Shown piece after piece: positions 1 through 64,000 of a stretch of DNA of 64,000 nucleotides. The first letter of the stretch is position 1, and every line of letters starts with the position of its first letter. The position numbers were made by a program, and so were the translations under genes. Location: the NCBI GenBank assembly GCA_016839055.1, contig JAEKNX010000002.1, forward strand, positions 310,001-374,000, given 5' to 3'. The stretch comes from Spirochaetales bacterium. GTDB taxonomy: Bacteria; Spirochaetota; Spirochaetia; UBA9216. Below the pieces are notes generated by a model. The model was not told the origin of the DNA, did no database searches, and was given only the letters and a program-made list of their open reading frames with translations.

Positions 1-1
1 A

Positions 2-574
2 GCCGATGTTCTGAATGTGTCAACCACGCTCACAACCCTCAGTCATAATAATAATCTCTATCTCGGTTATGAGGATACAGTCTCTTCAGGCATCTATGTC
101 AGGGCCTATGATGACAATGTTACCGCCCTCCAGGCCGGAGGCCTGGTAACGGCATCGAATATTGTCGACGGAAACGCGGTCTTCGTCTCAGGCGGAGGCG
201 ACCTCTACGCTGTTTATTTAACTGTAGGAGGTAGCCTGTCGGTTAAAAAACTTGTCGCTGCGACATGGACCGATCTTGACGATGTTAACAGCGATATTCC
301 TCCGATGGCATCTGATGCATCTCCATACGGAACCCTCGACGCCCACTTTTTTAACGGTTTTCTCTATATTTTCTATATAGACAGCAGTGACGGCAAGGGG
401 TACGTAAAGTACTACAGTGAGGCCGACGGCTGGCAGAATGCTCAGAGGGTCGGAGGAGGCGCGCTTACGGAGAGCAGCACGGGACTCGGGAGTTTTCAGC
501 TCGCGTCGGCCGGAACGAAGCTCTATGCCGGCTATATTGAGGACGGAAAGGGCTACGTGAGAATACTAGAGTAA
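2..574 (+). CDS. Partial repeat protein, propeller-like (5' end outside window)
   Basis: The reading frame is open from the window edge, so the start lies upstream; only the C-terminal 190 residues are visible. They hold about four imperfect repeats of roughly 45-50 residues, each with a core such as LYLGYED, LYAVYLT, LYIFYID or LYAGYIE followed by a G-Y-V-R/K strand and often a Trp. This resembles blades of a beta-propeller (lectin or sialidase-like). No catalytic residues are recognisable. The stop overlaps the start of the following MutS-like gene (TAATG), which implies translational coupling. Secretion cannot be judged without the N-terminus. Function unknown. Confidence 0.7.
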   Translation, partial: ADVLNVSTTLTTLSHNNNLYLGYEDTVSSGIYVRAYDDNVTALQAGGLVTASNIVDGNAVFVSGGGDLYAVYLTVGGSLSVKKLVAATWTDLDDVNSDIPPMASDASPYGTLDAHFFNGFLYIFYIDSSDGKGYVKYYSEADGWQNAQRVGGGALTESSTGLGSFQLASAGTKLYAGYIEDGKGYVRILE

Positions 575-2343
575 TGAAGATCTTAAATATAATACTTACC
601 GCGGGCGTAATTGTCGCTCTCGCGGCGACAACATTATACAATTTCTCTGAAACGGCTGCCTCGCTTTTAATCTGGCCTTATTTTATCGCAATTCCTCTGT
701 TCCTGATTCTTTATAGATTCGGGAAGTGGATAAATAAGATCGGCAGACAGAAACAGCTCGATCAAGGTTGGGGTAAAGCTTCAAGCCTTCCCTTCGACAT
801 TGAGCTCTCTAACATAAAGTCAGCATATGAAGCGGCTGAGTTTTCTGAGGGAGCGCGGACTGCAGAAGTAGATGAAGGCAGCTGGAATGATTTAAATCTC
901 GATGAGGTTTATGCTCATGTAAATCATTGTCTCAGTTCTCCCGGCTATTATCAGCTATATAAGAGCCTTAAAAACCCTCTAATAGATAAGGGAAAGCTGG
1001 CAAACAGAGAGTCAATGATCGCCTTCTTCGAAGAAGAAGCCGTGAAAACCGGAAGAGGAGCCTGTGATCTGCTAGGCCGAGCCTTGCTCTCGTTACGGAC
1101 ATCAGAGCATCTTGATATTCTCAAGCTGATAGATAGAAAAAATGACTCAGGAAGGCTTTTTTCTGTCTGCATTGTAATGAGAGCCCTTGCTATCCTCTCC
1201 ATTGCCGGCTTGTTCTTTTTGAAGATTGAAATGGCTATTTTGTTTATTTTTCTTATTTTCATTGGGAACCAGATACTGTCAAATATATTGAAAAAGAGAA
1301 CAAAGGGTTCTGTACCTGCGCTATCAGGCTTATTAAGATTGATAAGGGCATCGGAGGAGATAACCGGCCATGAATTTGCATGTGAAGCTGTGACAAATTT
1401 GAAAAACAGTCTTAAAGAAGAGACTTCTAAACTTCACCGGGTGAAAACTTTTACCAGATTTTTATATGGAAAGACTATAGCCTTGGATAATCCAGTAGAT
1501 GTTTTATGGATGTATATTGATATTTTCTTTTTAATAGAGGCAATAGCATTCTATAGATCTTTAAATTTTATTCATTCGCATCGATCGGAGGCGTTCAGGG
1601 TGTTTGCGCTCATCGGTGAGTTAGATGGGCTTAGATCAATAGTCTCCCTCAGGAACGGTTTTTCCGGGGAACAGACGTACTGCCAGCCTGTCTTCAACAT
1701 TGGTCAGCGTTTTATAAAAACTAAGGAAATATACCATCCGCTGTTATTCGGGCCTGTTAAGAATGATATTGAATTGGATACCCCGGGCCTGCTGCTGACT
1801 GGAGCTAATATGGCGGGGAAATCTACATTTTTAAGGACAATCGGGATAAATAGTATATTGGCTCAGTCTATATTAACTGTTTTCGCGGACTCCTTTGAAT
1901 CGGATATTTTTATTATAAGGTCCTCAATTGATAAACAGGACAGCATCATGAGCGGGAAAAGCTTATATTACGCCGAAGCAGAGAGGGTAGGTAATATTCT
2001 GAAATTGGCATCCCGGTCTGAGTTAACTGTACTCTGCCTGTTTGACGAGCTGCTATCCGGTACCAATACCGAAGAGCGGGAGGCTGCGGTTACCTCAATT
2101 ATCCGTGGAGCGGCGGCGATGAATACCCTCTGTCTGGCCGCAACCCATGATCGAAGGGTTGTTGATGAATTTTCAGGCAGTTTTCAGCTCAGACATTTTA
2201 CCTACCATTTTGACGATTCAGGCCTGGTCTTTGATTATAAACTGAGGGCCGGCCGCGTGAAAAATGGTAACGCTATCAGGCTTTTAGAATATCTGGGTTA
2301 TCCTGAAAAAATTGTCTACGACGCATATGAGTTAATCAAGTAG
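574..2343 (+). CDS. Membrane-anchored MutS-like ATPase
   Basis: 589 residues. The C-terminal part is a MutS domain V ATPase: Walker A GANMAGKST near residue 411, Walker B LFDELLSGTN near 490, and the ATHD switch near 524. The N-terminus has two hydrophobic helices (about residues 5-48) and there is another hydrophobic stretch at about 196-234, so the protein is probably tethered to the membrane. The mismatch-recognition domain I (Phe-X-Glu) of true MutS is absent. It belongs with the MutS-related membrane proteins found in several phyla, whose role is not established; a classical mismatch-repair role is doubtful. It is coupled to the upstream repeat-protein gene by a one-base overlap. Confidence 0.85.
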   Translation: MKILNIILTAGVIVALAATTLYNFSETAASLLIWPYFIAIPLFLILYRFGKWINKIGRQKQLDQGWGKASSLPFDIELSNIKSAYEAAEFSEGARTAEVDEGSWNDLNLDEVYAHVNHCLSSPGYYQLYKSLKNPLIDKGKLANRESMIAFFEEEAVKTGRGACDLLGRALLSLRTSEHLDILKLIDRKNDSGRLFSVCIVMRALAILSIAGLFFLKIEMAILFIFLIFIGNQILSNILKKRTKGSVPALSGLLRLIRASEEITGHEFACEAVTNLKNSLKEETSKLHRVKTFTRFLYGKTIALDNPVDVLWMYIDIFFLIEAIAFYRSLNFIHSHRSEAFRVFALIGELDGLRSIVSLRNGFSGEQTYCQPVFNIGQRFIKTKEIYHPLLFGPVKNDIELDTPGLLLTGANMAGKSTFLRTIGINSILAQSILTVFADSFESDIFIIRSSIDKQDSIMSGKSLYYAEAERVGNILKLASRSELTVLCLFDELLSGTNTEEREAAVTSIIRGAAAMNTLCLAATHDRRVVDEFSGSFQLRHFTYHFDDSGLVFDYKLRAGRVKNGNAIRLLEYLGYPEKIVYDAYELIK

Positions 2344-2407
2344 CTGTCTGATTGTGATATCTTATTGCAAATACTAATTAATTATTATACCTTATTTTAA
2401 AACTTGC

Positions 2408-2422
2408 AAGAGGAGACCTCTT
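2408..2422 (+). promoter_or_regulatory. Hairpin containing the Shine-Dalgarno of the XRE-cupin gene
   Basis: AAGAGG, a loop of AGA, then CCTCTT form a perfect 6-bp hairpin. The AGGAG ribosome-binding core lies inside the stem and loop, directly before the TTG start at 2423. The sequence shows the complementarity; that it limits translation is inference. Confidence 0.4.
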
Positions 2423-2974
2423 TTGAATGACCAGATTAAATTGATTGCACAGAGAATAAGTGAGCTTAGGCGTATTTCAGGTGAATTCATCACCGACGCG
2501 GCTTCTGCCTGCGCAATAGGTGAGTCCGAGTATGCGCAGTATGAAAGTGGTGAACATGATATTCCGGTAGGAGTTCTTCATTCGATAGCTCATCATTATA
2601 AAGTAGAACTTACAACCCTTCTTACCGGGGAAGATCCTCACCTTCACTCAATTGCTATAACCAGAAGCGGGAGGGGTGTTGAAGTAAACAGGCGGGTTCC
2701 TTACAAGTACTTAAGTCTTGCCTATGGGTTCGCCGATCGCAAGGCTGAACCATTTTTTGTTTCGGTTGCTCCTGAAACTGCTGATTTTTCCCCTGAACTT
2801 AATACCCACCCGGGGCAGGAATTTAATTTTGTATTAAACGGAAGTATAAAACTTTTCTTCGACGGCAGGGAATATACCCTCGGGAAGGGAGATTCAGTTT
2901 TTTACGACTCCAAAAAACCTCACGGCATGCAGGCAGTCGGGGCGGCTGCGGAATTTCTATCAGTGATTTTTTAA
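2423..2974 (+). CDS. XRE-family transcriptional regulator with cupin domain
   Basis: 183 residues. Residues about 7-64 form an XRE-type helix-turn-helix (ELRRISGEFITDAASACAI, then SEYAQYESGEHDIPVGVL). Residues about 105-180 form a cupin_2 barrel with THPGQEFNFVL and KKPHGM as metal or ligand-binding strands. Such HTH-cupin proteins usually sense a small molecule and control the next gene, here an acyl-CoA synthetase 57 bp downstream. The start is TTG, chosen because AGGAGA sits 6 bp upstream; no ATG fits. The Shine-Dalgarno lies in a small hairpin. Cytoplasmic. Confidence 0.88.
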   Translation: MNDQIKLIAQRISELRRISGEFITDAASACAIGESEYAQYESGEHDIPVGVLHSIAHHYKVELTTLLTGEDPHLHSIAITRSGRGVEVNRRVPYKYLSLAYGFADRKAEPFFVSVAPETADFSPELNTHPGQEFNFVLNGSIKLFFDGREYTLGKGDSVFYDSKKPHGMQAVGAAAEFLSVIF

Positions 2975-3031
2975 TAACAATTGTTTTTCAAACAGAGCAA
3001 CAAATTTTCAAATTGACTCAATGGAGTAAGT

Positions 3032-4711
3032 ATGTACAGAAAATATATCAGCGGTGATTACGGCAGTTATGAAGAATTAATGGAGAAATACAGGGTTAAT
3101 GTACCCGATAATTTTAACTTCGCATATGATGTAGTGGACTGGTACGCGGAGAATGAGCCGGACAAGGCTGCTCTGGTCTGGTGCAATGATAATGAAAAAG
3201 AGCGTCGTTTCAGTTTCAGAGAGCTGAAAGAACTTACCGACAAAACAGCTAATTTCTTTTCAGGCCTGGGAATCAAGAAGGGTGATCGTGTAATGCTGAT
3301 CCTTAAAAGACGGTTTGAATTCTGGTACTGTCTGCTTGCGCTTCATAAAATCGGAGCGGTAGCGGTTCCCGCGACACACCTCCTCACTGAAAAGGATATT
3401 TCATACAGAAACAATGCCGCGGGCATCAAGATGATTGTAGCCGTGGCTGAAGAGCAGGTGCTCAAGAGTATTGACGGGGCTGCTTTGGAATCGGAAACCT
3501 TAAAGCTTAAGGTCTTTGTCGACAGCGGTTGTGATGTCCCCGGCGGTCTCGATTCAGACTGGATTGATTTTACATCGGCCCTCGAGAAAGAAAGCGGGGA
3601 TTTTCAGAAACCGGCTCTCGATGCCCTTCCCGTTCTCGATGACACATCTCTGCTCTATTTTACATCGGGGACAACCGGCTATCCCAAGATGGTGCAGCAC
3701 GATTTTGCCTATCCGCTTGGGCATATTGCAACGGCAAAATACTGGCAGAATGTGAGAAATGACGGCCTTCACCTCACCGTTGCCGATACTGGCTGGGCCA
3801 AAGCCGTCTGGGGTAAAATTTACGGACAGTGGCTCTGCGGCAGCGCCGTTTTTGTATATGACATGGATGCATTTGTTCCAGCTAATCTGCTAGAGAAGCT
3901 TGAGCAGTTCAAGGTGACAACCTTCTGTGCTCCTCCGACAATTTACCGTTTCATGCTGGCAGAGGGACTCGATAAGTACGACCTTTCGGCCCTTGAGTAC
4001 TGTGTTGTGGCAGGTGAGCCTCTGAACCCGGAAGTTTATAATCAGTTCCGGGTTCAGACCGGTATTAACCTTATGGAGGGTTATGGGCAGACCGAACTTA
4101 CCCTTGCGGTAGGATGTTTCACCGGAATGGAGCCCAAGCCCGGCTCTATGGGCAAGCCTGCTCCCGGATACGACATAGCGGTAGTCGACCAGGAAGGAAA
4201 TAAATGCGCCGCGGGCGATGTCGGGCAGATTGTAATTTTCATGGATGAGTTCAAACCTGTCGGTCTTTTTAAGGGTTATTACCGGGATGAGGAGCTTACG
4301 AGGTCGGTTTATCATGACGGAATCTACTATACCGGCGACACGGCATGGATGGATGAGGACGGCTTTCTCTGGTTTGTCGGTCGAACCGATGATGTCATAA
4401 AAAGCTCGGGTTATCGCATTGGTCCTTTTGAGGTTGAAAGCGCGCTTATAGAGCATGACGCGGTTTTAGAATGCGCCATTACCGCTGTTCCCGACGATAT
4501 GCGAGGGCAGATAGTGAAGGCTACGGTAGTCCTTGGTGCAGGATGGAAGGATAAGGGTGACGGCAAGCTTGTTAAAGAACTACAGGAACACGTAAAGAAG
4601 GTTACCGCGCCCTATAAATATCCTCGAATCGTCGAGTTTGTTGATGAACTTCCGAAGACTATAAGCGGAAAAATTCGGCGTGTTGAGATAAGGGACAGCG
4701 ACAACAGTTGA
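3032..4711 (+). CDS. AMP-forming acyl-CoA synthetase
   Basis: 559 residues of the ANL superfamily. P-loop YFTSGTTGYPKMV near residue 208, YGQTE near 350, YTGDTAW near 432, the hinge region GRTDDVIKSSGYRIGPFEVE near 450, and the C-terminal catalytic lysine in KTISGKIRR near 547. It should activate a carboxylic acid with ATP and CoA in two steps. The architecture and motifs fit the medium-chain acyl-CoA or acetyl-CoA synthetase group, but the chain-length preference cannot be read from sequence. It sits directly behind the HTH-cupin regulator, which probably controls it. Confidence 0.88.
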   Translation: MYRKYISGDYGSYEELMEKYRVNVPDNFNFAYDVVDWYAENEPDKAALVWCNDNEKERRFSFRELKELTDKTANFFSGLGIKKGDRVMLILKRRFEFWYCLLALHKIGAVAVPATHLLTEKDISYRNNAAGIKMIVAVAEEQVLKSIDGAALESETLKLKVFVDSGCDVPGGLDSDWIDFTSALEKESGDFQKPALDALPVLDDTSLLYFTSGTTGYPKMVQHDFAYPLGHIATAKYWQNVRNDGLHLTVADTGWAKAVWGKIYGQWLCGSAVFVYDMDAFVPANLLEKLEQFKVTTFCAPPTIYRFMLAEGLDKYDLSALEYCVVAGEPLNPEVYNQFRVQTGINLMEGYGQTELTLAVGCFTGMEPKPGSMGKPAPGYDIAVVDQEGNKCAAGDVGQIVIFMDEFKPVGLFKGYYRDEELTRSVYHDGIYYTGDTAWMDEDGFLWFVGRTDDVIKSSGYRIGPFEVESALIEHDAVLECAITAVPDDMRGQIVKATVVLGAGWKDKGDGKLVKELQEHVKKVTAPYKYPRIVEFVDELPKTISGKIRRVEIRDSDNS

Positions 4712-4742
4712 AAAAAAGGGGAACTGGGTCTAAAGTATTATT

Positions 4743-5882
4743 ATGGATAATAAAGAACGGGAAATAAAAGAGTTAAACAAAAAAATTGGAACTTCCAATA
4801 CAGTAATTCTCAAACTGCAGGAAGATCTAGGTGAAATTGCATTTGCGGATGACTCGGAAAAGAAGGGTGAATCTCTAGCGAATGAAAAGCTGAAAGAGAT
4901 TGAAGCCATAGATAAGAAGATCAGCGAAGAGCATAATAGAATTCAGGAGATTCTGAACGCTGTCGAACGGGCTGATGAGATAGAAGCCCTGCGGAAGAGT
5001 CTTAATGATAAAATTCGTTCAATTGAACAAGACAATATGTCCAACTATGAAACCATAGGGCGGGCAGGTTATGAAGCTTATAAGCATGGAGAACTTCCAG
5101 AGGAGAGGTACGCCGAGTTTTTTGAAGAGGTTGTCAAACTGAAGCTACATATCGAGGAACTTGAACTTGAGAAGAGCCGGCTTGAGGATTCAATAAACAG
5201 CCTGACTCTTTTTAAGAGGGTGAAGGCCGGAGCAAGAACCCTCTATCTTAAGAACTCAATCTCTGGTAATTACAGGCTTCTTCAGAAGGATTACAAGAAG
5301 TCAGGTGAGAAACTCTGTCATTCAGAACTGGTGATGAATCTGGAAGCAGAATCGGTTGAACATGCGATGAAACCTTTTAAAGAGAATCTTGCCGGTCTTG
5401 AGAAGCTTGAGAAGGAGAGTATTGCTCTTTCTTCAGAGAATGAACAGCTCAAGGGCAGCCTCGAAGGGCTGGGAGCCGGTGCAAACGCGGTCAGGACCGT
5501 CTCGCAGATAGAGAAGGACGTCAATGATTATTACTATCTGCGTAAGGGAAAGCTTCGTGAAATTGGAGAGCTTCTGTTCCTGAATCAGAAAGATCCTGTT
5601 GTGAAATCTCCAAAAGCTAAAAATATCTTAAAAGATATCGAGAAAGAAAATGTCAGCATAAACGAATATCAGAATGAGATAAGCAGATATGAAGCCGAGA
5701 TGGAGATAGAGCGACAGAACAGGGAAATTGAACAGCTGAATAAAAAAATCAACGGTTATGAGGAAAAAATACAAACCTACAGCCAGGAAGCAGATCAACT
5801 CAAAGAACGGATTAGCAACGCGGTTGAAGATATAAAAAAACTTGAAGGAACAGCCAAGCCTGGAGATAAAAAGAATGACTAA
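4743..5882 (+). CDS. Coiled-coil protein of unknown function
   Basis: 379 residues, very rich in Glu, Lys, Leu and Ile with long heptad-like stretches (residues about 1-160 and 210-375). No signal peptide, membrane segment or enzyme motif is visible, so it is probably a cytoplasmic filament-like or scaffold protein. Its last eight bases overlap the start of the MTA phosphorylase gene, so the two are probably translationally coupled. I do not recognise a named family. Confidence 0.75.
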   Translation: MDNKEREIKELNKKIGTSNTVILKLQEDLGEIAFADDSEKKGESLANEKLKEIEAIDKKISEEHNRIQEILNAVERADEIEALRKSLNDKIRSIEQDNMSNYETIGRAGYEAYKHGELPEERYAEFFEEVVKLKLHIEELELEKSRLEDSINSLTLFKRVKAGARTLYLKNSISGNYRLLQKDYKKSGEKLCHSELVMNLEAESVEHAMKPFKENLAGLEKLEKESIALSSENEQLKGSLEGLGAGANAVRTVSQIEKDVNDYYYLRKGKLREIGELLFLNQKDPVVKSPKAKNILKDIEKENVSINEYQNEISRYEAEMEIERQNREIEQLNKKINGYEEKIQTYSQEADQLKERISNAVEDIKKLEGTAKPGDKKND

Positions 5883-6624
5883 GATTGGAATTATAGGCGG
5901 AAGCGGTCTGGATAATCCTGAAATTCTCAAGGATCCGGCAGACAGAAGCCTGGATACTCCATATGGGAAGCCCAGCTCCGCTCTTAAGGAAGGCTGCATT
6001 GGTGATACGTCGGTTGCCATCATAGCCCGCCATGGACGGACGCATACCATACCTCCGACACAGGTTAATTACAGGGCAAATATTCATGCCCTGAAAGAAG
6101 CGGGCTGTACGCATATTATTGCAACCACAGCAGTAGGTTCGCTTCGGAAAGAGATAGAACGCGGGCATTTTGTGATTCTTGATCAATTTATTGATTTTAC
6201 CAGACTGCGCAGCCTCACTTTTTATGATTGTTTTAAGCCCGGTAATGCCATGCACACCGCAATGGCGGACCCCTTTGATTCGGGACTTCGAGCCAGGCTG
6301 ATAAAAAGCGCCGGTGAGCTCGATCTGCCCTTTCATCCCGCCGGAACTGTCGTTACCATAGAAGGGCCGAGATTTTCTACAAGGGCCGAATCGAAGATGT
6401 TCAGGATGTGGGGAGCCGACGTTATTAATATGTCCATTGCACCTGAGGCTATTCTCGCGAATGAAGCAGGCATTCCCTATGCCGCGGTTGCGATGAGCAC
6501 CGACTACGACTGCTGGAAGGAAGACGAAACCCCGGTGTGCTGGGAAGATATCATCAAGGTCTTTTCAAGTAATGTGGAGAAAATGACACGGCTGCTCTCA
6601 GCCGTTATTTCAGAAATAAAATGA
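5875..6624 (+). CDS. mtnP: S-methyl-5'-thioadenosine phosphorylase
   Basis: 249 residues. It starts with KIGIIGGSGLDNPEIL and carries the MTAP signature ARHGRTHTIPPTQVNYRAN near residue 51, EGPRFSTRAE near 163 and STDYDCW near 208. The enzyme cleaves 5'-methylthioadenosine with phosphate to adenine and 5-methylthioribose-1-phosphate for methionine salvage. Start chosen at 5875 because GGAG lies 9 bp upstream and homology begins there; an in-frame ATG at 5842 lies within the preceding gene. Its stop overlaps the start of the nucleosidase gene by four bases. Confidence 0.92.
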   Translation: MTKIGIIGGSGLDNPEILKDPADRSLDTPYGKPSSALKEGCIGDTSVAIIARHGRTHTIPPTQVNYRANIHALKEAGCTHIIATTAVGSLRKEIERGHFVILDQFIDFTRLRSLTFYDCFKPGNAMHTAMADPFDSGLRARLIKSAGELDLPFHPAGTVVTIEGPRFSTRAESKMFRMWGADVINMSIAPEAILANEAGIPYAAVAMSTDYDCWKEDETPVCWEDIIKVFSSNVEKMTRLLSAVISEIK

Positions 6625-7304
6625 TCGCAATAATCGCTGCTATGCAGCCTGAAATAAAACTCATTAAAGACTCTGTCGAGAACCCTGAAAAAATTGTATG
6701 GAAAGACTGGGAATTTGTATGCGGAAAACTAAGCGGAAAAGAAATTGTCGCCGTTCAGACGGGAGTAGGCAAGGTCCTGGCGGCCCTCGTTACCCAGCGG
6801 ATGATCGATGTCTTCAGCCCGTCGGCAATAATTATGACCGGAATAGCGGGAGCTTTAAACCCCGACCTGCATAGGGGAGACATAGTAGTCGGAACCGATT
6901 GCCTGCAGCATGACATGGACGCTACCGTCTTTGGATTTAAACGGGGGCAGATTCCCTATACAGATTACCGGATTATCGAATCCGATCCTGCTCTTGTGGC
7001 TGCCGCTTTAAGTTATCCGGCTGAGAAGCTCAGAACCGGCAGAATCCTGACAGGTGATCAGTTTGTAACCGGTTCGGGCGACGCGGCCCTGAGTTATCTC
7101 ACTGATGAGCTCGAGGGAGACGTTGTCGAGATGGAGGGCGCCGCCGCGGGACTAACCGCAAAGGTTAATGATATTCCCTTTCTTCTGATACGTGTTATTT
7201 CTGATAAGGCCGACGGCAAGGCAAAGGGAAGCTATCAGAAGTTTCTGAAATCCGCTTCCGAGCGAAGTTTTCATCTTATCGAATACCTTCTCGAGGGAAT
7301 CTGA
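6621..7304 (+). CDS. mtnN: 5'-methylthioadenosine/S-adenosylhomocysteine nucleosidase
   Basis: 227 residues of the PNP/UDP superfamily. Catalytic Glu in AAMQPEI (residue about 11), TGIAGALNP near 73, the VEMEGAA purine/ribose-binding segment near 169, and catalytic Asp in ISDKADG near 193. It hydrolyses MTA and SAH to adenine and the thiopentose. It overlaps mtnP by four bases, so one operon carries both MTA-degrading activities. SAH cleavage, which MTAP cannot do, is the likely non-redundant job. Confidence 0.92.
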   Translation: MIAIIAAMQPEIKLIKDSVENPEKIVWKDWEFVCGKLSGKEIVAVQTGVGKVLAALVTQRMIDVFSPSAIIMTGIAGALNPDLHRGDIVVGTDCLQHDMDATVFGFKRGQIPYTDYRIIESDPALVAAALSYPAEKLRTGRILTGDQFVTGSGDAALSYLTDELEGDVVEMEGAAAGLTAKVNDIPFLLIRVISDKADGKAKGSYQKFLKSASERSFHLIEYLLEGI

Positions 7305-7311
7305 ACCAGAC

Positions 7312-8205
7312 ATGAAGAAATTTTCAATAACCGGAAGTACGAAGGCTGAAGCCGTACTGGCCTTTACAACCCTTTTGTGGGGAATGACATTCATCGTCAT
7401 CAAGACAGGTCTTGATGACGCGTCTCCTTTGATGTTTCTCTGTCTCAGGTTTTCCGCAGCTTTCATCCCCTTTGTAATTATATTCCGAAAAAGGTTTCAG
7501 AATCTTAGCGCTAAGACCATAAGACGTGCTGTATTTCTGTCCCTCTTTTTCTTCAGCGGATATGCTATGCAGACAATCGGGCTGAAATACACTACCGTTG
7601 CCAAGTCTAGTCTTTTCACATATCTGTTCGCTGTTATTGTGCCTCCGCTGCAGTTCTTCTTCACCGGAAAGAAGCCTAAATTACTTAATATATCGGGTCT
7701 GGCTGTAGTTTTCTGCGGAATGATTATATTCACTTCACCCGGAAATTCCTCCATGAATATTGGTGACTGGCTTACAATTGTGGGAGCTGTGGGCTACTCG
7801 TTTTTTATTATTTTTGTAGACAAGTATACAGGCGAAGAGGATCCTGTAGTTCTAACCGGCTTCCAGTTCCTTGTCAGTGCCGTGATTGCAGGTGTCCTAT
7901 CGTTTTTTCTTGAGGAAGCATTTGTCCGACCGACCCTCAACCTCACTGTTTCCATCCTGTACCTCGCGATACCGGGGAGTATAATTGCAATAAGCCTCAT
8001 GAATAAATATCAGGGCGGCACTACACCAGTTAAGGCCTGTATCATCTATGCCCTGGAACCCGTGTTTACGATTTTTTTCGGCTGGATGATCCTGAAAGAG
8101 GGGCTTACATCAGCGGAACTTCTCGGAGCGCTTCTAATCATTGCGGGAGTTGTTTTTACAGAGGTAATAGGTGCATTGAAAAAGCGGAAAAAAGCCCCGC
8201 TCTGA
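7312..8205 (+). CDS. EamA/DMT-family transporter
   Basis: 297 residues with about ten hydrophobic helices in two EamA repeats. Typical features are the TTLLWGMTFIVIK start of helix 1 and a Glu-Pro motif (ALEPVF) in the second repeat. The C-terminus is basic (KKRKK). Inner-membrane exporter or permease of a metabolite; the substrate is not predictable. It follows mtnN by 7 bp and probably belongs to the same transcript. The 3' end contains the minus-strand terminator of the convergent neighbour. Confidence 0.88.
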   Translation: MKKFSITGSTKAEAVLAFTTLLWGMTFIVIKTGLDDASPLMFLCLRFSAAFIPFVIIFRKRFQNLSAKTIRRAVFLSLFFFSGYAMQTIGLKYTTVAKSSLFTYLFAVIVPPLQFFFTGKKPKLLNISGLAVVFCGMIIFTSPGNSSMNIGDWLTIVGAVGYSFFIIFVDKYTGEEDPVVLTGFQFLVSAVIAGVLSFFLEEAFVRPTLNLTVSILYLAIPGSIIAISLMNKYQGGTTPVKACIIYALEPVFTIFFGWMILKEGLTSAELLGALLIIAGVVFTEVIGALKKRKKAPL

Positions 8206-8215
8206 GGCGGAGCTT
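8186..8215 (-). terminator. Rho-independent terminator of the GyrI-like gene
   Basis: On the minus strand AAGCTCCGC, loop CTCAGA and GCGGGGCTT form a 9-bp stem (one G-U pair) followed by six T. It lies 17 bp after the GyrI-like stop codon and inside the 3' end of the convergent DMT transporter gene. Confidence 0.75.
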
Positions 8216-8231
8216 CTATCAGCGGGAACTA

Positions 8232-8678
8232 CTATTTTAGATAGAAGTAGATTTTTGTCTGAAGCTCTTCCTTTTTTACTTCATCGGGCGAGTTGAGATA
8301 CTCCTCATACATGAAATCTTCAGTCTCGCGGCCTTTGTCCTTTACAAAGGCTGTAAGCGCGTTATAGGTCCCCTCCATGCTGTCATACGAGCCGGTATGC
8401 AGTGCCGTCGCCATCTCACCAGATGGGAGTTTTGAAGGTTTAACCCTGCCGGCCGCCTCGAGCGTTCCCGCAACAGGAAAACCGGCCTCAATATCGAGGT
8501 TTTCCATATCCATGTTGCGGTAGAGTACAAAGGGAGCTCCGGTGAAAGATAAGCCTTTCTGCGTCACGAGGCCTGCAATCTCACCGTAAATCCCGCCGAG
8601 AACCTCGGGGAGCTTGATGGCCGGGCTGAAGAGCCGGATTGTAAGTGTTTGAACTTCTTCTTTTCTGATAATTTCCAT
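8232..8678 (-). CDS. GyrI-like effector-binding domain protein
   Basis: 148 residues forming a single GyrI-like (AraC effector-binding) domain, with the characteristic GEIAGLVTQKG, PFVLYRN and a GSYDSMEGTYNAL segment near residue 95. Stand-alone members bind small amphipathic molecules; some act as hydrolases or toxin decoys. Here the gene follows a WYL regulator by 71 bp on the same strand. Start supported by GGAGGAAA upstream on the minus strand. Confidence 0.85.
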   Translation of the reverse strand: MEIIRKEEVQTLTIRLFSPAIKLPEVLGGIYGEIAGLVTQKGLSFTGAPFVLYRNMDMENLDIEAGFPVAGTLEAAGRVKPSKLPSGEMATALHTGSYDSMEGTYNALTAFVKDKGRETEDFMYEEYLNSPDEVKKEELQTKIYFYLK

Positions 8679-8717
8679 TTTTTTCCTCCTGATAATAAAT
8701 CTATTATTACACAGGCA

Positions 8718-8739
8718 ATACGACAGCTGTATGTCGTAT
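8718..8739 (-). promoter_or_regulatory. Inverted repeat before the GyrI-like gene
   Basis: ATACGACA and TGTCGTAT form an 8-bp perfect inverted repeat with a 6-bp centre in the 71-bp gap between the WYL regulator and the GyrI-like gene. There is no T-run, so it is more like an operator or mRNA hairpin than a terminator. Binding by the WYL protein is a guess. Confidence 0.4.
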
Positions 8740-8749
8740 ATAAAACGAA

Positions 8750-9685
8750 TTATTCGTAAATAGATGCAATTTTTTCCGCGCTGCCCCTGATAATGCTCCT
8801 CAGATAAGCCGGCTCCAGGACCTCGACAAATTCACCGAAGCTGAGAATGTAACCGTAGAGCCAGCCGGACTCCGGCATCATGAGTCTGACCGTAAGGCTT
8901 TTTTCATCTTCGGATACAATATCGCCGCCGCCGTAGAACTCTTCAATCAAGGGTTTCATGACGGTGGAAAACCTGAGCTTTAGCTCGATATTCTGACTGT
9001 CAAGTTCCAGTCTGTTTTCATCATTGAAATCATCAAAAGCTTTGTCTCTCCGCTTAAAACCTCCGGCGAGAATTTCCGGCTCCTTGATTCTGGATATCCT
9101 GAAGATACGGTAATCATCTTTAAGCCGGCAGTAGCCGAACAGATACCAGGCACGCCATCTGAAGACCATAGTCATGGGTTCTACAGTCCGGATTACAGTT
9201 TCGAATTTATTGTTGGTATAACTGAAATTAACGAGGCGCTCAGATTCTACCGCTTTATTGATAATCGCGAATATCCGGCGGTTCTCAGCATTACCCCCAA
9301 GCATGCTGAAATCGATGTGGAGTTTTTCATTCTTCTCATGAAAGAGATCTTTTCCGAGCTCAGGGACGAGGCCGGTTATCTTTTCAATGGTATTGTCAAT
9401 TTTTTTGTCTTCTATTGATGAGCCAATTCCTTTCAAAGCGGTGATGATGTAGTAAAGATCATCCATACTCAGCAGCTGCCTGTCCATTTTATATGTATCC
9501 ATGATGCCGTATCCGCCGTTTGGACCCTGAATACTTATGACAGGCACCCCCGCAAGGTCGATTGTTTCCATATCTCGCTGAATAGTCCTGATTGATACTT
9601 CAAATCGGTTGGACAGTTCACGAGCACTTACAAGATCGCGGTTCAGCAGGTAAATAATAATAGAAAGCAGTCTGTCTATCTTCAT
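8750..9685 (-). CDS. WYL-domain transcriptional regulator (YafY-like)
   Basis: 311 residues. The N-terminal winged HTH (residues 1-57, HTH_11 type: LLSIIIYLLNRDLVSARELS) is followed by a WYL sensor domain with EPMTMVFRWRAWYLFGYC near residue 165 and a C-terminal WCX-like region. WYL domains bind ligands or nucleic acid. Probably regulates its own operon with the GyrI-like gene. No Shine-Dalgarno precedes ATG; a strong promoter ends 8 nt upstream, so the transcript may be leaderless. Confidence 0.88.
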   Translation of the reverse strand: MKIDRLLSIIIYLLNRDLVSARELSNRFEVSIRTIQRDMETIDLAGVPVISIQGPNGGYGIMDTYKMDRQLLSMDDLYYIITALKGIGSSIEDKKIDNTIEKITGLVPELGKDLFHEKNEKLHIDFSMLGGNAENRRIFAIINKAVESERLVNFSYTNNKFETVIRTVEPMTMVFRWRAWYLFGYCRLKDDYRIFRISRIKEPEILAGGFKRRDKAFDDFNDENRLELDSQNIELKLRFSTVMKPLIEEFYGGGDIVSEDEKSLTVRLMMPESGWLYGYILSFGEFVEVLEPAYLRSIIRGSAEKIASIYE

Positions 9686-9693
9686 ATGAGCTG

Positions 9694-9722
9694 ATCATAG
9701 AAGAAGTGCCCGAGGCCGTCAA
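9694..9722 (-). promoter_or_regulatory. Promoter of the WYL regulator, leaderless geometry
   Basis: On the minus strand TTGACG (9722-9717), a 17-bp spacer and TATGAT (9699-9694). The ATG begins 8 nt after the -10 box, so transcription should start at or next to the A of ATG. Confidence 0.6.
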
Positions 9723-9742
9723 GAATAAATAAGTAATAGAAG

Positions 9743-9789
9743 CTCTGTCAAAAATTATGTTATTGAAAACCTGCAGTATTTTTACAGAG
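9743..9789. repeat. Long imperfect hairpin in divergent intergenic region
   Basis: The 245-bp gap between the WYL regulator and the zinc-ribbon gene holds CTCTGT-C-AAAAAT and ATTTTTACAGAG, 12 bp of pairing with one bulged C around a 22-nt loop. It lies between the two divergent promoters. Possible bidirectional attenuator; no function shown. Confidence 0.4.
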
Positions 9790-9838
9790 TCTTTGAAATT
9801 CCCTCAATATACTGAATACAGGATTCTGCTTCCATCGG

Positions 9839-9867
9839 TTGACTTTTTTACTCATCAAAGATATATT
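9839..9867 (+). promoter_or_regulatory. Sigma-70-type promoter of the zinc-ribbon gene
   Basis: TTGACT, 17-bp spacer, TATATT. The leader of about 55 nt contains a CAGGC-CGAA-GCCTG hairpin and then AAAGGAG before the ATG at 9930. Confidence 0.6.
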
Positions 9868-9929
9868 TAACGACCTATTATATGGAATAACGCCTCAGGC
9901 CGAAGCCTGGGTCTTGAAAGGAGATATAG

Positions 9930-10124
9930 ATGTCAAAATCACATAGAGGCTTTGGTATTCGTGAATTAATAAGCAACGGCAGAGGGACATGTCCCGTATG
10001 CAAAAGAACTGGCATTAAAGTACTTTACGAATATGAGAAAGATGAGAAAAAAATGATGATCTGCAAGCAGTGTAAGGTTGCAATTCCCCGTGGAAAGAAA
10101 GCCGACGAAGTAGCAGCTCTTTAA
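9930..10124 (+). CDS. Small zinc-ribbon protein
   Basis: 64 residues with two CxxC knuckles (Cys21/Cys24 in CPVC and Cys45/Cys48 in CKQC) forming a rubredoxin-like zinc ribbon, preceded by GFGIRELISNGRGT and followed by a basic tail. Similar short proteins exist in other spirochaetes, from memory; no function is assigned. It has its own promoter, a good ribosome-binding site and its own terminator, so it is an independent, probably well-expressed gene. RNA or ribosome association is a reasonable guess from charge and size only. Confidence 0.75.
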   Translation: MSKSHRGFGIRELISNGRGTCPVCKRTGIKVLYEYEKDEKKMMICKQCKVAIPRGKKADEVAAL

Positions 10125-10150
10125 TCAATTTTTTAAACGAAAACCAAGAA

Positions 10151-10178
10151 AGTCCGGCATCTGTCCGGGCTTTTTTTT
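10151..10178 (+). terminator. Rho-independent terminator after the zinc-ribbon gene
   Basis: AGTCCGG, loop CATCTGT and CCGGGCT form a 7-bp stem with one G-U pair, followed by eight T. Confidence 0.85.
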
Positions 10179-10253
10179 GGTTTTGCCCTGAGACTCGAGC
10201 ATGACACCATGGGAATGAATAATATTTCGTAGAAATTGAGCCTTTAAGGGCTG

Positions 10254-11513
10254 TCAGATGGAATTAAGCAGGTCTTCGATACTGTATTTTCTGAGGGCTT
10301 CGGTCCCGTGATTGTAGAATTTATATATCTGTTTCACTGCCTCGAGCTTGTGATCGGAAGAGGGTTTAAACCTTCCGAACAGTGATTCAATGAGGTCGGC
10401 CCCTGTTATCCCGGACAGGCTTCGGGCCGGAACCCAGCTCATAGGTTCTTCTCCTACAGTGAGCAGGAGATCATTTTCGACAAACATCGAAGTAATCTGC
10501 ATGATATCGATTATTGATGAAGAAAAAATGAGGCAAAGATCGTCAACTGTCAGCGGTTTATCTCCTGTTTGAAAATTTTCGGATATTTTCAGATATATCT
10601 GAAATCCGAAGATTAGCCGTTCTACCGGATTCATTTCAAAAACCTCCACGCCATTTGAAGTTGTGCCCCAGTGCTGGTGAATCCAGGCCAGCTCCATCGA
10701 TCCGATTATTATCATCCAGAGTATATATACCCAGAAGAGAAATATCGGAATAACCGCCATCGTGCCGTATATTACAGATGCTCTGATAGCCCAGCTTGAG
10801 ATATTAACAAAGCCGTATTTTGCCAGTTCCCAGAATATGGCTCCGCTTAAAGAAGCAATGCAGATGCTTTTGAATTTGACTTTCCCCGACGGCGCGAGAC
10901 CCGTGATGAGCATGATGAGCAGGAATTCGACGATAAAGGGTGTTATTCTCAGAATCAGGCGGTTAAACCATGCAAAGTTTTCAACTGCTACAAAAGAAAA
11001 ATTTAGGCTCGAAGATATTGAAGTACTTACTGCCAGAAGAAGGGTTCCGACTATAATTACGGAGGCATAGGTCGTGAATTTACTGAGAAAATTCTTTTTC
11101 ACCCTGCTTCCCCAGACCGCATTTAGGTTCACATTTATAGTATTCAGTAGAAGAATGCTGGTAAGGATGAAGAAAATTAGACCGACGACTCCCAGTTTGT
11201 CAGAGTTTTCAAGGAAGTGTTCGAGGATGCTGTTAACTTCGGCCTGCTTTGTCGGAACAAGCAGTTGGACGATGAATCCGGTTATTTGATTTTGAACAGA
11301 AACAAGCGCCCCGAAGGCGTTCAGTAATGAAATTACAACCGCTGCAAAGGGAACCACCGACAGCAGGGTAGTGAACGCAAGGCTTCCTGCCCGCGCAAAA
11401 CCCGCATCTTTGGTGAATTTTATATAGATTCGGCAAACAAGCTGCAGAATTTTAATTAAAAGGGAAAGCGGCTGCCTGTAAACCTCAGCCTGCAGATTAA
11501 GTATCTTGTTCAT
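10254..11513 (-). CDS. YihY/BrkB-family inner-membrane protein
   Basis: 419 residues. The first 290 carry the YihY pattern: a DAGFARAGSLAFTTLLSVVPFAAVV segment (read in part as AGSLAFTTLLSVVPF near residue 42), then five more hydrophobic helices, with WGSRVKKNF and a G-Y-G region near 245. A cytoplasmic tail of about 130 residues contains a winged-helix-like part, common in longer members. Role in the envelope is unknown; the old RNase BN annotation of this family is wrong. No Shine-Dalgarno is visible before ATG. Divergent from murC with paired GTAATTAC palindromes between. Confidence 0.87.
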   Translation of the reverse strand: MNKILNLQAEVYRQPLSLLIKILQLVCRIYIKFTKDAGFARAGSLAFTTLLSVVPFAAVVISLLNAFGALVSVQNQITGFIVQLLVPTKQAEVNSILEHFLENSDKLGVVGLIFFILTSILLLNTINVNLNAVWGSRVKKNFLSKFTTYASVIIVGTLLLAVSTSISSSLNFSFVAVENFAWFNRLILRITPFIVEFLLIMLITGLAPSGKVKFKSICIASLSGAIFWELAKYGFVNISSWAIRASVIYGTMAVIPIFLFWVYILWMIIIGSMELAWIHQHWGTTSNGVEVFEMNPVERLIFGFQIYLKISENFQTGDKPLTVDDLCLIFSSSIIDIMQITSMFVENDLLLTVGEEPMSWVPARSLSGITGADLIESLFGRFKPSSDHKLEAVKQIYKFYNHGTEALRKYSIEDLLNSI

Positions 11514-11526
11514 ATTTTATTTTATC

Positions 11527-11571
11527 GGTAATTACACTGTTGTTCTACATATTGTCCTTAATGTAATTACC
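11527..11571. promoter_or_regulatory. Paired palindromes in the yihY-murC divergent region
   Basis: GGTAATTACA (11527-11536) and TGTAATTACC (11562-11571) are a perfect 10-bp inverted repeat, and each arm contains the self-palindrome GTAATTAC. The two palindromes are 35 bp apart, and a third partial copy (TGTAATT) follows at 11575. This looks like a two-site operator serving both divergent genes. Confidence 0.5.
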
Positions 11572-11579
11572 AGCTGTAA

Positions 11580-11608
11580 TTGAAATTATCATGATAATAA
11601 TCTATGAT
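11580..11608 (+). promoter_or_regulatory. Promoter of murC, leaderless geometry
   Basis: TTGAAA, 17-bp spacer, TATGAT; the murC ATG begins 5 nt after the -10 box. The only purine run (AGGG) touches the ATG with one base between, too close to act as a Shine-Dalgarno. Confidence 0.6.
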
Positions 11609-11613
11609 AGGGC

Positions 11614-13065
11614 ATGATTGAAAAGCTTTTATCGGATCTGAGCGGATCCATTATTTATTTTGTTGGAATTAAAGGAACAGGGATGACAGCCCTCGCCGAG
11701 ATCTTCAGAGCCCGCGGCGCGATTGTCACCGGTTCTGATGTATGCGACAAGTTTTACACCGATGATATTCTCTCTGAAATGGGTATTCCAGTGTTCGAGG
11801 GATTCAAGGCGAAAAATCTGCCCGAGAGCACCGCCCTCCTGGTACACTCCGCCGCCTATTCTCCCGAGACAAACCCGGAAATAATCGAAGCCGGGAGGCG
11901 GAACCTCCCTATTCTTTCCTACCCCGAGGCGCTTGGAATTCTATCAAGGGAAGGCAAGGCGGCCGCGATTGCCGGGGTTCACGGGAAAACCACAACAACA
12001 GCAATGGTGGGAACGCTGATAAAGGAAGTAGGCTTGGCCGCTTCCGTACTGACCGGCTCAGCCGCGGCGAACTTTAATGGAAGATCTACAATGGTTCTGG
12101 GTGATAAATATTTTGTAGCCGAGACCTGTGAATATAAACGTAATTTTTTGAACTTCAGTCCGGATTACATGATTATAACCAGCATAGAAGCTGATCATCT
12201 TGATTATTACAAGGATTTTGATGACGTGCTCAGCGCATTTGTGGAGTATGCCGGAAGGCTCTCTGAAGGGGGCAGGCTGATCTACTGCGCCGATGATGCG
12301 GGAACGGTTCAGGCTGCAGATAAAATCCGCGGTCTGCGATCCGATCTCTGTTTTCATCCCTACGGGTTTACTGCTGAGGGTGATTACAGGCTCTCCTCCT
12401 ATCGGCGGGAATCAGGCCGACAGCTTTTCAGGCTTGATAAGTTCGAAAATCGTGATTTCGCCATAAATGTGCCCGGAATGCATAATATTCTTAACTCCGC
12501 GGCCGCGGCTGTGCTTCTGACTGTAATGCTTGATGACGAGAACCGCGGTGATGAAGCGGAAGATGGAATTGCCTCCGGCCTCATGAAATTCAGAGGAACC
12601 AAGAGGCGATCCGAGATTATCGGTGAGGCAGGCGGGATTCTTGTAATGGATGATTATGGACATCATCCCGCAGCGATAAAGACAACCATTGACGGTATCC
12701 GGGACTTTTATCCCGACAGAAGGATTCTCGTCGATTTCATGAGTCATACTTATTCGAGAACCGAAGCGCTGCTGGATGGTTTCAGCAAGGCATTCGGATC
12801 AGCGGATGTTGTTATGCTGCACAAGATATACGCGTCGGCACGGGAGGCCGCCGGAACAGTTACCGGTAGGGATCTATATGATAAAACCTGCGGACATCAT
12901 TCAAATGTCAGTTATTTTGAAGAGGTTATGGATGCCTGGGACTTCCTCGAACAGGAGATCCGGCCTGGGGATCTCTTTGTAACAATGGGAGCCGGCGACA
13001 ACTGGAAACTCGGATATAGACTGTATGAAAAATTAACAGAAAATCAACAAGGATGCGCCGAATGA
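11614..13065 (+). CDS. murC: UDP-N-acetylmuramate--L-alanine ligase
   Basis: 483 residues with the three Mur ligase domains: nucleotide-binding GIKGTGM near residue 19, ATP loop GVHGKTTTT near 121, the DDYGHHP segment near 346 and SHTYSRT near 376. It adds L-Ala to UDP-MurNAc in the cytoplasm. The spacing and HTYSRTEALL motif fit MurC; Mpl, a close paralogue, cannot be excluded without an alignment. The TGA overlaps the yicC ATG (ATGA). Promoter and start suggest a leaderless message. Confidence 0.85.
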   Translation: MIEKLLSDLSGSIIYFVGIKGTGMTALAEIFRARGAIVTGSDVCDKFYTDDILSEMGIPVFEGFKAKNLPESTALLVHSAAYSPETNPEIIEAGRRNLPILSYPEALGILSREGKAAAIAGVHGKTTTTAMVGTLIKEVGLAASVLTGSAAANFNGRSTMVLGDKYFVAETCEYKRNFLNFSPDYMIITSIEADHLDYYKDFDDVLSAFVEYAGRLSEGGRLIYCADDAGTVQAADKIRGLRSDLCFHPYGFTAEGDYRLSSYRRESGRQLFRLDKFENRDFAINVPGMHNILNSAAAAVLLTVMLDDENRGDEAEDGIASGLMKFRGTKRRSEIIGEAGGILVMDDYGHHPAAIKTTIDGIRDFYPDRRILVDFMSHTYSRTEALLDGFSKAFGSADVVMLHKIYASAREAAGTVTGRDLYDKTCGHHSNVSYFEEVMDAWDFLEQEIRPGDLFVTMGAGDNWKLGYRLYEKLTENQQGCAE

Positions 13066-13928
13066 AAAGTATGACAGGATATGGATACTCAGAGTACCAG
13101 GATGAAAAACTTCATGTGACCCTCGAGCTTAAATCATATAACAACAGATATCTTGATATAATTATTAACCAGCCGTCCTTCCTAAATCCGCTGGAGCAGG
13201 AACTCAGGAAATATATCTCGAATAATGCGGAGCGGGGCAGGGTTGAACTCTATGTCCGCGTACGTGAGCTCGAGGAGGACCTTGTCCTGCATTTAGACCG
13301 GAGCGCCGCGGCATCCTATGCCCAAACCCTCCGCGAACTTGCCCGGATGGCTGGACTCAGCGACAAGATTGAATTATCACATCTGCTTGCCTTCGAAGGA
13401 ATACTGAAAACCGAGAAAAAACGTGACCTTGATAATTACCGGAACCAGATTATGCCGCTTCTTGAAAGCTGCTTTTCTCAGTGGGAAGAATCAAGGCTCG
13501 TCGAGGGGCGGTCTACTGAAGAAGATATAAAAAATAGTATAGCTGTAATATATGAGGCCATCGGCTTATTCGAAGATAAAGCCTCCGAGATTGAAACAAA
13601 TATCAAGACCAATATTCGAAAAAGATTTAATGAAGTACTTGGTGATCAGATTGATGAGCAGCGGATTCTTACCGAAACCGCGGTTCTCATAGTCAAGTAT
13701 TCGATAAACGAAGAGATTGTCAGACTGAAAGGGCATCTTGATTCATTTCTCGTGGCAGCATCCACCGGTGAGGCCGTCGGCAAGAAACTTGATTTCATAT
13801 GTCAGGAGATAAATAGAGAGGTCAATACAATAGGTTCAAAATCATTTATTCTTGAAGTCAACCAGAGAGTAATTGAGGTTAAAGACAGCCTCGAAAATAT
13901 TAGAGAACAGCTTAGGAATGTAGAGTAG
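13062..13928 (+). CDS. yicC: YicC-family endoribonuclease
   Basis: 288 residues. Begins MKSMTGYG, the family hallmark, with SYNNRYLDI near residue 28 and the conserved C-terminal block KLDFICQEINREVNT near 247. YicC-type proteins are recently recognised endoribonucleases. Start placed at 13062, where AAGGA lies 8 bp upstream and the hallmark begins; an ATG three codons earlier has no ribosome-binding site. It overlaps murC by four bases and precedes the kinase by one base. Confidence 0.92.
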   Translation: MKSMTGYGYSEYQDEKLHVTLELKSYNNRYLDIIINQPSFLNPLEQELRKYISNNAERGRVELYVRVRELEEDLVLHLDRSAAASYAQTLRELARMAGLSDKIELSHLLAFEGILKTEKKRDLDNYRNQIMPLLESCFSQWEESRLVEGRSTEEDIKNSIAVIYEAIGLFEDKASEIETNIKTNIRKRFNEVLGDQIDEQRILTETAVLIVKYSINEEIVRLKGHLDSFLVAASTGEAVGKKLDFICQEINREVNTIGSKSFILEVNQRVIEVKDSLENIREQLRNVE

Positions 13929-13929
13929 T

Positions 13930-14457
13930 ATGAAAAAGGGAATCAAGATAGCAATATCCGGAAAGAGCGGCTGCGGGAACTCGACCGTCAGCAAGCTTGT
14001 GGCAGAAAAACTTGAGCTGCGGATGATAAATTATACCTTCAGGCAGCTGGCCGAAGAAAAGGGCCTTGAGTTCTGGGATCTCTGCGAGAAGGCGAAAGAT
14101 GATTTCTCCTATGATCGTGAGCTCGATACAAAGCAGGTTGCTATGGCCTCCGGAGGTGACTGTGTTCTTGGAAGCAGGCTTGCTGTATGGATGCTTGAGA
14201 AAGCAGATCTGAAAATTTTTCTTACTGCTTCGGCCGGGACACGGGCAAAGAGAATACATACCCGCGAAGGCGGTGATTATGATGAAGTCCTTCGGATAAC
14301 TGAAGATCGAGACCTGAATGATTCAGGCCGGTATAGGGCTATCTATGATATTGATACCGATGAGCACGGCTTTGTTGATATCGTAATCAATACCGACAGG
14401 CTGGATCAGCATCAGGTTTCCGACATAATCGTAAAAGCCGCATCTGTCCTTGTTTAA
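13930..14457 (+). CDS. Cytidylate-kinase-like protein with altered Walker A
   Basis: 175 residues of the archaeal-type CMP kinase fold: P-loop region at residues 11-19, FRQLAEEKG near 36, DRELDTKQ near 62, a GSRLAVWML segment near 79 and the lid R-x-x-x-R region (RAKRIHTRE). The P-loop reads GKSGCGNST, so the invariant lysine is Asn. It occupies the place between yicC and rpoZ that gmk holds in many bacteria, but shows no guanylate-kinase motif. Either a kinase with altered phosphate binding or a non-catalytic regulator. Confidence 0.8.
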   Translation: MKKGIKIAISGKSGCGNSTVSKLVAEKLELRMINYTFRQLAEEKGLEFWDLCEKAKDDFSYDRELDTKQVAMASGGDCVLGSRLAVWMLEKADLKIFLTASAGTRAKRIHTREGGDYDEVLRITEDRDLNDSGRYRAIYDIDTDEHGFVDIVINTDRLDQHQVSDIIVKAASVLV

Positions 14458-14471
14458 AGTGATCCGGTATA

Positions 14472-14500
14472 TTTACACTTTATAGATTTGCTGATATTGT
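14472..14500 (+). promoter_or_regulatory. Possible promoter of rpoZ-miaA
   Basis: TTTACA, 17-bp spacer, TATTGT, in the 76-bp gap before rpoZ. It is framed by the inverted repeat ATTTACA (14471-14477) and TGTAAAT (14498-14504). Confidence 0.4.
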
Positions 14501-14533
14501 AAATGATTATTCTTATATATTCAGGAGTTATTG

Positions 14534-14725
14534 ATGGTTATCCCTCTAAACAAAATAGTTGATCTTCAGGATGATGTTTATGCCTGTACCTGTGCTATCA
14601 TCAAGAGAGCGCAGCAGGTTACCGTCGCCGGGGACGAAGAAGTAGATAAAAATAACGGCAAGGTTGTTACAGTTGCCATTGACCAGATTCTTTCCGCTAA
14701 AGTAGAGTACGAAATCGAGGAATAG
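14534..14725 (+). CDS. rpoZ: RNA polymerase omega subunit
   Basis: 63 residues. The body IPLNKIVDLQDDVYACTCA followed by IKRAQQVT and a C-terminal VATV-like AIDQILSAKVEYEIEE matches the short omega subunits of spirochaetes, with the conserved helix that clamps the beta' C-terminus. Start set at ATG 14534 (AGGAG 6 bp upstream) rather than the adjacent TTG. The position between yicC and miaA supports the call. Identification rests on size, pattern and context rather than strong motifs. Confidence 0.75.
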   Translation: MVIPLNKIVDLQDDVYACTCAIIKRAQQVTVAGDEEVDKNNGKVVTVAIDQILSAKVEYEIEE

Positions 14726-14734
14726 TATCCGGGC

Positions 14735-15649
14735 ATGAAAAAAATCCCGATTATTCTGATTTTCGGCCCTACCGCGGTAGGGAAAACAGAACTCCTTTTA
14801 TCACCAGTTTTTAATAATTCAGAAATTATCAACGCCGACTCGATGCAGGTTTATCGGGGAATGGATATCGGCACAGCAAAGCCCGATAAGGGTTTTCTTA
14901 AACGGGTGAAGCATCACCTGATCGATATCCGCAACCCCGGTGAGCAGTTTCATGCCGGTGAATTTGTGCAGCTTGCGGACAGCCTTGCCGAGGATATTAC
15001 CTCCTCGGGCAAGCTCGCTGTAATCTGCGGGGGATCCGGATTTTACTTAAGGAACTTCATCTACGGACTTCCTGAGGCTCCTCCCTCTGATGAATCAGTC
15101 AGAAACGAGCTGCAGGCCAAACTGTCCGCAAAGGGCGCTGTAGAGCTCTACAAGAGACTCCAGAGCGTAGATCCGGTGGCAGCCAGTAGAATTGAGTTGA
15201 ATGACCACTACAGGATTGTCCGTGCCCTTGAAGTGTATAAGGTCTCAGGAAAACCTCTGTCGAGTTTCAGCATTCCTGATAAGCCCAGAGCTAAGTATGA
15301 TATTTATCTAATCGGGCTGCAGAGGGACAGAAGTGTCCTTTATGAGAGAATTAATGAGCGTGTGGATCTCATGTTTAATTCCGGACTCGGAGAAGAAATT
15401 GATAGATTGAAGGCTGAAGGCTGTGATGCCGGTTCTCCCGGGATGAGGGGGATAGGGTATCGTGAGTTTTTTCAGGCAGAATCCCAAGGCTTTGGTCCTG
15501 AACGCGTTGTGGAATTGATCAAGCGCAATTCAAGACATTACGCTAAACGTCAGATTACTTATTTCAGACAGCTCGAATCAATAAACTGGTTTCAGCCAGA
15601 TGATGTTGAGGGCATAAACCTTGGAATTAGACATTTTCTCGAAAGATAA
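14735..15649 (+). CDS. miaA: tRNA dimethylallyltransferase
   Basis: 304 residues. P-loop GPTAVGKTEL at residues 11-20, DSMQVYRGMDIGTAKP near 36, GGSGFYLRNFIYGLP near 98 and the C-terminal RNSRHYAKRQITYFR block that contacts tRNA. It transfers the dimethylallyl group to A37 of tRNAs reading UNN codons. It follows rpoZ by 9 bp, and its 3' end overlaps the convergent AMMECR1 gene by 23 bp. Confidence 0.95.
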   Translation: MKKIPIILIFGPTAVGKTELLLSPVFNNSEIINADSMQVYRGMDIGTAKPDKGFLKRVKHHLIDIRNPGEQFHAGEFVQLADSLAEDITSSGKLAVICGGSGFYLRNFIYGLPEAPPSDESVRNELQAKLSAKGAVELYKRLQSVDPVAASRIELNDHYRIVRALEVYKVSGKPLSSFSIPDKPRAKYDIYLIGLQRDRSVLYERINERVDLMFNSGLGEEIDRLKAEGCDAGSPGMRGIGYREFFQAESQGFGPERVVELIKRNSRHYAKRQITYFRQLESINWFQPDDVEGINLGIRHFLER

Positions 15650-16178
15650 CCGCCGAAAAGATTTCAATAACGGTAGACGGATCCTTCCAGGCGTTGACAG
15701 GCAGCCCTGCTTTCATGCAGGTATGCTGCAGGAAGGTCATTCTGTCCCATCCCTGTTCGAGTGCAACCTGAGGCAGAAGAACTCCGCCTGAAAAACCTTT
15801 CTGCATGTAGATTCCGTGTTTTCCCGTTTCAATTTCCGATACATCCTTAATCTTCCATAGAGGGGAGAGTACTGAAATCTCAATATCTATGAGTTCGAGC
15901 TCCTCGGTTCTCAGGGGCGGGAATCTCGGATCCTCAAATGCGCTTGAATGGGCCATCTCCCTGATGGTCTCAATTAGGGGGCGGCGGCCGATTATGTTCC
16001 CTATGCATCCCCTGAGTATTCCCTGTTTGTGCAGGGTCACAAATGCTCCGCATACTTCGCTTAGATGATCAGTCGGCTCAGGGTAGGCGGGTTTTTTGCC
16101 GGAAAGATCTGCTTTTATTCTCTCTCGTGCCGTTATAAGCAGAATGTCTTTTTCTTTTTCACTGAGTGTGAAATCCAT
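15627..16178 (-). CDS. AMMECR1-domain protein (AmmeMemoRadiSam system protein A-like)
   Basis: 183 residues, a complete AMMECR1 domain: CGAFVTLHKQGILRGCIG near residue 44, DPRFPPL near 83, and ISVLSP and GVLLPQVALEQGW in the second half. The family function is uncertain; bacterial members often accompany a Memo-domain protein and a radical-SAM enzyme, neither of which is in view here. GAGGGGG precedes the start on the minus strand. Confidence 0.9.
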   Translation of the reverse strand: MDFTLSEKEKDILLITARERIKADLSGKKPAYPEPTDHLSEVCGAFVTLHKQGILRGCIGNIIGRRPLIETIREMAHSSAFEDPRFPPLRTEELELIDIEISVLSPLWKIKDVSEIETGKHGIYMQKGFSGGVLLPQVALEQGWDRMTFLQHTCMKAGLPVNAWKDPSTVIEIFSAVIFRENV

Positions 16179-16207
16179 AGAAACCCCCTCTGTTTTTTTC
16201 AGATGAA

Positions 16208-17620
16208 TCAGGATTCGGATGAATCGGGATTCATCATACTGTTTAGCCTCGCTTGCTCCAGTATAACCGATAAATTCTTCTCATGGGTAGGAATTACAAG
16301 ACCTTTTTTTCCGTCCTTCGGCCTGCGCAGATATTTAACCTGTGTGTAGTAAAGTTCGCCTTTTCCCGCGGTCTTCCCTTTGCTGTAATACAGAGCAAGA
16401 TTTCCTGCATCCAGCATGGTCTCAAGGGGAACGGACTTTCCGCGGATTGTCTTGATGAAGACATAGCCACCGGGATAATCACGGGTATGAAGCCATATAT
16501 CGTTTCCTCTGACATAATTACGGAGGAGGCTGTCGTTTTCTCTTGCATTTCTTCCAACAAGAATTGTAAAAACACCGGATCTGTAATTTAGTCCGGGAGC
16601 TTTATCTTTGACATCGAGTTTATTCTGTTTTGGTACTGAGCTGAGAAAATCCTCAATAGCAGAAGGATCATCCTCTGATTCAATCCATTTTTGATCATTC
16701 TTTGTGTTTTTAAGCATTACCCTGTGGTTGTTCAGATCTTCAAGAACCTTTTCAATTCCTGATTTGGCCTTTCGGTATTTCGTGTAGTATTTTTCCGCGT
16801 TTTTTTCGGGACTCAATGCAGGGTCAAGCTCGATATCTGTTTCTTCATTGTCGCGGTAGTAGTTCTGAACCCTGATCCATTTGTCGCCCTTTTTTATCAT
16901 GTGCATGCTGCTCATCAGAAGATCGCCGGTCTGCTTGTACTCCTCAAAACTCTCATAATTAGCAGATTTTTTCTCAAGCCTTTTGATAACCGAACTTACC
17001 CTCGCCTCATCTGAGGCAAGTTTTTTTAGGGCTCTCTCTCTCAGTCTAAGAAGTGTCTGCTCAGCTTCGATATTCTCGTAATAGTCGCATATCCGCTTAT
17101 TAAAAGAGTCTTCACCGGCTAGTTCGCGGACCGTGAAATTTCTGTTTGGGCCTTCTTTTGGAAGCGGGGGAGAAAATACTCCTCCCGAGACCTCGCTGCG
17201 GCCGGGCCGGCGGTAGAAGGCGTCGTGGATGAGCCCTATAGAGTCTGTTGCAATGATATTGGCGGCTCCGCTCCAGAGTCTTATCCAGAGAAGAATTTCC
17301 TCGCCAGCGCGCAGCATTTTAATTCGGATAATTCGGTCATTGTTCAGCTGCTCAATTTCGAGAATACGCCCTCCGCGTATCCTTGACCTCATAAACTGCG
17401 AGAACCGCTGGAGTTTTACTTCATTTACCGGCGCTTTTTCGGTGAGATGTATTCGTGTCTTTCCCGGTGCAAGGCAGATGATAATACCGAAGCGGGTTCC
17501 AGGTTTGTAGAACTCAAGATAGAGAGTGCTGAAATTAGGCTGTTTTATTTTCTGAAGATGTGAACCCTCTAATTCGAGTTCACTTAGAATCAGATCAATT
17601 TCTTTATGGTTTAACGACAT
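16208..17620 (-). CDS. rqcH: Rqc2/RqcH-type NFACT protein
   Basis: 470 residues. NFACT-N-like N-terminus (QPNFSTLYLEFYKPG, DRIIRIKML), a coiled-coil arm at about residues 190-310, then the NFACT-R/DUF814 domain with NDIWLHTRDYPGGYVFIK and RKSVPLETMLDAGNLALYYSKG-like elements near 375-410. In Bacillus this family binds stalled 50S subunits and adds poly-Ala tails. The protein is about 100 residues shorter than the Bacillus form, mostly in the N-terminal half. Downstream of a macrodomain gene, 11 bp apart. Confidence 0.85.
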   Translation of the reverse strand: MSLNHKEIDLILSELELEGSHLQKIKQPNFSTLYLEFYKPGTRFGIIICLAPGKTRIHLTEKAPVNEVKLQRFSQFMRSRIRGGRILEIEQLNNDRIIRIKMLRAGEEILLWIRLWSGAANIIATDSIGLIHDAFYRRPGRSEVSGGVFSPPLPKEGPNRNFTVRELAGEDSFNKRICDYYENIEAEQTLLRLRERALKKLASDEARVSSVIKRLEKKSANYESFEEYKQTGDLLMSSMHMIKKGDKWIRVQNYYRDNEETDIELDPALSPEKNAEKYYTKYRKAKSGIEKVLEDLNNHRVMLKNTKNDQKWIESEDDPSAIEDFLSSVPKQNKLDVKDKAPGLNYRSGVFTILVGRNARENDSLLRNYVRGNDIWLHTRDYPGGYVFIKTIRGKSVPLETMLDAGNLALYYSKGKTAGKGELYYTQVKYLRRPKDGKKGLVIPTHEKNLSVILEQARLNSMMNPDSSES

Positions 17621-17631
17621 ATCTTCGGATT

Positions 17632-18186
17632 CTATACGGAGAGACGGCTCTTATCAACAGCAGAAAGGAAGCTTTGTTCATCATGTTCGGAAAAGAAGAC
17701 AAGAGTCACCTCACGCGGCAGACTGTTCTTCTTGAGATGTTCGATGATGGTTTCATAGGCGATTGTGGCTGCTATTTTTTTTGGAAAACCGTAGATGCCG
17801 GTTGATATCGCAGGAAAGGCCAGTTTTTTAATGCCGGTCTCGGAAGCCAGATTCAGAGAATTCTGGTAGGCCGAGGCAAGTACTTCACGTTCATTGGTTT
17901 TTCCGCCGTGCCATATGGGCCCGACTGTATGGATAATATAGTCGCTTGGCATGTCTCCGGCGGTTGTAAGTACAGCTTTTCCCGGAGGAAGACCGTCAGG
18001 ATATCTATGGGCTCTGATGTCGCGGCATTCGGCTAGAATGTTCGGACCTCCGGCTCTGTGGATTGCCCCGTCTACTCCGCCTCCGCCGAGAAGACTGGAA
18101 TTAGCCGCGTTTACAACCGCATCAACTTCAAGACAGGTGATATCTCCGAACACAGTTTTTAGCCGACCAGAACAGAAATTATCCAT
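17632..18186 (-). CDS. Macrodomain ADP-ribose hydrolase (YmdB-like)
   Basis: 184 residues. Macrodomain motifs: GDITCLEVDAVVNAANSS near residue 14, GGGGVDGAIHRAGG near 33, HTVGP near 86, and AFPAISTGIYGFP near 123. The catalytic-site pattern is that of O-acetyl-ADP-ribose deacetylases that also remove mono-ADP-ribose. GGGGGAA precedes the ATG, and a TATAAT box lies 16 nt upstream. Lead gene of the minus-strand run to rqcH. Confidence 0.92.
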   Translation of the reverse strand: MDNFCSGRLKTVFGDITCLEVDAVVNAANSSLLGGGGVDGAIHRAGGPNILAECRDIRAHRYPDGLPPGKAVLTTAGDMPSDYIIHTVGPIWHGGKTNEREVLASAYQNSLNLASETGIKKLAFPAISTGIYGFPKKIAATIAYETIIEHLKKNSLPREVTLVFFSEHDEQSFLSAVDKSRLSV

Positions 18187-18307
18187 ATGTTCCCCCGGAC
18201 ATTATAATAGATGTGATTTTGTTATATGTCTACTTTTAGTTTATTCTGCCGGAGAAAAAAACGCGTTTAGATTGATTCCGCTTTACAGAAATATAGTAGA
18301 TAGAGCA

Positions 18308-19360
18308 TTACAGGCCTTCCATAGTGGTGAGAAGCTGTGACATCTCATCATCGGTTCCTATTGTGATTCTGACAAAGTCGTTGATTCCCTCTTTGTCAAA
18401 GTATCGTACAAGAATCTTTTTCTCTTTCAGGCGCATGTAAATATCTTCACCTCTTAATCCATCTTTGCGGGCAAAGACGAAATTTGCCTTTGACGGCAGG
18501 ACTGTCCACCCTAAATTGATAGCTTTAAGAGTGAAGCTATCTCTTGTTGTTATTATTTTGCTGATTACATCTTTTCTATAGGAAGAATCAAAAATAGAGA
18601 GTTCTCCGCACCTCTGGGCTATGAAATCGACGGGATATGAGTTGAAGGAGTTTTTGACGGTATTCAGCGCGCTAATGAGCTTCTTATCACCGAGAGCGTA
18701 ACCAAGTCTCAGCCCCGCAAGCGATGAGCTTTTTGAGAAGGTCCTTACAACAAGAAGATTCTCATAGTCGTTTATAAGTGATGCCGCGCTCTCGCCTCCG
18801 AAAGCAATGTAGGCTTCATCAATTGCCACGAGTCTGCCGCATTTGTAATTGTCTAGAAGATATTTTATCTTTTCAAGAGGCAGGCAGATGCCCGTAGGCG
18901 CGTTAGGATTAGGGAGAATAATACCGGTAGAGTCCCCGTCGAGATAGCTGTCGATATCGAGCGAGTAATCACCTTGAAGGGGAATCTTTTTGTACGGGAT
19001 ATTATAGAAGCCCGAATACACCGGATAAAATGAATAGGTAAATTCGGGAAAAAAAAGAGGTCCGTATTTTCCATCGAAAAAGCCGAAGAAGACGAATGAA
19101 AGAACCTCGTCCGAACCGTTTCCTATGAACACATTCTCAGGCTCAAGGCCTTCGGCACGGGCAATCTCTTGTCTCAGGTTTTTTGATGTCGGATCAGGGT
19201 AGAGTCTAAGCCGTGAGGCATCGATATCAGACAGAAAGTCCTTAATGAGGGGGGTTGGAGGGTATGGATTCTCGTTAGTATTAAGTTTGATGAAACCGCC
19301 TTCCTGCGGCTGTTCCCCGGGGGTGTAGGGGGTAAGGTTCTTCATTCTGTCTGCAAACAT
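18308..19360 (-). CDS. hisC: Histidinol-phosphate aminotransferase
   Basis: 350 residues, class I/II PLP aminotransferase. KLNTNENPYPP near residue 26, GNGSDEVL near 81, PNPNAPTG near 150, AIDEAYIAF near 173, and the PLP lysine in TFSKSSSLAGLRLGYA near 206. It converts imidazole-acetol phosphate to histidinol phosphate and often also acts on aromatic amino acids. GGAG precedes the ATG. It is separated from trpB by a strong terminator, so it is probably its own transcription unit despite the shared strand. Confidence 0.9.
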   Translation of the reverse strand: MFADRMKNLTPYTPGEQPQEGGFIKLNTNENPYPPTPLIKDFLSDIDASRLRLYPDPTSKNLRQEIARAEGLEPENVFIGNGSDEVLSFVFFGFFDGKYGPLFFPEFTYSFYPVYSGFYNIPYKKIPLQGDYSLDIDSYLDGDSTGIILPNPNAPTGICLPLEKIKYLLDNYKCGRLVAIDEAYIAFGGESAASLINDYENLLVVRTFSKSSSLAGLRLGYALGDKKLISALNTVKNSFNSYPVDFIAQRCGELSIFDSSYRKDVISKIITTRDSFTLKAINLGWTVLPSKANFVFARKDGLRGEDIYMRLKEKKILVRYFDKEGINDFVRITIGTDDEMSQLLTTMEGL

Positions 19361-19428
19361 GGTGGTTCTCCGCTTAAATATTCTGGCTTATAACAGGATA
19401 TAATATTAATTATTAAATGTCATCAGGG

Positions 19429-19462
19429 TAAAAAAATTACCCCTGGACTGACAGTCCAAGGG
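19429..19462 (-). terminator. Rho-independent terminator after trpB
   Basis: On the minus strand CCCTTGGAC, loop TGTCA and GTCCAGGGG form a 9-bp stem with one G-U pair, followed by TAA and a run of T. It begins 24 bp beyond the trpB stop and precedes hisC. Confidence 0.85.
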
Positions 19463-19485
19463 CAAACGTATAATATCAGATAATT

Positions 19486-20688
19486 TTAAATTTCTCTTAT
19501 ACCGTAGTTATCTACGATGAAGTCAATATCCTTATCGCCCCTGCCGCTTAGGTTGACGAGGATTGATTCCCTCGGTTTTTCCTTTGCGAGTTTCATAGCA
19601 TAGGCTACGGCGTGAGCGCTTTCGAGGGCCGGAATTATTCCTTCTTTTCTGCTGAGGGTGTAGAACGCATCGAGGCAGTCATCGTCCGAAGCTGTTACGT
19701 AATTTACCTTTTTAAGGTCTTTGAGCATCGAGTGCTCAGGTCCGACGCCAGGATAATCAAGGCCGCTTGCTATTGAGTAAACAGGTGACGGCTCGCCATT
19801 TTCTTCCTGCAGAAGATAGCATTTGAATCCATGAATGATTCCCGGTTTTCCGTATGTAAGAGTAGAGGCGTGATCTCCCGGTTTAAATGAGCGTCCGGCT
19901 GGTTCTACTCCGTATAAGCTGCATTCCGGATCTTCAAGAAAGGACGAGAAGATACCAATTGCATTGCTTCCTCCGCCGACACATGCAACGACATTGTCTG
20001 GAAGTTCTCCTGTCATTTCCTGGAATTGATCTTTTGCTTCAATACCAACTACCCTCTGGAAATCTCTTACCATCATAGGGAAGGGGTGAGGCCCTACAAC
20101 CGAACCGATACAGTAGATTGTAGTAACAGGATCTTTAAGATAGGCCTCAAAGGCTGAATCTACCGCTTCCTTTAGAGTTTTCAGTCCGTGTGATACCGGA
20201 ACAACTGTTGCTCCGAGCAGCTTCATTCTTATAACATTAGGATGTTCTTTTACAATATCAACCTCGCCCATGTGAATCTCACATTCAAGGCCGAAATAGG
20301 CGGCTGCGGTAGCAAGGGCAACACCATGCTGACCCGCTCCGGTCTCCGCGATGAGCTTTTTCTTTCCGAGGTATTTGGCAAGCAGCGCTTCTCCCATGCA
20401 ATGGTTCAGTTTATGAGCGCCTGTATGGTTAAGATCTTCACGTTTAAGATAAATCCGTCCTCCGAGTTCATCCGAGAGGGTCTTTGCAAAATAGACAGGG
20501 GTAGGTCTGCCCTGGAAATGCTTTCTTATACTTCTAAGTTCTGAAATGAACTGATGTGATTTACTGATTGAATAATAGGCATCTGTGATCTTGTCCATTT
20601 CTTCCTGGAGTTGGGGCGGAATAAAACTTCCTCCGTATTCTCCGAAGTTTCCGTTTGTATCAGGCAATGTCTTGAAATAATTTTCCAT
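19486..20688 (-). CDS. trpB: Tryptophan synthase beta chain
   Basis: 400 residues. [12 protein letters not shown] near residue 16, the PLP lysine in [15 protein letters not shown] (Lys93), [10 protein letters not shown] near 233 and NLSGRGDKD near the C-terminus. It joins indole and serine to give tryptophan. The sequence is of the standard TrpB1 type, which normally works with TrpA, but no trpA is adjacent; it must be elsewhere or absent. AAGGAG precedes the ATG. The gene has its own promoter with two interleaved inverted repeats and its own terminator, which points to separate regulation. Confidence 0.95.
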
Positions 20689-20702
20689 AATTGTATCTCC
20701 TT

Positions 20703-20759
20703 ACAGTAACAGGATGATAGCGTGGAATGACGTTACTGTCAATAGAAACATCATTCCAC
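20703..20759 (-). promoter_or_regulatory. trpB promoter with two interleaved inverted repeats
   Basis: Minus strand: TTGACA (20742-20737), 17-bp spacer, TATCAT (20719-20714). Repeat A is GTGGAATGA/TCATTCCAC (20759-20751 with 20730-20722), repeat B is ACAGTAAC/GTTACTGT (20739-20732 with 20710-20703). Their arms alternate A-B-A-B. On DNA they cover the -35, the spacer and the start region, as operators would. In a read-through RNA from folC they would form an H-type pseudoknot next to the trpB ribosome-binding site. Confidence 0.65.
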
Positions 20760-20776
20760 TCATGAAAAAGTATCTT

Positions 20777-22132
20777 TTAGGTGAGCAAGGCTCTGATCTC
20801 GGATACCATGTAAAATGAACCCGTTACAAAGACAGGTTTTCCGTAGGACAGGGCTCTATCGAGGGCGTCGGAAGGATCCTTCAGCAGTTCGGCTGATATT
20901 CCGGTGCTGCTAAAAATCCTGAAGACCTCATCCGGGTCGCTCTTCTTGAAAGTGCCCGGTGTTGATATGACTACCCTGTTAAAAAGGGCGCTTAGAACCT
21001 CGGCCATTCCATGGGTATCCTTGCCGTCAACAGCGCCGAAGAGGAGGGTTCCGCCCGCCTCTCCTGTCGTCTCAAAGAAGGCCTGCGCGGATAGTATCGC
21101 TGATTTTGGGGTATGAGCGCCGTCGAGCACAACCTTCGGGCTACCGGCCGGGGCGAATACCTCCATTCTGCCTGGTAGAGCAGTGCTGGGTATTCCCAGG
21201 GCCAGATTGATATCCGAAATTCCGGTTTCTTTCTTTCGTTTTAAATGTGCGAGGACAGATACTGCCATCGCCGCGTTTTTAGCCTGATAGAACCCGGCCT
21301 GTTTTAGCTTGAAACTGATTTCTTCTCCGGTTTTCAGCCTGAGCAGAGCTTCCTGCGCCCATGGGCCGGATTCCGTTTTAACTGAAGTAAGGTTAGTAAC
21401 GAGATCATCGGGAAAGAAAATATCCGAACACTTTGATGCCGCGGTCTGCCTGAATACGCTTTCCGCCTCGGGATGCTGGTCCCCCGAAAATACAGGGACA
21501 CCCTTCTTGATAATTCCGGCCTTCTCAAGGGCAATCTTCTCTATTGTGTCTCCGAGATATTCGGTATGTTCAAGTTCAATCAAGGTGAGAACTGAAGCTT
21601 CGGGAATTATCACATTTGTAGCATCCAGACGCCCTCCGAGTCCGGTCTCAAAGACTGCCCACTCACAACCGCTTTCCCTGAAGATGAGAAAAGACAGAAG
21701 GGTCAGGAGTTCGAAGGTTGTCGGCAGTCCTCCGGGAAGGTTCTCTCCGCCGGATTCGGCCTCTATTACCGACATCATCATCGAGGCTGTCGCAGTATAT
21801 AAGGTCTCGTCGAAGAAGGTGCCCGCCATGCTGATACGCTCTTTATAAGTCTCTACATGGGGCGAGGAATATAGCCCGGTTTTAATTCCGTTAGCAGCGA
21901 GAATCCCGGCGATGAAGGCCGCAGTCGAGCCCTTGCCCTTGGAGCCCGCAACGTGAATGGATTTAAAAGCATTCTGGGGGTTACCGAAGAGGGGGAGAAG
22001 CGCGTACATCCGATCCAGACGGTATTCCCGCGCAGTCAGATTCGGAGCTTTTTCGAGATTAGTGAACGACTCGAGGTGGCCGAAGGCTTCGGCAGAGGTT
22101 CTAAAGTCCACGGTCTTTAATCGCATTCCCAT
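20777..22132 (-). CDS. folC: Folylpolyglutamate synthase / dihydrofolate synthase
   Basis: About 451 residues of the Mur-ligase-like FolC family: HVAGSKGKGSTAAFIAG (P-loop) near residue 59, YSSPHVETYKERI near 88, TGLGGRLDATNVI near 155, the catalytic AKNAAMA region and LDGAHTP near 335. It adds glutamates to (dihydro)folate. It overlaps the end of hisD. Three in-frame ATGs compete (22150, 22132, 22126); 22132 is preferred because GAGGG lies 11 nt upstream, but this is uncertain. Confidence 0.9.
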   Translation of the reverse strand: MGMRLKTVDFRTSAEAFGHLESFTNLEKAPNLTAREYRLDRMYALLPLFGNPQNAFKSIHVAGSKGKGSTAAFIAGILAANGIKTGLYSSPHVETYKERISMAGTFFDETLYTATASMMMSVIEAESGGENLPGGLPTTFELLTLLSFLIFRESGCEWAVFETGLGGRLDATNVIIPEASVLTLIELEHTEYLGDTIEKIALEKAGIIKKGVPVFSGDQHPEAESVFRQTAASKCSDIFFPDDLVTNLTSVKTESGPWAQEALLRLKTGEEISFKLKQAGFYQAKNAAMAVSVLAHLKRKKETGISDINLALGIPSTALPGRMEVFAPAGSPKVVLDGAHTPKSAILSAQAFFETTGEAGGTLLFGAVDGKDTHGMAEVLSALFNRVVISTPGTFKKSDPDEVFRIFSSTGISAELLKDPSDALDRALSYGKPVFVTGSFYMVSEIRALLT

Positions 22133-23402
22133 GGGTGATGAAGCCCTCATAATCGGCGAGGGCTTTTACATGGCCCGCTGCTCCGTTGAGTCCTTCCTTC
22201 GATGCATATACGACCGATGAGTATTTGATAAAATCCCTCACAGATACCGCAGAGTAGGTCTTGGCCCCGCCGCCTGTGGGCAGTACTGCGTTAGCGCCCG
22301 TTGAATAATTTGCCAAAGAGAAGGGCGTATTCTCTCCGAGAAGGATTTCGCCGGCATTTTTTATCAGAGACAGGGTGTCGAAGGGATCCCTCGTCTGCAG
22401 CTGAAGATGCTCGGGTGCAAACTCGTTGATTATGTCCGCCGCTTCTTCGATTGAATCAGTTATTATTATGCCGCCGTAGCCCGAGAGAACGTCTTTTACG
22501 AAGGTTTTTCTCGGTTCAGGCAGCGCCTCTGTTTTTTTTCTCAGTATCTCCGCGGCAGCCTCGGCGAGTTTTTTCGAATTCGTAAGAAGAATTGCCGAGG
22601 AATCAGAGCCGTGTTCAGCCTCGATAAGAAGGTCTATCGCGGCTTTTTCAGGATCAGCTGTTTCATCGGCTAGTACAATAGCCTCAGACGGTCCGGCGGG
22701 GAGTCCCGCGTCGACCCTCGATGAGAGAAGTCTCTTCGCGGCGGCGACATATTTGCTGCCCGGGCCGGAAAGTTTTACAACCGGCCTGATTGATTCAGTG
22801 CCCAGGGCCAGGGCCGCGATGGCCTGCGCGCCGCCTACCCTGTATACCTCGGTAACTCCGCAGAGCCCTGCCGCGTACAGGCAGGCCGGATCTATTGAGC
22901 TGTCTTCATTCGGGGGAGTGACAACGACAATCCTCTCCACTCCTGCAATGAAAGCCGGAACGGCAAGCATGTACAGCATCGAGGGGAAGCTGCCGCGGCC
23001 CCTTGGAACATAGAGCCCGACTGAAGATATAGGCATTGCCTTTTCTCCGGCAAAGATGCCGGGCCGGATCTCGGAGAAGGTCATCTCTCCAGGCCTCTGG
23101 CTGTTGTGGAATTTCTTGACATTATCAATTGAATACCGAATTGCCGCCTTTACATCTTCACTGAGCAATTTTTCGGCTTTTCCGTATTCTTCCTCTGTTG
23201 CGCGAAGGGAGATTCCGGAGAGATCGACGCCGTCGAATTTTTTTGTCAGTTCTCTCAGCGCCGCGTCACCGTCTTTCTCGACCTTGGCAATTATCTCTTC
23301 AACTGATCCGGAGACCTCGGAGATGTTCAGCTCGGAACGCGAGAGGATCAGGCTGCGTTCGTCTTTACCCATGTCTTTCCATCTGCGGATATTTATCTTC
23401 AT
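22101..23402 (-). CDS. hisD: Histidinol dehydrogenase
   Basis: 433 residues. Typical segments: VPRGRGSFPSMLYMLAVPA near residue 128, YRVGGAQAIAALALGTESI near 183, VKLSGPGSKYVAAAK near 205, the zinc/catalytic stretch EAEHGSDSSA near 262, and EFAPEHLQLQ and NTPFSLANYSTGANAVLPT near the end. It oxidises histidinol to histidine in two NAD-dependent steps. AAGGAA precedes the ATG. The folC start lies inside its 3' end, so the two are coupled. Confidence 0.95.
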   Translation of the reverse strand: MKINIRRWKDMGKDERSLILSRSELNISEVSGSVEEIIAKVEKDGDAALRELTKKFDGVDLSGISLRATEEEYGKAEKLLSEDVKAAIRYSIDNVKKFHNSQRPGEMTFSEIRPGIFAGEKAMPISSVGLYVPRGRGSFPSMLYMLAVPAFIAGVERIVVVTPPNEDSSIDPACLYAAGLCGVTEVYRVGGAQAIAALALGTESIRPVVKLSGPGSKYVAAAKRLLSSRVDAGLPAGPSEAIVLADETADPEKAAIDLLIEAEHGSDSSAILLTNSKKLAEAAAEILRKKTEALPEPRKTFVKDVLSGYGGIIITDSIEEAADIINEFAPEHLQLQTRDPFDTLSLIKNAGEILLGENTPFSLANYSTGANAVLPTGGGAKTYSAVSVRDFIKYSSVVYASKEGLNGAAGHVKALADYEGFITHGNAIKDRGL

Positions 23403-23585
23403 TGCATTTCCTTATCTTTAAAGGTTTATCATCGTCCGAAGTGTAAACTCTTTGTAAAAAACAATCGATTTTTTCATTTACCCCTGTGAAAGCAGTATAA
23501 GAATTATATATTATATAAGTCGGCATCTTCCGGATATCAATGGATTATGCAATTTATTTGAAATAATTTCTACAATCGGGGCGCT

Positions 23586-25208
23586 ATGACTTTTAAAAAA
23601 TTACAGCAGGCATTGCTTTCAGTACTGACATCACTCACTGTATTAATATATTTTTCTTCCTGCGGGCCGGTCTATGAGCTGTCGGTAGAAAGCAGCGGAG
23701 GAACCATTACGATGAACCCTGTCGGCGGAAGCTATTTCGAAAACCAGGTGGTAAGCCTCAACGCTCAGCCTTCTTCGGGCTACTATTTTACCGGCTGGGG
23801 GAACATCTCATCATATTCATTCGACTCTGCCTTGAGTGACGAAATATCATTAACCATGCCCGGAGAGAGTATCAGGCTGACGGCAGCCTTTGCCGAGAAG
23901 GGCAAGGGCTGGACATTTCTCATCTACCTGGCAGGAGATAACAGCCTCTCAGGCTATGCAAGCATTGATATGAACGAGATGGAGCAGGGCCTCTATGATG
24001 CCTTCAAGGCGGGTAATACGAACCTCGGCAGCGATGTGAAGATTCTCGTGCTGGCTGATTTTTCCGGCAGCGGCAACACCGCCCTTTATCTGATGAGCCC
24101 GGATAATTCGGATGTAATCGTTTCTTCGAAGATAACAGGCTGAAGTTTTCCTGCCTCCGATGAGCTGAATATGGGCAATCCCGATACTCTGTCCGATTTC
24201 ATCGAGTTCGGGCTTGAGACCTATCCGTCTCTGTACAACGCTCTTGTTCTCTGGAATCACGGCGGAGGAGCTAAAAGCATCAATTTTGACATTCTCCAGA
24301 GCAGGGAAATCTGTCAGGATCTAACAAGCGGTGATATTCTCAATAACAATGAGGTCCAGCAGGGTATTAAGGCGGGCCTCGCCGCCGCCGCAAGCGTAGC
24401 CGCCTTCGACGTCCTCGGCATGGATGCCTGCCTGATGGGGACGGTTGAGACGGCCTACGAGCTAAGGGAGCTTGGAAGCTATTTTACCGCCTCACCTGCC
24501 GAGGAATGGATCTGGGGCTGGGACTACCAGCGTCTCTTCGGCAATTTCTCAGTTAGCGGCAGCATCCCCCTTCCTTCCGCTATGGCCGACATGATAGTTA
24601 CCCAATATAAGCAGTCCACCGACACCGAGTCCACAAGCCTGCCTAACACTATGACGGCGGTAGACCTTTCGATGATGTCTGCTCTAAAGACCGAGATAGA
24701 CAAGCTTGCTGTCCTCCTCTATGGGGCTGGAGAGTCATCCTTCGAAGCCCGGCGAGACGCCTCGGGATATTTCTATGATCTCGATCCGTCAGATACATCT
24801 CTGTATGCTCCCTATACCGACCTTTACTCCTTCTGTAAGGGTGTAACCGGAGATGCGGCCGGGGCTGCTTCATCGGTTCTCACCGCCCTCGACTCGGCCG
24901 TTGTAGGCTGCTACGCGGAGTCAAGCGGAATCGGGCTTGATGATTATTATGGTACGGCCGATGAGGATGCCCTCCGGGGGCTTTCAATATTCATCTCGCA
25001 TGGAGAGAAAACATATCTTAGTAAATCGCACTATGCCTATCATTATTGGTACTATGACGATGACGTCACGGGCTCAGACAACATAACTGTCGGCAGCCTC
25101 GATTTCTGCACATCCGATACGGATGGGACGGTTGAATCCTGGCGTGAGCTTTTCGAGGCCTGGTATGATGATTATCCGTCTGATGGATATACTTTGGGAA
25201 AATATTAG
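23586..25208 (+). pseudogene. Clostripain-family (C11) lipoprotein peptidase split by an in-frame TGA
   Basis: One continuous frame of 541 codons interrupted only by TGA at 24141-24143. Part 1 has a lipoprotein signal (YFSSC), an InlB-like B-repeat (GGSYFENQVVSLNAQPSSGYYFTGW) read here in two pieces, GGSYFENQVVSLNAQ and SGYYFTGW, and the start of the C11 fold (WTFLIYLAGDNSL). Part 2 has the catalytic His in WNHGGG and Cys in MDACLMGTVETAYE. The TGA falls in a linker before LNMGNPDTL, where no catalytic residue is expected. Both halves keep good codon use, so the break is recent, is a sequencing error, or is read through. If unread, part 1 is non-catalytic. Its stop overlaps the convergent amidohydrolase by four bases. 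Confidence 0.8.
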
Positions 25209-26800
25209 CTGTAGACTATCCTGCCGGCTGAGATAGTCATGTAAATTCCGGCCTGCCTAATTTCTCCGGGTGACATGTCAAAGAGATTGCCGTCAATTAC
25301 CGCTATATCGGCGGCCATTCCCGGTTTCAGCATTCCAAACTGGTTTTTGGAATACATCTGTTTTGCCGACCCCGCCGTGTACAGCCTGAGTGATTCAGAG
25401 AGGCCCAGCTTTTCTTCCGGAATCCATCCGCCCTCGGGTTTCCCGTCTTCATGAAGACGGGTCATTGCCCTGTAGATTCCCTGCATAGGGTCAAGCGGTG
25501 ATACCGGGAAGTCCGTTCCGAAGGCTGTATCAGCTCCGCCGTCAACAAGAGACTTGAACGGCCAGGCCCATCGGCACCGCTCGGGGCCGAGGATGCTGTG
25601 AAAAGGATGATTCGCGTATCTTTCACTCCACAGGTGATCAGGCTGTACTGATGCTGTCACCCCGAGGGCTTTAAAACGTGGAATATCGACAGGCGCGATG
25701 TTTTCGATGTGTTCAATTGTATGGCGGGTTGCGTTGAATCCGTTTTTCTTTCTTACCTGCTCAAATATATCAAGGCCCAGACGTACCGCTCCGGCACCGC
25801 AGGCGTGAAACCTTATTCTGAATCCAAGCTGATCGAGTTCAATTGCCCGCTCTATTGTTTTCTCGGCTTCTACGAGGGGAGGGGCGTTAAATCCAGGCCT
25901 GTCACTGTATGGTTCGATGAGGGTTCCGGTATACATAGCGGCGGTTCCGTCAAGGAATTCCTTAACGCCGCTGAACTTCAGGAAATCGGAGTCATAGTCG
26001 TCCCGTAACTGAAGGAGCTGCCCCACCGGGGTCTTCATCGGAAAAACCGGAAAAACCCGGCATGAGAGCTCGTTGTTTTTGAGAAATTGTTCATAAATAC
26101 CGCAGTTAAGAGTATCAAAAATCTGAATGTCGCTGAAAGATGTTATCCCGCAAGCTGAGGCTGTATCGATGAGATTCTGAAACAACTCGTTTTCGGCCTC
26201 AGGGGTCAGGCTGAAAACAAAGGGGGTCACAAGTTCAATTGCTCCCGGTTCTAGAAGATAACCGCTTGGCTCACCGTCTTTTCCAATAGAAATATGTCCG
26301 TTTTCCGGCTGTGGTGTAGTCTTTGTAATACCGGCTTCCTTTAAGGCTGCCGAATTCAGCCAGATGCTGTGAAGCTCTTCATTAAAAAGATATACGGGTT
26401 TATCTTTTATAAGACGGTCAAGCGAATGTTTTGAAGGCAGATTGTTTTCTGCCCAGCTGTAGTGGTTCCATCCGAAGCCTATGAGCCGCGGAAGATCTGA
26501 GGTCTCGTAGTAGCGCTTTGTTTTCAGGGCCGCGTCTTCTTCCGAAACGCAATCAGCTAAATTAACAGTCTTCGACTGAAGGCTGCCGAGAAATCCGTGG
26601 ATGTGGCTGTCGCAAAATCCGGGCATTATAAGTCGGCTCCCGCAGTCAAAGAAATCGCCGGATGACGGCAGATCTGATCTAGCGAAGCTGCCTCGGAGCA
26701 CTGAATCGATCTTTCCGTTTCGAATAACAAGGGCGCCTGGAAAGGCTTCGTTGTCGGCAGATGTAAAAATATTACTGCTCTTAAGAATTAGATCGCTCAT
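25205..26800 (-). CDS. Amidohydrolase family protein (YtcJ-like)
   Basis: 531 residues, amidohydrolase_3 type. MPGFCDSHIHGFLG near residue 58 gives the metal-binding HxH, FHACGAGAVRLGLD near 333 and HTIEHIENI near 358 give further His ligands, and GTDFPVSPLDP near 437 the terminal Asp. The C-terminal strand MAADIAVIDGN closes the composite domain. Substrates of this family are varied (N-acyl amino acids, amides) and cannot be named. No export signal. Probably in one transcript with the lipoprotein gene upstream (11 bp). Confidence 0.88.
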   Translation of the reverse strand: MSDLILKSSNIFTSADNEAFPGALVIRNGKIDSVLRGSFARSDLPSSGDFFDCGSRLIMPGFCDSHIHGFLGSLQSKTVNLADCVSEEDAALKTKRYYETSDLPRLIGFGWNHYSWAENNLPSKHSLDRLIKDKPVYLFNEELHSIWLNSAALKEAGITKTTPQPENGHISIGKDGEPSGYLLEPGAIELVTPFVFSLTPEAENELFQNLIDTASACGITSFSDIQIFDTLNCGIYEQFLKNNELSCRVFPVFPMKTPVGQLLQLRDDYDSDFLKFSGVKEFLDGTAAMYTGTLIEPYSDRPGFNAPPLVEAEKTIERAIELDQLGFRIRFHACGAGAVRLGLDIFEQVRKKNGFNATRHTIEHIENIAPVDIPRFKALGVTASVQPDHLWSERYANHPFHSILGPERCRWAWPFKSLVDGGADTAFGTDFPVSPLDPMQGIYRAMTRLHEDGKPEGGWIPEEKLGLSESLRLYTAGSAKQMYSKNQFGMLKPGMAADIAVIDGNLFDMSPGEIRQAGIYMTISAGRIVYS

Positions 26801-26811
26801 GAAAGTTCTCC

Positions 26812-27387
26812 TTACTTTTTCGGCTGCCCAATCATAGAGGGCGATACAGTAGGTTTCAAATTGAATAATTCAATGACACCGCCCATACTCTCGGGTGATA
26901 CCCACACCGAGATTACTTCCGACTCCGCGTACACCCATTCTTTCGGTGTCCCCTTTTTTTGGGTGTCAGGTTCGGATTGGTACCAGCCGTTTTTTAATTC
27001 GGTTCTATTGATATTCCCTGAGACACTGCCGAATTGTGAAAAGTCTTCGGTTCCGGCAGATATGTATCCTGAGTTGTCCCAGAGATTTACCATCGGTATG
27101 TATGTGAAGACATTTCCACCTATGACTATTCTGCTGAAAACAGGAGGCAGCTCATTATAGCGGTAAAAAAGCCGGCCTACAGAGCCTTCGCTTCGGCTTC
27201 CCTTATTTGTGATTTCGGTCTCATAAGCCCAGCCGACGGCCGGACTGTTTTCTTTGAGCGGTTTGCCGGCGGAAGCTGAAGGAATATGTTGACTGCCGGA
27301 TAGCGGAGAATCAACAGAGGTGCAGCTGAAAGAGGAAAGCGGTAGAAGCAGTAACAGTAGTAGAACTAATATATCCTTTTGTTTCAT
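26812..27387 (-). CDS. Putative lipoprotein, unknown function
   Basis: 191 residues. N-terminus MKQKDILVLLLLLLLPLSSFSC is a clear lipoprotein signal ending in LSSFSC, so the mature protein is lipid-anchored. The remainder is probably all-beta with no recognised motif; a Trp-rich WVYAESEVISVWVSPE stretch lies near residue 150. Upstream of the amidohydrolase on the same strand. Confidence 0.7.
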   Translation of the reverse strand: MKQKDILVLLLLLLLPLSSFSCTSVDSPLSGSQHIPSASAGKPLKENSPAVGWAYETEITNKGSRSEGSVGRLFYRYNELPPVFSRIVIGGNVFTYIPMVNLWDNSGYISAGTEDFSQFGSVSGNINRTELKNGWYQSEPDTQKKGTPKEWVYAESEVISVWVSPESMGGVIELFNLKPTVSPSMIGQPKK

Positions 27388-27433
27388 AAATAAATCATAT
27401 CAGAATGTCATGTTAAAAACCATAATTAGTTTA

Positions 27434-27462
27434 TTGTTTGTCTCGGTTTTTTACTCTATAAT
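27434..27462 (+). promoter_or_regulatory. Promoter of the folP-cdaA-cdaR-acpS operon, leaderless geometry
   Basis: TTGTTT, 17-bp spacer, perfect TATAAT; the folP ATG begins 6 nt after the -10 box. No purine-rich ribosome-binding sequence fits in between. Confidence 0.65.
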
Positions 27463-27468
27463 GAGACG

Positions 27469-28311
27469 ATGAAAATTATGTTATCAGGCGGAAGGATATT
27501 ATCCACCGAACGAAGATCCCTTGTTATGGGAATATTGAATACAACCCCTGATTCTTTTTATGCTGGAAGCAGGAAGCCGGAATTATCCGAAGGCCTAGAG
27601 TCGGCGAGGCAGATGATTGACGCCGGGGCGGAAATTATCGATATTGGAGGAGAATCAACCCGGCCGGGCGCAAGCTATATTGATGCGGATGAGGAAATAA
27701 GACGTGTTGTCCCGCTGATTAAGGCTATCAGGGGATTCTCCGATATTGCTATTTCGATTGATACCAGGAAATCGGAAACAGCGGAGGCGGCGATAAGGGC
27801 AGGGGCTGATATTATCAATGATATATCGGCGCTAAAGGATGATACCGAACTAGGACTCGTTGCCGCAACCTATGATGTGCCCGTTGTGCTAATGCATAAA
27901 AGAGGCACTCCCGATACTATGCAGCTAAATCCGCGTTATACTGATGTTCTTGAAGAAATCCTGAATGAGCTGGAATTATGCATCGGCAGGGCTCATAGTT
28001 TTGGAATTAAACAAGATAGAATCATTATCGATCCGGGCATCGGCTTTGGTAAGAGGCTTGAAGATAATCTTTTAATTTTGAATAATCTCGGGCGGTTTAA
28101 AGCTCTCGGCTATAAAATGCTGATAGGTCTGTCAAGAAAATCTTTTCTTGGAGCAATTACCGGCGCGCCGGTTGAGGACAGACTCTCTGGCAGCCTTGCC
28201 GCGAATATGTACGCGGTGATGAACGGCGCGGATATTCTTAGGGTTCATGATGTGACCGATACTGTGAGGATGCTTGATATTCTTTCTGCCATCGAGGGAG
28301 CTGGTCATTAA
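27469..28311 (+). CDS. folP: Dihydropteroate synthase
   Basis: 280 residues. MGILNTTPDSFYAGS near residue 21, DIGGESTRPGA near 63, IDTRKSETAEAA near 103, DPGIGFGK near 192 and GLSRKSFLG near 223 define the pterin and pABA sites. It condenses pABA with hydroxymethyl-dihydropterin diphosphate. First gene of a four-gene operon; the TAA shares one base with the cdaA ATG. A second ATG three codons in is an alternative start, also without a ribosome-binding site. Confidence 0.93.
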   Translation: MKIMLSGGRILSTERRSLVMGILNTTPDSFYAGSRKPELSEGLESARQMIDAGAEIIDIGGESTRPGASYIDADEEIRRVVPLIKAIRGFSDIAISIDTRKSETAEAAIRAGADIINDISALKDDTELGLVAATYDVPVVLMHKRGTPDTMQLNPRYTDVLEEILNELELCIGRAHSFGIKQDRIIIDPGIGFGKRLEDNLLILNNLGRFKALGYKMLIGLSRKSFLGAITGAPVEDRLSGSLAANMYAVMNGADILRVHDVTDTVRMLDILSAIEGAGH

Positions 28312-29111
28312 TGGAGAAAGTTAACCAGATATGGGTCTTTAAAGACCTGATAAGGCCGCTTCTTGATATAGCGATTCTGTCATTTCTTATTTACCAGATG
28401 TACAAGATCCTGATTCAGACAAGGGCTATGCAGCTTCTTAAGGGAGCAATGCTTATAGTAGTTATATATGTTGCGGCCTTCATTCTGGAACTTGATACTC
28501 TCCGATGGATAATGAATGCCCTTGCGACTGTTCTTGTTGTAGTTCTTGCTGTGGTTTTTCAGCCGGAACTAAGGAGTATTTTCACGAAGATAGGTCAGAG
28601 AGACTGGTTTAAATCAAGTTCGGGGGCAAAACCCAGGCAGATTGAATCGGTACTCAATGCCGTAGATGTTCTTGCAGGCAGAAGGCGCGGTGCGCTGATT
28701 GTTTTTTCCAGGAAAATGGGACTTAAAAATATAATTGACACTGGCACTCTTCTGGATTCAGATTTGTCATCGAGTCTCATTCTTACAATTTTTAGTTTTG
28801 ATACGCCCCTGCATGACGGCGCGGTCATAATTCATAACGGAAGAATCGCCTCGGCCGGATGTTTTCTTCCGCTCTCCGAACAGACTGATATAAGGCGATC
28901 CTTCGGAACGAGACATAGGGCAGCCCTAGGTCTGGCCGAAGAGACCGATGCAATAGTACTCATTGTTTCAGAGGAGACGGGCGCAATCTCGTTAGCCTAT
29001 GACGCAAATCTTTTTTATGATCTTTCTATCGAGGAATTGAGACGAAAGTTGAAATATCTTCTGAATTCACGGGAAGAGACGACTGTGGTGGAGGAAGATA
29101 GTTTTGCTTAA
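28311..29111 (+). CDS. cdaA: Diadenylate cyclase CdaA
   Basis: 266 residues. Three N-terminal membrane helices (about residues 14-88) followed by a DisA_N/DAC domain with the DGA motif in FDTPLHDGAVIIHNG near 165 and the RHR motif in FGTRHRAALGLAEETDA near 203. Makes c-di-AMP from two ATP at the membrane. The arrangement with cdaR directly behind is the conserved one; the flanking folP and acpS replace the glmM often found in Firmicutes. Confidence 0.95.
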   Translation: MEKVNQIWVFKDLIRPLLDIAILSFLIYQMYKILIQTRAMQLLKGAMLIVVIYVAAFILELDTLRWIMNALATVLVVVLAVVFQPELRSIFTKIGQRDWFKSSSGAKPRQIESVLNAVDVLAGRRRGALIVFSRKMGLKNIIDTGTLLDSDLSSSLILTIFSFDTPLHDGAVIIHNGRIASAGCFLPLSEQTDIRRSFGTRHRAALGLAEETDAIVLIVSEETGAISLAYDANLFYDLSIEELRRKLKYLLNSREETTVVEEDSFA

Positions 29112-30051
29112 CAGATTATCCAAAATTATTGAAAGAAACTGGCCAGCCAAAATACTTTCGGTTGTCGCAGCTATTATCCTGTTTCTTTTTTATCAGGCAA
29201 CAAATCTTGAGGAGCGCTTTTTTTCCGTTCCTCTGGATATCATAATCAACGAAAGCTACTCGATCTCATCATCAATTCCGTCGAGTGTGAGAGTCAGCCT
29301 GAAGGGGTCGGAGGAGAATATCTTCATGATTCTTGAGGATGATATTGAAGCCTATGCTGATTTTTCCACCCATTCGTCTGAGGGCCTTTTTAAGGCTCCC
29401 ATAAAATTTAGAAGGACGGGGGCCGCGGAAAATATTGAGCAGCTCGAAATTCACATTGAGCCTGCTGAGCTGACACTGGAACTTGAGCGGAGAATTTCCC
29501 GGCAGGTCAAGATTCAGCCCCAGTTGATAGGTTATCCTGAGAAGGGCTGGGAGCTTGATCAATATCTGCTCAGCACGGAAGAGGCCATGGTCGAGGGGCC
29601 GAAGAGTCACATCGAGGGGCTTGAGTTCATTCCTACTGAAGAAATAAATCTGGACGGAAAGAACAGCGACTTTTATCTGCGAACCCGGCTGAAAGTTAAT
29701 GATCCATATCTAACCTTTCCTTCAGGAGATTCTGTCGGGTTTCAGGGAATAGTAAAAGAAACTGTTATACTGAAGACTTTTGAAGAGGTCGGGATGATCT
29801 ACATTGATCTTGCTCCTGAGCTTTATATCACAGGTTCCGATATAACGGGATCAATCAAGGTTCAGGGTAAGCAGATACTTATGGAATCAACTGTAAGTGG
29901 TGACTTCTCGATCATCGCCGATTGCGGAGATATTACTAAACCGGGGAGATGGGTTGTTCCGGTGTCGCCTATTATTCCCGCCGGTCTGTTTGTGCTTAAA
30001 TATACACCGGATGAAATAACAATTGATGTTCAGAGGCTGGAAAAAGAATGA
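29104..30051 (+). CDS. cdaR: YbbR-domain protein (CdaR-like regulator of CdaA)
   Basis: 315 residues. One N-terminal membrane helix (KILSVVAAIILFLFYQA near residue 14) and an extracytoplasmic part with three YbbR-like repeats, for example VSLKGSEENIFMILEDDIEAY, seen in pieces such as VRVSLKGSEENI near 62, and VEGPKSHIEGLEFI near 163. Partner and modulator of CdaA in other bacteria. TTG start chosen because it gives the helix at the expected distance; it overlaps cdaA by eight bases, with GGAGGAAG upstream. Confidence 0.87.
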   Translation: MLNRLSKIIERNWPAKILSVVAAIILFLFYQATNLEERFFSVPLDIIINESYSISSSIPSSVRVSLKGSEENIFMILEDDIEAYADFSTHSSEGLFKAPIKFRRTGAAENIEQLEIHIEPAELTLELERRISRQVKIQPQLIGYPEKGWELDQYLLSTEEAMVEGPKSHIEGLEFIPTEEINLDGKNSDFYLRTRLKVNDPYLTFPSGDSVGFQGIVKETVILKTFEEVGMIYIDLAPELYITGSDITGSIKVQGKQILMESTVSGDFSIIADCGDITKPGRWVVPVSPIIPAGLFVLKYTPDEITIDVQRLEKE

Positions 30052-30419
30052 TTTATGGAATAGGTGTTGATATAGTCCATGTGGACAGACTAGTGAAATG
30101 GGGCAGAACTCCCGGACTTATAGAAAGATTTTTCCATCCTATGGAGATCGTAGATGCCCAAAACCGGAGGTCATCCAGGAATGTCTCCCTTGCAGCGAGG
30201 TTTGCCGCGAAGGAAGCCCTCGGAAAGGCTCTCGGTACCGGGCTTAAAGGAATTCAACTTAAGGATATTCAGGTTGTCTCAAATCATAACGGCAAACCCG
30301 ATATTAAAGTTCACGGAACTGCCGCAAAGGCAATCGAAGCTTCGGGCGCACAGGGGGTTTTTCTGTCGATGACTCATGAGCGTGATAATGCAGTTGCAGT
30401 AGTAATTTTGGAGATCTAA
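30048..30419 (+). CDS. acpS: Holo-[acyl-carrier-protein] synthase
   Basis: 123 residues. GIGVDIVHVDR at residues 4-14 and RFAAKEALGKALGTG near 51 carry the Mg2+ and CoA-binding residues; SMTHERDNAVAVVI closes the domain. Transfers phosphopantetheine to ACP. ATG overlaps the cdaR stop by four bases; last gene of the folP operon. Confidence 0.95.
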   Translation: MIYGIGVDIVHVDRLVKWGRTPGLIERFFHPMEIVDAQNRRSSRNVSLAARFAAKEALGKALGTGLKGIQLKDIQVVSNHNGKPDIKVHGTAAKAIEASGAQGVFLSMTHERDNAVAVVILEI

Positions 30420-30516
30420 TTCGGAGGGGCATAAAGCTCTGAATTTTGGAATTCCCTCGAAGTACATGAAGATAGTTAAAATACTGCCGGTCTATCCGGA
30501 TATTATGGAGTATTAA

Positions 30517-31359
30517 ATGGCTGAAGGCGAGAGTAAGATTTCTTACTGGTCAAAAAAGGATGTGGAATGTCCGATTTGCGGCAATTCATTCAGGAAGGAA
30601 GAGCTTTTAACAGGGCGGGGACGGCTTATCGCCGGAGAACTTACCGGAGAACTTCACAGGCAGTATGAGCCTTCACAGAAATACGGTGATATCTGTCCGC
30701 TTATTTATCCGGTTATCGTTTGCCCTGCCTGCTTATTCGCAGCCTACGCTCAGGATTTTGAGTCAGTTCCCGAGAGTCTTATCGGTGTTCTTGAAGACGA
30801 GACTAAAAAACGGAGACAGAACCTCGAGAAAATAATTCCGGAAGCTGACTTCAGCAGCAACCGGGGGCTGAAAGAAGGTGCGGCCTCATATTTTCTGGCT
30901 ATAAGCTGCTATGAGCATTTTCCACCCCATAGTACTCCCACAATCAAGAGAGGAATATCGGCGCTTCGTGCTGCCTGGATTTTCAATGATCTTCACCGGA
31001 AATATTCGAATGAGAATTACGATTACCTTGCTAAAATATTCTATCATAAGGCGCAGTTTTTCTACGGAATGGCAGTCGAGTATGAACAGGACGGCATCGA
31101 GAGCCTGGCTGAAGTGCCTCATCTCGGGCCTGATCTTGATAAAAACTATGCTCACGACGGGGTTTTCTACCTCGGCGGCCTGCTCGAGTATGAGTATGGC
31201 GATCGATCCGATCCTGAAAGCCGTAAAAAGAGACTTGATTTCGCAAAGAGAGCGGTAGCGAGGCTGTTCGGAATGGGAAAGGCGTCGAAGGATAAACCGT
31301 CGGCACTTCTCGAGCACGCGAGAGAACTGTATGAGAGAATGTCATCAGAGGGCAAGTAA
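30517..31359 (+). CDS. DUF2225 protein with N-terminal zinc site
   Basis: 280 residues. CPICG near residue 19 and CPACLFA near 71 give a Cys4 site in the N-terminal half; the rest is helical and TPR-like (RGISALRAAWIFNDL, LAKIFYHKAQFFYG). Matches the DUF2225 family, found in spirochaetes and clostridia, of unknown function. GGAG lies 7 bp before ATG. The 97-bp gap before it has no clear promoter. It precedes truA by 11 bp. Confidence 0.85.
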   Translation: MAEGESKISYWSKKDVECPICGNSFRKEELLTGRGRLIAGELTGELHRQYEPSQKYGDICPLIYPVIVCPACLFAAYAQDFESVPESLIGVLEDETKKRRQNLEKIIPEADFSSNRGLKEGAASYFLAISCYEHFPPHSTPTIKRGISALRAAWIFNDLHRKYSNENYDYLAKIFYHKAQFFYGMAVEYEQDGIESLAEVPHLGPDLDKNYAHDGVFYLGGLLEYEYGDRSDPESRKKRLDFAKRAVARLFGMGKASKDKPSALLEHARELYERMSSEGK

Positions 31360-31370
31360 AGTTAGAATCG

Positions 31371-32129
31371 ATGAAAAGAAATATTAAACTCACTGTCTCA
31401 TATGACGGCACTGATTTCAACGGCTGGCAGGTGCAGACAAACGGCAGGACTGTTCAGGGTGAAATAGAAAAGGCTCTGGGGATAATTCACCAGGAAAAAA
31501 TAAAACTGACCGGTTCGGGCAGAACTGACTCGGGGGTACATGCTAAGGGGCAGATTGCCAATTTTTATACCGAAAAAGACAATATCCCGGCAGATAAATT
31601 TACAGCCGCTCTTAATTCAATGCTTCCGCGTGATATCAGAATACTTAAGGCTGAGGCTGTCTCTGATGAATTTCACTCACGTTTTGATGCAAAAATCCGG
31701 ATTTACCGTTATTATATCAAGGCTGGAGGAAGCTGTGAGCCGTGGCATGACAGATACTGCTGGAGAACGCGGCATGTTCCCGATATTGGAAGGCTTAACC
31801 GACTTGCCGCGCCCCTTTCGGGTATCCATGACTTTACAACCTTCACCGCGGCCGGAGACCCAAGTAAGTCCAAAATCAGGCAGCTGTATACGGCGGCCTT
31901 CACTATTGAAGGGGCCTTCCTGGTTTTCAAGATAGCCGGCAACGCGTTTCTCTGGCGAATGGTCAGGAGTCTTGTGGGCACGTTAATGCAGCTTGAGGAA
32001 GGCGGGGCAGGTTCTGATGAGATGAGACGAATACTCACCAGTCTTGACCGCAGCGAAGCCGGAACAACAGCTCCGGCGAGAGGATTATTTTTAGAAAAGG
32101 TATTATACGATGAAAGATCAATTATCTGA
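31371..32129 (+). CDS. truA: tRNA pseudouridine synthase A
   Basis: 252 residues. YDGTDFNGWQVQ near residue 11, the catalytic Asp in GSGRTDSGVHAKGQ near 53, RFDAKIRIYRYY near 104 and FLWRMVRSLVGTLM near 196. Modifies U38-40 of tRNA anticodon arms. The end overlaps the UDG gene by 20 bp. Confidence 0.95.
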   Translation: MKRNIKLTVSYDGTDFNGWQVQTNGRTVQGEIEKALGIIHQEKIKLTGSGRTDSGVHAKGQIANFYTEKDNIPADKFTAALNSMLPRDIRILKAEAVSDEFHSRFDAKIRIYRYYIKAGGSCEPWHDRYCWRTRHVPDIGRLNRLAAPLSGIHDFTTFTAAGDPSKSKIRQLYTAAFTIEGAFLVFKIAGNAFLWRMVRSLVGTLMQLEEGGAGSDEMRRILTSLDRSEAGTTAPARGLFLEKVLYDERSII

Positions 32130-32799
32130 TTTTATTGAAATAATTAACAATGCAAAGGACGTTATAAACGGCGGCTGGAAGACCGAGCATGAATCGGTGA
32201 CCATAGGCTGCCGGCCTGGCGCCTCATCGGGGACCGACAGCCTTGAACTAATCGCCGCCGAAATACTGAGCTGCGTTAAGTGTAATCTGTCCAAGACGAG
32301 GCATCATCCTCTTCCCGGGACCGGTGTTATTAATCCTGTAGTCATGTTCATCGGTGAAGGTCCCGAACCTGATGAAGACAAGACCGGCGAGTCCTTCGTG
32401 GGCCGGGCTGGAGAATATCTGGATAAATGGCTGGATGCAATTGGTCTTGAGCGGAATAAAAACTGTTTTGTAGGAAATATTATTAAATGCCGTCCTCCGG
32501 AGAACCGTGATCCTCATCCCGATGAAATTACAGCATGCCAGCCGTTCCTGTTGCGGCAGCTTGTCCTTATCAAACCGACGATAATAGTAACCCTGGGAAG
32601 GTTTGCCTCCCAGGTAATCTGCGGCAGCGACGAGGGAATTGAAAAGCTTCGGCGCAGGGTCCATCAGTATGAGGGTATTCCTGTTGTTCCGACCTATCAT
32701 CCAAGCTCTGTTCTTCGAAATAAGGAACTCCGTGGTGCTGTGTGGAGTGATCTTAAGAGGGTAAAAGAGCTGGCCGATGAAATAGGACGACGAAATTAA
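32110..32799 (+). CDS. Family 4 uracil-DNA glycosylase (Fe-S type)
   Basis: 229 residues. Four Cys ligands for a [4Fe-4S] cluster: the pair in SCVKCNLSKTR near residue 56 and the pair in IIKCRPPENRDPHPDEITAC near 124-140. Active-site motif GEGPEPDEDKTGESFVGRAG near 77 (usual form GEAPGxxED) and the C-terminal HPSSVLR near 195. Removes uracil from DNA. Overlaps truA; its TAA overlaps the likely non-standard start of priA. Confidence 0.9.
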   Translation: MKDQLSDFIEIINNAKDVINGGWKTEHESVTIGCRPGASSGTDSLELIAAEILSCVKCNLSKTRHHPLPGTGVINPVVMFIGEGPEPDEDKTGESFVGRAGEYLDKWLDAIGLERNKNCFVGNIIKCRPPENRDPHPDEITACQPFLLRQLVLIKPTIIVTLGRFASQVICGSDEGIEKLRRRVHQYEGIPVVPTYHPSSVLRNKELRGAVWSDLKRVKELADEIGRRN

Positions 32800-32887
32800 C
32801 GGTGATTCCGGGGAAATCTCCGGCTATATAGAGGTCGTTTTTAATACTCCCGCTCTGGGGTCCTATACCTATGCCGTTCCCACTGGA

Positions 32888-34777
32888 ATGGATGCCGAAG
32901 TTGGCATGAGGGTGAAGGCCCCCTTCGGCAGAAGAAAGCTGATAGGTTTTATAATTTCGACGGGAATTGACATCTCGGAATTAGAGTATAAGATAAAAGA
33001 GATAGAAAGGCTCATTGATAAGCAGCCTCTCTATGGGCAATCTGAAATAGCTCTCGCTCGCTGGATTTCGGAGATGTATTATTGTTCACTCGGGGAAGCG
33101 CTGTCTATTATGCTTCCGGGTGGAAAGCGTGAGAGCCGGATTCCGGCCCTCGAAGATTTTGAGATTCCACCGAATAAGGAATTGATCCTCTCTGACGAGC
33201 AGAGGGCGGCCATCGACGGCATCCTTGCTGAATCTCACGGCACCTTCTATCTTTATGGAATAACCGGCTCGGGGAAGACTGAGGTTTTTTTGCAGATTGC
33301 CAGGCGGATAATTGATGAGGGACTCGGGGTGATCTATCTTGTGCCCGAAATATCTCTGACTCACCAGCTGACCGAAGACGTCCGGGCAAGATTCGGCTCA
33401 GGGGTAGCTGTCCTTCATTCCGGACTGACTCCTTCGCAGAAGCTGGTGGAATGGCGGAGAATCCGCTCCGGCGAGGCTGAGTTTGTAATCGGCGCCAGGA
33501 GCGCGGTATTCGCCCCCGTTCGGAAACTAGGGCTGATTATTATCGATGAGGAACATGAGGGCGCGTATAAATCAGGCTCGAAGCCGAGATACAATGCCAG
33601 GCAGGTTGCAATGTACCGGGCCGGAGTAGAGAAGGCGAGGCTTATCATGGGTTCGGCCACACCGTCGATGGAAGCCTGGCATCAGGTTGATACCGGCCGG
33701 ATTAAAGGATTCAGACTCGGTAAGAGGCTAGCCGGAGGGGCGGTTCCGACTGTTGAACTCATCGACATGAGAAAATATAAGACATGCATCTCAAAGCCTC
33801 TCGAAGAAGAAATAAAAAAAACCTACGAAGAAGGCAGGCAGACAATCCTGTTTCTGAACCGCAGGGGGTTTTCTTATTTCTTTCACTGCCGAAGTTGCGG
33901 TTATGAATCAAGATGCCGGAACTGTTCGGTTTCACTGACCTACCATAAACAGCGAAACAAACTTGTCTGCCATTATTGCGGATATTCGGAGCAGCCTAGA
34001 GTTGTCTGTCCTGAATGCGGCTCTCTCGATGTGGGTTATTCCGGTTTCGGAACCGAGATGATAGAACTTGAATTGAATACGCTTTTCCCGAAGCTAAGGA
34101 TAGAGAGGGTAGATACTGATTCGGTCAAAGAGAAAGGCTCTCTCAAAGACCGGCTGCAGAGATTTAAAAACGGAGAAATTGATATTCTTCTTGGAACCCA
34201 GATGGTTGCCAAAGGGCTTAATTTTCCCGGAGTGAAGCTTGTAGGAATAGTCCTTGCCGATACCGGTCTGCATCTTCCCGATTTCAGGGCTTATGAGCGG
34301 ACCTTCAACCTGATTGTTCAGGTGTCAGGCCGTGCCGGCCGGTATTTTCCTGACGGGAAAGTAATGATTCAAACCTATAAGCCTGAAAATGAGGCTATTC
34401 GGATGGCCGCGGACGGGATGCTCGAGTCATTTTATCGGAGAGAAATTGAAATAAGGCAGGAATTGGGTTTTCCGCCCTTCGGAAGGCTGTTCAGGCTGGT
34501 TTTCAGGGGGAAGAATGAAGAGCGGGTGATTGCCTCGGCCGAGGACTTCGCTTTTAGGTTTGATATTGACGGGCTTCCTGAAGACTCAAATACTGAGGTC
34601 CTGGGACCCGCGGAGTGTCCGCTCTCGATGATATCCGGAAATTTCCGCTATCAGATAATAATCAGGACTGATAACTTTAAACCTGTTCATTCCCTCTTTA
34701 AGGGGGCATTGGCCCAGTACAATCTTCCCTCCGGTGTCTATATAGAGGCGGATGTTGATCCGGTTAGTCTTCTTTAA
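32888..34777 (+). CDS. priA: Primosomal protein N' (replication restart helicase)
   Basis: 629 residues from the first ATG. Walker A GITGSGKTEV near residue 126, DEEHEGAYK near 221, zinc-binding CRSCGYESRCRNC and CHYCGYSEQPRVVCPEC near 335-380, GTQMVAKGLNF near 437 and the QVSGRAGR motif VI near 477. It restarts collapsed replication forks. The frame stays open for 35 codons upstream of 32888 and encodes GYIEVVFNTPALGSYTYAVP, the expected N-terminal DNA-binding strand of PriA, so this ATG is too late by homology. No ATG, GTG or TTG exists in that stretch; ATT at 32795 is the best candidate. Confidence 0.92.
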   Translation: MDAEVGMRVKAPFGRRKLIGFIISTGIDISELEYKIKEIERLIDKQPLYGQSEIALARWISEMYYCSLGEALSIMLPGGKRESRIPALEDFEIPPNKELILSDEQRAAIDGILAESHGTFYLYGITGSGKTEVFLQIARRIIDEGLGVIYLVPEISLTHQLTEDVRARFGSGVAVLHSGLTPSQKLVEWRRIRSGEAEFVIGARSAVFAPVRKLGLIIIDEEHEGAYKSGSKPRYNARQVAMYRAGVEKARLIMGSATPSMEAWHQVDTGRIKGFRLGKRLAGGAVPTVELIDMRKYKTCISKPLEEEIKKTYEEGRQTILFLNRRGFSYFFHCRSCGYESRCRNCSVSLTYHKQRNKLVCHYCGYSEQPRVVCPECGSLDVGYSGFGTEMIELELNTLFPKLRIERVDTDSVKEKGSLKDRLQRFKNGEIDILLGTQMVAKGLNFPGVKLVGIVLADTGLHLPDFRAYERTFNLIVQVSGRAGRYFPDGKVMIQTYKPENEAIRMAADGMLESFYRREIEIRQELGFPPFGRLFRLVFRGKNEERVIASAEDFAFRFDIDGLPEDSNTEVLGPAECPLSMISGNFRYQIIIRTDNFKPVHSLFKGALAQYNLPSGVYIEADVDPVSLL

Positions 34778-34796
34778 CCGAACCTTGAAAGTTTTA

Positions 34797-36587
34797 TTAA
34801 ATATCCAGAAACGCCATATGATCCTTCGAGTTTTTGGCTTTCTGCTTCAATGACGCAATGGTCTCTGTGAGTTTATCTATACTGTGTTCACCCACAGATG
34901 ATATTATACAAATGACCGCAGCGCTCACTGACAGTAAGGGGAATTTTGCGTCCCCTCCGTGTCGGTTTTGCGCGGTTATGTAACCCTGTTCCCGGTGTTC
35001 TTTTGTGTAAAACGGGAGAACATCTGCTTCAAATTGGTCTATAATACTCTTTATTTCCAGGAGAATATCTTCACGGTTGTTGCTTCGGCCGCTGTATCCA
35101 ATGAAAAAATCATCCCCCCCGATGTGGCCGGTAAAATTTTTCCTTACAATCCGGTGTTCAAGGAGTATGTCCGCAAAGAGCCTTATTATCCTGTCACCCT
35201 GCCGGAACCCGTAAGTATCGTTGAAGGGTTTAAAATTGTCAAAATCGAAATAAACGCAGATGTGAAATCCTACTTCCTCTCTTATTATTCCGGAAAGATA
35301 GTTATTTATACTCGTATTGCCGGGTAGTTTTGTAAGAGGGTTCTGGTCCTGGGCTATAGATATCTTTTTCTCACTCAGGATGCGGAGGATCGCGCTTGAA
35401 TCAAGAATGCCCCTGTATTTTCCGTTCTCGGTAATAATAACGCCATCGAGGTCTTCGTTCAGGCTATAGAGTTCAAGAATTTTCTCTATGGGATTATATA
35501 TTTCCATAACAGGAGCCCTGAAAATAAGGCTTTCTATCCCGTTTGTAGCAGACTGATGCTGCAGAATCGAGATTCCGTAGGGAGAATAAACATACTTTTT
35601 AAGATCTGATTCCCGTAATAGTCCTAGAGGTTCATAAGAAGTGTTTACAACAGGAAAGCAGCATTGTGTCCCTTGCCCTTTTCTGAATCTCTCGAGTATT
35701 TCTTCAGTAGATACCTTCTCAGAAACTGAGGGAACCTCTTTCATTTCACGCTTAATAAGGTTTTTATCCCCGTCTGTTTTGCGTGACTGACTGTTCACGA
35801 GTTCCTCTACAAGAGGGTAGCGCAGAAGAAGTTTTCCGGGGTTGCTTTCAGGCCTTTGAATTAAATAACCTTGAATATAATCACAGCCAATCTCACGACA
35901 AACATAAAATTCTCCAATGGTCTCAATTCCCTCTGCAATTACAGATATTCCCATCATGTGTGCAAGATTAACGACATTAGCAACAAAAAATTTCTTTCTG
36001 CTGTCATCATTAATGTTTTCGATGAAGAATCTGTCAATCTTAATAAAATCAGGCTCGGAGTGATAAAGAAGTGTCAGCCCTGAATATCCGGAACCGAAAT
36101 CGTCAATTGCTATTCTATAGTTTTGATCTTTGTAATCTCTTAGAATTCTATGAGTGTTCTGGTAATTTGCAAATTCATGTTTTTCAGATATTTCAAAGCA
36201 GATGTTTGTTGAATGCATACCATTGGCTTTCAGGAACTTTTCGGTGTTCCCGGATAAATAATCCGGCATTTCCAAGACTCTATTGTCAAGATTATAGAAT
36301 AGCTTCAGATCGGAGAATTCTTTTTTTTGATAGAAGTTCTTGATTGCCAGCTCTCTTAAATGCAGATCGAGACTGTAGAGTACCGTTTCTTCATATGCAG
36401 AGTTAAATACATCGTTTATTGATTTAAAACCTGCTTCATTATAACCCCGGAGCAATGCTTCAAATCCGAGAGTAAGCCCGGTGTGGATGTTGACTATCGG
36501 CTGATAAGCATAATGTAGATGATTTGAGCTGTCCATCCAGCGCTGCAGTGAAGTTATCTTCTTTAGATCCGTTCTTATTAGTACCAT
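34797..36587 (-). CDS. EAL-CBS-GGDEF cyclic-di-GMP signalling protein
   Basis: 596 residues in the order EAL (about 15-255), CBS pair (about 295-415), GGDEF (about 425-590). EAL site looks intact: EALLRG, NLDNR, CFEIS, DDFGSGYS, KIDR, AEGIE, GCDYIQGYLIQRP. The cyclase motif reads GGDDF instead of GGDEF. Cytoplasmic; no membrane helix. It may be a phosphodiesterase, a cyclase or both, tuned by a nucleotide binding the CBS pair. No Shine-Dalgarno precedes ATG. Divergent from def. Confidence 0.9.
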   Translation of the reverse strand: MVLIRTDLKKITSLQRWMDSSNHLHYAYQPIVNIHTGLTLGFEALLRGYNEAGFKSINDVFNSAYEETVLYSLDLHLRELAIKNFYQKKEFSDLKLFYNLDNRVLEMPDYLSGNTEKFLKANGMHSTNICFEISEKHEFANYQNTHRILRDYKDQNYRIAIDDFGSGYSGLTLLYHSEPDFIKIDRFFIENINDDSRKKFFVANVVNLAHMMGISVIAEGIETIGEFYVCREIGCDYIQGYLIQRPESNPGKLLLRYPLVEELVNSQSRKTDGDKNLIKREMKEVPSVSEKVSTEEILERFRKGQGTQCCFPVVNTSYEPLGLLRESDLKKYVYSPYGISILQHQSATNGIESLIFRAPVMEIYNPIEKILELYSLNEDLDGVIITENGKYRGILDSSAILRILSEKKISIAQDQNPLTKLPGNTSINNYLSGIIREEVGFHICVYFDFDNFKPFNDTYGFRQGDRIIRLFADILLEHRIVRKNFTGHIGGDDFFIGYSGRSNNREDILLEIKSIIDQFEADVLPFYTKEHREQGYITAQNRHGGDAKFPLLSVSAAVICIISSVGEHSIDKLTETIASLKQKAKNSKDHMAFLDI

Positions 36588-36604
36588 AGATGCTGAGCTT
36601 AGAC

Positions 36605-36645
36605 CCCAAATGTTATAAAATGATTAATATATGGTTAAATTTGGG
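36605..36645. repeat. Inverted repeat between the EAL-GGDEF gene and def
   Basis: CCCAAAT (36605-36611) and ATTTGGG (36639-36645) are a 7-bp inverted repeat about a 27-bp AT-rich centre that includes TATAA-like sequences. Possible shared regulatory site. Confidence 0.3.
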
Positions 36646-36717
36646 CTACCTGTTTATACACGGATATTGCACAGTTTTCGCCTTCTACTTTTCAAGCGTA
36701 TAAATAAATAGTATTAT

Positions 36718-37218
36718 ATGAGTATGATAGATGTAGTTACTGTAGGCTCGACCTACGAAGACATATTACGAAAGCAGGCAGCGACTGTTGCGGACATTGA
36801 CGAGAAAATCGTCAGGCTGACAACGGCAATGATTGAGTCGCTTGAAATCCATAAGGGTATAGGACTAGCTGGTCCTCAGGTTAATGAGCAGCTAAGGCTC
36901 TTTGTTACCCATGCGCAGGATGATATCCCGAGAGTTTTTATTAATCCCGAGATAATTATGACCTCTGATGATATTGTTCCCTATGAAGAGGGTTGCCTCA
37001 GTATTCCCGGTGTCTGGGCTGATGTTATGAGACCGGCAGAAATCACAATTCAGGCATGGAATGAGAAGGGAAGGCCTTTCACCATTGATGCCCATGGAAT
37101 CCTCGCGCGGGTTATTCAGCATGAGTATGATCACCTGCGCGGAAGACTTTTTATTGACCGTATCGAAGAAAAAAAACGCGAACGGCTGATGAAAGTTTAT
37201 CTGAAGAATATCGGATAA
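36718..37218 (+). CDS. def: Peptide deformylase
   Basis: 166 residues. The three family motifs are GIGLAGPQV near residue 44 (usual form GxGLAAPQ, so one Ala is Gly), EGCLSIPGV near 87 and QHEYDHLRG near 130 with the metal-binding HExxH. Removes the formyl group from nascent proteins. No Shine-Dalgarno: TATTAT abuts the ATG, and a second ATG lies two codons in at 36724, so a leaderless start at 36724 is possible. Eight bases before fmt. Confidence 0.93.
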   Translation: MSMIDVVTVGSTYEDILRKQAATVADIDEKIVRLTTAMIESLEIHKGIGLAGPQVNEQLRLFVTHAQDDIPRVFINPEIIMTSDDIVPYEEGCLSIPGVWADVMRPAEITIQAWNEKGRPFTIDAHGILARVIQHEYDHLRGRLFIDRIEEKKRERLMKVYLKNIG

Positions 37219-37225
37219 GCCGGTT

Positions 37226-38158
37226 ATGCGAGTGTTTTTTGCGGGAACTCCCGAAATCGCCGTTCCCTCACTGGAAAAGCTTGCCGAAAGGCATGAGGTT
37301 GTAGGTGTTCTTACCAATCCTGACCGTGAGTGCGGTCGGGGACGGGAGATTAAATGCTGTCAGGTTAAAATGAAGGCTGATGAGCTTGGTATTCAGACTT
37401 TTCAGCCGGAGAAGCTTGACGAGGCCTTCATCGAAGAGATCAGGGCTCTTGAGCCTGAAATTCTTGCTGTCACCGCCTATGGGCAAATCTTCAGGAAAAA
37501 TTTCATCGATATTTTCCCTTACGGCGGGCTTAATGTTCATCCGTCCATGCTGCCGAAATTCCGAGGAGCAAGCCCTATCCAGTCAGCCCTCCTGAGTGGT
37601 GATGATGAGACCGGTATTTCCATTCAGAGGCTTGCGCTGAAGATGGACAGCGGGGCCATCCTTGCTCAGGAGCAGTATGTCTACAGCTCTGATGATACGG
37701 CAGAGTCTCTTACCGTTTATTTTGCTAAGCGTGGGGCCGAGCTTCTCGCCGAGGTCGTCGACAAGGTAGAAGCCGGTACGGCTGTCGAGACCCAGCAGGA
37801 CGAGTCGGCGGTCAGCTATTGTTCCTATATCACGAAAGACGATGGGCTGATAGACTGGACCGAACCGGCCTCGGCAATAGACCGAAGGCTCAGGGCCTTT
37901 ACACCATGGCCGGGAGTATATACATTCTTTTCAGGGAAGAAACTAAATATCCTTGAAGCTGAGCTATATCCGCAGGAAGACGCGGAAGGTGAATGCGGCA
38001 AGGTGATTCGCGTAGATAAAAAAGCGGGAATTCTGATACAAACAGGTAGGGGAATTCTTGCTGTCCGGATGCTGCAGCTGCAGTCAAAAAAAGCATTGGA
38101 CTGGAAATCATTTACAAATGGTGTAAAAGATTTTACCGATGCTGTACTTGGAGGTTAA
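37226..38158 (+). CDS. fmt: Methionyl-tRNA formyltransferase
   Basis: 310 residues. FAGTPEIAVPSLEKL at the start, the formyl-transfer site HPSMLPKFRGASPIQ near residue 104, SIQRLALKMDSGAIL near 132, and the C-terminal tRNA-binding domain with FTPWPGVYTF near 226. Formylates initiator Met-tRNA and pairs functionally with def in the same operon. Confidence 0.95.
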   Translation: MRVFFAGTPEIAVPSLEKLAERHEVVGVLTNPDRECGRGREIKCCQVKMKADELGIQTFQPEKLDEAFIEEIRALEPEILAVTAYGQIFRKNFIDIFPYGGLNVHPSMLPKFRGASPIQSALLSGDDETGISIQRLALKMDSGAILAQEQYVYSSDDTAESLTVYFAKRGAELLAEVVDKVEAGTAVETQQDESAVSYCSYITKDDGLIDWTEPASAIDRRLRAFTPWPGVYTFFSGKKLNILEAELYPQEDAEGECGKVIRVDKKAGILIQTGRGILAVRMLQLQSKKALDWKSFTNGVKDFTDAVLGG

Positions 38159-38160
38159 TA

Positions 38161-39198
38161 GTGGGGCCATTTGGTAGGAAATTGCAGAAACTTTTGTTCG
38201 GTGACACAACAGATCCGGATAAACGGTTTTACAGAACTTTTATTGTATTCGCCGTTGGGATAATTATTATCATGCTTTTCGCAGGCCTTACAACCTTTTT
38301 CCTGTCACTCAAGGGAATAGAAAAGACAATGGTACCGGATGTTACCGGGCTTGAGGTTGAGAACGCCCTCGTTGAACTGGAAGAGAAGGCTCTCTATCCT
38401 GGTATTCAGCTCAGGTACACCCAGAATATTGAAGACAAGGGGCTTGTCGTCGGCCAGGAGCCTGCTCCCGGAACGAGTGTTAGAGCTGGTTCAAGGGTAG
38501 TCCTTAAAATAAGCAAGGGCTCGGCTGTTGAGGAGCTAGATGACTATGTGGGCTGGAATGTGGATGATCTTGAGGCTCATATTAAGAGTATGGTATCAAT
38601 CTACGGTCCTCTTTTGTCGGTCAAAAAACCTATTATAAAGATTAATGATAATTCCCAGGTCGGGACAATTCTTGTTCAGAAACCTGCTCCCGGAACTGAA
38701 ATATCCGCCGCGACCGCGATTGAGCTCGTTGTGAGTAAGGGTCCGCTCGGACAGAACCGGAAGGTGCTCAACTATACCGAGCTTACCTTCGGCGAGGTCA
38801 TAGAGAGCGTAGTTAAGTTAAACATTCAGTTTGTTTTCACATCCAGACCGGCCGGAAGCAGAGAAATTCCCGGTACTGTGGTTAGCCAGTCCCCTTCGTC
38901 CGACAGTGAAGTTCCGAATGATACCATAATGCAGTTTGTCATAGCTGCTCCTGAGAAGACTCCCGATGGCTATGTCTTTGGAATACTCGAGCGGACACTT
39001 CCTGATTATCAGGTGCCGGTTACCCTGAAGGTTGATGCCATCACTCCTAATGGCGAACGAAAGCTTCTGTTCATGATGAAGAGTAAGGGCGGTCTTATAA
39101 CTATTCCTTATCTCGAGGAAGAGAGCACCCTCCTTAAGGTGAGTATCTCTGACAAAGAGATTATCACTTACTCCATAAGGGCCGTGAGGGGAGAGTAG
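38161..39198 (+). CDS. Membrane protein with PASTA repeats
   Basis: 345 residues. A short cytoplasmic N-terminus, one membrane helix (about residues 20-46, FAVGIIIIMLFAGLTTFFL), then three PASTA domains: MVPDVTGLEVENALVELEE near 58, a second around 125-190, a third around 195-265, each ending in an S/P-x-x-G-P/S strand. PASTA domains bind muropeptides or mediate divisome contacts, but the Ser/Thr kinase or transpeptidase part usually attached is missing. GTG start, two bases after fmt. Confidence 0.85.
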   Translation: MGPFGRKLQKLLFGDTTDPDKRFYRTFIVFAVGIIIIMLFAGLTTFFLSLKGIEKTMVPDVTGLEVENALVELEEKALYPGIQLRYTQNIEDKGLVVGQEPAPGTSVRAGSRVVLKISKGSAVEELDDYVGWNVDDLEAHIKSMVSIYGPLLSVKKPIIKINDNSQVGTILVQKPAPGTEISAATAIELVVSKGPLGQNRKVLNYTELTFGEVIESVVKLNIQFVFTSRPAGSREIPGTVVSQSPSSDSEVPNDTIMQFVIAAPEKTPDGYVFGILERTLPDYQVPVTLKVDAITPNGERKLLFMMKSKGGLITIPYLEEESTLLKVSISDKEIITYSIRAVRGE

Positions 39199-39233
39199 GC
39201 GGACTAAGAAATTGGTCAATGTTTAATTTATCA

Positions 39234-39262
39234 GCGCGGGCATAAAAGTCCGTGCTTTTTTT
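39234..39262 (+). terminator. Rho-independent terminator after the def-fmt-PASTA operon
   Basis: GCGCGGGC, loop ATAAAA and GTCCGTGC form an 8-bp stem with two G-U pairs, followed by seven T. Confidence 0.8.
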
Positions 39263-39316
39263 GCAAAAGATGCTTGATCCATTGGGGCCGGAGGGATAGT
39301 ATTGTTATCAATCAGC

Positions 39317-39387
39317 GCGGCTGTCGTATAATGGCAATACCCTAGCTTCCCAAGCTAGAGCCGAGGGTTCGATTCCCTTCAGCCGCT
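39317..39387 (+). tRNA. tRNA-Gly (CCC anticodon)
   Basis: 71-nt cloverleaf: acceptor GCGGCTG with CAGCCGC, D stem GTAT/ATAC, anticodon stem CTAGC/GCTAG with loop TTCCCAA (anticodon CCC, reads GGG), T stem GAGGG/CCCTT with loop TTCGATT, discriminator T. The 3' CCA is not encoded. It stands alone between the PASTA gene and an AT-rich island. Confidence 0.95.
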
Positions 39388-39448
39388 GATAATCCCCCTA
39401 ATAAAAAGCCTTACGACTAAGCTTATTCAGTGACTCTACCGCAAAGCC

Positions 39449-39574
39449 CAGGCCGGGAATCGAACCGAACGAGCGCGCGAAGCGGAAGGGGCACAGGACG
39501 TGCCCCGCCAGTGAGAGAGGCGGCCTGGAGGGTGAGGCAAGGAAGCCGACCCTGGAAGGCGATTCCCTTCAGGG
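39449..39574. repeat. Structured tRNA-adjacent element repeating T-arm sequence
   Basis: About 125 GC-rich bases starting 60 bp after tRNA-Gly. CGATTCCCTTCAG (39560-39572) repeats 39370-39382 of the tRNA exactly, and GGGAATCGAACC (39455-39466) is the complement of the tRNA T-loop region. Inside are several stems: CCAGGCCG/CGGCCTGG, GGGGCAC-AGGAC-GTGCCCC (39488-39506), and AGGGT/ACCCT around GGC-AAGGAA-GCC. No reading frame is convincing. It may be a repeat family associated with tRNAs or an attachment-site scar. Confidence 0.6.
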
Positions 39575-41077
39575 GTTGTGAATATTTCCAAATGAGCAAT
39601 TTAAAATATCTTTGCTGCATGATTCTCCTGATTTGAATTCTTTTATAATTTCACCTTTAAACATGACGAGTATTCGATCACACATTCCAACTAGTTCTGA
39701 TATATCAGAAGAAATTAGCAGAATTCCAGAGTCAGAGTGAGCTATCCTATTCATGAGATTATATATCTCTACCTTTGACGGAATATCAAGACTTTTTGTA
39801 GGGTCATCCATTAAATATATTTTACTATCAAGAAGGGCCCAACGGCATATATTTGATTTTTGAATTGTTCCAATACTTTGTTTACTTATTTTAATTGTAG
39901 GATCCTGCACATTCATGTGAAAATAATGCATTGATTCACGAGCTTCAATGCTTATTGCTTCACTATCTAAAAAGCCTTTTTTTAAAAACCGGTTATAAGA
40001 CATCATCATTATATTTTCAATCAAGTTTAAACTTGGGAAAATTCCTTTTAAAGTGTCATCACCGACGTAGGCAATCCCATTTTCAATCCCGTGCCTGGGT
40101 TGGCATATATTGATATCTTCTCCATCGATTAATGTTTTTCCGGCTATGGCTTCTTCTAATCCGAATAGCATTTTTGCAATTGTAGATTTACCTGCACCCT
40201 GCAATCCTGCCAGACCTAGTATTTCACCGCTTTGAAGTGTAAAGCTGGCGTTTTTTACTGCTCCATTTTTGCTGCTGATATTTTTAACTTGAAGGAGTGG
40301 TCTACCTTTCTGTGCTTTTGTTTTAGGATAACGATTAAGGTAGTCTTCTCCTGCCATCGAACGGAGGAAATAATCCTTTGAATCTAATTTAGAATATTTT
40401 TTGTTAATGACAATAGATCCGCTGTTCATGATAATAATTTGATCAGCAATTTGAGACACTTCTTGTATCATGTGTGTGATGTATATTACACACGAACCTC
40501 TATTTTTAGCTTCAAAAATAGAAGTTATGATATTCTCTGTTTCGGTTATTCCCAGAGGTGCCGTTGGTTCGTCTAGTATTAGAATATCAGGATTATCATA
40601 AAAAGATCTTGCAATCTCAATTAATTTACATTCTGGTAGACTTAAATCCCTTATTAATTTTTTTTCATTAATATTGATATGAAGGCTATCTAGTATTTCT
40701 CTTGCTTTCTTGTTATTACGTTTATTATTTAGAATACAAGAATTACTAAAAGTAAACTCATTGTTGATTAATATATTTTCTGTAACAGTAAGGTTCTCAA
40801 ATAGGAAGTTTTCCTGACACGCAATTTTTATTCCCAGTTTTGCTGCGAGCGAAGAGGATAATTTGTGTATTTGTTTGTTTTTGATGGTGATGTTGCCGGA
40901 ATCAATTGAAACTATTCCAGCAATAACTTTTGCTAAAGTAGATTTGCCTGCACCATTTTCTCCCAAGATACAATAAATCTGACCTTGTTTGAATTCAATG
41001 TTTATATTATTTAAAACTGTATGATCTCCGTAATATTTGAAAATATTTTGAAGGCGAATAGTATTGGCGGATGGCAT
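39569..41077 (-). CDS. Sugar ABC transporter ATPase (RbsA-like), divergent second domain
   Basis: 502 residues with two ABC domains. Domain 1 is complete: GENGAGKST, CQENFLFENLTV, DILILDEPTAPLG, YITHM. Domain 2 has a full Walker A (GLQGAGKST), unusual because RbsA-type second domains have GLVGAGRTE there, but lacks the LSGGNQQK signature (QSIGTIQK instead) and has DDPT in place of DEPT. No permease or binding protein follows. Start at 41077 with AAGGAG upstream; 13 bp behind the DeoR repressor. Either an accessory ATPase for the divergent transporter or a decaying gene. Confidence 0.82.
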   Translation of the reverse strand: MPSANTIRLQNIFKYYGDHTVLNNINIEFKQGQIYCILGENGAGKSTLAKVIAGIVSIDSGNITIKNKQIHKLSSSLAAKLGIKIACQENFLFENLTVTENILINNEFTFSNSCILNNKRNNKKAREILDSLHININEKKLIRDLSLPECKLIEIARSFYDNPDILILDEPTAPLGITETENIITSIFEAKNRGSCVIYITHMIQEVSQIADQIIIMNSGSIVINKKYSKLDSKDYFLRSMAGEDYLNRYPKTKAQKGRPLLQVKNISSKNGAVKNASFTLQSGEILGLAGLQGAGKSTIAKMLFGLEEAIAGKTLIDGEDINICQPRHGIENGIAYVGDDTLKGIFPSLNLIENIMMMSYNRFLKKGFLDSEAISIEARESMHYFHMNVQDPTIKISKQSIGTIQKSNICRWALLDSKIYLMDDPTKSLDIPSKVEIYNLMNRIAHSDSGILLISSDISELVGMCDRILVMFKGEIIKEFKSGESCSKDILNCSFGNIHNP

Positions 41078-41090
41078 ATTGTAGTCTCCT

Positions 41091-41861
41091 TCAAATGTCA
41101 AATGTTGTTAATAGTTTTATATTCTTTTCAAAGAAAGTTCTTTTATATTCATCGAGATCGCAACGATTTGTAACAACACATGATATGCTTTCAAGAGAAG
41201 CCGCTTGATACATTCCAATATGATCAAATTTTTCGTTATCAGCCAGGACTATTAAAGTTTTGGATATATTAGAAATGAAATTAATTAAGTTGGCCTTATT
41301 GAGTGTGTTGCAGGTGATACCTGCCTTCAGATCAATTCCGTCAATGCTGATAAAAGCTTTATTTACAAATATTTTACTGAGACTTTCTAATGATGCGGCA
41401 TCTGAAGTGTAAGGGATGCCGTTTATATCTTTGAGTTCTCCTCCAAGCAGATAAGTCCTTTTTATTGAACCCATCACTTCATTTGATACCGCGACATTAT
41501 TAGTAACTACCGAAATCCCTTTTAGCCTTTTGATATTCTGTGATAGAAGAAAACAGGTGGAACCAGGCCCTATGAAAATGCTGTCATCTTCTTCGATAAG
41601 GGTTAAGGCCAGCTCTGCTATTTTTGATTTTGCTGTATGGTTTGAGATATTTATACGACTAATAGTTTCTGTAGTTTCAGTTTCACATAAAACGGCACCG
41701 CCATGAATTTTAAGAAGGAATTTATCTTTTTCCAGTTTATCAAGATCTTTTCTGACAGTAACATCGCTGACATTGAGAATTGACGTCAAAGTAGAAATAT
41801 CGGCTGTTTTGTTTTTAATTAAGAAATCTTTAATAATTTCTATGCGTTGAGCCGCAAACAT
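41091..41861 (-). CDS. DeoR-family transcriptional repressor
   Basis: 256 residues. DeoR HTH at residues about 5-57 (QRIEIIKDFLIKNKTADIS, VTVRKDLDKLEK, LLKIHGGA), then the sugar-phosphate-sensing DeoRC domain with IGPGSTCF near 96 and the ISIDGID, LVLADNEKF segments. Expected to repress the divergent kinase-transporter operon until a phosphorylated sugar is present. ATG at 41861 chosen over TTG at 41867 because GGAGGG is 8 bp upstream of it. Confidence 0.9.
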   Translation of the reverse strand: MFAAQRIEIIKDFLIKNKTADISTLTSILNVSDVTVRKDLDKLEKDKFLLKIHGGAVLCETETTETISRINISNHTAKSKIAELALTLIEEDDSIFIGPGSTCFLLSQNIKRLKGISVVTNNVAVSNEVMGSIKRTYLLGGELKDINGIPYTSDAASLESLSKIFVNKAFISIDGIDLKAGITCNTLNKANLINFISNISKTLIVLADNEKFDHIGMYQAASLESISCVVTNRCDLDEYKRTFFEKNIKLLTTFDI

Positions 41862-41915
41862 GAGCAATTCCCTCCAGGAAACAGTTAATCGATTATATCA
41901 TAATATCAAAAAAAC

Positions 41916-42020
41916 AAACGAATCAATTAAAAAAAGATTAAAAACGAAGAAAAGGTAAATAATACAAATATAAATTGACAATATGGAATTTGATGCTATA
42001 ATAATTCTAATAAAAACGAA
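41916..42020. promoter_or_regulatory. Three AAACGAA repeats, candidate DeoR operators
   Basis: AAACGAA occurs at 41916-41922, 41942-41948 and 42014-42020 in the 222-bp divergent gap. Its complement TTCGTTT matches the core seen in many DeoR-family operators. The last copy lies just after the -10 box of the kinase promoter. Confidence 0.5.
41975..42002 (+). promoter_or_regulatory. Promoter of the kinase-transporter operon
   Basis: TTGACA, 16-bp spacer, TATAAT. The leader to the GTG start at 42084 is about 75 nt and AT-rich. Confidence 0.75.
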
Positions 42021-42083
42021 TAATAACAAACAAAAACTAAATATATATAAATATTTAGAAAATATCTGTAAAGAAGGCAGCGA

Positions 42084-43613
42084 GTGGATAAATATATAAT
42101 TGGACTTGATTCCGGTACTTCAAGTATTAAAGCAGTATTGTTTGATCTTGCGGGAAATGAAATTTATAAGGAGAGTTTTACACTCAATGCAATACAGCCC
42201 CTAGAAAGTTGGTATGAAGAAGATATTGATGAAATCTGGGATAAAGCAAAAAAATGTATTCAAGCAATCACAAGTAAGTATAAAAAAGAGAATATTGTCG
42301 GTATTGGAATTACAGCACAAGGTGATGGTCTATGGATGCTGGATTCAGATGGACAAGCTGTTCGCAATGGTATTTGCTTTTGTGATGGCCGCGCATCTAA
42401 ACAGCTTGAAGAATTAAATGCTGAAGGTGTAACTAAAGAAGTATTTAAGTTAACAGGGAGTACTATTTTTACTGGTAACCAGGGGTGCATTCTTAAATGG
42501 ATAGAAGAAAATGAATTTCAGAGTTTGGAGAATGCAAAATATATAATGCATTTGAAAGATGTATTATTTCATAAATTAACAGGTGTTATTTCAACTGATT
42601 CAACCGATCAATCTTTAACCATAATAAATATGGAAACGAGGGATTATGATGATAGGTTATTTAAACTATATGACCTGGAGAAGTGTAGGAGTAAATATCC
42701 TGAGATTAAAGTGATACTTGAAAACAAGGCCATCGTTAAAGAAAGTATTGCCAAAGAATTAAACTTATTAAATGGAACAATTGTTACTTCAGGTCCTATG
42801 GATGTTGTGGCTTGTGCCTTAGGGGCAGGTGTTATTGGCAAAGGTCAAGGCTGTTCGATTATTGGTTCAGCAGCATTGCATGAAATGGTTATTGAGAAAC
42901 CATGCAATGATGATGTTTTTGCAGGAATGACGGTAACCCATGTGACTGACGATAAATGGTTGAGATTGATGGCTTCTCTTGCCGCTACACCTAATCTCGA
43001 ATGGGTGCTTAAAACTTTTGGTTCAGATATAAGAAGCAAAGCTGATAGTCTGAATGAAAATGTCTATAAGTATGTGGAAGAATTAATAAAAAAAGTTCCT
43101 ATTGGAGCAAATGGTGTAATTTATCATCCTTATATTCTTGCCGGAGGTGAAAGAGCTCCATTTATTGATTCTAACGCAAAAGCCAGTTTTACTGGAATCA
43201 CTATGAGTACTACTTTATCTGATATTCTTAGGGCATGTTATGAAGGTGTTGCATATGCAATGCTTGATTGTTACAGCCAGTTTGCTGAGGAGGTGACTCA
43301 AATAACTGTTTGTGGCGGAGGAGCAATGAGTAGTTTCTGGTGTCAAATGTTTGCTGATGCGGTAGGAAAGACAATAGTGACTGTTAATGGAGAGGAATTA
43401 GGAGCAAGAGGTGCCGCCATTACAAATGCAGTATCACAGGGTTTTTTTACTGACTTTAATGATGCTGTAAAAAGTCTTGTTAAGATTGAAAATACATATA
43501 CTGCTAATCCGGAAAATCATGAAAAATATTTAAAATTTTACAGGTTATATAAAAAAACATATGAAGCACTCATGGAGACCTGGAAGATTCGACATGAGGT
43601 TCTTTTTACTTAA
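42084..43613 (+). CDS. FGGY-family carbohydrate kinase
   Basis: 509 residues. N-terminal phosphate loop GLDSGTSSIKAVLFDL, GIGITAQGDGLWML near residue 74, the FGGY-N end SGPMDVVACALGAG near 238, and C-terminal AGGERAPFI near 355 and CGGGAMSSFWCQMFAD near 412. The AQGDG and CDGRAS variants place it near the L-xylulose/erythritol kinase side of the family rather than classical xylulokinase, but the substrate is not certain. GTG start. First gene of the island operon; its phosphorylated product is the probable signal for the DeoR protein. Confidence 0.88.
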   Translation: MDKYIIGLDSGTSSIKAVLFDLAGNEIYKESFTLNAIQPLESWYEEDIDEIWDKAKKCIQAITSKYKKENIVGIGITAQGDGLWMLDSDGQAVRNGICFCDGRASKQLEELNAEGVTKEVFKLTGSTIFTGNQGCILKWIEENEFQSLENAKYIMHLKDVLFHKLTGVISTDSTDQSLTIINMETRDYDDRLFKLYDLEKCRSKYPEIKVILENKAIVKESIAKELNLLNGTIVTSGPMDVVACALGAGVIGKGQGCSIIGSAALHEMVIEKPCNDDVFAGMTVTHVTDDKWLRLMASLAATPNLEWVLKTFGSDIRSKADSLNENVYKYVEELIKKVPIGANGVIYHPYILAGGERAPFIDSNAKASFTGITMSTTLSDILRACYEGVAYAMLDCYSQFAEEVTQITVCGGGAMSSFWCQMFADAVGKTIVTVNGEELGARGAAITNAVSQGFFTDFNDAVKSLVKIENTYTANPENHEKYLKFYRLYKKTYEALMETWKIRHEVLFT

Positions 43614-43677
43614 AGATTATTATTTGATTTACTAATGGAAACTGGGGGTCAAACCCTAAATATATAAGGAGGTTCTT

Positions 43678-44697
43678 ATGAAAAGAACTATAAATGTTGT
43701 ACTTTGTATAACTGTATTTGCATTGCTATTAAGTGTTTTTTGCGGATGTTCAGGCCGCAATTCAGACGCTGCGGATAGTAAATCTATTAATATTGGTGAG
43801 GGTGTTCAGGTTGCAGAAGGGATGCCTAAAGAGTTGAGATTTGTGTTAGTACCAAAAGTTGTTCATCCTTGGTATGACGCGGTTAAAAAAGGAGCCGAAG
43901 AGGCTGCTGCAATGCTGACAAAAACAACAGGAACTAAGGTTGTGATTGATTGGGCAGCTCCAGTTAAAGCTGATGTAGCATTACATACAAATACTATTGA
44001 GCAGACAATTGCAACTAAGCCTGATGGATTGGCCATAGCCGTTTTAGACGCACAGGCAAATACTCCTCAGATTCTTGAAGCACAGAAAAGAGGAATTGCA
44101 ACACTTGTTTTTGATTCTTTGCCGCCGGAAGGGACAAATGTAACAGCAATTGGAACAGATTATTTCAAAGACGGCTATACGATAGCTAAGAAATTAGCTG
44201 AAGATATGGGCGGAAAAGGTGATGTTGGTCTGTTATTAGGCTTTCCGACAGCACCTAACCATAAAATGAGAGTGGATGGTATCAAGGCTGCTTTAGCGGA
44301 ATATCCTGGTATTAAAATTGTCGGTGAAGCTAATGATAATGATAGTCTTGATGAAAGTGTTAAAGCTGCTTCACAGCTGATTGCCGCTCATCCTTCAATT
44401 ACCGGTATGATCGGACCTGATGCTGCTGCTCCAATTGGAATTGGTATAGCAATTAAAGAAGCAAACAAGGTCGGAACGATTAAGCTTGTAGGTCTCGCAG
44501 ATTTAGATGAGATGATTGAAGATGTAAGAAATGGTGTAGCATCATGCACTCTCGTTCATAGAACAAGACAAATAGGTTGGTGGATAACAATGCTTTTATA
44601 TAGTGCAAATACAGGTGGTGATATGCCTACTTTTGTAGATGCAGGAACATTCATGGTTTATCCTGAAGATGTTGATTCTTTTAAAGATCGTCTGTAA
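43678..44697 (+). CDS. Sugar-binding lipoprotein of an ABC transporter
   Basis: 339 residues, Peripla_BP_4 type. Lipoprotein signal with Cys at residue 22 or 24 (LLSVFCGC). LVPKVVHPWYDAVKKGAEEAA opens the first lobe (quoted in part: HPWYDAVKKGAEEA near 62), GFPTAPNHKMRVDGIKAAL near 188. Binds the substrate and delivers it to the permease. AAGGAGG precedes ATG. A 12-bp hairpin follows the gene, a usual means of keeping binding-protein mRNA levels above those of the downstream genes. Confidence 0.9.
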   Translation: MKRTINVVLCITVFALLLSVFCGCSGRNSDAADSKSINIGEGVQVAEGMPKELRFVLVPKVVHPWYDAVKKGAEEAAAMLTKTTGTKVVIDWAAPVKADVALHTNTIEQTIATKPDGLAIAVLDAQANTPQILEAQKRGIATLVFDSLPPEGTNVTAIGTDYFKDGYTIAKKLAEDMGGKGDVGLLLGFPTAPNHKMRVDGIKAALAEYPGIKIVGEANDNDSLDESVKAASQLIAAHPSITGMIGPDAAAPIGIGIAIKEANKVGTIKLVGLADLDEMIEDVRNGVASCTLVHRTRQIGWWITMLLYSANTGGDMPTFVDAGTFMVYPEDVDSFKDRL

Positions 44698-44716
44698 ATA
44701 CTAAAACTGATACAGC

Positions 44717-44747
44717 ATAGTGCATGCCCGAAATAGGCATGCACTAT
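44717..44747 (+). promoter_or_regulatory. Intercistronic hairpin between binding protein and ATPase
   Basis: ATAGTGCATGCC, loop CGAAATA and GGCATGCACTAT form a perfect 12-bp stem with no T-run. Probably an mRNA stabiliser or partial terminator. Confidence 0.65.
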
Positions 44748-44783
44748 ATCATTTAAATAAAATATATTATCAAGGAATACGTA

Positions 44784-46304
44784 ATGAGTGATGTAGCCCT
44801 TTCTGTGAGAGATATTTATAAATCATTTGGTAATGTAGAAGTTCTTAAAGGTACAAGTGTTGAAGTAAAGACTGGCACAATTCATGCTCTTGTAGGGGAA
44901 AATGGTGCTGGAAAGAGTACCCTAATCAAGATTGTAACAGGAGTCTATACAAAAGACTGTGGAGATGTGTTTATAAACAACGAAAAAGGGCATCTGGATT
45001 TAATGAGAGAGAAAATTGCATTTGTTCCCCAAGAACTAACGTTGTTTTCTCAGTTAACAATTGCAGAAAATATTTATATTGATGAAGAACCATTAACCGA
45101 TTCAAAAAAATTTATAGATTTTAGTAAGATGAATAATATGGCTAAAGAGCTTCTGCATGAGTTAAATGTAGAAGTTGCACCTGAGACAATACTTTCAGAA
45201 TTAAGCGTGGCAAATCAACAAATGGTTCAGATTGCTCGTGCTATAGCTAGGAAATTTGATATTTTGATATTAGATGAACCAACGGCTGCAATAACTGTTA
45301 TAGAAACACAAAAACTTTTTGAAATAGTTAAGACTTTACGCTCGAAAGGGAAATCTATAGTTTATATCACACACAAACTTGATGAAGTCCAAGAGATATG
45401 TGACGATATTACAATTTTAAGAGATGGAATCTCTATTGGGACATGGTCGGTTTCAGAAATCTCCAGAGATGAGATTGTCAGGCAAATGGCTGGCGGGAAA
45501 CTTGTTAAATATAAGTCTCCGGACAGGAAGGCAGATTCTGGAAAAATCCTTATGGAAGCCAAAGCTATTTCTGGTTATGGTTTTTATGATATAAGTTTTC
45601 AACTAAGAAAAGGTGAAATACTTGGAATGGCTGGACTTGTAGGTTCCGGACGAACAGAAACAGCCGAGGCTATTTATGGTGGAACAAAAATAATATGTGG
45701 TGAACTTTTTGTAAATAATATTCGCGTAAACAATAAAACACCAACTGATGGTATCAAGAACGGGATTATATATCTTACAGAAGAAAGAAAAACAAAAGGA
45801 ATTTTTCCTAATCTTAGCGTTATAGAAAATATTATGATTCCAATCATCAAGAATTATAAGAATGGATTATTTGTATCTGAAAATAAATTAGAGATTGAGT
45901 CAGCAAAACTTGTAGCACAATATAACGTCAAGGCGCCTTCTATTAAAGAAGAAATGTGCCATTTGAGCGGTGGTAATCAACAGAAGGCACTACTAGCTAG
46001 AGTGGTTGCTATGAATCCAAGAGTTGTCATCCTTGATGAACCAACCAGGGGAATTGACGTTAATGCACGTGCTGAAATATATGACAAGATTGATGAACTC
46101 GTTTCAATAGGGATCGGTATTATTGTAATTTCATCGGAGATGGAAGAACTTCAAAAAATTACTGATAGAATTCTCGTTTTTCATGAAGGTACTGTTAGCA
46201 AAGAAATAAAAACAAGTGAAGCAAGCAATGAAAACTTGTTACGATATGCAATGGGTTTCAATGATGAAGAAGAAGATGCTCATGAAATGCAAAATAATAA
46301 TTAA
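44784..46304 (+). CDS. Sugar ABC transporter ATPase (RbsA-like)
   Basis: 506 residues with both domains standard for the RbsA family. Domain 1: GENGAGKST near residue 38, ELSVANQQMVQIARAI near 142, LDEPTAAIT near 167. Domain 2: degenerate Walker A GLVGSGRTE near 288, HLSGGNQQKALLARVV near 393, LDEPTRGIDV near 418. Energises the permease encoded 14 bp downstream. Belongs to the AT-rich island operon. Confidence 0.93.
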   Translation: MSDVALSVRDIYKSFGNVEVLKGTSVEVKTGTIHALVGENGAGKSTLIKIVTGVYTKDCGDVFINNEKGHLDLMREKIAFVPQELTLFSQLTIAENIYIDEEPLTDSKKFIDFSKMNNMAKELLHELNVEVAPETILSELSVANQQMVQIARAIARKFDILILDEPTAAITVIETQKLFEIVKTLRSKGKSIVYITHKLDEVQEICDDITILRDGISIGTWSVSEISRDEIVRQMAGGKLVKYKSPDRKADSGKILMEAKAISGYGFYDISFQLRKGEILGMAGLVGSGRTETAEAIYGGTKIICGELFVNNIRVNNKTPTDGIKNGIIYLTEERKTKGIFPNLSVIENIMIPIIKNYKNGLFVSENKLEIESAKLVAQYNVKAPSIKEEMCHLSGGNQQKALLARVVAMNPRVVILDEPTRGIDVNARAEIYDKIDELVSIGIGIIVISSEMEELQKITDRILVFHEGTVSKEIKTSEASNENLLRYAMGFNDEEEDAHEMQNNN

Positions 46305-46318
46305 CTGAGGTGGGAAAG

Positions 46319-47320
46319 ATGATCATTAAGAATGAAAACATGGGAAACTTTTTTAGAAAAATAAAGAATTTTAAAGAAAGTGGAATTTTAATAGTTCTTT
46401 TAGGGATGTATGCCTTAGTAAGTATATTATCGCCGAACTTTTGTTCTATGTACAATTTCGGTGTTCTTTTAAAAGCTATAACCTATTTATGTTTCATAGC
46501 ACTAGCACAGCATATTGTTCTCTTGCTTGGAGATATTGATTTGTCTGTAGGTGCAATTGCGGCTTTTAGTGGTGTTATCTGCGGTTACGCAATGGGGCAG
46601 TTCGGAATACCTATTGTTCCATCAATAATTATTGGTTTGGGCATTGGGGTTCTCTGCGGATTATTGAATGGGCTTATCGTGACATTGCTAAGAGTGAATG
46701 CTTTAATAGCGACACTCGGTACTCAGGGAATTTTCATAGGGCTAACACTAGTTATTACTAAGGGGTCTGCTGTAATGGGTTTACCAAAGGGATTCTTTTT
46801 TTTAGGACAAAAGGTTTTTCTAGATTTTATACCTCTTGCCTTTATTATAATGATCGTAGCTCTCATAATAATTACGATCATTTTAAGAAAAACTCCTTTT
46901 GGAAGACATATTTTTGCGGTTGGCAGTAATAAAGAAGCGGCCAGGGTTGTCGGACTTAGAGTAAACCAGGTAAAAATCAAAGCATTTATGATGTCCGGCC
47001 TTTTAAGCAGTATGGCAGGAATTCTTATGGTTTCGAGATTAACCTCTGCCCAACCATCAATTGGAGATGGCTGGATTATGCCTTCGGTTGCTGCCTGTGT
47101 ATTAGGGGGAACACCACTTACCGGTGGTGAAGGTTCAACGTTGGGAGTTTTAATTGGTGTCGCAATACTAAGTATAATCGAGAATAGTATTGTACTTTTA
47201 GGTATCTCGCCGTATTGGCAGACATTTGTAAGTGGATTAGTTGTGGTTATTGCTGTGGCAGTAGATTCGATGAGACAAAGAAGCTCATTAAAGAAAAAAA
47301 TACTAATAGAACAGAAATAA
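46319..47320 (+). CDS. Sugar ABC transporter permease (RbsC-like)
   Basis: 333 residues with 8-10 hydrophobic helices and the BPD_transp_2 signatures: GDIDLSVGAIAAFSGVI near residue 73, ALIATLGTQGIFIGL near 128, VGSNKEAARVVGLRVNQVK near 200 (EAA-like loop), CVLGGTPLTGGEGSTLGV near 260. ATG at 46319 preferred to GTG at 46310 because GAGGTGGG is upstream. Confidence 0.93.
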   Translation: MIIKNENMGNFFRKIKNFKESGILIVLLGMYALVSILSPNFCSMYNFGVLLKAITYLCFIALAQHIVLLLGDIDLSVGAIAAFSGVICGYAMGQFGIPIVPSIIIGLGIGVLCGLLNGLIVTLLRVNALIATLGTQGIFIGLTLVITKGSAVMGLPKGFFFLGQKVFLDFIPLAFIIMIVALIIITIILRKTPFGRHIFAVGSNKEAARVVGLRVNQVKIKAFMMSGLLSSMAGILMVSRLTSAQPSIGDGWIMPSVAACVLGGTPLTGGEGSTLGVLIGVAILSIIENSIVLLGISPYWQTFVSGLVVVIAVAVDSMRQRSSLKKKILIEQK

Positions 47321-47340
47321 TAGTTGTAAAGGAATAATAT

Positions 47341-47688
47341 ATGATTTGCAGAAAAGGTGAGCATCGTATTGAGACAAGAGAAAATGCACGTGGCGGAAAT
47401 GGAAAAGTTCTGATAAATCATTTACTTGAATCTGAACAAGTTTTTAATAAAAGCCGTATGTTTTCTTCGGTGACATTGGAACCTGGCGCGTCGTTAGGAT
47501 ATCATATTCATGAGAATGAAGTGGAGTTCTTTTATATATTAAAGGGCGCTGCGAAAATAAACGATAACGGCTCTGAATACATTCTTTACCCGGGAGACAC
47601 TTTATTTACAGGTGATGGTGAAGGGCATTATATGGAAGCTTGCGAAGGTGAGCCATTGGAATATATCGCGATAATAATACTTAAATAA
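47341..47688 (+). CDS. Small cupin protein of the sugar island
   Basis: 115 residues, one cupin_2 domain: GYHIHENEVEFFYILKG near residue 60 supplies His/His/Glu metal ligands and GDGEGHYMEA near 97 the last His. Single-domain cupins in sugar operons are often isomerases or epimerases (lyxose or rhamnose mutarotase-like), but nothing here fixes the reaction. Last gene of the island operon, 20 bp after the permease; GC rises right after it. Confidence 0.8.
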   Translation: MICRKGEHRIETRENARGGNGKVLINHLLESEQVFNKSRMFSSVTLEPGASLGYHIHENEVEFFYILKGAAKINDNGSEYILYPGDTLFTGDGEGHYMEACEGEPLEYIAIIILK

Positions 47689-47776
47689 GGCGTTTCCGGC
47701 TCAACAAAAAATCAGTAGATTCTATGGTTACAATTCGGTCGCCTATACATTCTTTCTATGCAGTCGTCCATTATTT

Positions 47777-48319
47777 TTATTTCCCGAGTACAAATCCGGC
47801 AGCAAGCCCTATTGTAAGGTCTATAAGTTCCAGAGGGGCGACGGCGGCACTGTAATCAGGGCTGGTGGTGTAGCGGGGACCAGCTGAAAGTGATAGATTG
47901 AAGCCGGGATTGACCGCCCAGGTAAGCCGGGCTGCAAGTTCGGCTGCCATTAAAAAGTAAGGGGCCGGCCGGCTGATAATAAGCCCCGGCATGAGGGCTG
48001 CGGTTACAGAGAATTGCAGCGTTTTACCTTCGATGATGATCAGGCCTGCCTGAATGGGAAAGAGCAGGTTAAGGCCTGTGTAGCTGTAACCAGCCTCAAC
48101 ACCGGCTTCGAAGATGAGGGCATCGCTTTGATGCTGCAGAGTAAAGGTCATTGCAGTGCCGTTGAAGCCCGGATCCCAGGTTCGGTTAAAGACGAGGCCG
48201 GGCGTGCCGTTGAGTCCTGTTCGGGCTGTCCATGTCTCCGCGGCAGCCAGCGGTGAGGTAAGGCAGGGCAGTGACGCGGTAACGCTCAGAATAATTAATA
48301 TAAGCATGATTTTTTTCAT
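47777..48319 (-). CDS. Predicted secreted or outer-membrane beta-barrel protein
   Basis: 180 residues. A cleavable signal peptide (MKKIMLILIILSVTASLPCLTSPLAAA, cleavage after LAAA) and a body of alternating amphipathic strands rich in Gly, Ala, Thr and Tyr, ending GLAAGFVLGK. Resembles a small outer-membrane barrel. No named family recognised. Ends the same minus-strand unit as the hydrolase gene upstream (5 bp). Confidence 0.6.
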   Translation of the reverse strand: MKKIMLILIILSVTASLPCLTSPLAAAETWTARTGLNGTPGLVFNRTWDPGFNGTAMTFTLQHQSDALIFEAGVEAGYSYTGLNLLFPIQAGLIIIEGKTLQFSVTAALMPGLIISRPAPYFLMAAELAARLTWAVNPGFNLSLSAGPRYTTSPDYSAAVAPLELIDLTIGLAAGFVLGK

Positions 48320-48324
48320 TATCT

Positions 48325-49119
48325 CTACATCCAGCCGTTTTCCGTGAAGAATTCGCCCATGTAGTTGATAACCTCTGCGTGAAAAGCTTCACGCGTGATT
48401 GTCGGAGTATAGTCACCGTCCTGCGGGCCGTATGTCCCGAAATAGGAGTGGCTTCCGCCGTCTATCTGGTGTATGACCGAATAGTTGCTTTTTTCTGCAG
48501 GGTAGATACGGCTCGAAGCTGTCAGCCAGGTTGCAGGGGGAATCAGGTCAAGGGTTTGCTGCATTCGCTCCGGGTCGTTTACTTTTTCAATAGAAGAGTA
48601 AAGTGATAACACCGCGCCGGACCAGGTTTTTAGGCTGGAGGTGCCGGGTGGGTATGAGTCCATGAAGATGATTCCGGCATGGGCCGCGGGATTCGTATTG
48701 ACTGTCGAGGCGGCCATGGACCCGCCGAGTGAGTGCCCGGCGATTATCCATTTTTTAATCTCCGGATAGGAAGGAATTACTGAAAGGCCTGCATCGATGT
48801 CAAGGACTGCAAGGTTTGACGGCATTTTAACGATAATGGTCATGATGCCGCAGACCTCAGAGAACTGCGCAAGGAGTTCGTTATAGACATGGCTGTCAAC
48901 AAGTCCTCCTGGATAGAAGATGAGGCCGACACTTGAAATTCCCGCGGCTGTAGGTTTTATTTCTATAGTCCGTCTTGTTTCGCTGATGGTGACAGCCGAG
49001 CCGATATCAGAAGGGGAAAAAGTAGTACTGTAGCTGCAGCCTATAGTGATAAGGGCGATTGAGAGGCCCATCATTATGCTGAGCATCGTTTTTTTCAGTA
49101 CTCGAATATCGGTTTTCAT
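48325..49119 (-). CDS. Alpha/beta-hydrolase lipoprotein
   Basis: 264 residues from the ATG at 49119. Signal segment ending ALITIGC gives a lipobox. Alpha/beta-hydrolase features: LIFYPGG oxyanion region, nucleophile elbow GHSLGG near residue 123, an Asp in IFMDSYP, and the His in GGSHSYFG near 222. Probably a lipid-anchored esterase or lipase of unknown substrate. A longer in-frame start at 49191 would put 24 extra residues before the signal, so it was rejected. Confidence 0.82.
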   Translation of the reverse strand: MKTDIRVLKKTMLSIMMGLSIALITIGCSYSTTFSPSDIGSAVTISETRRTIEIKPTAAGISSVGLIFYPGGLVDSHVYNELLAQFSEVCGIMTIIVKMPSNLAVLDIDAGLSVIPSYPEIKKWIIAGHSLGGSMAASTVNTNPAAHAGIIFMDSYPPGTSSLKTWSGAVLSLYSSIEKVNDPERMQQTLDLIPPATWLTASSRIYPAEKSNYSVIHQIDGGSHSYFGTYGPQDGDYTPTITREAFHAEVINYMGEFFTENGWM

Positions 49120-49281
49120 AAAATAATTGTAACGAGAGCCGCTGAAAAGATCAATTACGGGAAGTGCCAACACCGATACTGACAAAGACAATCAAGTGCT
49201 GATGTCTACGTGAAAATATCCGTTGTATTACAGGATATAAATGATAGAATACAGATGAAAAAAAAGAAAAGGAGCACTGTA

Positions 49282-49632
49282 ATGCCACATATTAACGCGT
49301 TTATACCCATGAAGTTAACAAAAAAAGACGAACAGAGGCTTGTTTCCCGACTTGGCGAACTGATCACTATAATCCCCGGGAAAACTGAAAAGGGTCTGAT
49401 GGTTTCTGTTAATAATGATTCACCCCTCTATCTGGGAGGAGTTTCTCAGGAGAAAGCAGCATATTTAGAGATTAAAATTTTTAAAGATTGCGCTCGGGAT
49501 ATTAAAAAAGAACTCGCCGCGCAGACCATAAAGATGCTGGAAGATGAGTTCTCTATTCCTAAGGAACATGTCTATGTTAATTTTTTTGAGGTGTTTGACT
49601 GGGCGGCGCGCGGACAGCTGATGGACGTATGA
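49282..49632 (+). CDS. MIF/tautomerase-superfamily protein
   Basis: 116 residues. Begins MPHINAF, so removal of Met exposes the catalytic N-terminal Pro of the tautomerase superfamily. Length and the two beta-alpha-beta units (INAFIPMKLTKKDEQRLV and VYVNFFEVFDWAARG) fit the macrophage-migration-inhibitory-factor group (phenylpyruvate tautomerase fold). Start placed at 49282 because AAAGGAG lies 7 bp upstream and Pro must be second; the longer frame from 49210 is rejected. Single gene with no related neighbour. Confidence 0.8.
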   Translation: MPHINAFIPMKLTKKDEQRLVSRLGELITIIPGKTEKGLMVSVNNDSPLYLGGVSQEKAAYLEIKIFKDCARDIKKELAAQTIKMLEDEFSIPKEHVYVNFFEVFDWAARGQLMDV

Positions 49633-49773
49633 TTTTATAAGGGAAATTACTATCCTTAAAAAACAGATTGGCCTCGAACCGAACCGGATGATTTTTACTG
49701 CCTTCATGTGGACAGGAAGACATACTCATAAGATGATAGAAGACAGCTTGGAATAAACCTGTCAAATACATGA

Positions 49774-49992
49774 GCAAAGCCTATCCGCCAGCAGCTTCTT
49801 GATAGCGGAACAAAATTATACAGAGATTTAACAAATATGGTCATTACCGTCAGGGATGGTAATGGCAAAAAAGACCGGCAGACAGTTCTCTTAGACAGGC
49901 TGGTTAAAATACTTCGAGAATACTATCGCAAATCAAAGATAAAACCTGTTTTCTATTCTCTTGAAAAAAAACGGTTCGTCACACAAGTTTGA
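49774..49992 (+). pseudogene. Remnant of a tyrosine recombinase (integrase)
   Basis: The 539-bp gap between the tautomerase and cyclase genes holds one open stretch of 72 codons. Its middle, MVITVRDGNGKKDRQTVLLD followed by RLVKILREYYRKSKIKP, matches the core of XerC/integron-type recombinases (M-I-x-V-R-x-G-K-G-x-K-D-R then L-L-x-x-L-R-x-Y-W). The stop follows soon after, and the catalytic H-x-x-R...H...Y region is absent, as is the N-terminal half. A decayed mobile-element gene. The rest of the gap shows only a weak hairpin near 50050 and a promoter. Confidence 0.6.
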
Positions 49993-50111
49993 ACTAAAAA
50001 ATAGTATTATTCTTATGCTGTTTATTTTACCTATGAAGGTTAGTCAGGCCTGAAGAGGCCCTCACTGAGCTTTTTCATAGCAGAACACATAGTCTTAAAT
50101 CATTTAATGAA

Positions 50112-50140
50112 TTGACCCTCCACCTGATTCAAAATATATT
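50112..50140 (+). promoter_or_regulatory. Promoter of the diguanylate cyclase gene
   Basis: TTGACC, 17-bp spacer, TATATT, followed by AGGAG and a TTG start at 50172. Confidence 0.55.
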
Positions 50141-50171
50141 AAGTAGATAAATGTGGCAGCAGGAGTAATAT

Positions 50172-51404
50172 TTGGAAAGATGGAATCTTAGACATGTTTC
50201 GTTTTATACGTTAGCTATTATAGTTATAATAATCGCTTCGGTGGTGGTTCCGTCACTAACCGGATTTCAGAGTATTATTCAGGCATATCAGAAAATATTG
50301 TTTGTAGTACCGGTGCTGTTTGTAATTGCGGCATTTCTTGCACTCAGAATATCAGAAACAGGAATTGTGCTGATCTCCCTCTCTTTTCTAACTCTGGCTC
50401 TTTCGGAACCCTTAATTCAACTTGTCAATGGCGGCGGTTTCGGTCTTCCGTTTCCTGAGTTCTGGTTGGATTTCTTTACGATACTTCCCTTTATTCTGCC
50501 GTTTTCTTTAAGCTTGATATTCCTGGTTCCAGATAGAATCGGAAGATTGTCTATGACAATAATAATGGTAGGGCTTTCACTCTTCCCATTACTTTTTGTT
50601 TTTTTTCCGGAGGATATAAAATTACTGCTAATAAGGAATATCCAGTACGACAGCTTCCTTTTTCCATGGCCGGCTGTTGCAGCTTCATTTCTTCCTCTTG
50701 CCGGACCTTTTATTTACCGTGAAAGACGCACGGGGACTTTTTCTGCTGCGCTCACCACTTCGCTCATCCTGTCCCTTCTTCCATCGATGTTAATCCTTGA
50801 AGATTATCTAAGAGAGACTAGCTTTCTCTTGGCTGGAATGATTTTGCTCCATTCATTGTACCGGGTGTATTGGGATAATTCATATATTGACGAGTTGACA
50901 GGTTTGTTTAACCGTAGGGCACTCGATGAAAGACTGAAAAAACTCCATGGCGGATACGCCTTGGCCATGGTTGATGTAGACCATTTTAAAAATTTTAATG
51001 ACTCATATGGCCATGATGAGGGTGATAATGTTCTGAGACTTGTATCTAAAATCCTATTCACACATTTTGGTAAATATGCATTCAGATACGGGGGGGAGGA
51101 ATTCTGCGTTATTTTTAAGAAGATCAACGCTGAATCCTCTGCTAAGGAAATGGATGAAGCCCGCGGTGCAATAGAAGATCATATGTTCTCCATAAGGACA
51201 AACATAAAAAACCGAAAGAAATCAGCAAGGAAAAAAGGGGTCAATGGAATAGAAAAGGTGAGATTAACAGTGAGCGCCGGGATAGCCGAACCTGCGAAAT
51301 CAAACCGTGATGCCCTGTCTGTTCTTAAAAATGCCGACAAAGCCCTTTATTCGGCGAAAGAGGGCGGTAGAAACCGGGTGGAGATACACCGAAGCCGAAA
51401 GTAG
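50172..51404 (+). CDS. Membrane-bound diguanylate cyclase
   Basis: 410 residues. Seven or so hydrophobic helices in the first 230 residues form an uncharacterised sensor, followed by a GGDEF domain (about 235-405) with DELTGLFNRRALD near 239, DVDHFKNFNDSYGHDEGD near 263 and the active site RYGGEEF near 306. The inhibitory RxxD site is not visible upstream of GGEEF. Makes c-di-GMP at the inner membrane. TTG start with AGGAG upstream. Confidence 0.92.
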   Translation: MERWNLRHVSFYTLAIIVIIIASVVVPSLTGFQSIIQAYQKILFVVPVLFVIAAFLALRISETGIVLISLSFLTLALSEPLIQLVNGGGFGLPFPEFWLDFFTILPFILPFSLSLIFLVPDRIGRLSMTIIMVGLSLFPLLFVFFPEDIKLLLIRNIQYDSFLFPWPAVAASFLPLAGPFIYRERRTGTFSAALTTSLILSLLPSMLILEDYLRETSFLLAGMILLHSLYRVYWDNSYIDELTGLFNRRALDERLKKLHGGYALAMVDVDHFKNFNDSYGHDEGDNVLRLVSKILFTHFGKYAFRYGGEEFCVIFKKINAESSAKEMDEARGAIEDHMFSIRTNIKNRKKSARKKGVNGIEKVRLTVSAGIAEPAKSNRDALSVLKNADKALYSAKEGGRNRVEIHRSRK

Positions 51405-51494
51405 CACAGCGATAATTATTTTACTGTACTTCATATTTATCCTCGTTTTTGCAATTACGGCAGAAGGTCCGGCTCCTGAAAGGAGGGCGCCCGA

Positions 51495-52055
51495 CTATAC
51501 TTCGTTATATCTGAAACAGATCATTTCGTGATCGTTAACCATGCCAATGGACTGCATGAAGGCGTAGCAGATGGTTGAGCCGACGAACTTGAATCCCCGA
51601 TTCTTTAAATCCTTACTCATGGCATCGGAGACGGAGCTTGTGGCCGGGAGTTCGGAGATGGTTTTAAATTTATTAGTAATTGTTTTGCCGTCTGTGAACT
51701 GCCAGAGGTAGGTGTCGAAACTACCAAATTCTTTCTGAACTTCGATAAAGGCCTTGGCGTTTGATATTGCCGATCGGATTTTTAGCTTGTTACGTACTAT
51801 TCCTGCATTGCCAAGCAATTCTGCTATTTTCTTTTCGCCGTAGTTTGCGACCTTCAGAACATCGAAGTTGTCAAAGGCCGCCCGGTAATTATCACGTTTC
51901 CTGAGGATTGTAATCCAGGACAGGCCTGCCTGGGCTCCTTCCAGGACAATAAGTTCAAACAACTGCCTGTCATCGTGGGTTGGAAGGCCCCATTCTTCAT
52001 CGTGGTATTTTGTATACAGCGGGTCTTCTCCGCACCATGCGCATCGTGTTTTCAT
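51495..52055 (-). CDS. tag: DNA-3-methyladenine glycosylase I
   Basis: 186 residues. RCAWCGEDPLYTKYHDEEWG at the start holds the zinc Cys and the catalytic Glu region, LEGAQAGLSWITIL near residue 34, and the C-terminal GFKFVGSTICYAFMQSIGMVNDH with zinc His (read in part: FVGSTICYAFMQSIG). Excises 3-methyladenine. ATG lies 6 nt after a TAAAAT box and has no Shine-Dalgarno. Confidence 0.95.
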   Translation of the reverse strand: MKTRCAWCGEDPLYTKYHDEEWGLPTHDDRQLFELIVLEGAQAGLSWITILRKRDNYRAAFDNFDVLKVANYGEKKIAELLGNAGIVRNKLKIRSAISNAKAFIEVQKEFGSFDTYLWQFTDGKTITNKFKTISELPATSSVSDAMSKDLKNRGFKFVGSTICYAFMQSIGMVNDHEMICFRYNEV

Positions 52056-52061
52056 AAATTG

Positions 52062-52090
52062 ATTTTAATATGTTGAACAGCAATTGCAAA
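52062..52090 (-). promoter_or_regulatory. Possible tag promoter, leaderless geometry
   Basis: Minus strand TTTGCA, 17-bp spacer, TAAAAT, and the ATG 6 nt later. The -35 box is a weak match. Confidence 0.4.
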
Positions 52091-52183
52091 GAGGCTGAAT
52101 ATGGCGAGAATAATCATGACAATAATAGTAAAATATAATATATAAGCAAATATTAATAATAAGTTTATATTTGAAATTTAAAA

Positions 52184-52211
52184 TTGACAAAATCAAAATT
52201 AATGTTACTAT
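52184..52211 (+). promoter_or_regulatory. Promoter of the second sugar ABC operon
   Basis: TTGACA, 16-bp spacer, TACTAT (4 of 6). The rest of the 220-bp gap is AT-rich, without further features that I can name. Confidence 0.5.
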
Positions 52212-52278
52212 ATCAAATAAAATATAAAAAGCATCTAATAGGAAACTATTGATGCAAATTGGAGTGGAGGTATTCCAA

Positions 52279-53232
52279 ATGAAGAAAAACATATTTTTCC
52301 TAATAATTGCTGCAGTTCTAACTGTAGGTTCGGTTAATGTTTTTGCAGCCGGACAGCAGGACGATACAGATGGTCAGCTCAAGATTGTTTATTCACAGAT
52401 TGATCTTGTGAATCCGTTCTTTATTTCAAGGCTTGAAGGAGCTAAGGCAAAGGCTGCTGAACTAGGAATTAAGCTGATTGTCGATGATGCGCAGTGTAAT
52501 GTCGCTAAGCAGGTCTCATCGATGGAAAACTACATTTCACAGGGCGTTGACGGAATAATCATAATTACTGTTGATACTGCTGCCATGACTGATATAGTTG
52601 AGCAGGCTAAGGCCGCAGGAATCCCCGTAATATCTGTAATAACCCTCGTTGAAGGTTCTTCCGCTAAATGTATTCTCGATGAATATGACTTTGGTTACCA
52701 GGCCGGTCTAAATGCCGGTGAATGGGTTGCCGAAGAGCTCGGTGGAAAAGCTGACTGTGCAATTCTGGGATATCCTGATATGCCGCAGAATAAGTATAGA
52801 ATAGACGGAATGAGAGACGGTCTCCTGTCGCTTGCTCCAAATGCTAATATTGTTTCAGACAATCAGTCGGCAAACAATACTGAAAACGGCATGAAGTGTA
52901 CAGAGATTCTTCTTCAGGCAAATCAGAACCTTGAGGTTATTATATGTCATTCGGATGCAGTTGCCCTCGGAGCTTTTGAAGCTGTAGTAGGCGCTGGCCG
53001 TGAGAGCGATAGGTTTTTTATCGGCGGAATTGATGCAACTCCTCCGGGACTCGACAAGATGAAAGAGGGTGGAATCTTCAGAGCAAGTGTAGATATGATG
53101 CCCTATGCTGAGGCTGCACACGACATTGAGATGATGGTTCAGCTTATCAACGGTGAAGAGGTCGAAGATCACAACATCGGTTTCGAGCGGGTAACCTGGA
53201 AAAATCTGGACGAATATCTTTCATCCAAATAG
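52279..53232 (+). CDS. Periplasmic sugar-binding protein of the second ABC system
   Basis: 317 residues, Peripla_BP_4 (RbsB/inositol-binding-like). Cleavable signal (KKNIFFLIIAAVLTVGSVNVFA), VYSQIDLVNPFFISRLEGAK near residue 36, GVDGIIIITVD near 88, DYDFG... EYDFGYQAGLNAGEWVAEEL near 138, NKYRIDGMRDGL near 172. Start set at 52279 with GTGGAGG 8 bp upstream; a longer frame at 52249 contains that site. First gene of a binding protein-ATPase-permease operon with no linked catabolic gene. Confidence 0.92.
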   Translation: MKKNIFFLIIAAVLTVGSVNVFAAGQQDDTDGQLKIVYSQIDLVNPFFISRLEGAKAKAAELGIKLIVDDAQCNVAKQVSSMENYISQGVDGIIIITVDTAAMTDIVEQAKAAGIPVISVITLVEGSSAKCILDEYDFGYQAGLNAGEWVAEELGGKADCAILGYPDMPQNKYRIDGMRDGLLSLAPNANIVSDNQSANNTENGMKCTEILLQANQNLEVIICHSDAVALGAFEAVVGAGRESDRFFIGGIDATPPGLDKMKEGGIFRASVDMMPYAEAAHDIEMMVQLINGEEVEDHNIGFERVTWKNLDEYLSSK

Positions 53233-53255
53233 AACCATTTTTTTATCATCCTTAT

Positions 53256-53277
53256 AGCCGCCGCAGTTTCGGCGGCT
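53256..53277 (+). promoter_or_regulatory. First intercistronic hairpin of the second ABC operon
   Basis: AGCCGCC, loop GCAGTTTC, AGGCGGCT-type arm GGCGGCT: a 7-bp GC-rich stem 23 bp after the binding-protein gene, followed by TCTAT rather than a T-run. Likely mRNA 3' protection or partial termination. Confidence 0.6.
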
Positions 53278-53289
53278 TCTATACATAGA

Positions 53290-53339
53290 GGCTATTTCAT
53301 TAATTCTGGAGTAAATAATCCGGGCTTTTTGAAATAGCC
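53290..53339 (+). promoter_or_regulatory. Second intercistronic hairpin of the second ABC operon
   Basis: GGCTATTTCA (53290-53299) and TGAAATAGCC (53330-53339) are a perfect 10-bp inverted repeat with a 30-nt loop, ending just before AAAGGAG of the ATPase gene. Confidence 0.55.
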
Positions 53340-53358
53340 GTCTTTAAAGGAGTTCATT

Positions 53359-54849
53359 TTGGCTGAAAACATAATTCTTGAGACAAGGAATATCAGCAAG
53401 GGCTTTCCTGGGGTCCAGGCACTTGATAATGTCGGATTTAATCTCCGTAAGGGCGAAGTCCATGCCCTGATAGGTGAGAACGGGGCAGGAAAGTCAACTT
53501 TTATAAAAATATTAACCGGTGCGTATCAGCCCGACAGCGGTGAGATTATTCTAAATGGAGAGCATTTGTCTCATCTGAATCCGCATCAGGCAATGGGATG
53601 CGGAATTTCGGCAATTTACCAGGAATTTAATCTGGTGCCTTATCTGAGTGTTGCCGAGAATATTTATTTCGGAAGAGAATTTACAAAAACATGTTTTCTC
53701 GATATGGATAAGATGAATGATTCAGCTTCCGGAATATTTGATGAGATGGGTGTCGATATAAATCCGAAGACCCGTGTATCTGAGCTCAGTGTCGCTTATA
53801 AGCAGCTGGTGGAAATTGGAAAGGCGGTCAGTCAGAACTCACGTATTTTAATTCTCGATGAGCCGACTGCCGCTCTGACGAACAATGAAACTGAAAATTT
53901 ATTTAAACTCATAAAGAAACTGCAGTCTGAAGGTGTTTCAATAATCTATATTTCACATCGTCTTGAAGAGCTTCAGGAAATAGCCGATAGAATTACGGTT
54001 TTTCGAGATGGAGCCTATATTGATACAGTTGCTATCGGGGATACTGACAGGGCGGGCCTTATAAGCCTGATGGTAGGCCGCAAGCTCGGCGTAGATTTTC
54101 CAAAGCCGGTGAAATCAAGTGATGAGACGATTCTGGAAGTGAAAAATCTGAGTACCGAAGGTTTTCTGAAAAATATCAATTTCAAATTGAATAAGGGAGA
54201 GATTCTTGGTTTTGGCGGGCTTGTCGGGGCTGGGCGCACCGAGGTGGCAAGGGCTATATTCGGTCTTGATGCAATTGTAAAAGGAGAAATCTTCATACAT
54301 GGAAAGAAGGTTTTCAATAAAAATCCGGCTGCCGCCATTGCGAACGGAATTGGGTTAATCCCCGAAGACAGGAAGGACCAGGGAGTTCTTCTCAATTTAT
54401 CAATCAGAGAAAACATTGGATTTACCTTCATCGACAGGATTACCGACTGGATAATCGTAAACCGAAAGAAGGAAAAGAAGCTTGTTGATGAATTTCAGAA
54501 AAAGCTGTCTATCAAATGTTCATCAACCGAGCAGCTGGTTTCAAACTTGAGCGGAGGAAATCAGCAGAAGGTAGTTCTTGCTAAATGGCTGGCGGGAGAC
54601 TGTGAGGTTCTTATCTTTGATGAGCCCACCCGCGGCATAGATGTCGGCGCTAAACAGGAAATTTACAGCCTGATAAGAGAGCTTGCTGAATCAGGAAAGG
54701 GAATAATATTTATCTCGTCGGAGATGCCCGAGCTTATTGGAATGTCCGAGAGGATAATCGTAATGCATGAGGGTGGTATTGAAGGCGAATTGGCTGCCGG
54801 AGAGGTCAGTCAGGAAAAGATTCTTGATCTGGCTTCGGGTATTAACTAA
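53359..54849 (+). CDS. Sugar ABC transporter ATPase (RbsA-like), second system
   Basis: 496 residues. Domain 1: GENGAGKSTFIKILTGA near residue 36, ELSVAYKQLVEIGKAV near 143, LDEPTAALTNNE near 168. Domain 2: GLVGAGRTEVARAIFG near 286, GLIPEDRKDQGVL near 331, LSGGNQQKVVLAKWLAG near 395, FDEPTRGIDVGAKQEIY near 420. All standard for the family. TTG start with AAAGGAG upstream. Confidence 0.94.
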   Translation: MAENIILETRNISKGFPGVQALDNVGFNLRKGEVHALIGENGAGKSTFIKILTGAYQPDSGEIILNGEHLSHLNPHQAMGCGISAIYQEFNLVPYLSVAENIYFGREFTKTCFLDMDKMNDSASGIFDEMGVDINPKTRVSELSVAYKQLVEIGKAVSQNSRILILDEPTAALTNNETENLFKLIKKLQSEGVSIIYISHRLEELQEIADRITVFRDGAYIDTVAIGDTDRAGLISLMVGRKLGVDFPKPVKSSDETILEVKNLSTEGFLKNINFKLNKGEILGFGGLVGAGRTEVARAIFGLDAIVKGEIFIHGKKVFNKNPAAAIANGIGLIPEDRKDQGVLLNLSIRENIGFTFIDRITDWIIVNRKKEKKLVDEFQKKLSIKCSSTEQLVSNLSGGNQQKVVLAKWLAGDCEVLIFDEPTRGIDVGAKQEIYSLIRELAESGKGIIFISSEMPELIGMSERIIVMHEGGIEGELAAGEVSQEKILDLASGIN

Positions 54850-54864
54850 CTTAAGGAGGATAAT

Positions 54865-55833
54865 GTGCCTAAAGGTTTTAATTTGTTAAAATCAATCCGC
54901 AAACACGGAATATTCTATGTATGCGTAGTCGTTTTTATATTTTTCGCAATAGCATCTGATGCTTTCTTGTCAAAGAACAATCTGATGAATGTTGCAAGAC
55001 AGGTTTCAATGCTTGGAATAACAGCGGTTGGAATGACTTGTGTAATCCTGACATCGGGGATAGATCTGACGGTAGGTTCTGTTTTAGGACTTTCGGGAAC
55101 GGTCTGTGCTAAACTGATGGTGGAAGCCGGAATGTATCCGGCTCTTGCGGTGGTTGTCGCACTCATAGTTGCCTGCCTCTGCGGCGCGCTCAGCGCGTTT
55201 CTCATAACTTCAGTGCGGATTCCGCCGCTGATTGCGACTCTCGGTTTAATGGGGACACTTCGCGGGGTTATTTACATACTCTGCGGCGGTCTGCCCGTTT
55301 ACGGTTTTACTAAGGCCTTCAAGGTTATAGGTCAGGGCTATATCGGAATTATCCCGGTACCGGTTATCATAATGGTAGTGATATTCATCATCGGTCATCT
55401 ATTTCTCAACCGGTCGAAATACGGACGTTATATTTACGGACTCGGTGGAAACGAAGAGGCGGCAAGACTTTCAGGGGTGAGTGTTCGCGGAATGAAGTAC
55501 GTTACCTATATGTTTTCATCATTCTGCGCGGGCATAGCAGGCATTGTTATGCTTTCCAGGCTTTACAGCGCGCAGCCGACAACCGGAGCGGGCTTTGAGA
55601 TGAACGTTATTACCGCAGTAGTGCTTGGAGGAATAAGCATTGCAGGTGGTGAGGGTAAACTCAGCGGAGTAGTAGCCGGTGTTATAATAATAGGTATTCT
55701 TACAAACGGCATGATTCTCCTTAATATTGACTCATACTGGCAGATGGTTGTTCAGGGTCTTGTACTGCTCATGGCCGTCGGCGTCGATCAGTTGGGCAAG
55801 GCAATGCTGCATAAGTCAAGAAAAGCCGCCTGA
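54865..55833 (+). CDS. Sugar ABC transporter permease (RbsC-like), second system
   Basis: 322 residues, about ten hydrophobic helices. ILTSGIDLTVGSVLGLSG near residue 62, PPLIATLGLMGTLRG near 118, GGNEEAARLSGVSVRGMKY near 193, AVVLGGISIAGGEGKLSGV near 250. GTG start with AAGGAGG upstream. Last gene of the operon. Confidence 0.94.
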   Translation: MPKGFNLLKSIRKHGIFYVCVVVFIFFAIASDAFLSKNNLMNVARQVSMLGITAVGMTCVILTSGIDLTVGSVLGLSGTVCAKLMVEAGMYPALAVVVALIVACLCGALSAFLITSVRIPPLIATLGLMGTLRGVIYILCGGLPVYGFTKAFKVIGQGYIGIIPVPVIIMVVIFIIGHLFLNRSKYGRYIYGLGGNEEAARLSGVSVRGMKYVTYMFSSFCAGIAGIVMLSRLYSAQPTTGAGFEMNVITAVVLGGISIAGGEGKLSGVVAGVIIIGILTNGMILLNIDSYWQMVVQGLVLLMAVGVDQLGKAMLHKSRKAA

Positions 55834-55854
55834 AAACACCTAAATATTCGAGAG

Positions 55855-55882
55855 AGCTGGAAATCCCGCGGGGTTTCCAGCT
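55855..55882 (+). terminator. Hairpin terminator after the second ABC operon
   Basis: AGCTGGAAATCCC and GGGGTTTCCAGCT form a long GC-rich stem (about 12 bp, tight loop) 21 bp after the permease stop. The following T-run is weak (TTATAT). Confidence 0.6.
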
Positions 55883-55913
55883 TATATCCCCTTCTTTAGA
55901 GCCTATAATTGGT

Positions 55914-55941
55914 TTGATTTTCTCATTAATTGTAATATAAT
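55914..55941 (+). promoter_or_regulatory. Promoter of the REC-PAS-PocR kinase gene
   Basis: TTGATT, 16-bp spacer, TATAAT, about 50 bp before the ATG. Confidence 0.55.
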
Positions 55942-55991
55942 GAATTTAGATCGATGTTATATAGTATAGAGATTTAATAATTGAGGCCCAA

Positions 55992-57992
55992 ATGCAGGAT
56001 GACAGCCGGAAAAAAATACTACTGGTCGAAGACGAGGTACTGATTTCCCTGAATGAAACAATGACGCTTGAGAAGGACGGGTATGATGTCGTTACAGCTG
56101 TCAGCGGAGAGGAGGCAGTCTCCATAATAAAATCCGGGACCCCTGTTGATCTTGTATTAATGGACATAAACCTCGGCAGCGGTATTAGCGGGACAACCGC
56201 TGCTGAAATAATCCTCGAGGAAGCCGACATACCACTGATTTTCATGTCATCCTATACCGAGAAACAAGTTGTCAGCAAGACCGAAGGGATAACATCATAC
56301 GGCTACATCGTCAAGAACACCGGAGAAACGGTCATGTTGACATCAATCAGGATGGCCTTTAAATTATACAACGCTAAGAAATTCGAAACAGGCATGTGGA
56401 AGGCAACAAGTGTCTGGGAAAAAACAATTGATTCAATCAGCGACAGTATTCTGCTAATTGACTGTGATAGCCGTATTGTTAAGTACAACAAAGCCTTCAG
56501 TGATTTTATAGGCTCTGGTGATGCCGAACTTTCCGGTCGGAAATGTATGGAGCTTGTTCATGGTCTATCCTCTGAGTATCCTGATTGTCCGTTTGGGAGG
56601 ATGAAGAACTCTCTTAAGCGTGAACGCCTTGAGATGGAGATTAATGGTATTATATGTGAGGTTATCGTCGATCCGATTTTTGATGATAAAGGAAGGCTTA
56701 ACGGGGCGGTACATATTATATCGGATATCTCGGTGCGAAAGTTTGTGGAGGACGAACTCAAGCAAAAAATCCAATACCTGACTCATCCGGAAGTCGACGG
56801 GAACGATCTGACCTTTTTGGAGCTTTTTGACATAAAGCAGATTCAGAAACTTCAGGATGATTTTGCCTCGGCACATGGAATTGCCTCAATGATTACTTAC
56901 CCCGATGGAACTCCGATAACAAGGGTAACTAATTTCTCCCGGTTCTGTTTTATAGTCCGTTCAACTAAGCAGGGGCTCAAAAACTGCCTGATATCAGATT
57001 CAGAACTCAGCATCCTCTCTGAAAGCGGGCCCAGGGTGCAGAAATGCCTGAGCTGCGGTTTGTTGGACGCTGGAGCGGGAATAACGGTAGAGGGAAAGCA
57101 TATAGCCAGCTGGTTTATCGGACAGGTCAGAGACGAATCAATAACTGAAGATGATATCAGAGAGAAAATCAGAAAGATTGGTGCAGATGAAGAGGCGGCG
57201 GTTGAGGCTTTTTATGAACTTCCTGTAATACCCGAGGAGAAGTTTGAAGCGCTTGTGGGCCTTCTTCATACTATGGCCGGAATGCTTTCTGAGAGCGCCT
57301 ACCGAAATTTCCTGCAGGCCCGGATGATTTCCCGCATATCGGAGAGTGAAAATAAGATTAAACAGCTGCTTGCGGAGAAAAGTCTTCTGCTTAAGGAAGT
57401 TTATCACAGGGTTAAGAACAATATTTCTTCCCTGGGGGCTCTTCTGTCGATGCAGCTTGAGTTTGCAAAGGAGCCTGAGGCAATAGCGGCAATAAAGGAC
57501 GCTGTCGCTAGGATAAACAGCAGCAAGATAATCTATGAGAAGCTGCTTAATACTGAAGGCTATGATGCTCTTCCAGTTAGGCCGTTTGTTATGGATCTTT
57601 ATAATGAAATAAGCCGTATGTATGATAGGAAATCAAAGACGAAGGCCTCGATTTGTATAGATGAAATTGTTCTGGACGCCGAACTGCTTTTCCCGCTCGG
57701 CATTATGATAAATGAACTGCTGACAAATATGTTTAAGCACGCATTTGACGGAATGAATGACGCCGAGATAATAATCAATATTCTGAAGAACGATGATTAT
57801 ATTGATATTGAATTAATGGATAACGGATCGGGGATGCCTGATAATGTCGCAATCGAAAGTGTCGGAAGTTACGGTCTCAAGCTGGTGAAGATGCTGGCAG
57901 CTCAGATTGGTTCGGACTTGAGCATCGACAACAGGATAGGCGGCTCCGGCGGAACAGCCTGTAGATTTAAAATAATGACCTTCGCGAGGTAG
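55992..57992 (+). CDS. Hybrid histidine kinase with REC, PAS and PocR domains
   Basis: 666 residues. Receiver domain at about 8-125 (LLVEDE, phosphoacceptor in LVLMDINLGSG, MSSYT, IVKNTGE), PAS at about 140-255, PocR ligand-binding domain at about 265-445 with conserved Cys (CLSCGLLDAGAGI), then HisKA_2 with phospho-His in EVYHRVKNNISSLG near 472 and HATPase with NELLTNMFKHAF, DNGSGMP and GSYGLKLVKML. No membrane helix, so cytoplasmic. PocR domains sense hydrocarbon derivatives such as propanediol. The N-terminal receiver suggests it is itself the target of another kinase. No response regulator gene is adjacent. Confidence 0.9.
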   Translation: MQDDSRKKILLVEDEVLISLNETMTLEKDGYDVVTAVSGEEAVSIIKSGTPVDLVLMDINLGSGISGTTAAEIILEEADIPLIFMSSYTEKQVVSKTEGITSYGYIVKNTGETVMLTSIRMAFKLYNAKKFETGMWKATSVWEKTIDSISDSILLIDCDSRIVKYNKAFSDFIGSGDAELSGRKCMELVHGLSSEYPDCPFGRMKNSLKRERLEMEINGIICEVIVDPIFDDKGRLNGAVHIISDISVRKFVEDELKQKIQYLTHPEVDGNDLTFLELFDIKQIQKLQDDFASAHGIASMITYPDGTPITRVTNFSRFCFIVRSTKQGLKNCLISDSELSILSESGPRVQKCLSCGLLDAGAGITVEGKHIASWFIGQVRDESITEDDIREKIRKIGADEEAAVEAFYELPVIPEEKFEALVGLLHTMAGMLSESAYRNFLQARMISRISESENKIKQLLAEKSLLLKEVYHRVKNNISSLGALLSMQLEFAKEPEAIAAIKDAVARINSSKIIYEKLLNTEGYDALPVRPFVMDLYNEISRMYDRKSKTKASICIDEIVLDAELLFPLGIMINELLTNMFKHAFDGMNDAEIIINILKNDDYIDIELMDNGSGMPDNVAIESVGSYGLKLVKMLAAQIGSDLSIDNRIGGSGGTACRFKIMTFAR

Positions 57993-58011
57993 GTCGATTT
58001 GGAATAGTGTC

Positions 58012-58040
58012 TTGAAATTAATACCTTTTTCAGTTATCCT
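58012..58040 (+). promoter_or_regulatory. Promoter of the ABC-F gene, leaderless geometry
   Basis: TTGAAA, 17-bp spacer, TATCCT; the ATG begins 6 nt after the -10 box with no Shine-Dalgarno. Confidence 0.55.
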
Positions 58041-58046
58041 CAGGCC

Positions 58047-59681
58047 ATGTTAACAATAAGCGATATAACCCTCTCATTCGGGGAAAGAGTACTTTTTAAA
58101 GACGTAAATATCAAGTTTCTTCCGGGAAACTGTTATGGTATAATTGGGGCCAACGGATCCGGCAAATCAACCTTTCTGAAGGTTCTTTCCGGCGAACTTG
58201 AGCAGGATAAGGGAGAGATAATTAAGACTCCCGGTGAAAGAATGGCAGTCCTCCGACAGGATCAGTTCGCATTCGATGAGTTTTCCGTAATTAATACAGT
58301 TATTATGGGTTATGAAGAACTCTATAAAATAATGGTTGAAAAAGACGCCCTATATGAAAAAGAGGACTTCAGCGAAGCAGATGGCCTCCGGGCCGCTGAG
58401 CTTGAAGGCGATTTTGCTGAGATGAACGGCTGGGAAGCAGAGCCCGAGGCGGCAACCCTGCTTAGTCAGCTTGGTGTAACCGAAGATCTTCATGAAAAGA
58501 AGATGAAGGACATCGAAGGAGCTCTCAAGGTCCGTGTTCTTCTTGCCCAGGCTCTGTTTGGAAATCCTGATATCCTTCTTCTTGATGAGCCCACTAATAA
58601 CCTCGACCTCGAGTCGATTACATGGCTTGAAGACTTCCTTTATAAATTTGACAATACCGTCATAGTTGTTTCTCATGACAGGCATTTTCTAAACAAGGTC
58701 TGTACCCACATTGCCGATGTCGATTTTGCAATGATAAAACTCTTTGTTGGAAATTACGACTTCTGGTATTTTGCCAGTCAGCTTGCAACGAAGCAGATGA
58801 AGGATGACAAGAAGAGGAAAGAAGACAAGGTTGCCGAACTTAAAGAGTTTATCCAGCGGTTCAGTTCCAATGCCTCAAAGGCAAAGCAGGCAACAAGCCG
58901 TAAGAAGCTGATCGATAAACTTACGATTGATGATATCAAGCCGTCATCGAGGAAATTTCCTTACGTTGATTTTAAACCCGACCGTGAACCGGGAAATAAT
59001 GTTCTTACAATTGAAAATCTCAATAAAACTATTGACGATGAACCCATACTGAAAGATTTTTCTCTTACAGTCAACAAGGGTGATAAAATTGCATTTGTCG
59101 GTCCTATGCACTCAGCAAAAACCGCCCTCTATGATATCCTTTCAGGAGTTACTAAAGCTGATTCGGGAACCTTTGAATGGGGCGTTACAATTAAACATGG
59201 TTATTTCCCGAAAGATAATACTGAGTTTTTCGAGCAGGATGTGAATATTGTAGAGTGGCTTCAGCAGTATACAGTTGATGCAGATGAAGCATTTGTCAGA
59301 GGATTTCTCGGAAGAATGCTTTTCAGCGGAGAGGAAGCTCTTAAGAAAGTAAGTGTCCTCTCAGGTGGAGAGAAGGTTAGATGTATGCTTTCAAAGACAA
59401 TGCTCTCAGGTTCCAACGCGCTGATCTTCGATGAGCCTACAAACCACCTAGACCTTGAGTCAATAACAGCCCTCAATAACGGGCTTATCAAGTTCCCGGG
59501 TGTAATTCTGTTTAACTCACATGACCACCAGTTTGTACATACTTCGGCAAATAGAATTATAGAGTTTGCCCCTGAAGGTATAATTGACAGCAGGATGCCC
59601 TTTGATGATTATCTCATTAATGAAGACATCAGGGCGCTTCGTGACAGTCTGTGGCATGGCCATCATGACTTGTCGATCTGA
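58047..59681 (+). CDS. ABC-F family ATPase (YbiT-like)
   Basis: 544 residues, two ABC domains and no membrane segment. Domain 1: GANGSGKST near residue 35, an altered signature (DIEGALKVRVLLAQAL, as in YbiT) near 155 and LLDEPTNNLDLES near 178. The linker with many Lys (about 240-300) is the P-site tRNA interaction motif region. Domain 2: Walker A reads GPMHSAKT near 352 instead of GxxGxGKT, with LSGGEKVRCMLSKTML near 438 and FDEPTNHLDLES near 460. Such proteins act on ribosomes, often as translation factors or for antibiotic protection. Its stop overlaps the next gene. Confidence 0.9.
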   Translation: MLTISDITLSFGERVLFKDVNIKFLPGNCYGIIGANGSGKSTFLKVLSGELEQDKGEIIKTPGERMAVLRQDQFAFDEFSVINTVIMGYEELYKIMVEKDALYEKEDFSEADGLRAAELEGDFAEMNGWEAEPEAATLLSQLGVTEDLHEKKMKDIEGALKVRVLLAQALFGNPDILLLDEPTNNLDLESITWLEDFLYKFDNTVIVVSHDRHFLNKVCTHIADVDFAMIKLFVGNYDFWYFASQLATKQMKDDKKRKEDKVAELKEFIQRFSSNASKAKQATSRKKLIDKLTIDDIKPSSRKFPYVDFKPDREPGNNVLTIENLNKTIDDEPILKDFSLTVNKGDKIAFVGPMHSAKTALYDILSGVTKADSGTFEWGVTIKHGYFPKDNTEFFEQDVNIVEWLQQYTVDADEAFVRGFLGRMLFSGEEALKKVSVLSGGEKVRCMLSKTMLSGSNALIFDEPTNHLDLESITALNNGLIKFPGVILFNSHDHQFVHTSANRIIEFAPEGIIDSRMPFDDYLINEDIRALRDSLWHGHHDLSI

Positions 59682-60310
59682 TGCTCTACTATCTCGATAT
59701 TTTTGGTACGGTGATTTTTGCAATCACCGGAACCTTTAAGGCGATTCGGTATGAACTCGATATTCTCGGGGTCTGTACCCTCGCCGTGATGACTGGGGTG
59801 GGGGGCGGAATCTTCCGCGACCTCCTTCTCGGCGACTCTCCGCCCGCGGCCTTCAGAGATGAAACTTACTTTTTAGCCTGCATTGCCGCCGGCCTTATGA
59901 CCGCCGTTCTGGCATCGAAGATTGCCCGCGTCTGGAAGCTTGTTAAAATTTTCGATGCTGTCGGTCTTGGTGTTTTTACCGCGATAGGAGCGGCTAAGGG
60001 GATGGACTTCGGTCTCGGCTTTGTGGGAATTCTTCTTACCGGGGCAATAACCGCTACAGGGGGCGGAATGATCCGTGACATCCTGGTTCGTGAAATCCCT
60101 TCGGTAATCAGCCGTGATTTTTATGCTACCGCTTCCTTTCTCGGTGCGGCTTCCCTGATAATAGCCTCCTACGCGGGAGCCGACCGAGGGACGCAGATTG
60201 CCGCCGCCGTAATTGTTACCACTCTCATCCGGCTTATAGCAATGAAGACCAGTCTTTCTCTTCCAAAAGTCCGCCGGATTCCCGGTTTTAAGGGCAGCTC
60301 TTCCGAATAG
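59681..60310 (+). CDS. TRIC-type cation channel family protein (YicG/UPF0126)
   Basis: 209 residues, seven hydrophobic helices arranged as two inverted UPF0126 repeats: FGTVIFAITGTFKAIRYELD with GVGGGIFRDLLLGD near residue 40, and VFTAIGAAKGMDFG with ATGGGMIRDILVREIP near 126. Inner-membrane trimeric cation channel by family. ATG shares a base with the ABC-F stop. Followed by an 87-bp gap that holds the nifS promoter. Confidence 0.9.
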   Translation: MLYYLDIFGTVIFAITGTFKAIRYELDILGVCTLAVMTGVGGGIFRDLLLGDSPPAAFRDETYFLACIAAGLMTAVLASKIARVWKLVKIFDAVGLGVFTAIGAAKGMDFGLGFVGILLTGAITATGGGMIRDILVREIPSVISRDFYATASFLGAASLIIASYAGADRGTQIAAAVIVTTLIRLIAMKTSLSLPKVRRIPGFKGSSSE

Positions 60311-60360
60311 TAAAGTCGGCCTCTTCCGCATTGTAATTGTTTCTACACCTCATATTACGC

Positions 60361-61576
<1,216 letters not shown>

Positions 61577-61589
61577 ATATGGAGATAAT

Positions 61590-62555
61590 ATGGCCAAGAA
61601 TGATTTAATAGGCGGCGCCCTTTGGGAGAAGTATTCAGATAAAGTAAGTAAAAGAATGAATAATCCGAAGTATATGGGCGAAATTTCCGAAGAAGAGGCT
61701 TCAGCAAAGGGTGCGAAACTCGTTGTTGCCGACTTCGGTGCTGATTCCTGTGGGGATGCGGTAAGACTTTACTGGATGGTAGATCCCGCAACTGATAAAA
61801 TACTCGATGCCAAGTACAAGAGTTTCGGCTGCGGTACTGCTATTGCATCGAGTGATGTTACCGCCGAACTCTGCATCGGTAAAACCGTCGATGAGGCTGT
61901 GAAGATTACTAATCTTGATGTCGAGTTTGCGCTGCGTGACACGCCTGATACTCCGGCCGTTCCGCCTCAGAAAATGCATTGTTCGGTAATGGCATATGAC
62001 GTTATCAAGAAGGCTGCTTCAATTTACAAGAATGTCGACATGTCTGTCTTCGAGGATGAAGAAATTGTCTGTGAATGTGCCAGGGTATCGCTCAGCACAA
62101 TCAAGGAAGTAATCAAACTCAATGATCTGAAGACTGTTGAGGAAATAACCCAGTACACCAAGGCCGGAGCCTTCTGTAAATCCTGTATTAAGCCCGGCGG
62201 ACATGAAGAGAGGAAATTCTATCTTGAAGACATCCTCAGGGATACCAGAGCTGAGATGGAGCGAGAGAGGCTCAATTCCGGTCCGGACGATAAGGCCTTT
62301 GGCGAACTAACTCTCATTCAAAAACATAAGAAAGTAGAACAGGTAATCGAGGAATCAATTCTTCCAATTCTCAATGCCGACGGCGGAAGCGTGGAAGTAG
62401 TGGACATGAAAGAAGTTGATGACTATACCGATGTATATATTCGTTACAAGGGAGCCTGTGCGGGCTGTGCTTCAAGCAGGACAGGAACTTATGAGGTTAT
62501 AAGCGACACGCTCCGAAAGAAGGCGGACGCCTCAATTAGGGTTCATATCCTTTAG
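61590..62555 (+). CDS. nifU: Fe-S cluster assembly scaffold NifU (three-domain)
   Basis: 321 residues. N-terminal IscU-like domain with cluster ligands (DSCGDAVRLYW, FGCGTAIASSD, MHCSVMAYD), a central [2Fe-2S] BFD-like domain (CECARVS near 152 and CKSCIKPGGH near 188), and a C-terminal Nfu domain with GACAGCASS near 292. This full-length form is typical of NifU in nitrogen fixers, epsilonproteobacteria and spirochaetes; no nif structural genes are in view, so general Fe-S assembly is the likely role. The stop directly abuts cysK. Confidence 0.94.
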   Translation: MAKNDLIGGALWEKYSDKVSKRMNNPKYMGEISEEEASAKGAKLVVADFGADSCGDAVRLYWMVDPATDKILDAKYKSFGCGTAIASSDVTAELCIGKTVDEAVKITNLDVEFALRDTPDTPAVPPQKMHCSVMAYDVIKKAASIYKNVDMSVFEDEEIVCECARVSLSTIKEVIKLNDLKTVEEITQYTKAGAFCKSCIKPGGHEERKFYLEDILRDTRAEMERERLNSGPDDKAFGELTLIQKHKKVEQVIEESILPILNADGGSVEVVDMKEVDDYTDVYIRYKGACAGCASSRTGTYEVISDTLRKKADASIRVHIL

Positions 62556-63488
62556 ATGAGGGCCGATAACGTTTCTGAATTAATTGGCAAGACTCCGCTT
62601 GTCAGGATAAACCGGCTCTGCGGGAAAAATGCCGAAGTATTTGCAAAGCTCGAATACTTCAACCCCGGCAGTTCGGTAAAGGACAGAATAGCGCTGGCCC
62701 TCATTGAGGACGGTGAGAACCGCGGTCTCATCAGGCCCGGCACAGTAATTGTTGAGCCTACAAGCGGCAATACCGGAATAGGGCTGGCCATGGTCTGCGC
62801 GGTAAGAGGCTACCCTCTGATTCTGACAATGCCCGACACCCTGAGTATCGAGAGAAGACAGATTCTCGCGGGCTTCGGAGCGAAGCTTGTGCTTACCCCC
62901 GGCAGCCTGGGTATGAGGGGGGCTGTTGAAAAAGCCGAAGAAATTGCGGCTGAACTTTCTGATTCCTGGATACCCGGGCAATTTACAAATCCCGCAAATC
63001 CTGACTGTCATTTTGCGACAACAGCCCGAGAGATCTGGCAGGACTCGAACGGGCTAATCGATATACTTATAACCGGAGTCGGCACAGGCGGAACCATAAG
63101 CGGTACCGCCAAAGGCCTCAGGGAGCTAAATCCCGACCTCAAGGTGATAGCGGTTGAGCCCGCCTCATCCCCGGTTATTACGCAAACGATGAACAAAGAA
63201 GAGCTGAAGCCCAGATCACACAAGATTCAGGGGATAGGCGCCGGGTTTATCCCTGAAAACCTCGATCTCTCGGTGATTGATGAGGTAATGGCAATTAAAG
63301 ATGAGGATGCCGCGGACTTCTCTCGCCGGCTTATGAAGGAAGAAGGTATCTTTGCAGGTATATCGGCCGGCGCTGCCGCCTGCGCATCCTTCAGGGCCGC
63401 ACAGCGTTCTGAAAATAAGGGCAGGGTAATAGTGTTCATCGTTCCCGACACTGGAGAGAGATATCTGTCGCAGGGAATGTTTAACTGA
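62556..63488 (+). CDS. cysK: Cysteine synthase A (O-acetylserine sulfhydrylase)
   Basis: 310 residues. IGKTPLVRINRL near residue 6, the PLP lysine in NPGSSVKDRIAL near 43, EPTSGNTGIGLA near 69, and the phosphate loop GVGTGGTISGTAKG near 175. Makes cysteine from O-acetylserine and sulfide. ATG follows the nifU stop with no gap, so it is co-transcribed with nifS-nifU, and precedes cysE. Confidence 0.95.
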   Translation: MRADNVSELIGKTPLVRINRLCGKNAEVFAKLEYFNPGSSVKDRIALALIEDGENRGLIRPGTVIVEPTSGNTGIGLAMVCAVRGYPLILTMPDTLSIERRQILAGFGAKLVLTPGSLGMRGAVEKAEEIAAELSDSWIPGQFTNPANPDCHFATTAREIWQDSNGLIDILITGVGTGGTISGTAKGLRELNPDLKVIAVEPASSPVITQTMNKEELKPRSHKIQGIGAGFIPENLDLSVIDEVMAIKDEDAADFSRRLMKEEGIFAGISAGAAACASFRAAQRSENKGRVIVFIVPDTGERYLSQGMFN

Positions 63489-63510
63489 TAATGTTTATTA
63501 TAGAGAGGCT

Positions 63511-63667
63511 CTTTTAAAAAATCAGAGATTGAAAATCTTCGATTTTTTGAAAGGACTACCATAGATTTAAATGCAGTTTTTTGCAATTTGTATATTATAT
63601 ATTAAATTAAATTCATGCAAAAACACTGCAAAGTGAATTTCAAAAATAACCGATTTTTGAAATTCAC
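63511..63667 (+). promoter_or_regulatory. Three consecutive hairpins in the cysK-cysE gap
   Basis: The 191-bp gap contains: H1 (63511-63553), a 13-bp outer stem with one G-U pair plus a 6-bp inner stem and GAA loop; H2, TGCAGTTTTTTGCA (63572-63585) with TGCAAAAACACTGCA (63616-63630); H3 (63633-63667), a perfect 15-bp stem GTGAATTTCAAAAAT with a 5-nt loop AACCG. The cysE ribosome-binding GGAG follows H3 by 4 nt. H1 may terminate or protect the upstream message; H2 encloses TATATTATATATT, a possible -10. Confidence 0.65.
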
Positions 63668-63679
63668 CCTGGAGAGTGA

Positions 63680-64000
63680 ATGCCAAATTTTGCTGACGAT
63701 GATTTTAATCTTAAAGATGTGATTAACGATTTATGTAAACCAGAATCCTATAACAAGGTCTTCCTCCGTCCGAAATTTCATGATATCCACATGCCGTCCG
63801 TCGAAGAGCTTAAACAGGCTGTTGAGATGCTGCGCTCGGTTATCTTTCCCGGATATTTTATACATTCGGAAGTGCGTGAGAACACTATGGACTATTACAT
63901 CGGTGCAACTCTCGACAAGTGCTACACCATCCTGACCGAACAATTCAAGCGCGGATATTGTTTCGCATGCGGATCGGATTCAATATGCTCGATCTGCGAG
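63680..64000 (+). CDS. cysE: Serine O-acetyltransferase, N-terminal part (runs off window)
   Basis: 107 codons to the window edge. MPNFADDDFNLKDV then MPSVEELKQAVEMLRSVIFPGYF and YYIGATLDKCYTILTEQFKRG (in pieces: SVEELKQAVEMLRSVIFPG, GATLDKCYTILTEQFKRG) match the helical N-terminal domain of EpsC-like serine acetyltransferases, before the left-handed beta-helix. A CxxC-like Cys cluster (CFACGSDSICSIC) lies at the visible end. The position behind cysK supports the call. GGAG is 6 bp before ATG. Confidence 0.82.
   Translation, partial: MPNFADDDFNLKDVINDLCKPESYNKVFLRPKFHDIHMPSVEELKQAVEMLRSVIFPGYFIHSEVRENTMDYYIGATLDKCYTILTEQFKRGYCFACGSDSICSICE

Follow-up and report, generated by a model that had tools for sequence, protein, structure and literature searches.

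TrpR-family proteins have 20-bp palindromes as operators, with words that differ from lineage to lineage (PMC9413887, PMC5343134). Gammaproteobacterial TrpR operators, at trpEDCBA, trpR, aroH and mtr, are palindromes of about 20 bp that lie on the promoters of genes for tryptophan synthesis, tryptophan transport and TrpR itself and that take up several dimers per promoter, in genomes that encode a TrpR-family protein. In Chlamydia, the trpRBA operon places trpB under TrpR control for the production of tryptophan from indole. The operators of HisR (YerC), which also belongs to the TrpR family, are again 20-bp palindromes, with A/T-rich halves. Traits of these systems recur, or are here proposed to recur, at a short intergenic element upstream of a stand-alone trpB in a 64-kb window (the whole stretch of DNA that was analysed) from a member of the Spirochaetales; in the literature searched, which mostly lay outside the subscription journals, we found no description of a spirochaete TrpR operator. 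Because its motif is conserved, lies on the promoter, recurs at trp genes across the genome and co-occurs with trpR, the element is, on this comparative sequence evidence, very probably a pair of TrpR operators that repress trpB when tryptophan is high.

The trpB gene is found on the minus strand (19486-20688) and encodes a protein of 400 residues (NCBIfam TIGR00263, 528 bits against a cut-off of 392). Its upstream neighbour on the same strand is folC (20777-22150), assigned from its open reading frame and from synteny with two related loci (L002 and L003). As the original prediction from the letters of the window had it, this trpB stands apart from the other trp genes, between hisC and folC/hisD; a trpE-GD-CF-B-A operon on another contig (C20) carries a second trpB, which is 47% identical. 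The genes hisC, trpB, folC and hisD are grouped on one strand (18308-23402), which places trpB amid histidine genes.

Read on the minus strand, the gap between folC and trpB has the layout GTGGAATGA tgtttctattg ACAGTAAC g TCATTCCAC gctatcatcct GTTACTGT aaggag. It contains two perfect inverted repeats, a 9-bp A repeat with arms at 20751-20759 (GTGGAATGA) and 20722-20730 (TCATTCCAC) and an 8-bp B repeat with arms at 20732-20739 (ACAGTAAC) and 20703-20710 (GTTACTGT), in the order A-B-A-B that had been described. When the 89-bp gap was shuffled 20,000 times with its dinucleotides preserved, 1.4% of the shuffles had some perfect inverted repeat of 9 bp and 0.025% had two interleaved repeats of 9+8 bp; the interleaved pattern is therefore real and beyond chance expectation, in agreement with the claim that it was unlikely to be accidental. 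Overlooked until now was that an 18-bp palindrome, GTTTCTATTGACAGTAAC, has the same centre as the A arms (20740.5), so that arms and palindrome together form a 38-bp dyad in which 15 of 19 positions are symmetric.

This palindrome (20732-20749, minus strand) is an exact copy of the motif GTTWCT-N6-AGWAAC and constitutes the first putative operator. It lies between the A arms, the first of which is its outer flank and the second of which falls within the promoter spacer, and it contains the -35 box. A second, weaker putative operator, GTTACTGTAAGGAGATAC (20693-20710, minus strand), has one mismatch to the motif and a degraded right half, and it covers the start point and the Shine-Dalgarno sequence. 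The promoter on which both lie, TTGACA-17-TATCAT (20714-20742, minus strand; TTGACA at 20742-20737, TATCAT at 20719-20714), agrees with the consensus at 11 of 12 bases and is the sole promoter-like match nearby, as had been claimed; its resemblance to the consensus predicts that transcription starts near 20707, downstream of every arm except the second B arm. A weight matrix trained on sites of other genomes, among them a few weaker sites picked by their position at trp genes and one site identical to the first operator, ranked the two operators first and second in the window (24.1 bits and 14.6 bits, the latter with p of about 1e-6 per position). A two-fold symmetric element of about 20 bp overlaps the promoter, as is expected of an operator in a TrpR regulon. 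The compact dual operator proposed earlier was right in kind, with two putative operators, one at the -35 box and one at the start point, but not in anatomy: the units are the two motif copies rather than separate A and B dyads. The B repeat is then the matching half-sites of two putative operator copies, its first arm being the right half-site of the first operator plus two bases and its second arm, which adjoins the ribosome site, the left half-site of the second plus two bases.

We took the trpB orthologues of 60 related genomes and inspected the DNA before each; these upstream regions have the 18-bp palindrome GTTWCT-N6-AGWAAC in common. In seven sequences, the window included, TTGACA lies at one fixed offset inside the palindrome and is followed, after a 17-bp spacer, by TAnnnT in six and by TATATG in the seventh (L010), a relative that also repeats the placement of the second operator (GTTTCTATAAGGAGAATC). 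Where six upstream regions were aligned, the invariant columns are, with few exceptions, bases of the operator or the promoter. Among the matches listed from the related genomes, 52 of 79 exact motif sites fall within 6.5 kb upstream of a trpB, stretches that make up roughly 0.2% of the searched DNA. Stand-alone trpB genes have the site about 45-60 bp upstream; in trpR-trpB operons (L012, L014, L015 and L017) it precedes trpB by about 300 bp, and in trp operons by about 4.5 kb, which is the head of the operon. Some of the relatives' remaining sites precede trpE, and a one-mismatch site is found about 40 bp before a solo trpR in the genus mates G001, G003 and G004, among others.

Two further gene types carry the operator in relatives. 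Genes of the TrpB2 type, encoding about 460 residues, have it shortly before their likely start (G021, G033, G044, G045, G007, G026 and others), and this placement suggests common control of two kinds of TrpB. In several spirochaete lineages (L199, L205, L207, L208, L196-L198 and L212) it precedes a TrpX-like gene for an ABC_sub_bind lipoprotein, a probable tryptophan transporter of the regulon to judge from its family and its operator; ABC_sub_bind is the family of TrpX, a tryptophan-binding protein (PMC9382623). A search of the host genome for a TrpX homologue, run with no positive control, found none. A scan of contigs mainly from distant phyla found an exact site at most 700 bp upstream in 3 of 80 loci (L094, L105 and L109). 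Two of these, from the non-spirochaete lineages Fermentibacteria (L094) and Gastranaerophilales (L105), are trpR-trpB operons with a GTTWCT-N6-AGWAAC operator, which suggests that a whole trpR-trpB cassette may have moved between phyla together with its operator. A phage collection that was also searched gave no match.

Pattern searches of the 5.0-Mb host genome found the exact motif at four places: the first trpB operator, an abutting pair of copies 16 bp upstream of trpE in the trpE-GD-CF-B-A operon, and one copy at C3:23028. By our own estimate from base composition about one match is expected by chance, and a reversed-pattern control gave three, so the count alone proves nothing; it is the positions at two trp promoters that carry weight, and the pair before trpE supplies the matching sites at other trp genes that a DNA operator had been expected to show. 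The copy at C3:23028 (L077:3029-3046) is a perfect operator word between RecQ-like and TetR-like genes, has no evident target and may be due to chance. A one-mismatch copy at C28:9387 (L079:3388), 56 bp before a cluster of YedF, cysteine-desulfurase and SelD-like genes, is probably a chance match as well.

The outer A arms behave differently from the motif that they flank. They are not conserved in the trpB orthologues and are absent from the genus mates G003 and G004, in which an abutting second operator occupies the place that the A arms have in the host; the A-arm dyad occurs once in the host genome at zero mismatches, and the intergenic region has no near-identical counterpart in any of the six other relatives within the family. 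Quite possibly the arms are a functionless by-product, a palindrome grown outward by template-switch (quasi-palindrome) repair, a mechanism known from other bacteria. This origin is compatible with the TrpR reading and fits arms that match perfectly, have the operator at their centre and occur in one genome alone, although no sister sequence at hand shows the event. A function for the arms is a more tentative idea and rather unlikely: added to the TrpR sites, they would either bind a second regulator or offer contacts to further TrpR dimers, so that the whole would be a composite operator of 38 bp. In its favour, nine perfect bases sit exactly on the centre of the operator, a 9-bp perfect repeat is rare in the gap shuffles (the 1.4% given above), and TrpR of Escherichia coli is known to bind in tandem. 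The A arms, however, do not score as TrpR half-sites, and their dyad has no second copy in the host genome; the state of the two genus mates, with an abutting operator in place of the arms, speaks against the composite as well. We are more doubtful still about the wider proposal, in which spirochaetes at large share a TrpR regulon with an operator word of their own and the outer arms at trpB recruit extra TrpR dimers or a second regulator.

The host encodes a TrpR-family protein at C2:121135, with a PF01371 score of 76.3 bits (cut-off 27). Its NCBIfam TIGR01321 score of 60 bits is just under the cut-off of 67.25 and well above the score of the same protein for YerC. Its match to structures of E. 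coli TrpR has an E value of about 3e-5, and the aligned protein shares four residues that line the tryptophan pocket of E. coli TrpR (Thr44, Arg54, Arg84 and Gly85). Among trpB-bearing genomes, the upstream site is present in 39 of 43 with trpR and in 2 of 9 lacking it, a hand tally for which Fisher's test gives p = 8e-5 with shared ancestry ignored. One genome lacking trpR (G032) has no site at either of its trpB genes.

The sites could instead belong to another tryptophan- or aromatic-responsive regulator, an alternative that we regard as improbable. It would account for a motif unlike the E. coli TrpR operator word and for the two draft genomes in which the site is present and trpR was not detected (G008, 91% complete, and G022, 81% complete). 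It would also suit the host trpR, upstream of which a weight-matrix scan found no recognisable operator, unlike the trpR genes of genus mates. What weighs against a different regulator is that trpR-trpB operons and solo trpR genes themselves have the site, that the site co-occurs with trpR, and that a 20-bp two-fold structure is typical of the TrpR family.

With TrpR as the probable binding protein and tryptophan as its putative co-repressor, a simple switch can be envisaged. When tryptophan is plentiful, a TrpR dimer would bind at the -35 box, on the strong palindrome (20732-20749), and a dimer would also occupy the weaker one over the start point (20693-20710). Holo-TrpR on both would shut out RNA polymerase, and its occupancy would thereby block initiation. 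When tryptophan is scarce, TrpR would leave and the stand-alone TrpB would be made; judged by its enzyme family, it would join indole and serine to give tryptophan.

The original prediction had also offered an RNA reading, an H-type pseudoknot formed on RNA that reads through from folC. We consider it highly improbable that such a pseudoknot, or a hairpin, in the leader of trpB controls the gene through attenuation or by masking the ribosome site. The 86-nt strand does fold better than its shuffles (z = -3.9), as any long DNA dyad would, and the second B arm does adjoin the ribosome site. Transcription from the promoter, however, should start near 20707, after three of the four arms, so its mRNA would lack the A repeat altogether, and the first B arm; folC read-through RNA would include them all, yet nothing that is conserved favours a role. 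Compensatory changes, which had been put forward as the check, are not what the trpB orthologues show, since pairing is not kept (at the same positions, 11 orthologues can form 1-7 of the 9 pairs of A and 1-3 of the 8 pairs of B). The conserved bases are operator and promoter bases, the minimum-energy fold, from a program unable to predict pseudoknots, is not the pseudoknot, and Rfam gave no match for the leader element. The locus serves as a warning case, in which tandem operators with common half-sites mimic an RNA pseudoknot.

Set beside the described systems, the putative trpB operators differ most plainly in their letters. The half-sites of the E. coli TrpR word, TGTAcTnGTnnACnAgTACA (PMC9413887), are not those of GTTWCT-N6-AGWAAC. 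Since TrpR operator words vary by lineage (PMC5343134), this mismatch counts against an operator identical to that of E. coli and not against TrpR, and it illustrates that in the TrpR family the letters of the operator can change while its two-fold, 20-bp form is kept. Also unlike the gammaproteobacterial operators, the copies at trpE abut head to tail as an 18-bp repeat, and the target in the window is a stand-alone trpB. The trpR-trpB gene order of Chlamydia trpRBA is found in the four relatives noted above (L012, L014, L015 and L017), whereas the trpB of the window has its own promoter, with trpR elsewhere. HisR has a different word, cacTTTAnnnnnnTAAAgtg, and histidine genes as targets (PMC9413887); the targets here are tryptophan genes, although hisC and hisD lie near trpB. 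One word at trp operons, stand-alone trpB, trpR and a probable tryptophan transporter offers a testable tryptophan regulon for the phylum. Judged from its sequence and its relatives, the element is most likely the expected kind of switch, turning trpB off when tryptophan is plentiful, written in a DNA word that differs from that of E. coli.
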